Origin: Synergistetes bacterium ADurb.Bin155
GTDB lineage: Bacteria; Synergistota; Synergistia; Synergistales; Thermovirgaceae
Direction: 5' to 3'
NCBI GenBank assembly: GCA_002070395.1
Contig: MWDE01000012.1
Location: 1 to 64,000 of the forward strand
DNA length: 64,000 nucleotides
Shown here one piece after another: positions 1-64,000 of this stretch (positions are counted from its first letter, which is position 1; the number at the start of each line of letters is the position of its first letter). Both the position numbers and the translations under genes were made by a program. Below the pieces are notes generated by a model, which saw only the letters and a list, made by a program, of their open reading frames with translations, ran no database searches and was not told the DNA's origin.

Positions 1-75
1 CTTGCCGTGGTCAATGTGACCGATCGTACCTATGTTCAGGTGCGGCTTCGTCCTGTCAAAATGCTCCTTCGCCAT
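1..75 (-). CDS. tuf: Elongation factor Tu, first 25 codons only (partial at window edge)
   Basis: Translating the complement from the ATG at 75 gives an N-terminus beginning [16 protein letters not shown] and running into GHIDHGK, the G1 (P-loop) motif of EF-Tu, where the window ends. EF-Tu delivers aminoacyl-tRNA to the ribosome as a GTP complex. A GGGAGG ribosome-binding site lies 8 bases before the start. It follows fusA by 65 bases in the same direction, the normal order rpsL-rpsG-fusA-tuf of the str operon. The remainder lies outside the window, so nothing can be said about its integrity. Confidence 0.93.
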
Positions 76-140
76 TTTGTTAACCTCCCTTGTTAACTTC
101 TTCTCAGCGGTTACCGCCTTTTATGTTTTTCCGGGGCGTA

Positions 141-2204
141 TCAGTGCCGCAGGATCTTTTCGGTGATCTCCCCGGGAACTTCCTCGTAGTGAGAGAACTG
201 CATCGAGTAGGACGCCCTGCCCGAGGTCTTGTTCCTCAGGTCGGTGGCGTACCCGAACATCTCCGAGAGCGGGGCGAAGGACTTCACGATCCTCGCGTTG
301 CCCCTCATCTCCATTCCCTCCACGTGACCCCGCCGCGAGGAAAGGTCTCCCATCACGTCCCCCACGTATTCATCGGGTGTCACGACCTCGACCTCCATGA
401 TCGGCTCCATCAGGACCGGGTTAGCGGACCTCATGGCTTCCTTGAAGGCCATGGAGGCGGCGATCCGGAAGGCCAGTTCGGAGCTGTCCACCTCGTGGAA
501 GCTGCCGTCGACGAGGGTCACCTTCACACCGATCACAGGGTAACCGCCCAGCACCCCGTTGGCCACGGTCTCGGCTATCCCCTTCTGCACGGCCGGGATG
601 AACTCCCTCGGTATGGCCCCGCCGACGATCCTGTCCTCGAAGAGGAAGCCCTTTTCCTCGGGGAGCGGCTCGATCTCCAGGACCACGTGGCCGTACTGCC
701 CCCTGCCCCCGGTCTGCTTGATGAACTTGCCCTCGCCGGAGGAGGGGTTCCTGATGGTCTCCCGATAGGCCACCTGGGGCCTTCCCACCCTGACGTCCAC
801 GCCGTATTCCCTCTTGAGCCGGTCGACGATGATCTCGAGGTGAAGTTCCCCCATCCCGGAGATGATCGTCTGGGCCGTCTCCTCGTTGGTGGAGACCTTG
901 AAGGTGGGGTCCTCCTCGGAGAGCCCCGCCAGCCCCCGCGTCAACTTCACCTGGTCGGCCTTGCTCATGGGTTCCGCCGAGAGGTGGACCACCGGCTCCG
1001 GGAACTCCACCGATTCCAGGACGATGGGCTTCCTCTCGTCGGAGAGGGTGTCCCCCGTCTTGGTGGCCTTCAGCCCCGGCAGGGCAACGATCTCGCCGGC
1101 GGAAGCCTCTTCAAGGTCCTCTCTCTTGTTGGCGTGCATCCTGAGTATCCTGCCAACCCTCTCGCGGTTCCCCGTAGAAGTATTCAAAAGGCTGGAACCG
1201 CTCCTGACCCTCCCGGAATAGACCCTGCAATAGACCAGGCGCCCCACGAAGGGGTCGACCATTATCTTGAAGGCCAGCGCTGAGAAGGGACCGCCGGGGT
1301 CGGGGTACCTTTCCTCGGGATCTCCCGTCGAAGGGTGCACGCCCTTGATCGGCGGCAGGTCCTTCGGGCTTGGGAGATAGTCCACCACTGCGTCAAGAAG
1401 GGAATGGACACCCTTGTTCTTGAAAGCCGACCCGCAGAGCACGGGGAAAACGGCCAGCTCGATGGTCCCCTTCCTGAGGGCCCTCTTGAGGACATCTTCC
1501 GGAACGCGCTTGCCCTCGAGGAAGAGGTTCATCACATCCTCGTCGATCTCCGCCATGGCCTCCACGAGGGCTTCCCTCCCAAGGGCGGCGTCTTCAGCCA
1601 GCTCGGCCGGGATATCCACTACCCTGGGGTCGACGCCGAGCTCCTCCACGTAGATGACGGCCTTTTCCCTGACCAGGTCGACGACACCGCTGAAGCCATC
1701 CTCGGAACCTATGGGTATTTGCACTGGGACGGCGTTAGCGCCTAGGCGCTCCTTCATCTGGGCGACGACCTGGTGGAAATCCGCCCCGACCCTGTCCATC
1801 TTGTTGATGAAGGCGACCCTGGGCACTCTGTACCGGTCGGCCTGCCTCCAGACGGTCTCGGACTGGGGTTCCACCCCGCCGACGGCGCAGAAGACCGCCA
1901 CGGCCCCGTCGAGGACCCTCATGGACCTTTCGACCTCAACGGTGAAATCCACGTGGCCGGGCGTATCAATAATATTGACACTAAAACCCTTCCAATGGCA
2001 GGTTGTGGCCGCGGAGGTTATAGTGATCCCCCGCTCCCTCTCCTGTTCCATCCAGTCCATGGTGGCCGCGCCCTCATGGACCTCCCCGAGCTTGTGCTTC
2101 CGGCCCGTGAAGAACAGGATCCTCTCCGTCGTCGTGGTCTTGCCGGCGTCAATATGCGCCGCGATGCCGATATTCCTGATTGAACCGAGATCGATCGAGC
2201 TCAT
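141..2204 (-). CDS. fusA: Elongation factor G
   Basis: Translocation GTPase of protein synthesis, 687 residues, the usual family length. Visible G motifs: AHIDAGKT near residue 16, RGIT near 58, DTPGH near 80 and NKMD near 134. Domains II to V follow through to the C-terminus. A longer reading frame extends to 2372, but the ATG at 2204 is chosen because it begins the conserved N-terminus ([17 protein letters not shown]) and has a GGAG site 8 bases upstream; the extension would run into rpsG. It sits between rpsG and tuf in a standard str operon and is presumably driven by the promoter upstream of the L7Ae-family gene. Confidence 0.97.
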
Positions 2205-2277
2205 TCGCTTTTCTCCGTGCCCGGTCCCGCGGCGGGTCCCCCTTGCACGACCCGGTGCCCGCGGGGCCTTAAGCTGA

Positions 2278-2748
2278 CTACCAGCGGTAATGGGCAAAGG
2301 CCCTGTTGGCCTCGGCCATCCTGTGAGTGTCTTCCCGTTTCTTGACGGAATTACCCTCACCGCGGCAAGCATCGGTCAGCTCCCTGGCCAGCCTTTCTAC
2401 CATGGGGATGCCCTTTCGCCCCCTGGCGTACTGGAGGATCCACCGGGTGGCGAGGGCCTGGGCCCTCCTGGGCTGCACTTCCACGGGGACCTGGTAGGTG
2501 GCCCCGCCCACCCTCCTGGGACGGACCTCGACCATGGGGCGGACATTCTCCATGGCCTTGTTGAACACCTCGAGGGGCTCCATGCTCAGCCTCTTCGAGG
2601 CGAGGTCAAGGGCTCCGTACATGATCTTCTCGGCGACGCTTCTCTTGCCGTCGATCATGATCGCCGCAATGAACTTGGCTATATCGAGTTCCCCGAACCT
2701 GGGGTCGGGCTCAACCTCGCGAATCCTGACGTGTCCCTTTCTTGGCAT
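2278..2748 (-). CDS. rpsG: 30S ribosomal protein S7
   Basis: Primary 16S rRNA-binding protein that nucleates assembly of the 30S head. The product is 156 residues, the normal bacterial length, beginning [15 protein letters not shown] and ending in the family's typical NRAFAHYRW tail. The ATG at 2748 is preceded by AGGAT. It lies 39 bases after rpsL and 73 bases before fusA on the same strand, the conserved str arrangement. No abnormality is visible. Confidence 0.97.
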
Positions 2749-2787
2749 ATCCTAGACACTCTCCCTGCCGTTGCCTGTCTGCCGGCC

Positions 2788-3159
2788 CTACTTGGGCCGT
2801 CTCGCGCCGTACTTGGAGCGGCTCTTCCGCCTTCCCTCGACGCCGCCGCAATCAAGGGTGCCCCTCACTATATGGTAACGGACCCCGGGAAGGTCCTTGA
2901 CCCTGCCGCCCCTCACCAACACTACAGAGTGTTCCTGCAGGTTGTGTCCCACCCCGGGTATGTAGGAAGTGACCTCGAAGCCGTTGGTAAGGCGGACCCT
3001 CGCGACCTTCCTGAGGGCGGAGTTCGGCTTCTTAGGCGTGACGGTGTAAACCCTGGTGCAGACCCCTCTCCTTGCAGGATTCCCCTGCAGGGCCGGTGCC
3101 TTGGAGCGCCCTCTCTTTTCCTGGCGCCCCTTTCGTATCAGTTGGTTAATGGTCGGCAA
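2788..3159 (-). CDS. rpsL: 30S ribosomal protein S12
   Basis: Decoding-centre protein, 123 residues. The conserved [11 protein letters not shown] block is at residues 41-51 and [13 protein letters not shown] follows in the second half. The lysines in the first block, whose replacement gives streptomycin resistance in other bacteria, are present, so this is the ordinary sensitive-type sequence. The start is TTG at 3159, supported by an AAGGAGGGGG ribosome-binding site; no ATG lies in a better position. It is cotranscribed with the L7Ae-family gene 53 bases upstream. Confidence 0.97.
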
Positions 3160-3212
3160 AAAACCCCCTCCTTCTCATTCACTGCTCCTTCGAGCCCTCC
3201 ACCCCGGTGACC

Positions 3213-3470
3213 TCAGGGACCCTTCCGTATCGCGATCCCCGCCGCAGCCGCTCCGCGGCCGATGGCGCAAGCGCGCCCGAGGATGGTCATGCTGTCAGCC
3301 CATTCGACCTTGATGCCGGCCTCTTCAGCCATCTTCTCCAGGTCCTCCACCAGGGATGCCCTCGCATCGGCCGCGAGGAAGAGTTTCCTCAAATTCCCGG
3401 ACTGGAGCGCTCTCCTCACGGACCTTACCCCCACCAGCCTGTTGGGCACAGCCAGCTCGTTCAAGGGCAC
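3213..3470 (-). CDS. L7Ae/YbxF-family RNA-binding protein
   Basis: A small 85-residue protein of the L7Ae/L30e/S12e/Gadd45 superfamily; family members recognise kink-turn RNA. Location between rpoC and rpsL is the position of ybxF (rplGB) in Firmicutes. Visible features: the N-terminal NRLVGVRSVRRALQSG helix, the LFLAADA strand and the C-terminal CAIGRGAAAAGIAIR segment. The frame is open to GTG 3497, but that codon lies at the predicted transcription start of the promoter at 3504-3532 and lacks a ribosome-binding site. GTG 3470 follows AAGGGGGGG at good spacing, so it is preferred. Whether this is a real ribosome component is not established. Confidence 0.82.
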   Translation of the reverse strand: MPLNELAVPNRLVGVRSVRRALQSGNLRKLFLAADARASLVEDLEKMAEEAGIKVEWADSMTILGRACAIGRGAAAAGIAIRKGP

Positions 3471-3503
3471 ACGGGACCCCCCCCTTGAAAAGGACACCGG
3501 GAA

Positions 3504-3532
3504 ATAATATCAGCGGCACCGGTCACTGTCAA
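3504..3532 (-). promoter_or_regulatory. Promoter of the L7Ae-rpsL-rpsG-fusA-tuf operon
   Basis: On the minus strand the sequence reads TTGACA (3532-3527), a 17-base spacer, and TATTAT (3509-3504), almost the sigma-70/SigA consensus. It sits between the rpoC stop and the L7Ae-family gene, with a predicted start near 3497. This would let the str genes be expressed separately from rpoBC. Confidence 0.75.
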
Positions 3533-3561
3533 GAAAGATCTTTTCCCCGCCTCTTCCAGGG

Positions 3562-8523
<4,962 letters not shown>

Positions 8524-11500
8524 CTATTCCTCAGCCCCCTCTTCCGGGTCGTCGTCGCTCTCTCCACCCAGGACCGAGATCAGTTGGCCCCGGTCTTCCT
8601 CAACGGGCACCTCGTCATGGAAAAGGTCATCGAGGGCTCCCTCCGGGCGGCCCGCGGGTCCTTCGCGCTTCTCGTGGGTCCTCACTCTCGGGAGGAGCGC
8701 CGGCTCTTCGTCCTCATCCATGAGCAGCTCTCCCATGGAGCCGTCCTCGTAGGCGATCTCCACGTCAAGACCCAGGCCCTGCAGTTCCTTGACGAGGACC
8801 CTGAAGCTCTCGGGGACGCCGTGTTCCGTAAGGTTGAGACCCTTCACTATCCTCTCGTAGGTCTTGAGTCTGCCCCTGATGTCGTCGGACTTGACGGTCA
8901 GGATCTCCTGGAGGACGTGGGCGGCCCCGTAGCCTTCCAGGGCCCAGACTTCCATCTCCCCGAAGCGCTGGCCGCCGAACTGGGCCTTCCCCCCGAGGGG
9001 CTGCTGGGTTATCAGGCTGTAGGGGCCTATGGACCGGGCATGGATCTTGTCGTCCACCAGGTGGATGAGCTTCATCATGTACATGGTCCCCACCGTGACG
9101 GGCCGCCTCATGGGTTCGCCTGTCCTGCCGTCGTAGAGGAGCACCCGCCCGTCGGGCGTCATGTCCTTGAAACCCTCCTGGCGGGACTTCTCCACCAGGT
9201 CCAGGATCTCCTGCTCGGTAGCCCCCTCAAAGACTGCGGTGGAAACGTGCCAGTCGTTCTGGGAGGCCACGAAGCCGAGGATAGTCTCCAGCACCTGGCC
9301 GAGGTTCATGCGGCTTGGCACCCCGATGGGGTTCAGCACCACATCGATGGGGGTGCCGTCGGGAAGGTAGGGCATATCCTCTTCGGGGAGGATCCTCGAG
9401 ACGACACCCTTGTTGCCGTGGCGCCCCGCCATCTTGTCGCCCACCGAGATCTTCCTTATCTTCGCCACGTAGACCTTAACGACCTCGTTGACCCCCGGCG
9501 TAAGGTCATCGCCGTTCTCGGAACGGCTGAGGCGCTTCACCGCCACGACCTTCCCGCCCTCACCGTGGGGGATCCTCATGGAGGTGTCCCTGACCTCCCT
9601 GGCTTTCTCACCGAAGATGGCCCTCAGGAGTTTTTCCTCGGGCGACTGGTCGGACTCGCCCTTGGGGGTGACCTTGCCGACGAGGATGTCTCCCGCCACC
9701 ACTTCCGCCCCGATCCGGACGATGCCGGTCTCGTCGAGGTCCTTGAGGGCATCCTCGCCGACGTTGGGGATATCCCGGGTTATCTCTTCGGGACCGAGCT
9801 TCGTGTCGCGGGCCTCCACCTCGTACTCCTCGATATGGACGGAGGAGAAGCTGTCGTTCTTAACCAGCCTGTCGCTCAGCAGGATGGCGTCCTCGTAGTT
9901 GTACCCCTCCCAGGAGACGAAGGCCACGAGTACGTTGTTGCCCAGGGCCAGTTCGGTGTTCTCCACCGCCTGGCCGTCGGCGATGATATCCCCCGCCTTG
10001 ACCTTGTCTCCCTTGAAGACGATGGGTTTCTGGTGGATGATGGTACCCTGGTTTGACCTCTTAAACTTGACCAGGTTGTACTGGTCGATCTTGCCGGCCT
10101 TGCCCGCCTGGATCCTTATCGTCCGGGAATCGACGCCGATCACGGTGCCGGGATTGCGCGCCACCACGCAGGAGCCCGAATCCCGGGCTATCCTCGCCTC
10201 GATCCCCGTTCCGATGATGGGAGCCCTGGAGTTGATCAGTGGGACGGCCTGCCTTTGCATATTGGACCCCATGAGAGCCCGGTTTGCATCGTCATGCTCC
10301 AGGAAGGGGATGAGGGCCGTCGAGGCCGAGACGATCTGCTTGGGCGAAATATCCAGGAAGTCGACCTTGGCCGGCTCGACCACGGCGATATCCCCCCTGT
10401 CCCTTACGTAGATCTCCTTTTCCGCGAAGGTCCTGTCGGGATTCAGGGGCGTGTTGGCCCTTCCGATGTAATATTCGTCTTCCTCGTCGGCCCCGAGGTA
10501 GACGACTTCGTCGGTGACCTTGCCGTCGACGACCTTTCTTTTCGGTGCCTGGAGGAAGCCGTACTCGTTTATCCTCGAGTAGATCGACAGGGAGGTCACC
10601 AGGCCAATGTTGGGACCCTCGGGGGTCTCGATGGGGCAGACCCTGCCGTAGTGGGTGTAGTGGACGTCCCTCGCCTCGAAACCGGCCCTCTCCCTGCTCA
10701 GACCGCCGGGGCCGAGCGCCGAGAGCCTTCTCCGATGGGTCAGTTCCGCCAGGGGATTCGTCTGGTCCATGAACTGCGAAAGCTGGCCAGAGCCGTAGAA
10801 CTCCCTCAGGGCCGCCGATATGGGACGAACATTTATCAATTCCCTCGCGGTGGCGCCGGTGAGGTCGGGGATGGTGGTCATCCTCTCCCGGGCGATCCTC
10901 TCCATCCTGAGCAGCCCTATCCGGACCTGGTTCTGGAGCAGTTCGCCGACAGCCCGCACCCTCCTGTTGCCGAGATGGTCAATGTCGTCAATCCGCTCGT
11001 AGCCGTCCCTGAGGCCCATCAGTTTTTTGACTATCTGCACGACGCCATCCACCAGGAGCAGGCGGACCGACCCCGGGATATCCAGGCCGAGCCGGCGGTT
11101 CAGCTTGTACCTCCCGACGCGGCCGAGGTTGTACCTGCGGGTGTCGAAGAAGAGCCCATTGACATACTCCCTGGCGTTCTCCATCCGGGCCGGTTCGTTG
11201 GGCCGAAGCCTGCGAAACAGCTCGAGGATGGCCTCATCGGTGTTCCTTGTCGGGTCGCGCTCCATGGTGGCCTCGATGGCGGAGTCGGTCTTCCAGACCC
11301 AGGCCCGGGTCCTGCCCATCTCCAGCAATCTCTCAAGGATGTCCCGGGTGATCCTCTCGTTCTTCTTGATGACGGCCTTCCCGGACTCCTCGGTTATGGT
11401 CTCGGCGATGAGCCTTCCCTTGACCTCGTCCTCGATGAGGTCGATCTGTTCCTCGACGGCTCCGAAAAGCTCCAGGATCTCATCATTGCCTGCTACGCCG

Positions 11501-12138
11501 AAGGCCTTGAGCAACACCGTGACGGGCAATTTTTTCCTGTTGTCGATGTTCACCGATAGGACCTCGCCGGGCGTCATGTCGAACTCGAGCCAGGCTCCCC
11601 TGTCGGGGATGACCTTGGCGGAGTAACGCTCCTGCCCCGGGATGGATTCCTCGGAGTTGAAGTAGACGCCCGCCGAGCGGGCCAGCTGGCTGACGACGAC
11701 CCTCTCGGTGCCGTTGATGATGAAGGTCCCTCTTTCGGTCATCATGGGGAAGTCCCCAAGGTAGACCTCCTCTTCCTTGATCTCCTCGGTCTTCCTGTTC
11801 ACCAGGCGGATGGTCGCCCTGACCGACCGGGACCAGGAAAGGTCCCTCTGGATCGCCTCTTCCTGGGTAACCTGGGGGGGGTCGACGAAATAGTCCACGA
11901 ATTCAAGGGCGAAGGAGCCGTCATAGCTCTCGATGGGGAAGACCTCATCGAAGAGCTCCTGGAGACCCTGACTGGATCTCTCATCGGCCTCGATGAGTGC
12001 GCCCTTTTCGTTGAATTGGAAGAACCAGCGGAAGGAATCCCGCTGGATCTCCACCAGGTCGGGGATCTCGACAAGGTCGCGGGTGCGACCGAAGGTGAGG
12101 CGCTGCCGCTTGCTGTTTACGGTAACGAATTCAGCCAT
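8524..12138 (-). CDS. rpoB: RNA polymerase beta subunit
   Basis: Beta subunit, 1204 residues. The rifampicin region is intact: [18 protein letters not shown], then [10 protein letters not shown], with the Asp, His and Ser whose change usually confers resistance all in wild-type form. Other landmarks are [13 protein letters not shown] and, late in the protein, [19 protein letters not shown]. The C-terminus carries an extra acidic tail ending [10 protein letters not shown]. The TAG stop abuts the rpoC ATG, so the two are translationally coupled. Unlike many bacteria, no rplL lies immediately upstream; instead a promoter within a hairpin and a tRNA gene precede it. Confidence 0.98.
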
Positions 12139-12199
12139 GGGAGAAACACAACCTCCCTGTCTCTAGGGGATTTGGGGAAACAAGACGTGACAAACTAAA

Positions 12200-12228
12200 A
12201 GAATAGCGAAAGGGCTGTGCTCTGTCAA
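12200..12228 (-). promoter_or_regulatory. rpoBC promoter
   Basis: Minus-strand TTGACA (12228-12223), 17-base spacer, TATTCT (12205-12200). The predicted start near 12193 leaves a leader of about 55 bases before rpoB. The spacer and -35 box lie inside the 15-base-pair inverted repeat at 12207-12250. Confidence 0.7.
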
Positions 12229-12250
12229 TAGGCACAGCACAACCCTTTCG
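12207..12250 (-). terminator. Long hairpin between tRNA-Leu and rpoB, overlapping the rpoB promoter
   Basis: 12207-12221 and 12236-12250 are inverted copies matching at 14 of 15 positions (arms beginning CGAAAGGG), separated by 14 bases. Read on the minus strand the stem is followed by CTATTCTTTTAG, a weak U-rich tract, so it could terminate the tRNA transcript. Because the arm overlaps the rpoB -35/-10 interval, it could also be a regulator site. Which role applies cannot be told from sequence. Confidence 0.5.
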
Positions 12251-12310
12251 GTTTTCTCCTGGTACGATCACCGTTTTTCACCACCCGCCGACGGGGTGGA
12301 CTGTATTTTA

Positions 12311-12396
12311 TGGTGGGGAAGGGGGGATTTGAACCCCCACACCCTTACGGACACTGGCTCCTGAAGCCAGCGCGTCTACCGTTCCGCCACTTCCCC
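12311..12396 (-). tRNA. tRNA-Leu, anticodon CAG
   Basis: The complement folds as a class II tRNA of 86 bases with encoded CCA. The acceptor stem GGGGAAG pairs with CTTCCCC. The anticodon stem CTGGC/GCCAG encloses the loop TTCAGGA, giving anticodon CAG. The T arm is GGGGG-TTCAAAT-CCCCC. The long variable arm is typical of leucine tRNAs. A dedicated promoter lies 24-52 bases upstream. Confidence 0.96.
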
Positions 12397-12419
12397 GGGT
12401 CCTGGTACCAACGCCGTTG

Positions 12420-12448
12420 ATTTTATCAACGGGGGGACCTTTTTGCAA
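12420..12448 (-). promoter_or_regulatory. tRNA-Leu promoter
   Basis: Minus-strand TTGCAA (12448-12443), 17-base spacer, TAAAAT (12425-12420). The predicted start near 12412 precedes the mature tRNA 5' end (12396) by about 16 bases, a normal pre-tRNA leader length. Confidence 0.65.
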
Positions 12449-12460
12449 CAGGGGTTGGTA

Positions 12461-12492
12461 AAGGGGCGCGGCACCAAGGCACCGCGCCCCTT
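12461..12492 (-). terminator. Strong GC hairpin beyond the adh gene and repeat array
   Basis: Perfect 11-base arms (AAGGGGCGCGG at 12461-12471 and its complement at 12482-12492) around a 10-base loop. There is no clear U tract on either strand, so an intrinsic terminator is only likely. Transcription of the alcohol dehydrogenase gene would reach it after passing through the repeat array. Confidence 0.4.
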
Positions 12493-12507
12493 AACAGTTC
12501 ACGCCTT

Positions 12508-12744
12508 TCGCTTTTGCTTTTGACTTTGCCTTTGTCTTTGCTTTGGCTTTGCCTTTGGCCTTGGCTTTGGTTTTGGCCTTGGCTTTGGTTTTGGCCTTGG
12601 CTTTGGTTTTGGCCTTGGCCTTGGCTTTGCCTTTAGCTTCACGATTTCCGATTCACGATTCACGATTCACGGCTTTTTCGATTCACGATTTACGATTTAC
12701 GCTTCACGATTCACGATTCACGATTCACGATTTACGGATTTTAG
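12508..12744 (-). repeat. Compound heptamer/hexamer repeat array, copy 1
   Basis: This fills most of the interval between tRNA-Leu and the alcohol dehydrogenase gene. Read on the minus strand it starts 3 bases after the adh stop with AAAATCCGTAAATCG. Degenerate 7-base units (GTGAATC/GTAAATC; about 12744-12637) follow, then 6-base units of the type CAAGGC, CAAAGC and CAAAAC with an 18-base higher-order period (about 12636-12508). There are no spacers, so it is not CRISPR. No gene is believed to lie inside. The same heptamer-then-hexamer order recurs at 60866-61034 and 61484-61918. Confidence 0.9.
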
Positions 12745-12745
12745 T

Positions 12746-13906
12746 TTACCCCTTGTGAGCCTTTTTGAAGAGCTCCAGGTAGCCCTTTCGGTCGATCTTC
12801 CTCGGGTTGCTCTCGGTGGACATGTTCTCCTCCGACAGCAGGGCCAGTTTTTCCAGGTCCTCTTCCTTCACGTTGAGCGATCTGAAACTGGGGAGCCCTA
12901 TCTCCTTCGAAAGGGCCCTGATCTTTTCAATGCCGAGGACGGCGGCCCGCCGGTCATCGTCCTCCTTTATGCCCATCGCCCGGGCGACCCGGGCGTACTT
13001 GTATTCCGCCTCCGGCAGGTTGTATTCCATCACGAAGGGGAGCAGGATGGCGTTGCACAGCCCGTGGGGCGCGTCGTACATCCCCCCGAGGGATTCCGCC
13101 ATGCAGTGGACGGAGGCCACGTCGGAATGGCTGAAGGAAATGCCGCCCAGCAGGCTGCCCAGGAGCATCTCCGACCTGGCTCCCAGGTTATCGCCGTGAT
13201 GGACCGCCTCGACGATGTTGGAGGCTATCATCTCGACGGCGTAAAGGCCGACCGCCTCTGCGATGGGTTCCGTTGCCGTCGCGGTGTAACCCTCAATGGC
13301 GTGGGTCAGAGCGTCGATGCCGGTGGAGGCGGTGACAGCCGGCGGGACCGTCAGCGTAAGCTCCGGGTCCAGGAGGGCCACCTTGGCCGCTATCTTGGTG
13401 CTCCTCATGGAAAACTTGTAGTTCTTCTCCGTGTCGGTTATCACCGAAGCGAAGGTGACCTCGCTGCCGGTGCCGGCGGTGGTCGGAATGGTCACCAGCG
13501 GCAGGCACTCGCCCTTGACCTTCTCCTTGCCCTTGTAATCCTGGGCCCTGCCGCCGAGGGGGGCCAGGATGCAGACGACCTTGGCCGCGTCGATGGGGCT
13601 GCCCCCGCCGAGGGCCACCACGCAGTCGGCGCCCATTTCCCTGGCCACCGCCGCGCCTTCTTCGGTGTTACGATCCTTGGGGTTGGCCTCCACCCCATCA
13701 AAGACCTCGTAATGGACCTTCCCCTCGAGGCTCTTCGCGACCCTGTCCAGCAGGCCGGCCTTGATGATGCCCTTGTCCGTCACGATCAGGACCTTTTTCG
13801 CGCCAAGAGCCTCCAGCTCCCGGCCGAGTTCGCCCGAGACACCGAGTCCGAAACTGATCCTGGTGGGCAGGATGAAATCAAAACTGCTCATGAAACTCAT
13901 TGTCAT
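12746..13906 (-). CDS. Iron-containing alcohol dehydrogenase
   Basis: A 386-residue member of the group III (iron-dependent) NAD(P)-dependent alcohol dehydrogenases, which interconvert alcohols and aldehydes or ketones, commonly in fermentation. The dinucleotide-binding GGGSPIDAAK is at about 100-109 and TTAGTGSE at 142-149. The expected metal ligands are D198, H202, H267 and H281. The frame opens with GTG-GTG-ATG; the ATG at 13906 is preferred because AAGGA lies 10 bases upstream. It stands alone between the NSS terminator and the repeat array. Substrate cannot be deduced; butanol or 1,3-propanediol dehydrogenase-like activities are all possible. Confidence 0.9.
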   Translation of the reverse strand: MTMSFMSSFDFILPTRISFGLGVSGELGRELEALGAKKVLIVTDKGIIKAGLLDRVAKSLEGKVHYEVFDGVEANPKDRNTEEGAAVAREMGADCVVALGGGSPIDAAKVVCILAPLGGRAQDYKGKEKVKGECLPLVTIPTTAGTGSEVTFASVITDTEKNYKFSMRSTKIAAKVALLDPELTLTVPPAVTASTGIDALTHAIEGYTATATEPIAEAVGLYAVEMIASNIVEAVHHGDNLGARSEMLLGSLLGGISFSHSDVASVHCMAESLGGMYDAPHGLCNAILLPFVMEYNLPEAEYKYARVARAMGIKEDDDRRAAVLGIEKIRALSKEIGLPSFRSLNVKEEDLEKLALLSEENMSTESNPRKIDRKGYLELFKKAHKG

Positions 13907-13949
13907 CACCACTTGTTCCTTGGATTGTAATGATCCCCGTACATTTTCG

Positions 13950-13986
13950 ATGAAGAAGAAGGACCCGGCTGTACAGCCGGGTCCTT
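13950..13986 (-). terminator. Terminator after the NSS transporter gene
   Basis: The arms of AAGGACCCGGCTGTACAGCCGGGTCCTT (13959-13986) form a near-perfect hairpin. On the minus strand it is followed by CTTCTTC, a pyrimidine-rich rather than pure-U tail. It lies 20 bases after the transporter stop and separates it from the alcohol dehydrogenase gene. Confidence 0.7.
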
Positions 13987-14005
13987 GGACCTCACGGTAC
14001 AGTTG

Positions 14006-15424
14006 CTACAGTTTTTTGGAGAACAGCGCCAGAACGCCGATGACCACTACGCCGAAGATCATCAGGCTCTGCTGCTCGATCGCCATGATGCCCGATACGG
14101 CCACCACCGCCACGAGGACGGGGATGACGTACTTTATCACGGCATACCATGTTTCGAAGAGGGCGAAGGGGAGCGCCCCCCTGTTCGTGGCCTCGAGCTT
14201 CACTTCCTCCTTGTTCAGGACCCAGCCGACGTAAATGGCAAGGCACATCCCACCGATGGCAAGGAATATCTTATCCGTCAGGATGTCGAAGAAGTCGAAG
14301 ACGCCGACGCCGAACACGCTAAAGCCGGACATCACGCCCAGGGAGAGCGAGGAGAGGATGCATATCACCGTCGTGACAGCGGAAGAAATGTAGGTCGCTT
14401 TCTTCCTGGACATGCCCTTCTCGTCCATGAAGTAGGCGACGACGGTCTCGAGCAGGCCCACCGAGGAGGTCAGGGCGGCGATGGCCAGGGCGAGGAAGAA
14501 CACGAAGGAGAAGAGCACCCCTATGCCGCCCATCTGGGCGAACACCTGGGGGACGACCACGAAGACGAGGCCGGTCCCAGCTGTGGGCTCGACGCCGAAG
14601 GCGAAGAGGGCCGGGAAGATGGCTATGCCGGCAAGGATGGCCGCCAGAGTGTCCATGGAGACCACCGTCAGGGCATCGCTGGGGAGGTGTTCGTCCTTCT
14701 TAAGGTAACTGCCGTAGGTTATCATTACGCCCATGCCGAGGCTGAGCGAGAAGAAGGCCTGCCCCAGGGCCGCCAGGAAGGTCTTGCCCGTCACAACCGA
14801 CCAGTCGGGTTTGAAAAGGAACGTGAGGCCCGCCCCCGAACCGGGAAGGCTGAGGCTTTTGATTATGATGATCACTAACAGACCGAACAGCATGGGCATG
14901 AGTATCTTGCTGGTCAACTCGATACCGCCGGAGACGCCCTTGGCGACGACAAACAGATTCACCGCCAGGAAAATGAGCGTCCAGATCACGGGCTCGAGGG
15001 GCGCCGTGATGAAGGCGCCGAAGTAATCGGCGATGGCCCCCGGGTTAGATAGCAGCCCGGTCAGCGACTTGACCATGTAGGCCACGGCCCAGCCGCCCAC
15101 CACGGGGTAGAAGCAGTAGATGAAGAATGAGCTTATGACCCCGAGGACCCCTACGAAGGTCCAGTTCCTGTGCCTGCTTTTGAAGGCTCCGACGGAGGCA
15201 AGCCCGGTCCCCCTGCCGACGACGAACTCTCCGAGCATTATGCTTAGACCAACGAAAAGGACGCAACCAAGGTAGATCACTATGAAAGCCCCGCCGCCGT
15301 TCATCCCCGTCAGGTAAGGGAACCTCCAGATGTTCCCCAACCCGATCGCCGAACCTGCCGCCGCCATGATGAAGCCAAACCTGGTACCCCAACTCTCTCT
15401 TGCCTTCTGTTCCCCTTGTGGCAT
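14006..15424 (-). CDS. Neurotransmitter:sodium symporter (NSS) family transporter
   Basis: A 472-residue polytopic membrane protein with about 11-12 hydrophobic segments. The first carries the family hallmark GSAIGLGNIWRFPYL at about residues 24-38, where substrate and sodium are bound in LeuT-type transporters. Bacterial members import amino acids with sodium, suiting an amino-acid-fermenting anaerobe, but the substrate is not identifiable here. The ATG at 15424 has GGGAGGGAG upstream. It is a single-gene unit with a promoter and a long leader upstream and a terminator downstream. Confidence 0.93.
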   Translation of the reverse strand: MPQGEQKARESWGTRFGFIMAAAGSAIGLGNIWRFPYLTGMNGGGAFIVIYLGCVLFVGLSIMLGEFVVGRGTGLASVGAFKSRHRNWTFVGVLGVISSFFIYCFYPVVGGWAVAYMVKSLTGLLSNPGAIADYFGAFITAPLEPVIWTLIFLAVNLFVVAKGVSGGIELTSKILMPMLFGLLVIIIIKSLSLPGSGAGLTFLFKPDWSVVTGKTFLAALGQAFFSLSLGMGVMITYGSYLKKDEHLPSDALTVVSMDTLAAILAGIAIFPALFAFGVEPTAGTGLVFVVVPQVFAQMGGIGVLFSFVFFLALAIAALTSSVGLLETVVAYFMDEKGMSRKKATYISSAVTTVICILSSLSLGVMSGFSVFGVGVFDFFDILTDKIFLAIGGMCLAIYVGWVLNKEEVKLEATNRGALPFALFETWYAVIKYVIPVLVAVVAVSGIMAIEQQSLMIFGVVVIGVLALFSKKL

Positions 15425-15750
15425 TTTACGACTCCCTCCCTTTTTATTGATCTAGTTGTATTTCAGCGGCCCCGCCGCTGTACAACCCTTGAAATAAAAA
15501 CGTTGAGCGTCGAGCTTGAGGCCTGCTTTGAGCCCTCCGCGCCCCCACGGATGAAAAGAAGAGCTTGCCTCCTTTTGGCACGGCCGCTGAAAGGAGACTA
15601 TGTTATATCATACATCATTAACGTTATGATAAACAAGGGGATATTTCAACTTCCGCGGAAGGATCTATCGTCGGTATTTCTCGAATATTCACGTTTTTTA
15701 TCCGTTTTTCTCAAAAAAATGGCCTGGTTGAGATAGGGCCCGGACTGTTC
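15425..15750 (-). promoter_or_regulatory. Promoter and about 180-base leader of the NSS transporter gene
   Basis: This 326-base interval holds no gene. A candidate promoter on the minus strand is TTGTTT (15636-15631), an 18-base spacer and TATGAT (15612-15607). The spacer itself is a near-palindrome, with arms ATCAT and ATGAT around AACGTT, which could be a repressor operator. The leader then contains a CAGCGGC-GGG-GCCGCTG hairpin near 15462-15478, about 40 bases before the start codon. No known riboswitch could be matched by eye. Confidence 0.45.

Positions 15751-15758
<8 letters not shown>
15713..15758 (-). terminator. Terminator of the long morphogenesis/RNA-modification gene run
   Basis: It begins within the last codons of sua5. 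Minus-strand arms GGCC...TGAGA pair with TCTCA...GGCC, with an internal bulge, followed by ATTTTTTT. It ends the co-directional series that starts near 42.8 kb. Confidence 0.55.
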
Positions 15759-18664
<2,906 letters not shown>

Positions 18665-18680
18665 GGGCGCACCTCCTGGT

Positions 18681-18711
18681 AATAGAAAAGGAGCCGGGAA
18701 CACCCGGCCCC
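18681..18711 (-). terminator. Hairpin with U tract between metG and tatD
   Basis: GCCGGG-TGTT-CCCGGC (18708-18693), extended by flanking pairs, is followed on the minus strand by TTTTCTATT. It has the form of an intrinsic terminator, yet it lies inside an otherwise continuous run, immediately before the tatD ribosome-binding site. It may reduce expression of tatD-tgt-sua5 relative to metG. Confidence 0.6.
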
Positions 18712-18736
18712 TCAAGAGCGGGTGCCCCAAGCGGCG

Positions 18737-20671
18737 TCAATGGACCCGCGAGCCAAGGGCTATATCGCTGTCGACGGTGAGGAGGGCCAGGCTCTTCCCG
18801 TCGGCCGTCTCGGCCGCCAGGAGCATGCCGTTGCTGACCACCCCCCGGAGCGAGGCCGGCTTCAGGTTGCAGATCACGATGATCTTTCGGCCTTCCAGTT
18901 CCTCGGGCGAGCGGAATTCCCTGATCCCCGACACGATGGTCCTTCTCTCGTAACCCAGGTCGAGATCTATCCTGTAAAGCTTGTCCGACTTCGGGACGGG
19001 TTCGACCTTCAGGACCTGGGCCACCCGGAGCTCGATCTTCCGGAAGTCTTCGATGGTGACCTCCGGCTCGTGGTCCCCCGGGTCGGGGCCGGCCGTCTTC
19101 CCGGCGTCCCTCTCGGCCTTTTGCTTCTCCCACACCTTGAGGTCGATCCTGGGGAAGAGGACGTCCTTCTTGCTGACCCGCCTCTCCGCCGTCGCCCCTC
19201 CCCACTCCAGTTCGTCCAGCAGGAGTTCGGCGGGATCGCCGGGGATGCCGGTCTGGTCGAAGATCTTCCGGGCCGTCCCGGGCATGAAGGGCGAGGTCAT
19301 GGCCGCGGTGAAACGAAGGACCTCGCACAGGGTGAAGAGGACGGGGCCGAGCCTCTCGAGGTTTCCTTCCTTGCCCAGCTTCCAGGGCATCGTCTCATCG
19401 ATGTACTTGTTGGCCCTTTTGATCAGGGTCCAGACGTCCTTCAGGGCCTCGTCGAAAGCGTATACGTCCATCTTCGCCCGGTAGGACCCTAGGGTCGCCA
19501 GGGTCATGTCCCGGATCATCCCGTCGAGTTCGCCGGGAGTCCCCTGGCCGGAGGGCACCGCCCCGCCGGTGAAGTTTTCGATCATCTGAAGGGTCCTGTT
19601 GAGCAGGTTCCCCTGGTCGTTGGCCAGGTCGGAGTTGACGCGGCCCACCAGCGCCCTCTCGGAGAAGTCGCCGTCGAGCCCGAAGGGTATCTCCCTCATG
19701 AGGAAGTAGCGGAAAGCGTCCACGCCGTAGAGATCGGTCATTTCGAAGGGGTCCACCACGTTCCCCCTGGATTTGGACATCTTGTCCCCCTCCACGGTCC
19801 ACCACCCGTGGGAGAAGACCGTCGCCGGCGGGTTGAGGCCCAGGGCAAGGAGCATGGCGGGCCAGACGATGCAGTGGAACCGGATTATATCCTTGGCCAT
19901 TATATGGTTGACCGTGGGCCAGAACTTTCCCACGAGGTCCTCCTTCTCCGGGTAGCCGCAGACGGTCAGGTAATTTATCAAGGCGTCGAACCAGACGTAT
20001 ATCACATGGCGCTCGTCGCCGGGGAGGGGTATCCCCCACGTGACGGAGGTCCTGGAGATGGACTGGTCCCTCAGGCCGCCCTTTATGAAACTGAGGACCT
20101 CGTTGTACCGGGAATGGGGCAGTATGGCGTCCCTGTTCTTCTCGTAATGGTCGAGGAGGGGCTTTTCATACCTGGACATGCGGAAGAAGTAGCTTTCCTC
20201 GGTCATGTTCTGCAGGGGCCTGCCGCAGTCGGGGCAAAGCTTCCCGTCGCCCACCTGGCTCTCGGGAAAGTAGGTCTCGCAGGGGACGCAGTACCACCCC
20301 TCGTAAGATCCCTTGTAGATATCACCCTGGTCCATCAGCCTCTGGAATATGTACTGGACCACGCGGGCGTGCCTTGGTTCGGTGGTCCGGATGAAGTCGG
20401 TGTTGGTTATCCTCAGCACTTCCCAGAGGTTCCTGAAGTTGACCACCACGGAGTCGACGAGTTCCTGGGCCGTCATGCCCTTCCGGTCGGCTGCCTGCTG
20501 GATCTTCTGGCCGTGTTCATCGGTGCCCGTGGCGAACATGACATCAAAGCCGCACATCCTCTTGTACCTGGCCATCACGTCGGCGGCAATGGTCGTATAG
20601 GCGTGGCCTATATGGGGGACATCATTCACGTAGTAGATCGGCGTGGTGATATAAAAATTTTTTCCCGGCAT
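18737..20671 (-). CDS. metG: Methionyl-tRNA synthetase with C-terminal tRNA-binding domain
   Basis: Charges tRNA-Met. The 644 residues carry HIGH at 20-23 and KMSKS at 297-301. A zinc knuckle is formed by C128/C131 and C146/C149 (CVPC and CPDC). The anticodon-binding helical domain is followed by an EMAP/Trbp111-like domain over roughly the last 105 residues (from TIEDFRKIELRVAQV), typical of dimeric MetRS. The ATG at 20671 directly follows the rsmI TGA. No T-box leader is visible, consistent with its place inside an operon. Confidence 0.97.
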   Translation of the reverse strand: MPGKNFYITTPIYYVNDVPHIGHAYTTIAADVMARYKRMCGFDVMFATGTDEHGQKIQQAADRKGMTAQELVDSVVVNFRNLWEVLRITNTDFIRTTEPRHARVVQYIFQRLMDQGDIYKGSYEGWYCVPCETYFPESQVGDGKLCPDCGRPLQNMTEESYFFRMSRYEKPLLDHYEKNRDAILPHSRYNEVLSFIKGGLRDQSISRTSVTWGIPLPGDERHVIYVWFDALINYLTVCGYPEKEDLVGKFWPTVNHIMAKDIIRFHCIVWPAMLLALGLNPPATVFSHGWWTVEGDKMSKSRGNVVDPFEMTDLYGVDAFRYFLMREIPFGLDGDFSERALVGRVNSDLANDQGNLLNRTLQMIENFTGGAVPSGQGTPGELDGMIRDMTLATLGSYRAKMDVYAFDEALKDVWTLIKRANKYIDETMPWKLGKEGNLERLGPVLFTLCEVLRFTAAMTSPFMPGTARKIFDQTGIPGDPAELLLDELEWGGATAERRVSKKDVLFPRIDLKVWEKQKAERDAGKTAGPDPGDHEPEVTIEDFRKIELRVAQVLKVEPVPKSDKLYRIDLDLGYERRTIVSGIREFRSPEELEGRKIIVICNLKPASLRGVVSNGMLLAAETADGKSLALLTVDSDIALGSRVH

Positions 20672-21508
20672 TCAAAGAGCCTCCTTTTCGCGCTTCTTCC
20701 CCAGCAGCAAACGTTTAGCCTTGTTTTTCGAAATACCATACTCTTCTACGAGCCTCCTGACAACCTCCTTTTCGGGAAGGCCCTCTTCGAGCACCCCCAG
20801 GAGGACCTCTTCAAAGTCTTCGCGGGGGGTATCCCGCGTCATCGCGGCCGGCCCCGTCACGAGGACCAGTTCTCCCCTGAGGGTAACCTCGTCCAGGGAG
20901 GCGAGCAGCGAGGCGATGTCGCCGGGGATCCTCTCCTGGTGCAGTTTTGAGATCTCCCTGAGGATCACGGCGGGCCGGTTCCCCAGGACGTCGAGGATAT
21001 CCTCGAGCACCTTGCCCGGACCATGGGGTGAGAGGTAAAAGACGACGGCCCCGCCGAAGATCCGTAATTCTTCGAGCCTTCGTCTCCTCTCTCCCTTCCT
21101 TTTTGGGAGGAAACCCTCGAAGAGAAAAGGGTGGGGAGGGAAACCCGAAAGAAGGAGGGCCGGTACGACGGCGGTCGCGCCGGGGAGGACGTCGACCTCG
21201 TAACCGGCCTCGAGAGATTGACGGATCAATTCGTAGCCCGGGTCGGAGATGCCCGGGGTGCCGGCATCGGAGACGAGGGCCACGGTCTCCCCCCTGGAGA
21301 GCCTTTCGGCGATGTCTTGGGCCCGTTCCTTCTCGTTGAAGGCATGGTAGGAAAGAAGGGGTGTCCTTATTCCGTACCGGGAGAGGATCTTTACGGTCCT
21401 CCTGGTATCCTCGCAGGCGATGACATCGGCCTCCCTCAAGGTCCTCAGGGCCCTGAGGGTTATATCCTCCATGTTGCCGATCGGCGTCGGCACCACCAGC
21501 AGCGGCAT
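20672..21508 (-). CDS. rsmI: 16S rRNA (cytidine-1402-2'-O)-methyltransferase
   Basis: A 278-residue SAM-dependent enzyme that 2'-O-methylates C1402 in the decoding centre. It has the tetrapyrrole-methylase fold: PTPIGNMEDITLRAL near residue 7, ACEDTRRT, VSDAGTPGISDPG and the later LPGATAV segment. It ends in a short helical tail with a basic KNKAKRLLLGKKREKEAL end. It is coupled downstream to metG (TGA-ATG adjacency) and upstream to a trmN6-like gene, a grouping also seen in Firmicutes. Confidence 0.95.
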   Translation of the reverse strand: MPLLVVPTPIGNMEDITLRALRTLREADVIACEDTRRTVKILSRYGIRTPLLSYHAFNEKERAQDIAERLSRGETVALVSDAGTPGISDPGYELIRQSLEAGYEVDVLPGATAVVPALLLSGFPPHPFLFEGFLPKRKGERRRRLEELRIFGGAVVFYLSPHGPGKVLEDILDVLGNRPAVILREISKLHQERIPGDIASLLASLDEVTLRGELVLVTGPAAMTRDTPREDFEEVLLGVLEEGLPEKEVVRRLVEEYGISKNKAKRLLLGKKREKEAL

Positions 21509-21509
21509 C

Positions 21510-22235
21510 TCACCCTCCTATCCTGTAGGCAGCGAGGAGGTCGCCGGTGTACTCCCCCTTTTCATCCTGGATGAAAAGGGGTGGTTCCAGGGTCAACCCC
21601 CTGCCGGCGGACCTCGCTGCCTGGACGAGGACCACCGCCGCGTCCCGGCCGGGGGCGGGGTAGACCGGTCTGACCCTCTTGGGTTCGATCCTCTCCCGGG
21701 AGAGAAGACTCAAAAGTTCGGCGACCCTCCCGGCCCTGAAGATCATGAAGAGCCTCCCCTTGTTAGCCAGGAGGTACCTCGAGGCCTTTACCACGTCCTC
21801 CAGCGTGCAGAGAGTCCCATGCCTGGCGGCGGCTTCGGACTCAAAGGGGCTGGGTCGGCTGTGATCGGCCTCACCGTAGGGGGGGTTCACCACTACGATG
21901 CCGAAGGATTGGGCAGGGTAGAACTCCCTTACCCTCCTCAAGTCCCCTTCCCTGAAGGTGACCCTCTCTTGCAGGTCGTTCCCGGCGGCGTTCTTCTCGG
22001 CCAGGGTCACCAGCCCGGGCTGGATCTCGAGCCCCTCGACGGTGACGTGGGGGAATCGTTTAGCCAGGAGAAGCGACACCGCCCCGTGGGCGGACCCCAG
22101 TTCGATGACCCTCTCCCTTCCCCGGGCCTTCACGAAGGAGGCCAGCAAGACACTGTCCACGCTCACCCTGGGGCCCTCCTCGGGCTGCTCTATCATCAGA
22201 ATCCCGTATAGTATGGCATCGCGGGTCGTCCTCAT
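21510..22235 (-). CDS. tRNA1(Val) N6-adenine methyltransferase-like protein
   Basis: A 241-residue class I methyltransferase. The SAM-binding motif is VIELGSAHGAVSLLLA and the catalytic motif NPPYG is of the kind found in N6-adenine methylases; the N-terminal SVDSVLLASFV resembles the TrmN6/YfiC and YabB families that modify A37 of tRNA-Val. The start could be GTG 22238 or ATG 22235; both overlap the smc stop, and GGGAG precedes them. Next to rsmI, tRNA or rRNA modification is a reasonable role, but the substrate is inferred from family only. Confidence 0.8.
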   Translation of the reverse strand: MRTTRDAILYGILMIEQPEEGPRVSVDSVLLASFVKARGRERVIELGSAHGAVSLLLAKRFPHVTVEGLEIQPGLVTLAEKNAAGNDLQERVTFREGDLRRVREFYPAQSFGIVVVNPPYGEADHSRPSPFESEAAARHGTLCTLEDVVKASRYLLANKGRLFMIFRAGRVAELLSLLSRERIEPKRVRPVYPAPGRDAAVVLVQAARSAGRGLTLEPPLFIQDEKGEYTGDLLAAYRIGG

Positions 22236-25200
22236 CACTCCCAGTCCTCCACCCTCACACCCACCACCTGTGAAAGCCCCGGTTCGGGCATGGTGATCCC
22301 GTACAGGAGGTCGGCCCTCTCCATGGTGGCCCTGCGGTGGGTCATACAGATAAGCTGCATCGACCGGGAGTACTCCCTGGCCAATTCCGAGAACCGCCTG
22401 AGGTTGACCTCGTCGAGGGAGGCATCGACCTCGTCGAGGACGGCTATGGGCGCGCCGGCGACCTCCATGGCGGCGAAAAGCAGGGATATGGCCGACAGGG
22501 ACTGCTCGCCCCCCGATAGTTGCGCCAGGTGCTGGGGCCTCTTGCCCGGCGGCCGTGCGATGACCTCTACGCCGGCCTCCCAGGGGTTGTCACCGTCGGA
22601 GAGCCTCAGGTGGGCCTCACCGCCGCCGAAAAGCCTCTGGAAAAGACCGCAGAACTTCCTGTCGATCGACTTGAGCGACTCCAGGAACAACGCGCCGGCC
22701 TGGCGGTCGGTCTCGTCGATGAGCCTTCTCAGTTCATCGATGCCCGTTGAGACGTCGCGGACCTGGTCCTCCAGGAATTCCAGCCTCTGCGTCAGGGACA
22801 GGTCCTCCGACAGGACGCCCAGGTCCACGTCCCCTATCTCCCGAAGGTCCCTCTCCATCTCCCTGACATTTCTTCTTATCTTGTCGTATTCCCTGGTGTC
22901 AATACCATCACCGCCCGGGTAAGGGAACCGCTCCTCCCACATGTCGATCGATTCCGCCGCCTCGGCCCTGGTCGACTCCAGACGCTGCCTCGCCTGGCGT
23001 ATCCCGAGATCCAGACCCTCCATCCTGGACGACGCCGAGGCCGATCTCCTCCGGGCAAGTTCCAGGTCGGCCAGGGCCCTGGAATGGTCCACGTCCAGGG
23101 CCCGCGACAGGGAAAGGGCCTCCTGTAAAAGCACCCAGGACGCGTAGTAAGCCTTGCCGCCTGCAGAAAGGTCTTTCAAAACGGTTGAGGCCGCGTGGTC
23201 GAGGCCCTCCAGTTCCAGTCGGATCCTCTCCCACCGGGAGGAGGAGTTCCGCAGTTCCGCCCGGGTCATGGAAAGCAGCCTCCCGGCGTTCCCCGACCTT
23301 TCGGCCGCCACCTCGGCCCTGGACCTGCTCTCCTCGAGAGCCCTCACCAGTTCCACCTCAAGGGAGGGGTCAGGGGCTTCAGGAGCGTCACCTCCGAGGC
23401 CTCTGAGGCTTGTCATGATCTCAAGGTGATCCTTTCCGCATTCAGAGAGGGCCGACCCCAACTCCTCCTTCCTGCGCTCGGCCCGGGAGAGCGCCCTCTT
23501 GGCCTCACCCTCGGCCGCTTCGGCCAGCCGGATCTTCTCCTCAAGGGTCCTCCTCTCGTCGGACAAGAACCTCAACCGGCCCGACGCGCTTTCCTCTTCC
23601 CTTTCGAGCATCGCCATGGACCCTTCCAGGCGGGCCTTTTCGGCCTTCAGATCCCCTGCGGCTTTTTCCTTCTCCTGGATCTCCCTCCTGATCTCCATGG
23701 CCCCCGGCCCCTTCGGGGCCCGGCCGCCGCTGATAGTGCCGCCGGGCTGGAACACGTCCCCCTCGAGGGTGACGGCCGGTCCCCGGTAGCCCTCCCTGGC
23801 CAGGTCCTTGGCCACATCGAAGTCCTCCACGACCAGGAGATCCCCGAGGACGTGGAGGACGCAGCGCTCCCATTCGCTCTCCACCCCGAGGAGGTCCGTG
23901 GCCCACCCCACTACACCCTTCCGGTCCCCGGCGATGCCCCGTGCCGGCGTCCTGGGCCTGGCGCTCTCCAGGGGAAGAAAGGTGGCCCTGCCGGCGGACC
24001 GGGCCTTCAGGTGGTCTATACAGCGGCCGGCCTCGTCGATATCCTTAACGAGCAGGAGGTACTGCCTCGCGCCGAGAAAGGACTCCAGGGCGGTCACGAG
24101 GCGCTCGGGACAGGTGATAACATCGGCGAGCGGCCTCGGGGAGGCGTCGATCCTGCCAAGCCTTGAAGCGGCCACCAGGTGCTGGACCGCGGGGGGGTAA
24201 AGGCGGGTGAAGGCTGTCTCCCGGAGGGCCTCCGCCTGCCCCTCCAGGGCTGATATCTCCCGGGAGACCTTCTGGATCGCCGCCGCCGAACGCTGGAATG
24301 CGGCATAGGCATCCCTTTGGGCGCCGCGGGCCTCTTCTTCCTCGCGGCTTTTCCCTTCCAGGTCCTTTTTCAGCCCCTCGAGTTCCCTACAGGCGGCGGT
24401 GACCTTCTCACCGGCGTCGGATATCTCGCCCAGGGCCTCCAGGAACGAAAGTCCCAGTGCCTTTGCCCTTGAGCGGGCCGTCCCGAGGGCCGCTTCCTCG
24501 GCGGCCCTTTCCTCCCGGAGGGCCCTTATAGCATCCAGCCGGTGCTTGACCTGGCCGCGGTAGTCTTCCCACCGGCTTTCGGCCTCGCTGAAGGAACGGG
24601 AGGCCTCCTTTTCCTCCTCCCCGGCCAGGTCAGCCTCCTTCTGAAGGTCCTCCAGCCTCACTTTCACGCTAGACAACCCCTCCCCCTCCCGGGCGAGGTC
24701 GTCCTGCAGACCCCTCCTTCTCTCCAGCGATCCTGCCAGGGATGTGGAAAGGGCGTAGAGCTTTTTCCTGACCCCCGTGAGGTCACCCTCAAGGCCGGCG
24801 AGGCGGGCGGTCATGGCGCCGCGATCTTCGGCGGCGGAATCCAGGACCCCCTCGAGCCGGGCCAGTGCCTTGCCCCACCCCGAGACCCAAAAGGAGGCGG
24901 CCCGGGCCTGGGCGCCGAGGACCGACAACTCGACGCCGATGCTCTCAAGGACCCTCTCGGACCTGGCCCTTTTGACCCAGTAGAGACGGCTCTTCTCACG
25001 TTCTAGGTCGTCGATGACCGCCTTGGCCTCCCTGGCTCTCAGGACTGGGTCGGCGATGACCTCCTTCCTGGTCCGCAGTTCGGACTGGAGGGTCATGATC
25101 CTCTGCAGCTCCAGTGTGGCGGCGTCCAGCTTCTGGACGGCCTCCTCCCTCTGCTTCCTGTAAAGGTCTATCCCGAAGAGGGACTCCAGGTGCATCCTTC

Positions 25201-25648
25201 GCTGTAGGGGCTTTTGCTGGATGACCTCGGAGACCTCTCCCTGGCTTATGAAGGCGAATCGATCGCCCTCGAGACGCCACTGCCGCTTTATCTCGTCGAG
25301 GTCGACAAGTCTGATCCTCCTGCCCTCGAAGAGCAGGGTACCGCCCTCCTCGTTGGTGAATCTGCGGCGCAGGGTGCTCACCTTTTCCTCCCCCTTGAGG
25401 TGTATCATGACCTCCGACGACGTGGCGGGGGGAAGGCTGATGCTCCCCTGGAAGAGAAGGTCACCCTGCTTGAGTATCCTCAGGCGACTGGGGTTGCCGT
25501 CGCCGAGGACCCAGCGCAGGGCGTCGAGGATGTTGCTCTTACCGCACCCGTTGGGCCCTACGACGGCGGTGAAGTTTTCGCAGAGGGCTATCTCGTGGCT
25601 CCCGCCGAAGCTCTTGAAACCCTTAAGATGGATCCGTCCTATGGACAA
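22235..25648 (-). CDS. smc: Chromosome segregation/condensation ATPase SMC
   Basis: An 1137-residue SMC protein. The N-terminal head has Walker A GPNGCGKSN at residues 31-39. Two long coiled-coil blocks rich in Glu, Ala, Arg and Leu flank a hinge of about 150 residues (from roughly AFTRLYPPAVQHLV to GGTISGGRAPKGP). The C-terminal head has the signature LSGGEQSLSAISLL and Walker B IAVLDEVDASLD. The start is TTG 25648, with GGAGGG upstream; codons above it are not conserved and lie inside rng. It overlaps the rng 3' end by 26 bases. The scpA and scpB partners are not in the window. Confidence 0.95.
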   Translation of the reverse strand: MSIGRIHLKGFKSFGGSHEIALCENFTAVVGPNGCGKSNILDALRWVLGDGNPSRLRILKQGDLLFQGSISLPPATSSEVMIHLKGEEKVSTLRRRFTNEEGGTLLFEGRRIRLVDLDEIKRQWRLEGDRFAFISQGEVSEVIQQKPLQRRMHLESLFGIDLYRKQREEAVQKLDAATLELQRIMTLQSELRTRKEVIADPVLRAREAKAVIDDLEREKSRLYWVKRARSERVLESIGVELSVLGAQARAASFWVSGWGKALARLEGVLDSAAEDRGAMTARLAGLEGDLTGVRKKLYALSTSLAGSLERRRGLQDDLAREGEGLSSVKVRLEDLQKEADLAGEEEKEASRSFSEAESRWEDYRGQVKHRLDAIRALREERAAEEAALGTARSRAKALGLSFLEALGEISDAGEKVTAACRELEGLKKDLEGKSREEEEARGAQRDAYAAFQRSAAAIQKVSREISALEGQAEALRETAFTRLYPPAVQHLVAASRLGRIDASPRPLADVITCPERLVTALESFLGARQYLLLVKDIDEAGRCIDHLKARSAGRATFLPLESARPRTPARGIAGDRKGVVGWATDLLGVESEWERCVLHVLGDLLVVEDFDVAKDLAREGYRGPAVTLEGDVFQPGGTISGGRAPKGPGAMEIRREIQEKEKAAGDLKAEKARLEGSMAMLEREEESASGRLRFLSDERRTLEEKIRLAEAAEGEAKRALSRAERRKEELGSALSECGKDHLEIMTSLRGLGGDAPEAPDPSLEVELVRALEESRSRAEVAAERSGNAGRLLSMTRAELRNSSSRWERIRLELEGLDHAASTVLKDLSAGGKAYYASWVLLQEALSLSRALDVDHSRALADLELARRRSASASSRMEGLDLGIRQARQRLESTRAEAAESIDMWEERFPYPGGDGIDTREYDKIRRNVREMERDLREIGDVDLGVLSEDLSLTQRLEFLEDQVRDVSTGIDELRRLIDETDRQAGALFLESLKSIDRKFCGLFQRLFGGGEAHLRLSDGDNPWEAGVEVIARPPGKRPQHLAQLSGGEQSLSAISLLFAAMEVAGAPIAVLDEVDASLDEVNLRRFSELAREYSRSMQLICMTHRRATMERADLLYGITMPEPGLSQVVGVRVEDWE

Positions 25649-27119
25649 TGCCGCCCTCCACCCTCTTTTCCAGCAGGGAGATCCTGTGCTCGACCTGTTC
25701 CAGGGTCCCCTGGGCCTCGAGCCTGTACTTGTCCCAGGGGCTGTCATGAATGGGCCTCAGGAACAACCGGGCCCTGAACTCTTCCTCCCAGGAGTGGAGG
25801 AAGTTCTGGGCGACGAAGGAGGCCACAGCGGGGTGCAGTTCGAGGAGGAGAGCCTCGGGACGGCCCGACAGGATCACCTTCCTGATGAAACGCTTCACCG
25901 ACAGGGCGACGCTCTCCTCGCGGGTCACCACCCCCGTCCCGCCGCAGAAGGGGCACCCCCTCGTGAAGGAGGACCTTATGTCCGTGCGGGCCCTCTTCCT
26001 GGTCAGCTCCACAAGCCCAAGGCCGGTGACACCGAAGACCCTCGCCCTGGCCCGATCGTTCCTGAACAGGTCCCTCAGCGTTCCCAGAAGTTCCCTTTGG
26101 TCCTCTTCGTCCTCCATGTCGATGAAATCGATGACCACGATCCCCCCCAGGGCCCTCAGCCTCAACTGTCGCGCGATCTCCCGGGCCGACTCCAGGTTCG
26201 TCCTCAGGATGGTGCTCCTGGGGTCACCCCCGCCGGTGTACTTCCCCGTGTTCACGTCGATCACCGTCAGCGCCTCGGTCTGGTCTATAACGAGGTAGGC
26301 CCCCGACCCCAGCCATACCTTCCTGTCGAGAGCCGATTCCAGGTCCTTCTCAATGCCCCAGAATTCGAAGAGGGGTATGTTGCCTCTGTGGAGGATCACT
26401 TCCGGTGGTGCCCAGCTGGGAGGGAACCGTTCGAGGAAGGAGAGGATATGGTTGTACTCCTCCTCGCTGTCGACGATGATCTCGTCCACCGCGCCGAAGG
26501 GTTCGTCCCTGAGGATACGCCCCACCAAGCCAAGGTCCTGGTAGATGAGGCAAGGCGCGTCCTGTTCCCGGGCGGTGCTGACGATGCTCTTCCATTGCTG
26601 GACCAGGTTTTCCAGGTCCATTTCAAGGGCCTCCCGGTCCACACCCTCGGCGGCGGTCCTGATGATGACCCCGAAACCGTCGGGCCTGATCTCCCGCGCC
26701 AGGGATCTCAGAGTCTCCCTGCGTTCCTCGGGGATACGCCTCGAGACGCCCGTCTCGCCGCCCCCCGGCACCAGGACGAGGAACCTCCCGGGAAGGGACA
26801 GCCTCGTGGTGACCCTGGCCCCCTTGCCCTTCCTGGCGGTCTTGGTCACCTGGACCAGGAGCTCGGTGTTCTGCTTCACCACGCTCCCCCGGGCGTCCTC
26901 GAGGTACAAAAAGGCGTTACGGCCCTCCCCGAGGTTGAGAAAGGCCGCGTTCATCCCTGGGAGGACGCTGTCGACCCTGGCCTTGTAGATATCACCGCTC
27001 CGCTGGCGGTCCCACATCCGTTCCACGAATATCTCGTTGAGACGGCCGCCCTCGACGACGGCGACCCTTGTCTCCTCTGGGTCGATCACGTTGGCGAAGA
27101 TCTTCCTTTCGGAGATCAT
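25623..27119 (-). CDS. rng: Ribonuclease G/E family endoribonuclease
   Basis: A 498-residue RNase G-type enzyme that cuts single-stranded RNA in rRNA maturation or mRNA decay. An S1-like domain spans about 37-115 (SGDIYKARVDSVLPGMNAAFLN). Catalytic aspartates are D288 (TVIDVNTGKYTGG) and D331 (VVIDFIDMEDEED), and the zinc link is C389-x2-C392. There is no long C-terminal scaffold as in enterobacterial RNase E, so it is G-type. Its ATG overlaps the preceding gene's stop (ATGA). Confidence 0.93.
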   Translation of the reverse strand: MISERKIFANVIDPEETRVAVVEGGRLNEIFVERMWDRQRSGDIYKARVDSVLPGMNAAFLNLGEGRNAFLYLEDARGSVVKQNTELLVQVTKTARKGKGARVTTRLSLPGRFLVLVPGGGETGVSRRIPEERRETLRSLAREIRPDGFGVIIRTAAEGVDREALEMDLENLVQQWKSIVSTAREQDAPCLIYQDLGLVGRILRDEPFGAVDEIIVDSEEEYNHILSFLERFPPSWAPPEVILHRGNIPLFEFWGIEKDLESALDRKVWLGSGAYLVIDQTEALTVIDVNTGKYTGGGDPRSTILRTNLESAREIARQLRLRALGGIVVIDFIDMEDEEDQRELLGTLRDLFRNDRARARVFGVTGLGLVELTRKRARTDIRSSFTRGCPFCGGTGVVTREESVALSVKRFIRKVILSGRPEALLLELHPAVASFVAQNFLHSWEEEFRARLFLRPIHDSPWDKYRLEAQGTLEQVEHRISLLEKRVEGGIVHRTDPS

Positions 27120-27722
27120 CCCCGCTCACTCCCTTCGCAGGCCAGGGGGGTGACCTCCCCCTCCAACCAGCCGCCCACGGCCAGCCTCGTGACCAGGAGT
27201 TCGCTCCAGGAGCGCACCAACCCTTCATCCACGAGGCTTTTTACGATCGTGCCGCCGCCGACCTGTCCCGGCGACGCCACCGCCACGTCCACCCACCCCT
27301 CCGAGGCCGAAATGTCCAGAATCCCTTCTACGGGGACCCACCCGTCGTCCACCATGGCCCTGGCCCTTTCAAAAGCCCGGGGGTCCCTGAAAAATACCCC
27401 GTAGAGGGCGGCGGCGCACTCCTCGTTGAGGCGGGGCCTCCCCTCGACGACACCGTACCGGCACACGGTAACGCCGCCGGGAAGATACCCGTTGATGGCT
27501 TCACCGAGGCGCTTTTCCCAGTTCTCGATCCATACTTCCAGAGGTTCCGCCAGGGCCGGGACGCCCACGGGGAGGGCGGGCCCCAGGCTTATCTTAGGTC
27601 GGGGGCTCATGCCCTCGGTCAGCTGCACCCTCGCGCCGGCCCTCCGAAGGGCGCGGCAGAAGAGCGCCGGCATCTCCACATGGGGCACGAAGCAGACCCG
27701 CCCCCTCTTGGAAAAGATCATC

Positions 27723-27736
<14 letters not shown>
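27116..27736 (-). CDS. Radical SAM-associated protein of the TIGR03936/DUF2344 family
   Basis: 206 residues, beginning MARVRMIFSKRGRVCFVPHVEMPALFCRALRR and carrying SPRPKISLGPALPVG, the hallmarks of the family that accompanies or is fused to a B12-binding radical SAM protein. Here the partner is the gene just upstream, overlapping it by 14 bases, and rng follows with an ATGA overlap. The trio is common in anaerobes. The biochemical role is not known; a link to RNA modification or processing is only inferred from the rng association. Confidence 0.85.
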
Positions 27737-29522
<1,786 letters not shown>

Positions 29523-29542
29523 AAAAAACCTCCACCGAAAGG

Positions 29543-30658
29543 TCACTCATATTGAGGCCTCGACGAGACATGGATGCTTTGGACCAGCCCGAGGGCGGCC
29601 CCCAGGGAGACCATGGAACTCCCCCCGTAGCTGACGAAGGGCAGGGCCAGGCCTGTGACCGGGGCTATCCCCACCGCCATGGCGATGTTCTCGAAAAGCT
29701 GGAACCATATCCATGCCGAGACCGCTTCCACAAGGATCCTTGCCCTGGGGTCTCCCGACTTGGCCGACGTACTGAGCATCCTCCACAACAGTATCGCGAA
29801 GAGGGCGAGGACGAGGGAGGCGCCGGCAAAACCGAATTCCTCGGAGAAGACACTGAAGACGAAGTCCGTGTGAGCCTCGGGCAGAAAATGGAGTCGGCTC
29901 TGCGTACCCTGGAGGAAGCCCTTCCCGAAAAATCCGCCGGCCCCGACGGCTATCCTGGACTGGATGACGTTGTAACCCGCCCCCAAGGGGTCGATGGACG
30001 GGTTGAGGAAGACCAGCATCCTCAGCTTCTGGTACTCCTTGAGCATCGACCACCCCAACGGGAGGGAAAGAAGCGCGACCCCCGCCAGCAGCAGGATATA
30101 CTTGCGGGGCATCCCGGCCAGGACAAGGGCCACGAAGATCATGAAGGCGTAGACCACCACCCCCCCCAAGTCGGGCTGCAGCAGCACCGGCACGACGACG
30201 AGGGATGAGAGCAGTATGGCCCCGGAGATGTTGACCAAGGTCTTCGGGGGGTAGCGGCAGAGGAAAACGGCCAACACGATCGAGAGGGACAGTTTCGCCG
30301 GTTCCGAGGGCTGGAACCGGAAGGCCCCGAAGTCGAACCAGCTCGTCGCCCCCTTCGCGGTGTAGCCCGCCACAAGGACCGCCACAAGGGACAAAAGCAC
30401 TCCGCCGTAGATCCAGTATCCGTACTTAAGCGCCCGTTCGTGCCCAAAAGCGAAGGCTGCGGCGAAGGCGACCGCCCCAAGGGCGCACCACGCCGATTGC
30501 TTGAGGGCCATGTCCAACGCCACCCCGCCTTTCCCGGCGAGGGCGCTGTAGATGGACAGGACACCGATGACCATGAGGGGGACGACCGCGGCGACGAGGA
30601 CCCTGTCGATATCCTTCAGCCTGGACAGTTCTACCCGCAGTTGCCCAAGGACCGTCAT
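29543..30658 (-). CDS. rodA: Peptidoglycan glycosyltransferase RodA
   Basis: SEDS-family glycan polymerase of the elongation machinery, 371 residues with about ten membrane segments. Conserved stretches include GATSWFDFGAFRFQPSEPAK, the VLLQPDLGG segment, GGFFGKGFLQGTQ, LPEAHTDFVFSVFSEEFG and the final LPFVSYGGSSM. The assignment to RodA rather than FtsW rests on its place with mreBCD, mrdA and minCDE. Its ATG overlaps the minE stop (ATGA). Confidence 0.93.
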   Translation of the reverse strand: MTVLGQLRVELSRLKDIDRVLVAAVVPLMVIGVLSIYSALAGKGGVALDMALKQSAWCALGAVAFAAAFAFGHERALKYGYWIYGGVLLSLVAVLVAGYTAKGATSWFDFGAFRFQPSEPAKLSLSIVLAVFLCRYPPKTLVNISGAILLSSLVVVPVLLQPDLGGVVVYAFMIFVALVLAGMPRKYILLLAGVALLSLPLGWSMLKEYQKLRMLVFLNPSIDPLGAGYNVIQSRIAVGAGGFFGKGFLQGTQSRLHFLPEAHTDFVFSVFSEEFGFAGASLVLALFAILLWRMLSTSAKSGDPRARILVEAVSAWIWFQLFENIAMAVGIAPVTGLALPFVSYGGSSMVSLGAALGLVQSIHVSSRPQYE

Positions 30659-30930
30659 TTATCTCTCTTCCTGGGATGCTTCCTTTTGACCTCTATCACC
30701 GGTATGCTCGCCACGAGGGCCACGGACCTCCCGTCCCTCTCGAGGTCCATCTCGATGCCCTCTTCGTTGATGACCATGTAATTGTTTATGACCTTTATCA
30801 GGTCTTTCCTTATCCGCTCCATGGTGTCCGGTGAGATATCGGCCCTGTCGTGGATCAGGACCAGCTGCAACCTCTCACGGGCTGACTGCCTGGGCGTCTC
30901 CTTGCGGAAGAACCTGTCGAGGAATCCCAT
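30655..30930 (-). CDS. minE: Cell division topological specificity factor MinE
   Basis: 91 residues. An N-terminal amphipathic MGFLDRFF membrane-targeting segment precedes the MinD-contacting region (ARERLQLVLIHDRADISP) and a C-terminal dimerisation domain. MinE stimulates MinD ATPase and drives pole-to-pole oscillation so that the Z-ring forms at midcell. GTG 30933 or ATG 30930 could start; ATG has the better distance from GGGAGGGG. Presence of MinE rather than DivIVA supports an oscillating, Gram-negative-type Min system. Confidence 0.93.
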   Translation of the reverse strand: MGFLDRFFRKETPRQSARERLQLVLIHDRADISPDTMERIRKDLIKVINNYMVINEEGIEMDLERDGRSVALVASIPVIEVKRKHPRKRDK

Positions 30931-30933
30931 CAC

Positions 30934-31749
30934 CTAGCCCCTCCCTTCCCGGCGTCCAAAAAGCTTGATGAAGTTCGCGAATAGGCCTTTCTCCTCCAGG
31001 TCGTCCAGATCCTGGAGAGGGATGTCCCTCCCCAGTATCCTGCCGGCGATCTTCTCGAAGGCCCTCGAGGCCGGGGAGGTGTTGGACAGGGCCAGGGGTT
31101 CACCCCTGTTGGTGGACACGACGACGGTCTCATCCTCCGGTATGATCCCGATCATGTCCACAGCGAGGATCTCCCTCACGTCGGAGACGCCCAGCATCTT
31201 CCCCTTGCGGACCATATCAGGCCTGACCCGGTTAACGATGAGGTTGATGGACCTTTTGCCGAAGGACTCCAGGAGCCCGATGATCCTGTCGGCATCCCTC
31301 ACCGAGGAGACCTCGGGCGTCGCCACCACCAGGGCTTCATCGGCACCGGCGGAGGCGTTTCGAAAACCCGATTCTATCCCCGCCGGGCTGTCGACCAGGA
31401 CAAAGTCGTACTCGCCCCTCAGGGAGTCGCAGAGGCCCTTCATCTCGTCGGAGGTCACGGCATCCTTGGTCCTCGTCTGCGCGGCGGGAAGAAGAAAGAG
31501 GTTCTCGACACGTTTGTCCCGCACGAGGGCCTGGGGCAGTTTGCACGTCCCCTCGATGACATCGACCATGTTGTACACTATCCTGTTCTCCAGGCCCATT
31601 ACGACGTCAAGGTTACGGAGGCCGATATCGGCATCCATCGCGACGACCTTGAAACCTTCCATGGCGAGCCGGGCGGAGAGGTTGGCCGTGACGGTGGTTT
31701 TTCCCACCCCCCCCTTCCCCGAAGTTACTACGATGACGCGGGTTTCCAT
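30934..31749 (-). CDS. minD: Septum site-determining ATPase MinD
   Basis: 271 residues with the deviant Walker A KGGVGKTT at about 12-19, the DADIGLRNLD switch and the VLVDSPAGIESG Walker B region. A C-terminal amphipathic helix (GLFANFIKLFGRR) anchors it to membrane. The frame extends to 31863, but the ATG at 31749 has GGAGGA 8 bases upstream and matches the family start; the longer form would overlap minC. It recruits MinC and is displaced by MinE, whose gene is next. Confidence 0.95.
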   Translation of the reverse strand: METRVIVVTSGKGGVGKTTVTANLSARLAMEGFKVVAMDADIGLRNLDVVMGLENRIVYNMVDVIEGTCKLPQALVRDKRVENLFLLPAAQTRTKDAVTSDEMKGLCDSLRGEYDFVLVDSPAGIESGFRNASAGADEALVVATPEVSSVRDADRIIGLLESFGKRSINLIVNRVRPDMVRKGKMLGVSDVREILAVDMIGIIPEDETVVVSTNRGEPLALSNTSPASRAFEKIAGRILGRDIPLQDLDDLEEKGLFANFIKLFGRREGRG

Positions 31750-31796
31750 GCGCGATTCCTCCGTTTCGGCCGATGGGCCGTCTTTTTTCATGCTCA

Positions 31797-32477
31797 TCAC
31801 GGGACTATCTCCCTGACCACGATCGAACCATCGAGGATCCTCATGCTGACCGTCTTGTTCCACCAGGGGCAGTCTTCGGTCATGTAACTGATCCTGTCGC
31901 CGATCCTAACCTGGTTCGCCTCGAAGTGCCCACTCACAATAAAGGCCTCTTCGGGAGCGGTCAGCCCCGCGTGGGCCAGCCCGCGGAGGCGGCCCAGGAC
32001 GAGGACGGACCTGCCGGCGAAGACCTCGGCCCCTTCGTTGACGTTGCCGAGGACCATGACATCGCCGTCGTGTTCCACTTTTCTGCCGGACCTCAGGGAT
32101 TCATCCACCACGAGGCTTTCCGCGACGGGCCGCACAGGCGCGGGTGCTTCCGTTTCGGGAGCGGGGGAAAAGAGAGCAAAACCCTCCCTTTTCATCCAGG
32201 ACCTGACGTCTTCCCCCTCAGGGGACCACGACAGGACCGACGCCCCCGCCGGCAACAGGACGGTCTCCACGATGGAAAAGATATCATCCCTGCCCCAACC
32301 CTCCCCCTTGATCTCGACGACGACGGGGGCATCCTTGAGGATAGCAGCGGCCTTTTCGAGAAAGGCCCCCGCCTGGGCCCGGGCGCCCCGCCCCTTCAAA
32401 CCCCGGGGGACGATAAGCCTGAGATGTTCACCCTCCCCTTTCAATTCCAGTATATCCTTGACGTTCCTGGCGGTCAT
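31797..32477 (-). CDS. minC: Septum site-determining protein MinC
   Basis: 226 residues. A divergent N-terminal FtsZ-antagonist domain, a Pro/Ala-rich linker near 105-120, and a well-conserved C-terminal beta-helix (SGRKVEHDGDVMVLGNVN, then LVLGRLRGLAHAG) that binds MinD and dimerises. The ATG at 32477 has GGAGGG upstream. Order minC-minD-minE follows mrdA by 26 bases, so placement of division and wall elongation are expressed together. Confidence 0.93.
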   Translation of the reverse strand: MTARNVKDILELKGEGEHLRLIVPRGLKGRGARAQAGAFLEKAAAILKDAPVVVEIKGEGWGRDDIFSIVETVLLPAGASVLSWSPEGEDVRSWMKREGFALFSPAPETEAPAPVRPVAESLVVDESLRSGRKVEHDGDVMVLGNVNEGAEVFAGRSVLVLGRLRGLAHAGLTAPEEAFIVSGHFEANQVRIGDRISYMTEDCPWWNKTVSMRILDGSIVVREIVP

Positions 32478-32503
32478 CGTTTCCCTCCGTCGCGCATTTT
32501 TTG

Positions 32504-34240
32504 TCAGTCAAATTTACAGAGGTACCCCAGGAGCTCCCCCACGACGGGACCCGCCGCGGAACTTCCGTGAAGCCCGGCCTCGACGAGGGCCACAGCCACG
32601 TACCTCGGGTTCTCCACCGGCGCGTAACCCACGAACCAGGCGTGGTCGTCGCCGTGGGGATTCTGGGCGGTGCCGGTCTTCCCCGCCACGGAAACACCGT
32701 ACTCGCCGGCCCGGCGTCCCGTACCCCTGAGGACCGCCTCTTCGACGCCCTGTCGGACGATCGGCAGGGGTTTTTCCGGAAGCCTTGCCGACACCCCCTC
32801 CTCGGCCCCTTCCAGGAGCCTCGGCGTTACCAGGTACCCGCCGTTGGCAATGGCGGCGTAGATCCTGGCCAACTGGATCGGGGTCAGGAGAAGAAACCCC
32901 TGGCCGATGGAGTAGTTGGCCGTGTCGCCGGGGTACCATTTTTCCCGGAAGCGTTCCAGCTTCCAGGCCGGCCCCGCCACGTTGCCCCGTGCCTCACCGG
33001 GAAGATCTATGCCCGTCGGTTCTCCGACACCGAAGGCGGAGGCCCACTTCACCAGTTTGTCGATGCCCACCCTGAGGCCCGCCTGGTAGAAGAAAACATC
33101 ACAGGAGTCGCGGAGCCCCGTCACAACGTTGACGGGACCGTGTCCCCCTTCCCTCTTCCAGCACCGGAAGAGCCTGTTCCCCACCCTCATACCGCCGGTG
33201 CAGGTGAAGGTGGTGCTCCTGGTCACGGCATTCTCGGCCAGCGCCGCGAAGGCCGGCACGACCTTGAAGGTCGAGGCCGGCGGGTAAGTGCCGGCGATCA
33301 CCCTGTTGAGCATGGGCCGGAGGGGATCCCTGACCAGTTCGTCCCACTCCCTGCCGGAGATGCCCCAGGCCAGGGGATTGGCGTCGAACCCGGGCGACGA
33401 AAAGAGGACCTTCACGTCGCCGTTGTGGACATCCATGGCGAACACCGCCCCCGCCCTTCCCGCCATCAGTTCCGAGGCGAGCCTCTGGGCCCCGAGGTCC
33501 AGGGCCAGCTGGAGGTCTTCACCCCGTTGTGGCTCGAGGTAGGCCACCCTCTTCACCTTCCTGCCCCTGGCATCGACCTCCAGGGCTTCCTCGCCGGGCG
33601 TACCCCTGAGGAGTCCCTCGTAGTACTCCTCGATCCCCCCCTTGCCGACGAAATCCCCCCCCCGGTAGTCACCAGGGGCATAGCGCTGCAATTCCTCCCG
33701 GGTCACCTCGCCGACGTACCCCATTACGTGGGCTACCAGGGGGCCGGCGGGGTAGACCCTCCTCCAGACAGGAACCGGTATCAGTTGGCCCGGGAAGTCA
33801 GGGGCGCTCACCAGGGAGGAGAGCTGCGCCAGGGTCAGGTTCGGCAGGAGGGTCACCGCCCTGTAGGGAACGGTGTACTCCTTTGTCACCCTCGCCAGCA
33901 TCAGACCCTCGTCCAGGGGGATGCCCCTGGCCTTTAGGAAGCGGCTCACCTCGGCGGCGGTCTCACGGTTCCGCAGGTCCAGCGGGTAGACCATGAGATC
34001 AAAGGTCTGGACATTAGTGGCCAGGACTGTCCCGTTGGCGTCAAGCACCCTCCCCCGGGCCGGGGCCATCCTCACCAGTCGCAGCCTGTTCCTGGCCGCC
34101 AGGTTGACGTAAAGGTCGGCCTGGAGGACCTGGAGCCTGAAAAGGACCGCCAGCAGGAGCACCAGGGAGAGCATCACCAGGATCCTCCAGATGCTGAGCC
34201 TCGTCAGGAGAGACCTCCTAATGCCTGGCATTATCCTCAT
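32504..34240 (-). CDS. mrdA: Penicillin-binding protein 2 (elongation transpeptidase)
   Basis: Class B PBP, 578 residues. One N-terminal membrane anchor (about 18-38), a pedestal domain with ARGRVLDANG, and a transpeptidase domain with the catalytic S323-T-F-K326, S379-C-D381 (SxD rather than SxN, as expected for PBP2) and K521-T-G523. It cross-links the glycan made by RodA. It overlaps mreD by 23 bases. The gene order mreBCD-mrdA is standard, with rodA displaced downstream of minE. Confidence 0.95.
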   Translation of the reverse strand: MRIMPGIRRSLLTRLSIWRILVMLSLVLLLAVLFRLQVLQADLYVNLAARNRLRLVRMAPARGRVLDANGTVLATNVQTFDLMVYPLDLRNRETAAEVSRFLKARGIPLDEGLMLARVTKEYTVPYRAVTLLPNLTLAQLSSLVSAPDFPGQLIPVPVWRRVYPAGPLVAHVMGYVGEVTREELQRYAPGDYRGGDFVGKGGIEEYYEGLLRGTPGEEALEVDARGRKVKRVAYLEPQRGEDLQLALDLGAQRLASELMAGRAGAVFAMDVHNGDVKVLFSSPGFDANPLAWGISGREWDELVRDPLRPMLNRVIAGTYPPASTFKVVPAFAALAENAVTRSTTFTCTGGMRVGNRLFRCWKREGGHGPVNVVTGLRDSCDVFFYQAGLRVGIDKLVKWASAFGVGEPTGIDLPGEARGNVAGPAWKLERFREKWYPGDTANYSIGQGFLLLTPIQLARIYAAIANGGYLVTPRLLEGAEEGVSARLPEKPLPIVRQGVEEAVLRGTGRRAGEYGVSVAGKTGTAQNPHGDDHAWFVGYAPVENPRYVAVALVEAGLHGSSAAGPVVGELLGYLCKFD

Positions 34241-34685
34241 CCATCCCCGCCGCTACCGCGAGGGCCGCCGCTATTATCACGGGTACGGCGGAACACAACT
34301 GGAAGACCAGGGCCCCGGTGAGGGAACCCCGGAACCCTCCCCAGAAGATGAACCTCACCAGGCTCGCAAAAAACTGCGCCGAAAAGGCGAGGAGGAAAAA
34401 AAGACCGGCGTTCCTCCCCGGGTAAGGGATGTGGTTCCAGGCCACGACACAGAGGGCGGCGAGAAAAGCGTAGACGGCCCCAGTAAAGCCGGGGAGGGAG
34501 GTCCACCGGAGGTCCCAGAACAAACCACCCACAAGGGCAGGCCATATCACGGGGGATGCTTCCCTGGGGTTTTTCGTCACCCTGTAGATCAGAAAGACCA
34601 GGAATAGGTCGGGCGCAAGGAACCTCTCCGAGAGAAGCGCCTGGAAAAGGTCCTGGAGATACCAAAGGCCGATGAGGGGCATCAT
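34218..34685 (-). CDS. mreD: Rod shape-determining protein MreD
   Basis: A 155-residue integral membrane protein with about five hydrophobic segments; low sequence conservation is normal for MreD, and the call leans on its position between mreC and mrdA. Motif-like stretches are LAPDLFLVFLIYRV, GGLFWDLRW and GFTGAVYAFLA. Start ATG-ATG at 34685, two bases after the mreC stop. It links MreC to the elongasome in the membrane. Confidence 0.88.
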   Translation of the reverse strand: MMPLIGLWYLQDLFQALLSERFLAPDLFLVFLIYRVTKNPREASPVIWPALVGGLFWDLRWTSLPGFTGAVYAFLAALCVVAWNHIPYPGRNAGLFFLLAFSAQFFASLVRFIFWGGFRGSLTGALVFQLCSAVPVIIAAALAVAAGMDEDNARH

Positions 34686-34686
34686 G

Positions 34687-35460
34687 TCAGGGTCTCCCCC
34701 CGGTCATGACGAGGAGGGAATCCATGACCGAGAAATCAACGCCGGGCAAGACCCGGTAGACCCTGAAACCGTCCTCGATCGTGGGAGGGGCGTCGGAGAT
34801 CTCCCCCACGGGCAACCCCGCTGGGAGAATATCGCTCACCGGGGCCGTGCTCAACCGCATCCCGGAGCGGAGGCCCTTCTCCTCAGGTATATAAAGGAGC
34901 TGGACGCCGCCCCTGCCGTCCCCGGTCAGAACACCGAGGTCCCTGGTCTCCTCGACCACCACCGGGACCATCAACCCCGTCGATGTCAGAAGGTCCACCC
35001 AGGAATGGCCGGCGAACACCCGCGAGACCCTGCCCGCCAGGAAACCCTTCCAAAGGGCCGGCATTCCCGCCTTGACCCCGTCATTGGAACCCCTGCCGAC
35101 CCTGACCTCAGTCCACCAGAATGCCGGCGGCCTGGCGTCGATCCAGGCATGGACAAGGCCCGGGGCGGGCGAGACCACCACGTCGGGCCTCTCCTGGAGG
35201 GTGGCCCTCAACCGTGCGTTCTCGAACTCCAGGTCTCTGACCCTCTCCTGCAGCTTCTTCTGTCCGCCGGCCCATGAAACGCCCTCGGAGACCAGCCGGC
35301 GGGTCCAGAGGGCAGGCCGTTCCGGGTACTCCAGGATGACGGCCGCCAGTTCCGACACCTTGTATGTCACCGGTGACCCGAATGAAACGGCAAGGAAAAG
35401 CAACCCTATGAAAGTAGCCGCCAGACCGTGAAGCCATGCGGAAGATACTCCCTTGAGCAA
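34687..35460 (-). CDS. mreC: Rod shape-determining protein MreC
   Basis: 257 residues: a single N-terminal membrane segment (about 12-32), a short coiled coil (QKKLQERVRDLEFENARLRATL) and a periplasmic two-barrel domain containing the SNDGVKAGMPAL motif and a second LLVMTGG-ending half. MreC connects cytoplasmic MreB filaments with PBP2. The start is TTG 35460, with GGGGTG five bases upstream. It follows mreB after a 63-base gap with no gene. Confidence 0.92.
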   Translation of the reverse strand: MLKGVSSAWLHGLAATFIGLLFLAVSFGSPVTYKVSELAAVILEYPERPALWTRRLVSEGVSWAGGQKKLQERVRDLEFENARLRATLQERPDVVVSPAPGLVHAWIDARPPAFWWTEVRVGRGSNDGVKAGMPALWKGFLAGRVSRVFAGHSWVDLLTSTGLMVPVVVEETRDLGVLTGDGRGGVQLLYIPEEKGLRSGMRLSTAPVSDILPAGLPVGEISDAPPTIEDGFRVYRVLPGVDFSVMDSLLVMTGGRP

Positions 35461-35523
35461 TTCGACACCCCGGTTTTCATAGATCTGCGCTCTTTTCCCT
35501 TGTCACCGGCCCGAGTCTCGATG

Positions 35524-36579
35524 TCACCGTACCCCGTGACCCACCGAAACGAGGATCTTTTTCATGTAATCGAACCGGTCGAGCAACTTCGCTATCCCGT
35601 CGGCCACGGCGAGGAGGGGCCTTTCGGCAGTCAGGACCGGCACTTTCAGGTCCTGGGAGATCCTCTTCCCCAACCCTTCGAGGAGGGCTGCGCCGCCGGA
35701 AAGGACAAGCCCCTGGTCCGCAATATCCCTCGCCAGTTCCGGGGGGGTCCGTTCCAGTGTCTCCCGTACCATCTCGATGATCCTGGTCAGGACGGGGTTC
35801 AGCGCCTCTCTGACTTCGGTATTGGAGATCCTGATGCCCTTCGGGAGCCCGTCCTTGAGATTCCTGCCCCTCACCTCGAACTCCTTCTCGGAGTTCATGG
35901 GCAGGGCGGATCCTATGGCGTTCTTCAGCTCTCCGGCGGTGGCGGATCCAATGGATAGGGTGTAGTTCTGCCTCATCATGTTTATCAGGGCGGCATCCAT
36001 CTCGTCGCCGGCCACCCTCAGGGAGTTGCTCACCACCACACCGCTCAGGGAGAGGACCGCCACCTCGCTCGTGCCGCCGCCGACATCGACGATCATGTTC
36101 CCCCTGGGCTCGTCGATGGGCAATCCCACCCCGATGGCCGCGGCGACGGGCTCTTCGACCACGTAGACTTCTCTGGCACCCCCGTCGAGGGTGGCGTCAA
36201 TGAAGGCCTTGCGCTCCACCTCGGTGATATCGACGGGGGTGCTGATGATGACCCTGGGGTGCCCCATGGGGCGGATACCGTTGTTTGCCAGCGACAGAAA
36301 GTGCCTGATCAGCGCGCCCGTCATTTCGAAGTCCCCGATAACGCCGCTCTGGACAGGCTGTACGGTCTCTACGCCTATGGGAGTCTTTCCTGCCATGGCC
36401 TTGGCTTCGATGCCGTAGGCGATGATCTCCTTGTTGCTCCTCCTGCTGGCCTTGCGGAAGGCGATCACCGAAGGCTCATTCATCGTCACACCCTTGCCTT
36501 TGACGCAGATCACGATGTTGGTCGTTCCAAGATCGACGCCTATATCCTTGCCGAATAGGCCGGAGAAGGGACCGAACAC
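35524..36579 (-). CDS. mreB: Rod shape-determining actin homologue MreB
   Basis: A 351-residue actin-fold ATPase forming filaments that orient wall synthesis. Phosphate-1 DIGVDLGTTN lies near the start, with VDVGGGTSEVAVLSL as phosphate-2 and GGAALLEGL in the adenosine region. The frame is open to 36792, but conserved sequence begins at the GTG near 36579; a GGTGAGG site lies five bases upstream and overlaps the radC stop. GTG 36582 is an alternative. It begins the mreBCD-mrdA block. Confidence 0.93.
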   Translation of the reverse strand: MFGPFSGLFGKDIGVDLGTTNIVICVKGKGVTMNEPSVIAFRKASRRSNKEIIAYGIEAKAMAGKTPIGVETVQPVQSGVIGDFEMTGALIRHFLSLANNGIRPMGHPRVIISTPVDITEVERKAFIDATLDGGAREVYVVEEPVAAAIGVGLPIDEPRGNMIVDVGGGTSEVAVLSLSGVVVSNSLRVAGDEMDAALINMMRQNYTLSIGSATAGELKNAIGSALPMNSEKEFEVRGRNLKDGLPKGIRISNTEVREALNPVLTRIIEMVRETLERTPPELARDIADQGLVLSGGAALLEGLGKRISQDLKVPVLTAERPLLAVADGIAKLLDRFDYMKKILVSVGHGVR

Positions 36580-36586
36580 CACTACC

Positions 36587-37294
36587 TCACCAACTTTCAG
36601 AATATCGGCCGCAGCCGGGGCCCTGATGCTGAACTTCGGAGAGCTGCCCCCCGGCAGTGACATAATGCCCCAGGAAGTCCATCCCGAGGGCTTCCAGTTT
36701 CCTTTGTACGTGTTCCGTAAGCAACCTGTCTTCCACGCTGGGGTCAAGACTCTTGTCAGGATGATTATGAAGCAAAAGGACCGCCGCCGCATCTAGGCGG
36801 ACAGCCCTCCTCAGGAGGTACTTCAGGTCCAGGACAGCCCCTTCCAGCCCTCCCCAGGAGATGATGTCCTCCTCCATGACCTTCCCTCCCCGGTCGACGA
36901 AGGCCGCGGCGATGAACTCCCTCGGTTCATCGGAGAACCTGGCGCTCCAGCGTGCCAGGCAGGAGCGAAAATGTTCCCGCCCTTCGCCCTCGGCCGAGGC
37001 CTTCTCCTCGGCGTAGAGCCTCCTGGCGAGTTCCAGCGCGGCGACCAGGGTGGCGGATTTCGCCTTACCGAGCCCTCCCATTTCCATGAACTCCCTGAAG
37101 GAGGCCCTGGAGAGCCCCTGGAGGTCGCCATACTCCTTTACCAGGGATGAGGCCAATTCCAGGACGTTCTTACCCCTGGCGCCGGTCCTGAGGAGGATGG
37201 CTATGATCTCCACCAGCGAGAGCGCCTGCGGCCCCAGCCGCTCGACCCTCTCTCTGGGCAACTCGGCACGGGTTGAGGCGGCCGTCTTCATCAT
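36587..37294 (-). CDS. radC: RadC/YeeS-family JAB-domain protein
   Basis: 235 residues: an N-terminal helix-hairpin-helix-like segment (FREFMEMGGLGKAKSATLVAALELARR) and a C-terminal JAB/MPN metalloprotease-like domain with H176-x-H178 and D189 in HNHPDKSLDPSVED. Despite the name, a DNA repair role has not been confirmed for the family. The upstream part of the frame (to 37576) is antisense-like junk; the ATG at 37294 overlaps the preceding stop (ATGA). Position immediately before mreB is widely conserved. Confidence 0.92.
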   Translation of the reverse strand: MMKTAASTRAELPRERVERLGPQALSLVEIIAILLRTGARGKNVLELASSLVKEYGDLQGLSRASFREFMEMGGLGKAKSATLVAALELARRLYAEEKASAEGEGREHFRSCLARWSARFSDEPREFIAAAFVDRGGKVMEEDIISWGGLEGAVLDLKYLLRRAVRLDAAAVLLLHNHPDKSLDPSVEDRLLTEHVQRKLEALGMDFLGHYVTAGGQLSEVQHQGPGCGRYSESW

Positions 37295-37932
37295 CGGCCC
37301 CCCGGCCAGAAGGGGTTGTGCCTGCGCTCTTGCCCGATGGTCGTCTCCGGCCCATGGCCGGGGAGGACCCTGGTAGTGTCGGGCAGGCAGGCCAGTTTTT
37401 CCAGGGAGGCCATAAGGGTCCCCTCGTCCCCGCCGGGGAGGTCCGACCTGCCGATGCTCCCGGCGAAGAGGGTATCCCCGGAAAACAGCACGGGGTCCTC
37501 CCCCTCTTCCCCCACCAGGAAGCAGACACTGCCCCTGGTATGCCCCGGGGTGTGGATGACCCTCACCTGGAGGCAACCGGCGCTGACCACATCGCCATCC
37601 TTCAGGAGCCTGTCGGCCGGTGCCAGTTCGATGGCGCCGCCCACGAAGGCCGAAAGGTTTGACTCCGGTCGGGAAAGCATGGAGGCATCGTCCTCATGGA
37701 CCAGGACCCCACCCTTCGCCCTCGACCTGATGGCCCCAAGACCGCCGATATGGTCGGCGTGACCATGGGTCAGGAGGATGAACTCCAGGTCCACACCCCT
37801 TTTATCGACCAGGGAAAGGATATCCTGCGGGTCTCCGCCGGGGTCAATGAAAAATCCCGTCCCCTGATCATCCCACACAAGGTAACCGTTGGTCCATAGG
37901 GCCCCCAGGGGCAATCTCTCCAGGAACATCAT
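37291..37932 (-). CDS. MBL-fold metallo-hydrolase (glyoxalase II-like)
   Basis: 213 residues with the metal-binding HGHADH motif near 56-61, a later HTPGHTRGS and SGDTLFAGSIGRSDLPGG, ending with a GHGPETTIGQE motif. This fits the short glyoxalase II-like/YcbL group that hydrolyses thioesters; the actual substrate is unknown. It starts at the ATG overlapping the last base of the dtd stop. Coupled to dtd and radC, it is probably a housekeeping detoxification enzyme. Confidence 0.85.
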   Translation of the reverse strand: MMFLERLPLGALWTNGYLVWDDQGTGFFIDPGGDPQDILSLVDKRGVDLEFILLTHGHADHIGGLGAIRSRAKGGVLVHEDDASMLSRPESNLSAFVGGAIELAPADRLLKDGDVVSAGCLQVRVIHTPGHTRGSVCFLVGEEGEDPVLFSGDTLFAGSIGRSDLPGGDEGTLMASLEKLACLPDTTRVLPGHGPETTIGQERRHNPFWPGGR

Positions 37933-38378
37933 CAACCCCCCACGGTATCGATGATCAGCGTCACCGGCCCGTCGTTGCAGATCTCAACCTGCATGTAAGC
38001 CTGGAAGACCCCGCTTTCGACGCTGATCCCCCTGGATGAGACGGACCTAATGAAATCCTCGTAGACCCTTTTGGCCTTTTCGGGCTCGCAGGCCGAAGCG
38101 AAGGAAGGTCGCCTCCCCTTGCGGCAGTCGCCGTAAAGGGTGAACTGGGAGACCACCAGCATGGCCCCCTTTTCCTCGAGGAGGGACAGGTTCATCTTGC
38201 CGTCGGAATCCTCGAATACCCTCAGGTTGGTGATCTTGCCGGACATCCACTCCACTTCCTCGGCCCCGTCTTCGGGGGCCACGCCGAGAAAGACGCAAAG
38301 ACCCTTCCCTATGGAACCGGCCACTTCCCCGCCGACGAGGACCCTTGCGCCGGTCACCCTCTGCACTACAGCCCGCAC
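37932..38378 (-). CDS. dtd: D-aminoacyl-tRNA deacylase
   Basis: 148 residues that hydrolyse D-aminoacyl-tRNA and glycyl-tRNA-Ala, a chiral proofreading step. Catalytic SQFTLYGDCRKGRRPSF and the C-terminal NDGPVTLIID (Gly-cisPro-type motif) are intact. Start is GTG 38378, seven bases after the rel stop. The rel-dtd pairing is very common in bacteria. Confidence 0.96.
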   Translation of the reverse strand: MRAVVQRVTGARVLVGGEVAGSIGKGLCVFLGVAPEDGAEEVEWMSGKITNLRVFEDSDGKMNLSLLEEKGAMLVVSQFTLYGDCRKGRRPSFASACEPEKAKRVYEDFIRSVSSRGISVESGVFQAYMQVEICNDGPVTLIIDTVGG

Positions 38379-38385
38379 GGCCCCT

Positions 38386-40620
38386 TCACCCCCTGAGCAC
38401 TTCCATGACGCCCCTGACGGAATTCAGCTTGGCTATGATCTTGTAGAGGTGTTCCAGGTCCTTGACCTGGAGGTCGATGACCATCCTGCCTCTGTCGCTC
38501 CCGGCGACGAAGGCCCGGACCTGGGTGATGGAACTGTCCAGTCCCGCGATGGCCTGGGCAACCTCGGCGAAGAGACCCGGCCGGTCGGCGCCCTCGATCC
38601 TCAGCCTCGCCGGGTAACGGGCCGAACGCAGTTCGCCCCAGTATACTTCAACTTTGCGGTCCTCGCGATGATCGGCGAGGTTGGGGCAGTCACTCCGGTG
38701 GATCGTTATCCCCCTGCTCTTCGTGACATACCCGACGATGCTGTCTCCCGGTATGGGCTTGCAGCAACTTGCGAGGGAGACCATGACGCCGCGGCTCCCC
38801 TCCACGACGATCTCGGTGTCCAGTTCACGTTTGGGCGGGGCGACCTCCTCCTGGACCTCCTCGATCTCAGGGCCGGCCTGCGTCCGGGAGGCCTCGATCT
38901 CCAGGTACTTCGAGGCCACCGAGGATGCGTTCTGGCTTCCCCCGCCTATGGCCGCGAGAAGGTCGTCACCGTGGCCGTACCCCAGGTCGGAGGCCACCTT
39001 CCTGAGGGCGGGGCCCATGTACGGTCTTTCCTGCTTCTCCACCTTGTCGACCTGGCGGAACCAGGACCTTATCTTGCTCCGTGCCTTTCCGCTCCGGGCA
39101 ATCTTCATCCAGTCCCGGGAAGGACGGCCCTGGGGCGAGGTCAGGATCTTTATGATGTCGCCGTTCTGGATCGGGTAGTCTATGGGGACGATCCTGTTGT
39201 TCACCATGGCCCCGACGAACTTGTGGCCTATTTCGGTGTGTATGGCGTAGGCGAAATCGATGGGTGTGGAATCGCCGGGGAGGGATATCACGTCGCCGTC
39301 GGGGGTGAAGACGAAGACATCGGTGGATAGGACGTCATCCCTGATGTGCTCCAGGAACTCGGAGGCTTCGCCCCCTTCGCCCTGGGACTCGAGGGCCTGC
39401 CTTATCCAGGAGAGCCTTTCGTCGAGCTTGTCGATCTTGTGCCTCTTCTCCTTGTACCTCCAGTGGGCCGCGACGCCGTACTCGGCTATCCAGTGCATAT
39501 CGCTGGTCCGGATCTGGATCTCCAGGGGCTCCCCGCTGGGGCCGAGGACCGTCGTGTGGAGGGACTGGTAGAGGTTGCTCTTGGGGTTGGCTATATAGTC
39601 GTCGAACTGGCCCGGCAGGGGCTTCCAGATGGTATGGATGATGCCCAGGGCGGTGTAGCATTCGGCGACGTCCTTCACGGTGATCCTGAGGGCCAGAAGG
39701 TCGAAGAGCTCCTCGAGGGAGATATTTTTCCTGCGCATCTTCTCGTAGATGCTGTAAAAGTGCTTCGCCCTGCCGGTGATCAGGGTGGGGATCCCCTCTT
39801 CGTCGAAGCGCTTCTGGAGGATGGCGATGGCCTGGTTGATGATCTCCTCCCTCTCGGGGAGCTTTTTCCTGACCCTCGCCTTGATATCGAAGAAGGCGTC
39901 GGGGTCGGTGATCTTGAAGGATAGGTCCTCCAGGTCCCTTTTCATCTGGTCGATCCCCAGCCGGTGAGCCAGCGGAGCGTAGATCTCCAGAGTCTCCCTG
40001 GCGATCCTCAGCTGCTTGTCCCTCCTGAGGACCTGGATGGTCCTCAGGTTGTGAAGCCTGTCGGCCAGCTTGATCAGGACCACCCTTATGTCCTTGGCCA
40101 TGACCAGGAACATCTTCCTCAAGTTCTCCGCCTGGTAGTCCTCGAAGGTCTTGAAGGGGAGTTTCCCCAGCTTGGTCACCCCGTCGACGAGGGTCAGGAC
40201 GGGCTCGCCGAACTTTTCCCTTATCGCGTCGGACTCAACCTGGGTATCCTCCAGCACATCATGCAGCATGGCCGCCACCAGGGTGTCCGTGTCCAGTTCC
40301 ATGTCGGCCAGGACGGAGGCGACGCCTATGGAATGAATGATGTAGGGGTCACCGGTCAGCCTGGTCTGTCCCCCGTGGGCCTCGGAAGCGAAGACCACCG
40401 CTTCCCCGCAGCGGACCAGGTCCTCCCTCGACAGGTACCGCGAGGCCTTGCCCCAGAACTCGTGCCAGGCCATCTTGACGGACATCACCCTCGAAACTTC
40501 GGGGAAACGGCCGACGAAACTGTCCCTCAGGAGGCGGAGGGCCTTCGTCTCGGCCGGGTCGAGCTTCGAGGGCCTCTCCAGCCCGGCCGCTTCACTTATC
40601 GCTTTCTTCTTGTCCTTCAA
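38386..40620 (-). CDS. Bifunctional (p)ppGpp synthetase/hydrolase, RelA/SpoT family
   Basis: 744 residues. The N-terminal HD hydrolase has H82, H120-D121 and the LADRLHN motif; the synthetase domain has GRAKHFYSIYEKM and NLYQSLHTTV. A TGS domain (from about VFVFTPDGDVISLPG) and a C-terminal ACT domain of about 75 residues complete the long-Rel layout. With HD residues intact it should both make and degrade alarmone. The start is TTG 40620, overlapping the recJ stop, with GGGAAGGG upstream. It is the only Rel enzyme in the window. Confidence 0.95.
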   Translation of the reverse strand: MKDKKKAISEAAGLERPSKLDPAETKALRLLRDSFVGRFPEVSRVMSVKMAWHEFWGKASRYLSREDLVRCGEAVVFASEAHGGQTRLTGDPYIIHSIGVASVLADMELDTDTLVAAMLHDVLEDTQVESDAIREKFGEPVLTLVDGVTKLGKLPFKTFEDYQAENLRKMFLVMAKDIRVVLIKLADRLHNLRTIQVLRRDKQLRIARETLEIYAPLAHRLGIDQMKRDLEDLSFKITDPDAFFDIKARVRKKLPEREEIINQAIAILQKRFDEEGIPTLITGRAKHFYSIYEKMRRKNISLEELFDLLALRITVKDVAECYTALGIIHTIWKPLPGQFDDYIANPKSNLYQSLHTTVLGPSGEPLEIQIRTSDMHWIAEYGVAAHWRYKEKRHKIDKLDERLSWIRQALESQGEGGEASEFLEHIRDDVLSTDVFVFTPDGDVISLPGDSTPIDFAYAIHTEIGHKFVGAMVNNRIVPIDYPIQNGDIIKILTSPQGRPSRDWMKIARSGKARSKIRSWFRQVDKVEKQERPYMGPALRKVASDLGYGHGDDLLAAIGGGSQNASSVASKYLEIEASRTQAGPEIEEVQEEVAPPKRELDTEIVVEGSRGVMVSLASCCKPIPGDSIVGYVTKSRGITIHRSDCPNLADHREDRKVEVYWGELRSARYPARLRIEGADRPGLFAEVAQAIAGLDSSITQVRAFVAGSDRGRMVIDLQVKDLEHLYKIIAKLNSVRGVMEVLRG

Positions 40621-42299
40621 GGATCGATCCCTTCCCGGCCTGAACGATCGGATACTGTTATGGAGTCCATGATGAAGTCCACCCTGTCCTGACCCTTCCA
40701 GTTGTTCATCCTGGGCCTGAAGGTCCAGCCCAGGGAGCTCCTTATCAAGTCGGAGCGGGCGGCACCCCCGAAGGCGAGGAATTCCCCTCCCGCCGCTCGG
40801 ACTCTCACGTGCTTCCCGTCCCTCCCGAGGGGCATGATCTCCACGGTCCCCCTGGAAGGGGCGTAAAAAAGCGGGGGAGGGTTCCCCGCGCCGAAGGGCC
40901 CCAGGGAATTCATGGACCTCACCTCGTCAGGGGTGAGCATCCCGGGGGGATAAAAAATGGCTTGAACCGCCGCCGGCGATGGGGGAGAAGAAAGAAGGTT
41001 CTCCTCGATCAGGTCCCTCACGCCGGACCACTCCGACAGGGATACGGAGAACCCCGCCGCCGAACGATGCCCCCCCCAGGAGAGAAGGCGGGGCGCCAGC
41101 GGCTCCAGGACCTTCAGCGCGTCCACCCCCTGGGGAACCCTGAGCGTCCCCCTGACATGATCACCCGAAAGCGAAGCGAGGGCCACCGACACGCCCGCCT
41201 CGGAGCAGATACGGCTCGCCACCCCGCTGAGGACCCCCACGGGCCAGGCGTAGTCCCCCATGACGACGGGGGCCCCTTCCTCCATCTTCGGGTGGATCTC
41301 CTCCAGGATCTCTGCGGCCAGGGACTGCCTCTTCCTGTTGAGGTCGACCAGCTCCCTGGCCTTGCCCTCCAGGTCGGGACCACCGAGCAGGGTTTCGACG
41401 GCGATATCGGCCACCCCCAGCCTGCCCGCCGCGTTCAGGCAGGGGATGACTTTCATGGTGAGGAGTTCCTCATCGACCTCTTCGAGGCGGTGCCCCGTCC
41501 CGGCTATGAGGGCGCGGAGGCCCCTCCTTTCGGACCGCCGCAGAGTCCCGATCCCCCTGGAGTAGATCGCGCGGTTCAACATCCCCAGGGGTACGTGGTC
41601 CGCCAGGGTGGCAATGGCGACGAGTTCCATCCTGGGGTCGACCCACTCCGGGGGGGCGATCCCCTCGCGCCTCGCCCAGGCCCAAAGAACCCCCGTGGCG
41701 CAGAGGGTCTGGGCCTCACCGGAGCCTCCGGCGTGAGGGTTGACCACGAAGGCGCCCTCGGGCAGCGTCTCTCCGGGAAGATGGTGGTCGAAGACGATCA
41801 CGGGGATGCCCGCCTCCCGGGCGACGCCGAGGGCGTCGTTATCCCTGGTCCCGCAGTCGACGGTGATCAGAAGGTCGCAGCCGTTCTGTGCTATCGTCCT
41901 GACGACCTTCTCATGGACCCCGTAACCCTCGCGGTGCCTTTGGGGGATAAAATACCTGACCTGGCGGAACGAGGCAAGGGCCAGCTCCATGGCGAGGGCC
42001 GTGGCGCAGGCCCCGTCGGCGTCGTAATCACCATAGACGACGACCCTTTCGATCCCCCGGAGGCTCTTCCAGAGGTCCGCGGCCGGGGCTGAGAAAGGCC
42101 CCAGGTCGATGCCGGCCATCGAATCGTCGAGGCCCGGGTCCAGCTGCGCCCGGGCCTCGCGGGGGTCATCCCCCGAGAACCCTCTCATCCTCAGCAGGAG
42201 AGCGGTCAGGGGTGAGCAGGACACTCTCTCCGCGAGGATCCTGGCGTCGTCGTCCACCTCCCGGAGCTCCAGCCGGGAGACGGGGATCTCCCCGATCAC
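40617..42299 (-). CDS. recJ: Single-stranded-DNA-specific exonuclease RecJ
   Basis: 560 residues, 5'-3' single-strand exonuclease of recombination and mismatch repair. DHH motifs: YGDYDADGACAT (D91, D93), VDCGTRDND, and FDHHLPGE (D171-H172-H173); the DHHA1 region has SWGGHRSAAGFSV. An OB-like C-terminal domain is present but short. GTG 42299 overlaps the lapA-like stop; rel follows with a 4-base overlap. The order recJ-rel-dtd is conserved across many phyla. Confidence 0.94.
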   Translation of the reverse strand: MIGEIPVSRLELREVDDDARILAERVSCSPLTALLLRMRGFSGDDPREARAQLDPGLDDSMAGIDLGPFSAPAADLWKSLRGIERVVVYGDYDADGACATALAMELALASFRQVRYFIPQRHREGYGVHEKVVRTIAQNGCDLLITVDCGTRDNDALGVAREAGIPVIVFDHHLPGETLPEGAFVVNPHAGGSGEAQTLCATGVLWAWARREGIAPPEWVDPRMELVAIATLADHVPLGMLNRAIYSRGIGTLRRSERRGLRALIAGTGHRLEEVDEELLTMKVIPCLNAAGRLGVADIAVETLLGGPDLEGKARELVDLNRKRQSLAAEILEEIHPKMEEGAPVVMGDYAWPVGVLSGVASRICSEAGVSVALASLSGDHVRGTLRVPQGVDALKVLEPLAPRLLSWGGHRSAAGFSVSLSEWSGVRDLIEENLLSSPPSPAAVQAIFYPPGMLTPDEVRSMNSLGPFGAGNPPPLFYAPSRGTVEIMPLGRDGKHVRVRAAGGEFLAFGGAARSDLIRSSLGWTFRPRMNNWKGQDRVDFIMDSITVSDRSGREGIDP

Positions 42300-42766
42300 T
42301 GCCCTTCCTTTTCCGCTTCCGGTTCCGCCGCACCTTCCTCGGAAGTCACCCCGGGGAGCCGGGCCTCTTGCTCGCCCTCGCGCCGTTCAACACTGTGCCC
42401 CAGGGCTTCCACTTTCGGTCCTTCCACGCCTTCCTCGGAGCGCTGAACCCTGAGTTCGGCCTCGTGCCGTTCCCCGCTGAATCTCAAGGCTTCCACCAGG
42501 GTCGACTTTTCGCCCTCCAAGTCCTTGATCCTGGCTTCCTTTTCCTTTACCTGCCGTACATACTTCGACCTGCTCTCCATCGACGCGAAAAGGGATACCA
42601 GCCACATCAGGACCCCCCCCGCGGCGAAGAGCATCACTTCCCAGATGCCCTGGGGGAAAGACAGCTCCCATATCAAGAACCTGACCAGGACCTCCCCGGT
42701 GTTCTGGAAGGCGTATACCGCCGCCACCAGCATTGCCATGGCGATGGCAAGGGCGTAACTTTTCAT
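42296..42766 (-). CDS. LapA-domain inner membrane protein
   Basis: 156 residues: two membrane segments (about 4-22 and 40-63) with the QNTGEVLVRFLIWELSFPQG segment between them, typical of LapA/DUF1049 proteins, followed by a coiled coil and a Glu-rich, likely disordered tail. In enterobacteria LapA works with LapB in lipopolysaccharide regulation; no lapB is adjacent, so function here is uncertain. It is the first gene of the long co-directional run, coupled to recJ by a 4-base overlap. Confidence 0.75.
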   Translation of the reverse strand: MKSYALAIAMAMLVAAVYAFQNTGEVLVRFLIWELSFPQGIWEVMLFAAGGVLMWLVSLFASMESRSKYVRQVKEKEARIKDLEGEKSTLVEALRFSGERHEAELRVQRSEEGVEGPKVEALGHSVERREGEQEARLPGVTSEEGAAEPEAEKEGQ

Positions 42767-42808
42767 CTCCTCACCCCTTTTGGGAATCGGGTCTTCACTG
42801 CCGTGAAT

Positions 42809-42838
42809 AGATTATCCTGTTCTCTGCTCCGTTGGCAA
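42809..42838 (-). promoter_or_regulatory. Candidate promoter for lapA-recJ-rel and downstream genes
   Basis: Minus-strand TTGCCA (42838-42833), 18-base spacer and TAATCT (42814-42809), in the 3' end of the radical SAM gene and about 40 bases before the lapA-like start. It is a moderate match; no terminator separates the two genes, so read-through is also possible. Confidence 0.4.
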
Positions 42839-44257
42839 TCTTTTCTTGAAACGTCCCTGGGGGTGCTGCTTGTCCTCCCTTTCCAGGCTCTTGAGGTACT
42901 GCTCTCTCTCCCCTCCCTCCCAGAGGGGGTCGAAAAGTTTATGGATGCTCCCCGAATAATCGTCCAACCCCCTGGAAAGTTCCGTGAGGATGCGCTCAGA
43001 ACCGGGGTGGGTCGCCCGCGCCCCATGGGTCTTTACCACTTCCCTCAGCACTTGGGGATGGTCGATGATCATGCAGGGGCAGAGGAGGTTGTCGTCATCG
43101 TAGGGTTGCCTGTCCCTAATGTCACGGAAGAAGGGGCTCTGGATCACCTCCAGGAGGCTCTTGTCGATTATGTTGTCCACGGCGAAATGGACGAAGACGC
43201 AGGGTTCCACATCCCCGCTGGAGATCACATGGAGATATCTTTCGCCCCCGGCCATGCACCCGTCCACGAAGGGGCCGTCGTTCCAGAAGTCACCGAGGAA
43301 TATGGGGTATTTCCGCCGCCATTCGGTGACCTTTCTATGGAGGGCCGCCCTCTGCGCGGGCGTGGCCATGTAACCCAGGTCGGGGTCGTCGCCGGTGGGG
43401 ATATACTGGAAGAACCATCCGACCTTGCAGCCATGGTCAAGCATCTCTTCCAGGAAGGCATCGGAGGCGATGTAATCGGCGCTCGACCTGGTGCAGGTGG
43501 CGCTGAAGCCGAAGAGCAACCCCGCCTCGGAGAGCCTGCCGAAGGTCTCCATCACGCGGTCATACATCCCACGGCCCCTCCTCATGTCGGTCTCCTCCCG
43601 GGAACCCTCGACGGAGACCATGGGGGCTACATTCCCCAGCTTCACAAGCCGCCCCACGGTGACTTCATCCAGGAGCGTCCCGTTCGTGTAGACCTGGAAG
43701 AAACAGTCGTGATGCTTTTTCCAAAGGTCCAGCAGGTCGGGCCTCACGAAACACTCCCCGCCGGAGAAGGTGAAGAAGTACATGCCCAGTTCCTTGGCCT
43801 CATCGATCAGCCTGTCGATCCTCTCGAGAGGCAGGTCGTCTTCCTTGGAGTACCCTCCGGCGTAGCACCCCTTGCATCTCAGGTTGCACCTCATGGTGGG
43901 GCTTATTACCATGAAATTGGGGAGATGGACGCCCAGTTCCGCCTCCTTCCTGTCCCTTATGTCCCTTCCCACGAGGAGGAAGTTGACGAAGAAGTTGCTG
44001 ATGGCCTTGCGTCGGCAGTTGGGGTGAAGGTCGGTGAAGATCCTCCTGAAGACCCTGGTCGCCGGGTGGTCTTCCCGTGCCATCCTCGCGAGGTCGTGGA
44101 AACTCTCCTTGTAGTACCGTGCCGGGGACAGCTTCGAAAGGAGTTCAAAGAGGTCCGCGAGCTTGCCCTCGTCGTCGGAAGTGGAAGTTTCCACGATCTT
44201 CTCAAGCAACCTGGAGGATACGAAACCCTTCAGGCGGTCAAAAGAGGCTGCAGACAT
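42812..44257 (-). CDS. Radical SAM protein with SPASM-like C-terminal cysteines, function unknown
   Basis: 481 residues. An N-terminal region of about 115 residues without recognised motifs precedes the radical SAM site CNLRCKGC (near 123-130, after MVISPTMR). FTFSGGEC and the MVSVEGSREETDMRRG segment complete the barrel. The C-terminal part has spaced cysteines in CMAGGERYLHVISSGDVEPC and CPC, resembling the auxiliary-cluster region of SPASM proteins. It has its own promoter and no peptide-precursor or obvious substrate gene beside it, so a maturase role cannot be assigned. Confidence 0.8.
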   Translation of the reverse strand: MSAASFDRLKGFVSSRLLEKIVETSTSDDEGKLADLFELLSKLSPARYYKESFHDLARMAREDHPATRVFRRIFTDLHPNCRRKAISNFFVNFLLVGRDIRDRKEAELGVHLPNFMVISPTMRCNLRCKGCYAGGYSKEDDLPLERIDRLIDEAKELGMYFFTFSGGECFVRPDLLDLWKKHHDCFFQVYTNGTLLDEVTVGRLVKLGNVAPMVSVEGSREETDMRRGRGMYDRVMETFGRLSEAGLLFGFSATCTRSSADYIASDAFLEEMLDHGCKVGWFFQYIPTGDDPDLGYMATPAQRAALHRKVTEWRRKYPIFLGDFWNDGPFVDGCMAGGERYLHVISSGDVEPCVFVHFAVDNIIDKSLLEVIQSPFFRDIRDRQPYDDDNLLCPCMIIDHPQVLREVVKTHGARATHPGSERILTELSRGLDDYSGSIHKLFDPLWEGGEREQYLKSLEREDKQHPQGRFKKRLPTEQRTG

Positions 44258-44328
44258 GAAAATCCCTCCCTCTTGCGAATATCTGCATTCGTGCGCTCTT
44301 TCACCGTAATATAGATCGCTATGAAAAT

Positions 44329-44355
44329 ATTATACCTTTCGTCGGCATCCGTCAA
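44329..44355 (-). promoter_or_regulatory. Promoter of the radical SAM gene
   Basis: Minus-strand TTGACG (44355-44350) and a perfect TATAAT (44334-44329), but with a short 15-base spacer. The -35 box overlaps the U tract of the secF terminator. About 70 bases of leader follow. Confidence 0.5.
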
Positions 44356-44390
44356 AAAAGCGTGGGGGGCCGTTCCCCGGCCCCCCACGC
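44354..44390 (-). terminator. Terminator of the yajC-secD-secF unit
   Basis: Twelve-base perfect arms (GCGTGGGGGGCC, 44360-44371 with 44379-44390) are followed on the minus strand by TTTTTTG. It lies 22 bases beyond secF. A textbook intrinsic terminator. Confidence 0.92.
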
Positions 44391-44411
44391 CTCGTTTCCC
44401 TGCCCCCTCGG

Positions 44412-45290
44412 TCACGCCTTCTCCGGGGACCTCAGGTACCACTCGCCCAGCAGGGCTCCCGCGATGCAGACGGAACTGTAGGTACCGGCCACGATCCCGA
44501 TGAGCAGCGCCAGGGCGAAGTTCGCGATGACCGGCCCTCCCCAGAGGAAAAGGGTCACGACGGGGAAAAGGGTGGTCAGGGAGGTGTTGACGGTCCTCGA
44601 GAGAGTCTCGTTTATCGAGTCGTTCACGAGGGTGATCATCCCCCGTTGCCGAAGACCCTTCCAGTTCTCCCTGACGCGGTCGAAGACGACGATGGTATCG
44701 TTCAGGGAGTAGCCCACGATGGTAAGGACCGCGGCGATGAACGGCAGGGACACTTCCCTCCCGAGCAGCGAGAAGGCCCCGAGGGTTATTACCGTGTCGT
44801 GGACCAGTGCGGCGACGCTCACCACGGCGAAACGGAACCGGAACCTGACCGTGATATAGACCAGTATCCCTCCAAGGGCGATGACCAGGGCTACGGCGGC
44901 CTGCTGCCGTAGTTGCTCACCCGCCACGGGGCCTACCTTTTCAAGGCGGAGCACCTCGACCTCCCCAAACCTGGAGCGAAGCGCCGAGAGAACCTCCTGG
45001 GCGGCCTTGTCGTCGTAGGAACTCATCCTGATGAGCACCCCGTTGTCGCTGTAAGCCTGGATAATGGCCTGGCCCTGACCAGCCTCGGCGAGGACCTCCC
45101 GGACCTCGGCCACCCCTACGGGGTGGGAGAACTCCACCTGGGCCAGGTTGCCCCCGGTGAAGTCGATCCCCAGGTTCAAGCCCTTGAAGCCGAGCAACCC
45201 CAGGCTGACGACCACCAGGACAAGGCTTAGGGAGAGGGTCACCTTCCTCATGCCCATGAAATCGATGTTCTTCCTGATCTTGAGTATCAT
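44412..45290 (-). CDS. secF: Protein translocase subunit SecF
   Basis: 292 residues with six predicted membrane segments: TM1 (about 17-36), a periplasmic domain beginning at the GIDFTGGNLAQVEF motif, then TM2-6 including VHDTVITLGAFSL and GYSLNDTIVVFDRVREN. SecDF uses the ion gradient to complete export through SecYEG. The ATG overlaps the secD stop (ATGA). Confidence 0.96.
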   Translation of the reverse strand: MILKIRKNIDFMGMRKVTLSLSLVLVVVSLGLLGFKGLNLGIDFTGGNLAQVEFSHPVGVAEVREVLAEAGQGQAIIQAYSDNGVLIRMSSYDDKAAQEVLSALRSRFGEVEVLRLEKVGPVAGEQLRQQAAVALVIALGGILVYITVRFRFRFAVVSVAALVHDTVITLGAFSLLGREVSLPFIAAVLTIVGYSLNDTIVVFDRVRENWKGLRQRGMITLVNDSINETLSRTVNTSLTTLFPVVTLFLWGGPVIANFALALLIGIVAGTYSSVCIAGALLGEWYLRSPEKA

Positions 45291-46702
45291 CGCCTTTTCC
45301 CCCTTGCTCCCGACGGCGCCGCTTCAACCCTGCCACGCCCCCTGGACTGGAAAATATGCAGGAGCGCCCTGGTGACGACGACGGCGCTGAAGACTCCGGC
45401 GACGATCCCTATGGAAAGGGTGACGGCGAAACCCCTCACCGGCCCGGTGCCGAAGTAAAAAAGGACCGCCGCGGCTATGAGGGTCGTTATGTTGGCGTCG
45501 AGGATGGTCGTCAGGGCCTTTCGGAACCCGGAGTCCACGGCGGCCTGGGGGGTTTTGCCCCCGGCGATCTCCTCCTTCATTCTCTCGTAGATCAGGATAT
45601 TGCCGTCCACGGCCATCCCCAGGGTCAGGATGATGCCCGCGATGCCGGGCAGGGTGAGGGTGGCCCGAAAGCCGATAAGACCCGCGAAGACCAGCAGCAT
45701 GCAGGCCACAAGGGCAGCGTCGGCCGCCAGCCCCAGGGTCCGGTAGTAGATCAGCATGAAGATCAGCACGAGGACGGCCCCTACCAGGCCGGCCCTGACA
45801 CCGGAATTAATGGAATCCGAACCCAGGGTCGGGCCCACCGACCGGTTCTCAAGGATCTCCACCGCGACCGGGAGGGCGCCGGCCCTGAGCATTATGGCGA
45901 GGCGCTGCGCCTCGGCCGTGGAGAACCGACCGGAGATCTGGGCATTGCCCCCGCTGATCCTCTCCTGGACCACCGGTGCCGAGATGACCTTGTTGTCGAG
46001 GCAGATGGCTATCTGGCGGCCTACATTGGCAGCCGTGGCCTCGTCGAAAAGCTTCGCGCCCTGGGAGCTGAACTTCAGCGTGACCACGGGGCGCCCCAGG
46101 TTGTCAAAACCCGTCTTGGCGTCCTCCAGGTCCTTGCCCCCCACATAGGCGCGACCCAGGAGGTAGGCTTCACCCTCTTCGCTCCTGGCCAAAACCTTGT
46201 CCGGGTCCTTTTCGGCCTTGAGGCGCATCTCGTCGGCAGCCCTGTCGAACTGTCCCCGGACCGCTTCCCACCTCGCCTGGGCCTCCAGGAACTCGTCCTC
46301 GGTGTCGTAGTTGGGCCGCTGCGGGCCGGGGGGGACAGTCCCCGTCGATTCGTAGACGTGCCTGAACTCCAGCAGCGCCGTCTTGCCTATGAGTTCCAGT
46401 GCCGCCTCGGGGTCGGCCACCCCGGGGAGGTCGACGATGACCCTGTCCTTCCCTTCCCTCTGGATGACGGGCTCCGTGACTCCGTACTGGTCTATCCTGT
46501 TCCGCAGTACCGCGAGAAGACGCTCGACGCTGTCATCGGTCAGCGGGTTCTCGGCGGTGCCCTGGGCCTGGAGCAGGATATGGGCCCCTCCCTTGAGATC
46601 CAGCCCCAGACGGACCCTCCCCTTGATGGGGAAGACGAAGAGCAGGGCGGCCACTACCACTACCACGACAAGAATAAGCCGCCAACGATCCTTTTTGAGC
46701 AT
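45287..46702 (-). CDS. secD: Protein translocase subunit SecD
   Basis: 471 residues. TM1 near the N-terminus, the RLGLDLKGGAHILLQ motif, a large periplasmic region with an internal extension (about 130-190) rich in Glu and Ala, and five C-terminal membrane segments with LTLPGIAGIILTLGMAVDGNILIYER. The frame is open to 46804; the ATG at 46702 is chosen for its GGGGAGGAAGG site and conserved start. It is cotranscribed with yajC and secF. Confidence 0.95.
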   Translation of the reverse strand: MLKKDRWRLILVVVVVVAALLFVFPIKGRVRLGLDLKGGAHILLQAQGTAENPLTDDSVERLLAVLRNRIDQYGVTEPVIQREGKDRVIVDLPGVADPEAALELIGKTALLEFRHVYESTGTVPPGPQRPNYDTEDEFLEAQARWEAVRGQFDRAADEMRLKAEKDPDKVLARSEEGEAYLLGRAYVGGKDLEDAKTGFDNLGRPVVTLKFSSQGAKLFDEATAANVGRQIAICLDNKVISAPVVQERISGGNAQISGRFSTAEAQRLAIMLRAGALPVAVEILENRSVGPTLGSDSINSGVRAGLVGAVLVLIFMLIYYRTLGLAADAALVACMLLVFAGLIGFRATLTLPGIAGIILTLGMAVDGNILIYERMKEEIAGGKTPQAAVDSGFRKALTTILDANITTLIAAAVLFYFGTGPVRGFAVTLSIGIVAGVFSAVVVTRALLHIFQSRGRGRVEAAPSGARGKRR

Positions 46703-46870
46703 GTGCCTTCCTCCCCTGTTGAAAACCTTACTCTCCACGGGGGCGGACCTTAAACCGCCCCGACGGCCGAGCCTTTCATAAAAAACGGAGCGGACGCCCG
46801 GCATCCACTCCGAAGGAAGCCCTGACCGGCCCTCTATTGACGAAGAAGACCATCGCCGGCCGGACGGTGG

Positions 46871-47158
46871 CTAGTCGGCCGGGTGTTCATCCTGCTTTTT
46901 CATCTGGATGGAAGCTTTGAGGATCCTCGCCTTGACCCCGTCGGCGATCTCGATAATGTAGCTATCGTCCTTGATATCCTTTACGGTGCCGTAGAAGCCG
47001 CCGGCGGTGACGACCACGTCCCCGTTGCGTATCGATGCCAGCATCTCATCGTGCTTCCGCTGGCGCTTCTTCTGGGGCCTGATGATCAGAAAATAGAAGA
47101 TGACGACAAAAACTCCAAGCGGCAGGAGCATACTCAAGAGTCCACTCTGTCCCTGCAA
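46871..47158 (-). CDS. yajC: Preprotein translocase accessory subunit YajC
   Basis: 95 residues with a single N-terminal membrane segment (LLPLGVFVVIFYFLIIRPQKK) and a small soluble domain (IRNGDVVVTAGGFYGTVKDI). The frame is open to GTG 47185, but TTG 47158 has GGGAGG eight bases upstream and gives the usual MQGQ-type start. YajC associates with SecDF, whose genes follow. The gap of 168 bases to secD contains no gene. Confidence 0.92.
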   Translation of the reverse strand: MQGQSGLLSMLLPLGVFVVIFYFLIIRPQKKRQRKHDEMLASIRNGDVVVTAGGFYGTVKDIKDDSYIIEIADGVKARILKASIQMKKQDEHPAD

Positions 47159-47212
47159 TAGCAACGCCTCCCTCTTTATCCTCACCCTTCGAGGATCATT
47201 TTCGCACTGAAC

Positions 47213-47241
47213 ATTCTATCATGACATGAAAGCAATCGGAA
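47213..47241 (-). promoter_or_regulatory. Candidate promoter of yajC-secDF
   Basis: Minus-strand TTCCGA (47241-47236), 17-base spacer, TAGAAT (47218-47213). The -10 box is good and the -35 box weak. It lies just after the rex stop. Confidence 0.4.
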
Positions 47242-47263
47242 CACTACCGGGGCCCGGGCGCAC

Positions 47264-47890
47264 TTAGGCCATGCGCCCTTTTAGGAAAAAGAGCAGTTTC
47301 TCCAGTTCGACCGAGATATCCACCCTGTAGACGAGGACCTCCTCGGGGACGGATATCGCCGTGGTAGCAAAGGTGAGGATCCCCTTGACGGTGCCGGCGG
47401 CCACCGCCCTGTCAGCCGATACCTGGGCCGCGGCGGCCGGAATTGTCAGGATCACGACCTCGATCCCCTTCTCACGGATTATCTCCGTCATTTCCTCGGA
47501 ATCATAGCAGGGAACGCTGCAGATGACCTGGCCTATCTTGGCGGGGTCGTTGTCGAAAAGGGCCTCCAGCCTGAACTTCTCGCTTCTCAACGCCTTGTGC
47601 CCCAGGAGAGCTTCGCCGAGCCTCCCCACGCCCACGAGGGCGATCTTCCAGACCCTGTCGGGGGAAAGGATGTCGCTGACATGCCTGTAGAGGCGTTCCA
47701 CGTGGTAACCCACACCCCGTTTGCCGATCTCGCCGAAGTAGGAGAGGTCCTTCCTCACCTGGCTCGCCTTCAGACCCAGCATTTCCCCTATTTCCTGGGA
47801 GGAGACCACCCTCCGTTCCTCGTTGTGAAGTTGCATGAGAAGCCTGTAGTAAAGCACCAGGCGTTCAACGGTCGGTTCCGCTACCCTCAT
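47264..47890 (-). CDS. rex: Redox-sensing transcriptional repressor Rex
   Basis: 208 residues: an N-terminal winged helix (about 1-78; recognition region LGLKASQVRKDLSYFGEIGKRG cut by the family's typical glycines) and an NAD(H)-binding Rossmann domain with GVGRLG at 87-92 and a final swapped helix. Rex represses fermentation and respiration genes when NADH/NAD+ is low. The start ATG 47890 has GGAGGCAGG upstream; the longer frame to 47962 overlaps rqcP and is not conserved. It is transcribed behind rqcP, whose promoter carries a Rex-like operator. Confidence 0.95.
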   Translation of the reverse strand: MRVAEPTVERLVLYYRLLMQLHNEERRVVSSQEIGEMLGLKASQVRKDLSYFGEIGKRGVGYHVERLYRHVSDILSPDRVWKIALVGVGRLGEALLGHKALRSEKFRLEALFDNDPAKIGQVICSVPCYDSEEMTEIIREKGIEVVILTIPAAAAQVSADRAVAAGTVKGILTFATTAISVPEEVLVYRVDISVELEKLLFFLKGRMA

Positions 47891-47939
47891 CGTTCCTGCC
47901 TCCTCAAGAATGGCTCGCCGGGATGGCTGCTCTACCCTC

Positions 47940-48212
47940 TCACCAGGGTCTCTGATCGTCACTCACCTGCTTCTGGCCTATCAGTTCGAAGGCCTCCCCG
48001 CCCCGCTTCAGGAGGGATTCATCCACGGAAGTGACCTTGATGGTCAGGATCTTCCTCGGGAAGGCCACCTCGATGATGTCACCCGGTTTCAGCCCCCTGG
48101 AAGAGCGCACCGGGACGCCCCCAACCCGTACCGCGCCGTGGGTGATCATCTCCTGGGCGTAACTCCTCCTTTTAACAACCCGGGACAGCTTGAGAAAACG
48201 GTCAACCCGCAA
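47940..48212 (-). CDS. S4-domain RNA-binding protein (RqcP/HslR family)
   Basis: 90 residues with an S4 fold: VDRFLKLSRVVKRRSYAQEMI, GAVRVGGVPVRSSRGLKPGDIIEV. Family members RqcP (Gram-positives) and Hsp15 (HslR) bind stalled 50S subunits during ribosome-associated quality control. No rqcH is in the window. The start is TTG 48212 with GGGAGG eight bases upstream; the frame runs to ATG 48236, but that codon would lie at or upstream of the predicted transcription start. rex follows after 49 bases. Confidence 0.85.
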   Translation of the reverse strand: MRVDRFLKLSRVVKRRSYAQEMITHGAVRVGGVPVRSSRGLKPGDIIEVAFPRKILTIKVTSVDESLLKRGGEAFELIGQKQVSDDQRPW

Positions 48213-48236
48213 GACAGGCGCCTCCCTGAAGTTCAT

Positions 48237-48269
48237 CCGTGAACATTATAACAAATGATTTGTATCATT
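48237..48269 (-). promoter_or_regulatory. rqcP-rex promoter with candidate Rex operator
   Basis: A perfect TATAAT (48250-48245, minus strand) lies inside TTGTTA-N6-TCACGG (48254-48237), which resembles the Rex consensus TTGTGA-N6-TCACAA, matching 5 of 6 and 4 of 6 in the half-sites. Just upstream is a perfect inverted repeat, AATGAT-4-ATCATT (48254-48269). The -35 position (AAGCAA) is poor. Location suggests that Rex represses its own operon. Confidence 0.5.
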
Positions 48270-48313
48270 GCTTAAATTACGGCAAACCTCGAGAGAGCGG
48301 GCCTATACCGTCT

Positions 48314-49504
48314 TCAATCGAGGAAGTCCCTGAGCTTTTTGCTCCTGCTGGGGTGCCTGAGCTTCCGCAGGGCCTTGGCCTCGATCTGCCTTATCCTCTC
48401 CCGGGTAACGCCGAAGCGTTTCCCCACTTCCTCAAGGGTGTAAGGGTGGCCGTCCTCGAGGCCGAACCTCAGCCGCAGGACCTCCTTTTCCCTCTCGGTG
48501 AGTTCCTCGAGCATCCCCTCCAGCTGCTCCCTCAGCAACTGGACCGCGGCGGCGTCCTCGGGGCTGGGGAGGTTCTTGTCCTCGATGAAGTCGCTCAGCT
48601 GGCTGTCCTCCTCCTCGCCGATGGGGGTCTCCAGCGAGACCGGCTCCTGGGCTATCCTCTGGATCTCCTCTACCCTTTCCGCGCCAATAGCCATCTCCGC
48701 GGCGATCTCCTCCGAGGTGGGCTCCCTCCCGAGCCTCTGGACCAGTTGCCTCGAGACCCTGATGAGCCTGTTGATGGTCTCCACCATGTGGACGGGGATC
48801 CGGATCGTCCTGGCCTGGTCGGCGATGGCCCTGGTGATGGCCTGGCGGATCCACCACGTCGCGTAGGTGCTGAACTTGAAACCCTTGCGGTAATCGAACT
48901 TCTCCACGGCACGGATGAGGCCGAGGTTGCCTTCCTGGATGAGGTCCAAAAACAGCATGCCCCGGCCGATGTATTTCTTGGCTATGCTGACCACGAGCCT
49001 GAGGTTGGCCTCCACCAGGTGACTCTTTCCCGCGGGGTCGCCGGCTTCGACGAGCTTGGCCAGCTCCACCTCCTCTTCAGGCTTGAGCAGGGAGATCTTA
49101 CCTATCTCCCTCAGGTACATCCTGACGGGGTCCGACAAGGGCAGGTCCTCCAGGACACCCATCTCCTCGCTGTACTCGGTCGCCGGCGGGGATGGGGAGT
49201 CGTCGCGGGGCTCGCTCTTGGCCTTCTCGACCTCCACCAGGTCTATACCGAGTTCACTGAGGTTGAAGTAAAGGGTGTCCAGGGTCTCCTCGTTCATCAT
49301 CTCCCCCGGCAGATGCTTCTCAATATCGTCGTAGGTCACGAAACCTTTCTCCCGTCCCACGTGGAGCAGTTCCTTGAAACTCTCTATGTACTTTGCCACT
49401 TCTCTCGGGGCCACCTCGGCCTCCCCGGTCGGGTCGACGGCGTCTTCCGCGTCGGCCGTATCGAGGACTTCAAGCTCTTCCGGGGTCTTCTCAACGTCGG
49501 TCAT
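48314..49504 (-). CDS. rpoD: Primary sigma factor (sigma-70/SigA)
   Basis: 396 residues, the compact SigA size. An acidic N-terminal region 1.1-like part, region 1.2 with [11 protein letters not shown], region 2 with [31 protein letters not shown] interrupted here only by my excerpting, region 2.4 [15 protein letters not shown], region 3 and region 4.2 with [20 protein letters not shown]. It recognises the TTGACA/TATAAT-type promoters reported in this window. It follows dnaG by 4 bases, the classical macromolecular synthesis arrangement, without rpsU. Confidence 0.97.
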
Positions 49505-49508
49505 GGCT

Positions 49509-51257
49509 TCAACGGTCCCTCCTTTTGAGTTTTCTGGCGAGTTCGAGGTATTCCCTCATCTCTTCGGGGGAGGCTTCTCCCCTGGCGTGCCTTTCCCTGA
49601 GGGCGTCGAACCTGTCCTTTGATCTCATGGTCCCGAGGGCTGAAAGGACGATGTCCCACATGTCTTCCCGCTCGCCGTTTTTAGCGCAGTGCCCCCACCC
49701 CGTCGAAATGAGCCTCATGGGGTAGTCGTCACCGGCTTCGGCCCACCTCGACCTCAACTCCTCGGTGCTGTCACCCGAGAGGATCGACAGGGCCACGGCC
49801 TTGGCACCCTCTTCCGAGAGGAGCGCCAGCGCCCGGGCGGGTTCCACCTCGGCCCTTTTCCTTTCATCAGTCCAAAGGAGGTAACAGAAGGCCGCTTCCC
49901 ACGGGTCCACGGGTTTGCAGCCGCCGGGGGAGCCCCTGTCCTCATATATATATACGCTCCCGGGGTCCGGAATGCCTTTTTTCCCGGCCCGGCCCACGGA
50001 CCTTCGGGCTTCCCTCAGGAGGTCGACCATCTCCGGCAGCAGAAGGCCCAGGCCCTGGGCCACCTGGGTGATGTGCCTGTTGGCCTCCAGTGGGGGCAGC
50101 TCCGCCAGGCTCTCGATGATCTCCCTCCTCGCGGCGGTCTTCCGCCCCTCGTCGGATAATTCCTCGCTCTTGACCCTGATGTGAAAAAGCGGGAGAGGTT
50201 CGGACCCCTTGATCAACCCCAGGAAATGCTCCCGTCCGCCGGGGGCGCTGACGACATCGTCGGGGTCCTTGCCCGTGGGGAGAACCACTACCCTGATGTC
50301 CAGGCCGCTCTTTTGCAGGGCATACATCCCCCTGATCGTGGCCTCCTGCCCCGCCGCGTCGGAGTCGTAACAGATGAGGCACTGGTCGGCGAACCTCTTG
50401 AGGAGGTCCGCCTGCTCTCCTGCCAGGGCTGTCCCCAGGGATGCGACCGCCTCGGGGAAACCCGCCATGTGGAGTTTTATGGCGTCCATGTAGCCTTCGA
50501 CGAGGATCGAGCGGCCCTTCTCGCGGATCGGTGACTTCGCCGCGTTCAGAAGATAGAGAGTCCTCCTTTTACTGTAGAGTTCGCCCTCGGGACTGTTGAT
50601 GTACTTGGCACCCTCGCCGTCCACTAGGCGCCCCCCGAAGGCGACGAGCCTCCCCTGGAGGTCCCTGATGGGGAAAATGACCCTGCCCCTGAAGCGGTCA
50701 TAAACCCGCGTCCCCTCGCCGGCCAGGAGCCCGGCAGCCATGGCGTCCCCGGCCGGGATGCCGGAGGCGTCGAGTTCCCTCTTGAGCAAGTCCCAGGAGG
50801 GGGGCGCCCACCCCAGCTCGAAGGTTGCTGCATCGGAAGCGCCGATGCCCCTCCTCTTGAGGTACCTCCTGGCGCTCTCCCCTTGCGGCCCCGCCAGGGA
50901 CCGCCGGAAAAAGGCGAGGGCCTTCTCCATGGCGCCCGCCGCCCCCTTCGATCGCCCCCGGCGACCATCGGGGCGTTCCAGGGTCACCCCCGCCCTGTCG
51001 GCCAGCAGGGCCAGCGCCTCGGGAAAGGTCATGCCCTCCTTTTCCATCACGAAGGAAAAGAGGTCGCCGCCCCGGCCGCAGCCGAAACAGTGGTAGGTCT
51101 GCCGTTCCGAGGAGACGAAGAACGAGGGCGTTTTCTCGGCGTGAAAGGGGCAGAGCCCCCGAAAGCTCTTACCGGCCCTCCTGAGCTGGACCGACTCACC
51201 GATCAGTTCCACGATGTCGATCCGGTCCTTGATCGTCCTTACGGCGTCCTGGTCCAA
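49509..51257 (-). CDS. dnaG: DNA primase
   Basis: 582 residues. N-terminal CHC2 zinc site C36/H39/C57/C60, an RNA polymerase core with TOPRIM motifs ([23 protein letters not shown]), and a C-terminal helicase-interacting region. It makes primers for replication. The start is TTG 51257, with AAGGTGG eight bases upstream. In a 124-base gap upstream lies a strong GC hairpin near 51296-51332, without a U tract. Together with sigA it forms a two-gene unit. Confidence 0.95.
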
Positions 51258-51381
51258 TACTGCACCACCTTCCCCGGGCGACCCCGGCAGACAGGCCGGG
51301 GGAGGGCAACCGGTCGCCCTCCCCCGCCGTTATCGAGCCTGGTCCTCTTCTTCTGCCCCGTCGATGCGAAGGGCGGCCCCC

Positions 51382-53343
<1,962 letters not shown>

Positions 53344-53382
53344 TCAAGGAACCTCCCTGCATAATATGAAGTCTTGAAGGAC

Positions 53383-53412
53383 AAAAGACGGCCCGCCTCC
53401 CGGGCGGGCGTC
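53383..53412 (-). terminator. Terminator after the MobB-like gene
   Basis: GCCCGCC (53403-53409 complement) pairs with GGCGGGC around a five-base loop, extended by GAC/GTC, followed on the minus strand by TTTTGTCC. It lies 90 bases after the MobB-like stop; between them, 53413-53501, nothing else is seen. Confidence 0.7.
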
Positions 53413-53501
53413 AGGTATATCCTATCGCCCACCCTTTCGTGGCGGGCGACCATCATTATAGACAGCCGAGCCCTTTACCGCAAGGACGTTCCCGGGCAAC
53501 G

Positions 53502-54134
53502 TCAGGGTAGGGCCCTGATATGGACGCTCACTCCGTCTTCGGGGTCGAAGTCCCCCTTGAGGGAGCCCAGCATCCCGGAGACGCCGCCGGCGATGAACTC
53601 CCCGACGAAGGACTTCACAGGGATCCTCCTCCCGTGGCTGTAGACCTCGGCCGGCGAGGTCTCGGCCTTGCGGACCATGGATGACACCAGGTCGGCCAAT
53701 TCCTCCTCCTGCCCGGCGCAGAAGTGCCTTTCCTTCCCGCAGGGGTTGTCCCTGTCGTAAAAAGCCACCACGCCCACGACCCCTTCGGGTATGCCCTCGG
53801 GGTCCCCGACCCATATCTTCGGTAGGGTCAGTTCCTTCCCGCCCTCGAGGAGAAGAAGATGCCTGCCGGGGAAGTAGAGGGCTGCCAGGCGGCCGGGGTC
53901 CATGTCCTGTCTCCCGTCCTCCAACCGGAGGCCGTCCGATCCCCAGAGCGCCACGGGACCCGTAATTTGCGCGAGCAGACCCGAATCGGTCTCCGCCGGA
54001 GAGAGGACCTCTTCGTGGGTCCGCTTCACGTAGGCCACGTCCAGCCCCCTCTCCTTGAGCAGGGGGAGGAGCTTTTTGCAGAGGGTGGTCTTCCCGCTGT
54101 CCTTGAAACCACTCACGGCCAAAATGAAGGGCAT
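53502..54134 (-). CDS. MobB-like P-loop NTPase
   Basis: 210 residues. Walker A GFKDSGKTT at the N-terminus and the AYVKRTHEEV segment are typical of MobB, which assists attachment of GMP to molybdopterin. Beyond about residue 150 is an extra C-terminal segment (SHGRRIPVKSFVGEFIAGGVSGMLGSLKG) without cysteines. No other molybdenum-cofactor gene is nearby, so a different guanine-nucleotide role is possible. Start ATG 54134; the preceding permease gene ends 27 bases upstream. Confidence 0.75.
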   Translation of the reverse strand: MPFILAVSGFKDSGKTTLCKKLLPLLKERGLDVAYVKRTHEEVLSPAETDSGLLAQITGPVALWGSDGLRLEDGRQDMDPGRLAALYFPGRHLLLLEGGKELTLPKIWVGDPEGIPEGVVGVVAFYDRDNPCGKERHFCAGQEEELADLVSSMVRKAETSPAEVYSHGRRIPVKSFVGEFIAGGVSGMLGSLKGDFDPEDGVSVHIRALP

Positions 54135-54160
54135 GACGCGTCACCTCCCGTCACTCGGTT

Positions 54161-55237
54161 TCAGTTCTCATGCCGCATGCGCTGCCAGATCCTCCTGTAG
54201 CTGTCCAGGAAGAAAAAGAACATCGAAAGGATCAGGGGCCCGATGAAGATCCCCAGGAAACCCCAGGTGGCCAGGCCGCCGACGACGCCGGTGAAGATTA
54301 TCAGGATGTGGACCTTGCTCCCCTCGGAGATGAACATGGGCCTTATGAAGTTGTCAATGGCGCTCACCACGAGGAGAGCCCAAACGGCCAGGAAAATGGC
54401 GGATCCCGTCCTCCCCTCCGCGAAGAGATAGGCGGCCCCTGGGAGGAGCACCAGGGGAGTGCCCACGAAGGGGATTATGGCCAGGATGAACATGGCCCCC
54501 GCGAAAAGGAGGGGGCTCGGAAGCCCGACCCACCACCACCCGAACCCCCCGAGGAAGGCCTGGATGCCCGCGGTGAAGGTGATCCCGTAGACCACCGACT
54601 GGAGGATCTGCTCTGCCTTGCCGAATATCTCATCCCGCTCGTTCAGTGAGAGGGGCAATATTTCCCTTACATAGTCGAGGATCTTGTGACCGTCCCTGAG
54701 CATAAAGAAGGACGCGACGGCGATCACGATCAACTGGTAGAACGTCCGGAAGGCGTTGCTGAGGAAGCCCCGGGAGACGGAGGCTATGTAAGAAGCGAAC
54801 CACCTACCGGCCTGCCTGAAAGTGTCACCAAGGTACTCGAAGTGCTCCACGTAGGGGGTGAGCCTCGACGAGAGCCAATGGGGAAGGAGTTCGAGCAGCG
54901 TGGGCATCTCGACCCCCTCGAACTGCTGCATGAGGTCGGCCACCTTGCCGTAAAGCCTGACACCTTCCCTGGCGATCAGCGTGCCCATGAGGCCGGCGGG
55001 GACCACCAGCACGATGAGGATGGCCGCCGTGGTTATCCCCGCCGCCACGTTCGACCACCGGCCTGAGAAAGCCCTCCTGTAGATCAGCAGGTAAAGGGGG
55101 TAGGCGAAGTAGGAGAGTAGCGACGACCAGGCGAGGGGCCGCAAGAGAGGTGCGGATACCGTATAGGAGAGGACGGAGAGCATGGCGAAGACCACTATGA
55201 AGGGCAGGTAGATCCCCCACTGCCCCTGGGGTTTCAT
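54161..55237 (-). CDS. AI-2E/PerM-family membrane transporter
   Basis: 358 residues with about eight hydrophobic segments grouped N- and C-terminally around a soluble stretch (about 90-170), and the family's WWWVGLPSPLLFAGAMFILAIIPFVG region cut here into GLPSPLLFAGAMF and IPFVGTPLVLLPGA. The C-terminal DNFIRPMFISEGSKVH is characteristic. Members include the AI-2 exporter TqsA and sodium/proton antiporters, so substrate is open. ATG 55237 is preferred over TTG 55255 on spacing from GGGG; both are possible. Confidence 0.85.
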   Translation of the reverse strand: MKPQGQWGIYLPFIVVFAMLSVLSYTVSAPLLRPLAWSSLLSYFAYPLYLLIYRRAFSGRWSNVAAGITTAAILIVLVVPAGLMGTLIAREGVRLYGKVADLMQQFEGVEMPTLLELLPHWLSSRLTPYVEHFEYLGDTFRQAGRWFASYIASVSRGFLSNAFRTFYQLIVIAVASFFMLRDGHKILDYVREILPLSLNERDEIFGKAEQILQSVVYGITFTAGIQAFLGGFGWWWVGLPSPLLFAGAMFILAIIPFVGTPLVLLPGAAYLFAEGRTGSAIFLAVWALLVVSAIDNFIRPMFISEGSKVHILIIFTGVVGGLATWGFLGIFIGPLILSMFFFFLDSYRRIWQRMRHEN

Positions 55238-55304
55238 CTTTACCCCGTCACCCAAGTCCCTTTGGCACCCCCCTTTTCACCCCGGGCCCGGCTATGGCGA
55301 TGGG

Positions 55305-56855
55305 TTATTCCCATTCTATCGTCGCCGGGGGTTTACCGGTTATGTCGAAGACAACCCTGTTGATGCCGTCTACTTCGTTACAGATCCTCCTGGAGACCCT
55401 GTCCAGGAGGTCGGAGGGCAGTCTGACCCAGTCGGCGGTCATGCCGTCGGATGATACCACGGCTCTCAGCACCACGACCTCCGCGTAGGTCCTGGCGTCG
55501 TCCGTGACGCCGACGCTCCTCACAGGAAGGAGCACGCAGAAGGCTTGCCACATCTTATCATAAAGCCCCTCAGCCCTTATCTCGGCAATGAAAAGGGCGT
55601 CGGCCTTCCTCAGGGTTTCGAGCCTTTCGCGGGTCACTTCACCGAGGCAGCGGACGGCAAGGCCCGGCCCGGGGAAGGGGTGCCTCCCCAGGATCTTCTC
55701 CGGGACGCCGATAAGGGCGCCTATCCTGCGGACCTCGTCCTTGAAGAGGTCCCGGAGGGGCTCGAGGAGATGAAAGTCCATCTCCTTGGGGAGCCCGCCC
55801 ACGTTGTGGTGGCTCTTGACGGCCGCAGCTCCCTTACCTCCGGGGCCGCTCTCGATCACGTCGGGGTAGATCGTGCCCTGCAGAAGCCAGGAAGCCCCCC
55901 CTATCTCCCGAGCCTTGCGCTCGAAGACCCTGATAAAGGTCTCGCCAATGGCCTTGCGCTTCACCTCGGGGTCAGTCACCCCTTTAAGGGCCGAGAGGAA
56001 ATCATCGGAGGCATCCACGTAATGCACCTTCAGCCCCAGGGATCCCCGGTAGGTCTCCAGGACCTGCTCGGCCTCGTTCAGCCGGAGGAGGCCGCTGTTG
56101 ACGAAGATGCATTCCAGGCGATCGCCGACGGCTTTCGAAGCGAGAACGGCGGCCACGGTCGAGTCTACGCCGCCGGAGAGACCGCAGACGACACGGCCGC
56201 CGCCTACAGTGCTCTTCATCTCCCCCACGGTCGTTTCGACCCACTCTCCGAGGTCCCAGGCCTTCCGGCACCGGCAGACATTGAAAAGGAATCTGGAAAG
56301 GATGTCGGCACCGCCCGGGTCCTGGGGCGCCTCCGGAAGGAAGGCCACGGCCGAAACCCTGGAGCCGGGGCCTTCAAAAGCCGCTATCGCGCCGGACTCG
56401 CTCCTGGCGGTGATCGTGAACCCTGGGGGCGGCGACAGGACGCGGTCCCAGCGGCTCACCCAGACCTCCGTTTCGGCGGGGAATCCTTCGAGGAGGGTGC
56501 CTCCGGCGCCTTCCAAAAGGATCCTGGCCCTCCCGAACCCGACGGGTTCACCCCTTTCGACCTCGCTGCCCAGGAGACTGGCGATCAACGGCATACCGTA
56601 GCAGACGCCCAGGACTGGGACCTTCCCGTCGAGCAATTCCACGGGGACCTTGAGCGAGTCCTCTTCGAGGACCGTCCCCGGGCCCCCGATGATGATCAGC
56701 CCCGCTGGGTCCCTGGCCATAATGGCTTCATAACCGGCATCGCAGGGGACTACCTCGCTGAAGACACCCTTTTCCCGGACCCTCCTGGCGATCAGCTGGG
56801 TCTGCTGAAAACCGCAATCGATGATGACGATGGTCTCTCTCGTTCCTGGGCTCAA
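55305..56855 (-). CDS. guaA: GMP synthase with a degenerate glutaminase domain
   Basis: 516 residues; converts XMP to GMP. The C-terminal ATP pyrophosphatase domain is normal (GLSGGVDST near 225-233; HPFPGPGLAVR; final ITGKPPATIEWE). The N-terminal glutamine amidotransferase domain keeps the nucleophile Cys (GVCYGM, about C85), but where the family has FHPE it reads FLPE, so the catalytic His is Leu. The usual SHGD reads SRWD, and the region after the Cys is also altered. Glutamine hydrolysis is probably lost or weakened, leaving ammonia as nitrogen source. TTG 56855 has AGAGGTGA upstream; GTG 56864 is an alternative. Confidence 0.93.
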   Translation of the reverse strand: MSPGTRETIVIIDCGFQQTQLIARRVREKGVFSEVVPCDAGYEAIMARDPAGLIIIGGPGTVLEEDSLKVPVELLDGKVPVLGVCYGMPLIASLLGSEVERGEPVGFGRARILLEGAGGTLLEGFPAETEVWVSRWDRVLSPPPGFTITARSESGAIAAFEGPGSRVSAVAFLPEAPQDPGGADILSRFLFNVCRCRKAWDLGEWVETTVGEMKSTVGGGRVVCGLSGGVDSTVAAVLASKAVGDRLECIFVNSGLLRLNEAEQVLETYRGSLGLKVHYVDASDDFLSALKGVTDPEVKRKAIGETFIRVFERKAREIGGASWLLQGTIYPDVIESGPGGKGAAAVKSHHNVGGLPKEMDFHLLEPLRDLFKDEVRRIGALIGVPEKILGRHPFPGPGLAVRCLGEVTRERLETLRKADALFIAEIRAEGLYDKMWQAFCVLLPVRSVGVTDDARTYAEVVVLRAVVSSDGMTADWVRLPSDLLDRVSRRICNEVDGINRVVFDITGKPPATIEWE

Positions 56856-56912
56856 AAGGATCACCTCTCACGACACAAGTTTATCAGAACAGCGACGGCG
56901 CTCTCACAATGA

Positions 56913-56938
56913 AAAAAGGGCCCCCGCGGGGGCCCTTC
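56913..56938 (-). terminator. groEL terminator
   Basis: AAGGGCCCCCGCGGGGGCCCTT (56917-56938) is a perfect hairpin followed on the minus strand by TTTTTTC. It lies 18 bases beyond groEL. Confidence 0.93.
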
Positions 56939-56955
56939 CTGTACTAGAGGGTCTA

Positions 56956-58632
<1,677 letters not shown>

Positions 58633-58923
58633 CTACTTCTCAAGGACGGCAAGGACGTCGCGCTCGCTGAGGATGAGCAGTTCCTCGCCTTCGATCTTGA
58701 CTTCGGTGCCACCGTACTTGCTGAAAAGGACCTTATCGCCCTTTTTGACCTCGAGCGGCAGTTTCTGCCCGTTCTCCAGGACCCTTCCGGAGCCGATGGC
58801 CAGGACTTCCCCCTCCTGGGGTTTCTCCTTGGCGGTGTCGGGGATCACGATGCCCCCCCTTGTCTTCTCCTCCTGGGTGAGGACCTTCACAACTATCCTG
58901 TCACCGAGCGGCTTCAACTTCAT
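58633..58923 (-). CDS. groES: Co-chaperonin GroES
   Basis: 96 residues beginning [14 protein letters not shown]; a mobile loop ([14 protein letters not shown]) that contacts GroEL is present. The frame extends to 58968, but ATG 58923 is nine bases from AGGGAGG and matches the family. ATG 58929 is an alternative only three bases from it. First gene of the groESL operon. Confidence 0.97.
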
Positions 58924-58961
58924 TTCCATACCCCTCCCTGCGGACATAGGTTGAAAAAATG

Positions 58962-58988
58962 TTAGCACTCAATAGCATCGAGTGCTAA
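58962..58988 (-). promoter_or_regulatory. CIRCE operator (HrcA binding site)
   Basis: TTAGCACTC-N9-GAGTGCTAA is present without a mismatch. It lies between the groESL promoter and groES, so HrcA repression relieved by heat stress is expected. The hrcA gene is not in the window. Confidence 0.97.
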
Positions 58989-59001
58989 ATGACCGCGAAT
59001 G

Positions 59002-59030
59002 ATATTAATAGGCTGGGCTTTCAATCTCAA
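59002..59030 (-). promoter_or_regulatory. groESL promoter
   Basis: Minus-strand TTGAGA (59030-59025), 17-base spacer, TAATAT (59007-59002). The start would fall just upstream of or within the CIRCE element, the usual arrangement for HrcA repression. Confidence 0.6.
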
Positions 59031-59107
59031 GGGGTTTGACCATACTTCCGGGGTAAATAACGTTGAAAAGGACGGTATTTCTCTATATTTTCCTAGTTTA
59101 CTTCCTT

Positions 59108-60142
59108 TTACGTGATCTTATCGGTCAGTGATGCCGAGGGATCCGGCGAGAGATCGGGTCCCGACGGGCCGGACCGAAGAAAGTTGAAAAGCCCGGCGGC
59201 GGCTATCATCGAGGCGTTATCGGTGCAAAGCTCAAGGGGCGGGATGAAAACGTTGTCCCCGAAACGGTCTCTGAAGGCCTTCCTGAGCGCCGAGTTGGCC
59301 GAAACCCCTCCGGAAAGGCAGACCCTCCCGACGCCGGTCAGCCTTGACGCGAGGACCATCTTTCCCAGCAGCGCCTCCACGGCGGCCTTCTGGAAGGAAG
59401 CGCAGATATCGGCCAAGGGAAGGCTCCGCTTTTCGCTTTTTATCCTGTTCACGGTCCACAACACGGCGGTCTTCAAGCCGCTGAAGCTGAACTCCACCCG
59501 ACCGGTCGTGCCCAGGGGCACCGGGAGATCGAAGGAATCGGGGTCGCCCGAGGCGGCGAGCCGGTCCACCTCGGGGCCACCCGGGTAAGGCAACCCCAGC
59601 ATCTTAGCCACCTTGTCGTAGCACTCCCCCGCGGCGTCGTCCCTGGTCCTCCCCAGGAGGGTGTAATCGCCCCATCCTTCCACCAGGATCACCTCGGTGT
59701 GCCCGCCGGATACGATCAGGCATAGGAAGGGCGTTTCGAGCCCCTCATGGGCTACGCGGTTCGCGAATATGTGGCCTTCCAGGTGGTTGACCCCCACCAG
59801 CGGGCAGCCCCAGGCCTGGGAAAGGCCCCTGGCCGTCATGAAGCCCACGATGAGCGACCCCATGAGCCCCGGCCCCGTGGTGACAGCCACGAGCCCCACC
59901 TGGCTCGATGGGGCCTCCACCCCGGCTTCGGCGAGGGCAGCTCTCAAAAGGGGGATGATGGCCTCCTGGTGCTTCCTCGAGGCGAGTTCCGGCACCACAC
60001 CACCGAAAAGAGCGTGGTCCTTCGCCTGGCTTGAGAGCAAGGAGGACCTCACCCGGCCGTCAAAACCCAGGACCGCGACCCCCGTATCGTCGCAGCTCGT
60101 CTCGATGCCCACCACGACCGGGCCGTGTCCCGGGGGGCTCAA
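59108..60142 (-). CDS. tsaD: tRNA threonylcarbamoyladenosine transferase subunit TsaD
   Basis: 344 residues, ASKHA-fold catalytic subunit that transfers the threonylcarbamoyl group onto A37. Metal-binding H120 and H124 (VNHLEGHIF), the GIETSCDDTGVA N-terminus, VSGGHTEVI and the C-terminal LSGGVSANSALR are intact. Start is TTG 60142, overlapping the TGA of the zinc-ribbon gene (TTGA); the longer frame above it has no conservation. Its partner step enzyme Sua5 is at 15.8-16.8 kb; TsaB and TsaE are outside. Confidence 0.95.
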   Translation of the reverse strand: MSPPGHGPVVVGIETSCDDTGVAVLGFDGRVRSSLLSSQAKDHALFGGVVPELASRKHQEAIIPLLRAALAEAGVEAPSSQVGLVAVTTGPGLMGSLIVGFMTARGLSQAWGCPLVGVNHLEGHIFANRVAHEGLETPFLCLIVSGGHTEVILVEGWGDYTLLGRTRDDAAGECYDKVAKMLGLPYPGGPEVDRLAASGDPDSFDLPVPLGTTGRVEFSFSGLKTAVLWTVNRIKSEKRSLPLADICASFQKAAVEALLGKMVLASRLTGVGRVCLSGGVSANSALRKAFRDRFGDNVFIPPLELCTDNASMIAAAGLFNFLRSGPSGPDLSPDPSASLTDKIT

Positions 60143-60321
60143 TGCCGACAACCGGGGCACCCCTGGCAGGAACCTGAACAGCCCTTCGACCCCTTGCCGA
60201 GGGGCGGCCCCGCTTCGTGGATGAAGGCCCTGGCGCCGCAGCTCGGGCAGCGGGAGGGGCGGCACCCGCTCGTGAACCGCTCTCCGCAGGAGGCGCACCG
60301 GAAAAGGTGTTCGGCGCTCAT
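60139..60321 (-). CDS. Small zinc-ribbon protein (FmdB-like)
   Basis: 60 residues. MSAEHLFRCASCGERF gives the first CxxC knuckle and CRPSRCPSCG the second, as in FmdB/zinc-ribbon proteins. The tail is unusual, with four more cysteines in GCSGSCQGCPGC. It starts inside the stop of the secreted-protein gene (ATGA at 60321) and its TGA overlaps the tsaD TTG, so three genes are translationally coupled. Function unknown; regulation or metal handling could be guessed but is not shown. Confidence 0.75.
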   Translation of the reverse strand: MSAEHLFRCASCGERFTSGCRPSRCPSCGARAFIHEAGPPLGKGSKGCSGSCQGCPGCRH

Positions 60322-60845
60322 TTCGCCGGCACGGTCCATTCGACGGAATCCTCCAGGTAAGCCATGGTCGTGGCCTTTCCGGGCGCCGCGCTCTCCAGGG
60401 GAACGACGATCGAAAGGATGCCCTCCGCACCGGAGGGGAGGTCACCCTCAGCGATGAAAGCCTTGTCCGTCAGGATATCTCCACGTTCCAGGCGCCTTCC
60501 CCCGATTGAAATATCGCACGGGTCGAAGGTCCAGAGCTTGTTGGCCTCGTAGCGGATGATGAAGAGGGCTTTCCCCTTGGCCTGGTCGGTTCCCCAGTAA
60601 CGAGAATACCAGGAAAGCCACTCGGGAGGCATTTCGGTGCCCCGTACGGCATGGGCCAGGGCTTTATCCACGTAAACAAAGAGGATCTTACCCCTCGCCC
60701 CGATCACGAGGTCGCCCAGGAGCTGACCCTCCGGGTAGAGCGTGACGCTCCGTTCCTTCACCAGTGTCTCCAGGTCGGCGGAAAAGGCGGCCGCCGCGGA
60801 GACCAGCAGGATCATCGCCGCTAAAAACAATATAGGCTTCCTCAA
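60318..60845 (-). CDS. Secreted or periplasmic protein of unknown function
   Basis: 175 residues with a clear signal peptide (basic MRK, hydrophobic core LFLAAMILLVSAAAA, cleavage likely near AFSA-D). The mature part is mixed alpha/beta with no motif I recognise; phrases such as WYSRYWGTDQAKGKALF and DPCDISIGGRRLERGDILTD may help a search. Start TTG 60845 has GGGAGG nine bases upstream. It begins the unit that continues with the zinc-ribbon gene and tsaD. The repeat array copy 2 starts 21 bases upstream of its start. Confidence 0.75.
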   Translation of the reverse strand: MRKPILFLAAMILLVSAAAAFSADLETLVKERSVTLYPEGQLLGDLVIGARGKILFVYVDKALAHAVRGTEMPPEWLSWYSRYWGTDQAKGKALFIIRYEANKLWTFDPCDISIGGRRLERGDILTDKAFIAEGDLPSGAEGILSIVVPLESAAPGKATTMAYLEDSVEWTVPAK

Positions 60846-60865
60846 AGGTTACAACCTCCCTTGGA

Positions 60866-61034
60866 GTAAAATCCGTAAATCGGAAAATCCGTGAATCGTA
60901 AACCGTTAATCGTTAATCGAAAAACCAAAATCGGAAAACGAGGATCAAAACCATGAATCGTGAATCGGAAACAAAATCCGTAAATCGTAAATCGGGAACC
61001 GTAAACCAGAAACCCAAGGCAAAGGCAAAAGTCG
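60866..61034 (+). repeat. Compound heptamer/hexamer repeat array, copy 2
   Basis: Read on the plus strand: AAAATCCGTAAATCG, then degenerate units GTGAATC/GTAAATC/GTTAATC interleaved with GAAAATCC-like spacers to about 61010. CCCAAGGCAAAGGCAAAAG (61012-61030) follows. It is more decayed than the other copies. Orientation is opposite to copies 1 and 3. It fills most of the gap between the secreted-protein gene and the four-helix-bundle gene; the rest (61035-61091) has a perfect small hairpin, ATCGGGG-TGA-TCCCCGAT, near 61064-61081. Confidence 0.88.
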
Positions 61035-61091
61035 GGAATCAGCTCGCCGTTAACGAGGAGATTATCGGGGTGATCCCCGATACTGTTCCCC

Positions 61092-61475
61092 TTAATCTCT
61101 AAGTGACCGAATCAACCCACAAAGCATTTGGAAAATCCTGTCGGCTTTTTTATAAATGGGACTCCCGTCTTGCAGATATCCCAGATCAGCGGCCAGGCGG
61201 CACTGGGTCTCCAGTTCTCCCAGCGAACCCCTAGCTATCATCAGGAACCGGAGAAAATCCTTCCTAGAACCTCTGCATGCGCCTTCTGCTATGTTGCTTG
61301 GAATTGATACCGCGCAGCGTCTCAACTGCCCGGTCAACCCGTAGCGTTCCTCCGAGGGGAAACCCTTTGTGGCTTTGTAAATATCCTTAGCCAGTTCCAT
61401 GGCTTGATTCCATACATCAAGATTACAATGAGGTCTCATACTTGTGGACAAATCGGAATAATCCCCCTTGATCAT
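61092..61475 (-). CDS. Four-helix-bundle protein of the 23S rRNA intervening-sequence (S23/IVP) family
   Basis: 127 residues. Family hallmarks are LRRCAVSIPSNIAEGACRGS and GSLGELETQCRLAADLGYL, in an all-helical basic protein. Such genes occur inside 23S rRNA insertions of some bacteria and as stand-alone genes; the fold matches Avd of diversity-generating retroelements, which binds reverse transcriptase and RNA. No rRNA or reverse transcriptase is here. Codons are visibly less GC-rich than in neighbouring genes. ATG 61475 (or 61439) is possible; the sequence just before 61475 is itself repeat-derived. It lies between two inverted repeat arrays. Confidence 0.85.
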   Translation of the reverse strand: MIKGDYSDLSTSMRPHCNLDVWNQAMELAKDIYKATKGFPSEERYGLTGQLRRCAVSIPSNIAEGACRGSRKDFLRFLMIARGSLGELETQCRLAADLGYLQDGSPIYKKADRIFQMLCGLIRSLRD

Positions 61476-61483
61476 TCATCGAT

Positions 61484-61918
<435 letters not shown>

Positions 61919-63500
61919 AAAGCCTCCACGATCCAGGCCCACTCAGGGCTCCCGGCCTTCCATGTGACCAGGGCGTAAGCCCCGGCGCCCAGCAGCAGCG
62001 GCAGTGCCATCCAGGAGCTCTTTGAAAGGATACTCCCGTAAAGAGGATAAGGAAACAGTATTTTCAGGCAAACCAGCAGCAGCCCCATCAGGCCCAACCC
62101 CAACGCCAGCGGGATGACCCAGTCCCGACGGAAGAGGCTCTCCGCGCTTTTTTGTCCCGGGAGCAGCCTCCAGGTCAGCAGCGCCGTCCCCGAAAAGGCC
62201 AGCGATGAAGCCAGGGCGAGGCCGTTTATCCCCATGGGCCTGATCAGGAGGAGGCTGAACACCACGTTGGCACCCACGCTGAAGGCAGTCACGATCATGG
62301 CCTCCCTGGGCAGACCCCGGGCGTAGAGCGCCCTGAGGAGGATCGTCGAGCAGGCCATCCCGGGAAGCCCGAGGGAGTACATTGCCAGGGCGCCGGCGGT
62401 CCCCCTCCACGCCCATTCGCCGAAGGCGGCCCGGAAGAAGAGCAGGTGGATGATCTCCCCGGAGAAAAGGACCATCCCCAGGGCCACGGGAAGGACGATG
62501 AAGAGGCCGTACCTCAGGGCCTCCCTCACGCCCTGGAAGAAGTCCTCCTCCCCCGCCAGGAGTTGCCGGGACAATTGGGGGAGTATGGCCTGGGATATGG
62601 CTATGACGAAGAGCCCCAGGGGCAGCTGGAGAACCCTGTCGGCATAGTTCAGGACCGAAATGGCCCCTTCCTCCAGGAACGATCCCAGCATGCGGCTGAT
62701 GAGGGGAATGAGCTGGTTCAGGGAGAGCCCCGCGGCGTAGGGGAGAAAGAGCCTCATCGCCCTTGAGAGGGCCTCGTTGTCCCTTCTCGGCATGGCCGGT
62801 ACCAGGAGGACCCCCTTTTTTGCCGACCAGGCCCACTGGAGGACCATCTGGGTCACCCCGCCCAGCAGTACTGCGTAGCCGAGGCCCCAGACCCCCCACC
62901 GGAGTGTTACAATCGCCAGGAAAACGATGAAGACGCCGTTGCTCAGGGCGGGGGCTATAGCCGGGACGAAGAAGCAGTCCAGGCTGTTCAGTACCCCCAT
63001 GGCGAGAGCCGCGACGGAGATGAAGACCAGGAAGGGGAACATGAGGCGCGTCAGCGACACGGCCGCCCGGGTCCCCTCGGCGTCAAAGCCAGGCGCCATG
63101 ACCCTCACCAGGATGGGGGCCGCTATCATGCCCGCGGCGGTCACGATGACGGTGGCGGCGAGAAGCACCGAGAAGATCTGCCTGGCCAGGGAACGGGCGG
63201 AAGCAGGGCCGTCCTTCGCTAGGGTCCTGGAGAACTCGGGCACAAAGGCGGCCGAGAGGGCCCCTTCGGCCAGCAGCCTCCTGGAGAGGTTCGCCAGCGT
63301 GTAGGCCACGAGGAAGGCGTCCAGTTGACGTGTCGCCCCGAAGAGGGCCGCCGTCAGGACCTCCCTGGCGAGGCCCAGGACTCGGCTCAGGAAGGTCCCG
63401 GCCATCATCCTGAGGGAGTGACGGACCATCCTGGAACCAGGGGAACTCATATCAGGACACCAGCCTTCGGCGCGGGGTACGCACGAAAGGGTGAAGGGCC

Positions 63501-63977
63501 ATGGAAGGGACCACCTTTGTATGGGGCATGGGAAATGAACTCATGGGAGACGACGCCGTCGGCATCCGTGCCGCCGAGATGGTCGAGGCCCGGGCCCTGC
63601 CATGGGTCCGCGTCTTCCTCTGCGGCGTCCTCCCCGAGAACCACCTGGCCCCTCTCAGGGAGACCCCCCCGGAAACCCTCCTCATCATCGACGCGGCCGA
63701 TTGCGGCGGTGAACCGGGGGAGGCGCGCCTCCTCGGGCTCCGGGACGTGGAAGGCTCGGCCCTCTCCTCCCACGGCATCCCCCTTTCGGTCCTCCTCGTC
63801 CCCTTCGAAGGGGCGACTCGTATAAGGATCATAGCCATACAACCCGCCTTCACGGGGCTCAGGGAAGGCCTTTCGCCGCCGGTCGAGGCCGCCGCCGCCA
63901 GGGTGGCCGAGGCCGTCTGCGACGGAACCTGGGGCGAGATCCCACCCCTTCACAGCGAAAACCTTTCTCCCAGGTAG
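63501..63977 (+). CDS. Hydrogenase maturation endopeptidase
   Basis: 158 residues, the only plus-strand gene. GMGNELMGDDAVGIRA carries the nickel-recognising acidic residue of the HybD/HycI family, IIDAAD the second, and SSHGIPLSVL the histidine. The IIAIQPAF segment resembles the HycI branch that processes energy-converting hydrogenase large subunits. It removes a C-terminal peptide after nickel insertion. ATG 63501 has AAAGGG upstream. Divergent from murJ with a 50-base gap. Hydrogenase genes may lie beyond the window edge, which is 23 bases away. Confidence 0.88.
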   Translation: MEGTTFVWGMGNELMGDDAVGIRAAEMVEARALPWVRVFLCGVLPENHLAPLRETPPETLLIIDAADCGGEPGEARLLGLRDVEGSALSSHGIPLSVLLVPFEGATRIRIIAIQPAFTGLREGLSPPVEAAAARVAEAVCDGTWGEIPPLHSENLSPR

Positions 63978-64000
63978 AATTTCCTCGCCGCTTCGCTTTC

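Follow-up and report, generated by a model that had tools for sequence, protein, structure and literature searches.

Tandem heptamers scattered in intergenic DNA are known in cyanobacteria as STRR sequences. The arrays described here belong to another phylum, the Synergistota, and are built from other words; in the accessible accounts of the STRRs we know of no inverted pairs of arms and no IVP. The closest array families are the STRRs and the TAACTGA repeats, and the closest element is the intervening sequence (IVS) of rRNA.

TAACTGA heptamer repeats occur in the Beggiatoaceae, cyanobacteria and Bacteroidetes and, when read in one orientation, contain stops in every frame; like the present arrays they are intergenic heptamers in tandem found at many sites (accessible part of PMC4679880). 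However, the units here are GTGAATC and GTAAATC rather than TAACTGA, and the TAACTGA repeats, unlike our arrays, directly precede start codons in most cases in one genome (same part of PMC4679880). The terms 'four helix', 'intervening sequence' and 'S23' are absent from the text of that paper. In Coxiella the 23S rRNA IVS has three tandem heptamers before the start of S23p, the number being variable between strains, and it is excised by RNase III (accessible part of PMC4990558). The complete element discussed below likewise has an IVP gene between inverted complementary ends. It differs in that the elements are outside rRNA, the arms are long arrays of a word, and most sites have no gene. The array at 12.5 kb differs further in being single-armed and lying between adh and tRNA-Leu, and cutting by RNase III is here a prediction. 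The IVP of the window (i.e. the whole 64-kb stretch that was analysed) matches the model of Avd, a protein of diversity-generating retroelements, weakly (21.5 bits, E = 2e-4, where the cut-off is 80 bits). In the accessible part of the open-access literature we found no account of IVP genes outside rRNA being flanked by matched inverted arms of repeats.

The array between adh and tRNA-Leu

The array and its surroundings comprise the following features.

12311-12396, minus strand: tRNA-Leu (CAG)
12420-12448, minus strand: tRNA-Leu promoter-like site, TTGCAA - 17 - TAAAAT
12463-12490, strand not applicable: GC-rich inverted repeat between the array and the tRNA promoter-like site, identified by eye
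12508-12637, minus strand: hexamer part of the array, GCCAAG/GCCAAA/GGCAAA units; TRF periods 6 and 36 (call spans 12505-12639) and shuffle test
12638-12742, minus strand: heptamer part of the array, GTGAATC/GTAAATC units; TRF period 7 (call spans 12638-12736) and shuffle test
12746-13912, minus strand: adh, iron-containing alcohol dehydrogenase gene; Pfam PF00465 and PF25137, both above cut-off
15751-16761, minus strand: Sua5-type L-threonylcarbamoyladenylate synthase gene; TIGR00057 above cut-off; adjoins the tRNA-Leu spacer in relatives

Reading the minus strand (i.e. the sense of adh), the adh stop codon is followed by three bases, AAAATCC, units of GTAAATC and GTGAATC, and then units of GGCAAA, GCCAAG and GCCAAA. 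Beyond the hexamers lie the GC-rich hairpin, the tRNA-Leu promoter-like site and finally the tRNA-Leu gene. The lag-7 self-identity of the heptamer part is 0.75, compared with 0.26 +/- 0.05 in shuffled sequence, and the lag-6 self-identity of the hexamer part is 0.79, compared with 0.37 +/- 0.05; in each case the value was reached by none of 1000 dinucleotide shuffles. The array at 12508-12744 has one orientation only, and lacks the terminal inverted repeats expected of a MITE. In a comparison of positions 12100-14000 with Rfam the tRNA was the sole match above the gathering score.

The initial annotation placed the heptamers before the hexamers when read from adh, set the start of the array (the position of AAAATCCGTAAATCG) three bases past the adh stop, and assigned the array to a 3′ UTR position; all of this holds. 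The opening word AAAATCCGTAAATCG does recur at 61 kb: it reads on the minus strand at 12728-12742, and on the plus strand at 60868 and again at 60973. A further word said to be common, GCAAAAGTC, is absent from the 12.5-kb array, where GCAAAGTC and GTCAAAAGC stand instead. The strong hairpin reported after the array can be recognized by eye as the GC-rich hairpin at 12463-12490, but it is not listed by a simple terminator scan.

Arrays in the genome and its relatives

There are 48 exact matches to GATTYACGATTYACGATT in the assembly (1.9 Mb in 80 contigs) and 62 matches to four consecutive CGTRANN units, with no match to either pattern when reversed. Together the two patterns mark 19 sites, those more than 1 kb apart being counted as separate, so that tandem 7-base units are present at many intergenic sites in the manner of STRRs. 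The array had been described as an orphan third copy of its repeat. These terms mislead, and the array is not a rarity, since the arrays at 61 kb are the two arms of one element and the genome contains 19 array sites as against one IVP gene.

The GATTYACGATTYACGATT pattern was present in seven of 61 genomes, comprising seven of the ten of the same family and none of the 51 of other families. CGTRANN was found in the same seven and, with other words, in five genomes of two other families; matches to the reversed patterns were limited to a single genome (G059) in both searches. PF05635 is matched once in the genome studied here (G000), twice in G004, once in G005 and not in the other seven family genomes, and G008 has 48 heptamer matches yet no IVP. 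An array without an IVP gene is the rule, and IVP is rare beside these arrays. Pairs of array clusters no more than 700 bp apart number 22 in 51 sequences. Seventeen are arranged head-to-head, one in the opposite sense and four on the same strand, and two of the head-to-head pairs enclose IVP genes. We note that the heptamer arrays at one place in G004 (C57, L117:3994-4358) flank an apparent 5S rRNA gene (by eye) in outward order, opposite to the usual head-to-head arrangement.

Comparison of the orthologous spacers 5′ of tRNA-Leu, which had been proposed as a check, proved informative; array-free, array-only and arms-plus-IVP states are all observed. The spacer is array-free in G006, G007 and G009 (best lag-7 window 15, 10 and 8 of 24 respectively). 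Heptamers without IVP are found in G000, G001, G005 and G008 (23, 18, 21 and 21 of 24), the G008 contig terminating within the spacer array. The G004 spacer (19 of 24) contains full arms plus IVP. There the IVP gene has a CGTGACTC/CGTGAGAC arm on one side and a GTCTCAC-type arm on the other, on a contig that terminates past the Sua5-type gene; the last 19 bases of this contig are the exact reverse complement of the end of the rpoB contig, by which the two were joined. The states thus cover the ten family genomes as three array-free, four with heptamers and one complete, with G002 and G003 left unassigned; G015 was unscored. Outside the Thermovirgaceae, tRNA-Leu of G018 has no adjoining heptamers (best lag-7 window 9 of 24).

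The Sua5-type gene adjoins the tRNA-Leu/rpoB end in G001, G005, G006, G007, G009, G015 and G018, and was not found in G010 within the stretch seen by the tRNA-Leu/rpoB end. In G001, G004, G005 and G008 the array supplies both the tail of the Sua5-type protein and its stop codon, at the same point in the gene in all four despite the different words. In G000 adh and a transporter separate the Sua5-type gene from the array. In G002 adh follows the Sua5-type gene after 125 bp of array-free sequence, on a contig that stops inside adh, and therefore the insertion of adh probably took place on the side of the array that faces the Sua5-type gene, judging by gene order. The same junction led us to reject the array as a rearrangement breakpoint.

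Array sites persist while their words change. When 20 kb of the G000 genome are aligned with G001 and G004, the alignment is interrupted at four array sites and in one spacer that is array-free in G000. Heptamer periodicity (at least 18 of 24) was found at four of five further spacers in G000, at all five in G004 and at three in G001 (where the scores are 15 at A and 13 at B). Between genomes the five shared spacers differ in their words; at spacer D the array was lost from, or never present in, G000. G002 has two array sites in common with G000, one of them with fewer units. Since some relatives are array-free and others have different words, words turn over where they stand, at old sites. 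A gradual growth in situ from unrelated sequence had been put forward as the outcome that would argue against related copies; the result is intermediate, relatives being array-free or occupied by other words. A 167-bp piece with a non-repetitive core is 93% alike at sites on contigs 4 and 10 of the G000 genome, in opposite orientation, and by eye part of the core can also be seen in G001, at the contig-10 site. The presence of this segment at separate sites indicates that pieces are copied between sites.

In four of six array-bearing relatives the rpoB contig stops at or beside tRNA-Leu (G002, G003, G004 and G008; L143, L145, L146 and L147). Array counts in these assemblies are therefore probably underestimates, and the arrays may explain why the contigs end there.

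IVP elements in the window and in other bacteria

The element at 61 kb has three parts.

60868-61031, plus strand: left arm of the IVP element; TRF, shuffle test and inverted match to the right arm
61092-61475, minus strand: four-helix-bundle (IVP/S23) gene; TIGR02436 and PF05635 above cut-offs; PDB match 2gsc, E = 1.5e-35
61496-61901, minus strand: right arm of the IVP element, extending into the 3′ end of murJ; TRF and arm match

This element is situated between a small gene and murJ, outside the 23S rRNA gene. Its arms match locally with a score of 68.5 inverted compared with 6.0 direct, and thus it has the inverted complementary ends of an IVS, which are lacking from the single-armed 12.5-kb array. 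The heptamers are outside and the hexamers inside, and in this layout the 12.5-kb array corresponds to a single arm. The kinship with the arrays flanking the four-helix-bundle gene is borne out by this common outer-to-inner layout. As stated in the initial annotation there is no four-helix-bundle gene at 12.5 kb, the sole IVP match of the assembly being that at 61 kb. The open reading frame of an IVS is accordingly missing from the 12.5-kb spacer, and is present in the orthologous spacer of G004. On folding four elements, each was more stable than all 20 of its arm-shuffled versions. Arm-to-arm pairs exceeded those of all 20 arm-shuffled folds in two of the four (the window IVP element and site A), and not in L094 or the G004 element. 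These predicted folds mildly support a model of pairing arms. The murJ stop codon lies inside the right arm (61870-61901), like the Sua5-type stop in four relatives. One arm also contains a GGTTTCC array (61554-61640, 12 copies, 90% regular), a word without the TGA or TAA of its neighbours.

A search of named genomes gave seven IVP loci, one of which is UBA4066; the other six are in Chitinophagales, Opitutaceae, Bryobacterales, Planctomycetota, Methanoregulaceae and Klebsiella records. The Klebsiella locus is a partial match without heptamers, and was left out of later tests. Whole-genome searches of the other five hosts gave a first set of 31 matches; a match that had no locus was dropped, which left 30, some of them coinciding in place. 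A second set comprised 29 new loci, the best from each of 29 genomes that belong to the same class as one of the hosts (61 genomes searched, 50 with a match). The lag-7 threshold was passed by 26 of 60 IVP flanks in the first set, compared with none of 114 control segments, and by 29 of 57 flanks in the second, compared with 3 of 110 controls. Period 8 also passes (12 of 57 second-set flanks, 1 of 110 controls), and therefore seven is the mode rather than a law.

The two arms of a locus share their word in the inverted sense, the match exceeding the 95th percentile of cross-locus pairs at 26 of 28 and 24 of 30 loci in the two sets; in the direct sense this was so for 4 of 28 and 4 of 30. In this small sample, whose hosts include metagenome assemblies, matched inverted arms are present at 50 of 58 IVP loci (one with a cut flank having been left out of the arm tests) and absent from eight, compared with 1 of 54 control pairs of distant segments from the same loci. 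Both ends keep one word while elements differ, and so some process may copy or correct arm against arm. The purine fraction is above one half in 23 of 30 upstream arms and below it in 14 of 25 downstream arms, which is a tendency only. Arms carrying stop codons were rejected as a general rule, all-frame stops being found inward in 16 of 55 arms of these loci and outward in 16 of 55. Two loci of G062 (L178 and L201) have the arm words GAATCCA and GCCGAAC, each common to its own two arms, and the L158 locus has AACTGA/TCAGTT arms, related to TAACTGA.

Origin of the single array

We propose that the 12.5-kb array is a solo arm, i.e. an IVP-less derivative of a family of small intergenic elements, a reading to which we give an even chance. 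A complete element would consist of two inverted arms with a four-helix-bundle (IVP/S23) gene between them. In each arm a short word, mostly of seven bases, would be repeated in tandem; this word is common to the arms of one element and different between elements. Like the 23S rRNA intervening sequences such an element would fold out of the transcript; by analogy, its arms may pair there and be cut by RNase III. IVP may act on the arms, and the element may be mobile. Slippage would renew the words, and copying between arms and sites would keep the arms matched. Where IVP is missing, the arrays would be decayed or non-autonomous forms. Heptamers would have occupied the Sua5-tRNA-Leu spacer since before the split of the array-bearing genera of the Thermovirgaceae, G004 keeping the complete element and G000 one arm, now beside adh, presumably after IVP and the other arm were lost. 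Several observations weigh against a solo arm. There is no second arm at 12.5 kb, only one orthologous site links the array with IVP, and IVP is absent from seven of ten family genomes. The G005 arms match no less well directly (28.5) than inverted (24.5), and array edges are too variable to define a target-site duplication. IVP may also be a gain of G004 rather than a loss of G000.

The arrays might alternatively be autonomous tandem repeats that arise and turn over by replication slippage and gene conversion, like the cyanobacterial STRRs, with IVP genes as passengers. That 18 of the 19 G000 sites have no IVP would be expected on this basis, as would the in-place variation in words and unit numbers, including that between G002 and G000 and that of the heptamers before S23p among Coxiella strains (PMC4990558, accessible part). 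Plain slippage would not, however, lead us to expect matched inverted arms at 50 of 58 IVP loci, the 17 to 1 excess of head-to-head pairs, or the 167-bp non-tandem segment copied between sites, and we view this explanation as possible but rather doubtful. Retention by selection, the arrays supplying all-frame stops and RNA structure at gene ends as a regulatory or protective 3′ UTR, would account for the TGA or TAA found on the gene-sense strand of the common array words in Thermovirgaceae, the array-derived Sua5-type stop in all four genomes where the junction is seen, and array-gene overlaps that lie at 3′ ends in 11 of 11 cases (from crude gene calls). The predicted fold of the 12.5-kb array is also more stable than its shuffles (-51.7 compared with -41.3 +/- 4.0 for 100 shuffles). 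Yet arrays also face 5′ ends (60 vs 46 on the outer side, and 175 vs 217 for all gaps of at least 80 bp), all-frame stops are as frequent outward as inward in other bacteria, and the spacer is array-free in three relatives, as is spacer D in G000; selection of this kind is unlikely to be the explanation.

The array neighbours a tRNA, and its flanking genes vary (adh and a transporter in G000; the Sua5-type gene directly in G001, G005 and, on the joined contig, G004), as might be expected for the remnant of a mobile island integrated at a tRNA gene. But the array precedes the 5′ end of the tRNA and is roughly 60 bp upstream of the promoter-like site, a position that speaks against the integration site suggested initially. 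No tRNA 15-mer recurs within the 64-kb window, in agreement with the earlier remark that there is no att-like duplication, and the same spacer holds heptamers in relatives without adh. Moreover, no tRNA gene is present in the stretches around 15 of 18 other array sites, nor at the 61-kb site (two sites were left out). A mobile island is very improbable, and from these positions the tRNA beside the array looks incidental. No similar DNA was found in a phage or plasmid collection, a search weakened by the simple-repeat filter, and we did not retain a phage or plasmid origin.

The solo-arm reading may extend more widely. IVP/S23 genes outside rRNA may be widespread small selfish elements with matched inverted arrays of an element-private word, the gene-less arrays being their non-autonomous form and the rRNA intervening sequences a special case that landed in 23S rRNA; we put this a little short of an even chance. 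The hitherto puzzling S23/IVP family gains a testable context outside rRNA in the matched word-array arms, and the literatures on rRNA intervening sequences and intergenic heptamer repeats are joined. The spacer beside tRNA-Leu permits array-free, array-only and complete forms to be compared at one orthologous site.

We note two further repeats near the arrays. A separate repeated element, GGGGTCAGACCTTGAATTTGAGCA.TTGTATAC, is found just outside several arrays of the G000 genome (L095:3960-3990, L096:4050-4085 and 14040-14100, L099:4100-4150). The array spacers of G001 (L144:2740-3110, L242, L245 and L246) contain a second word family, e.g. CACAGAGAACACAGAG / CTCTGTGGTG, with inverted copies.
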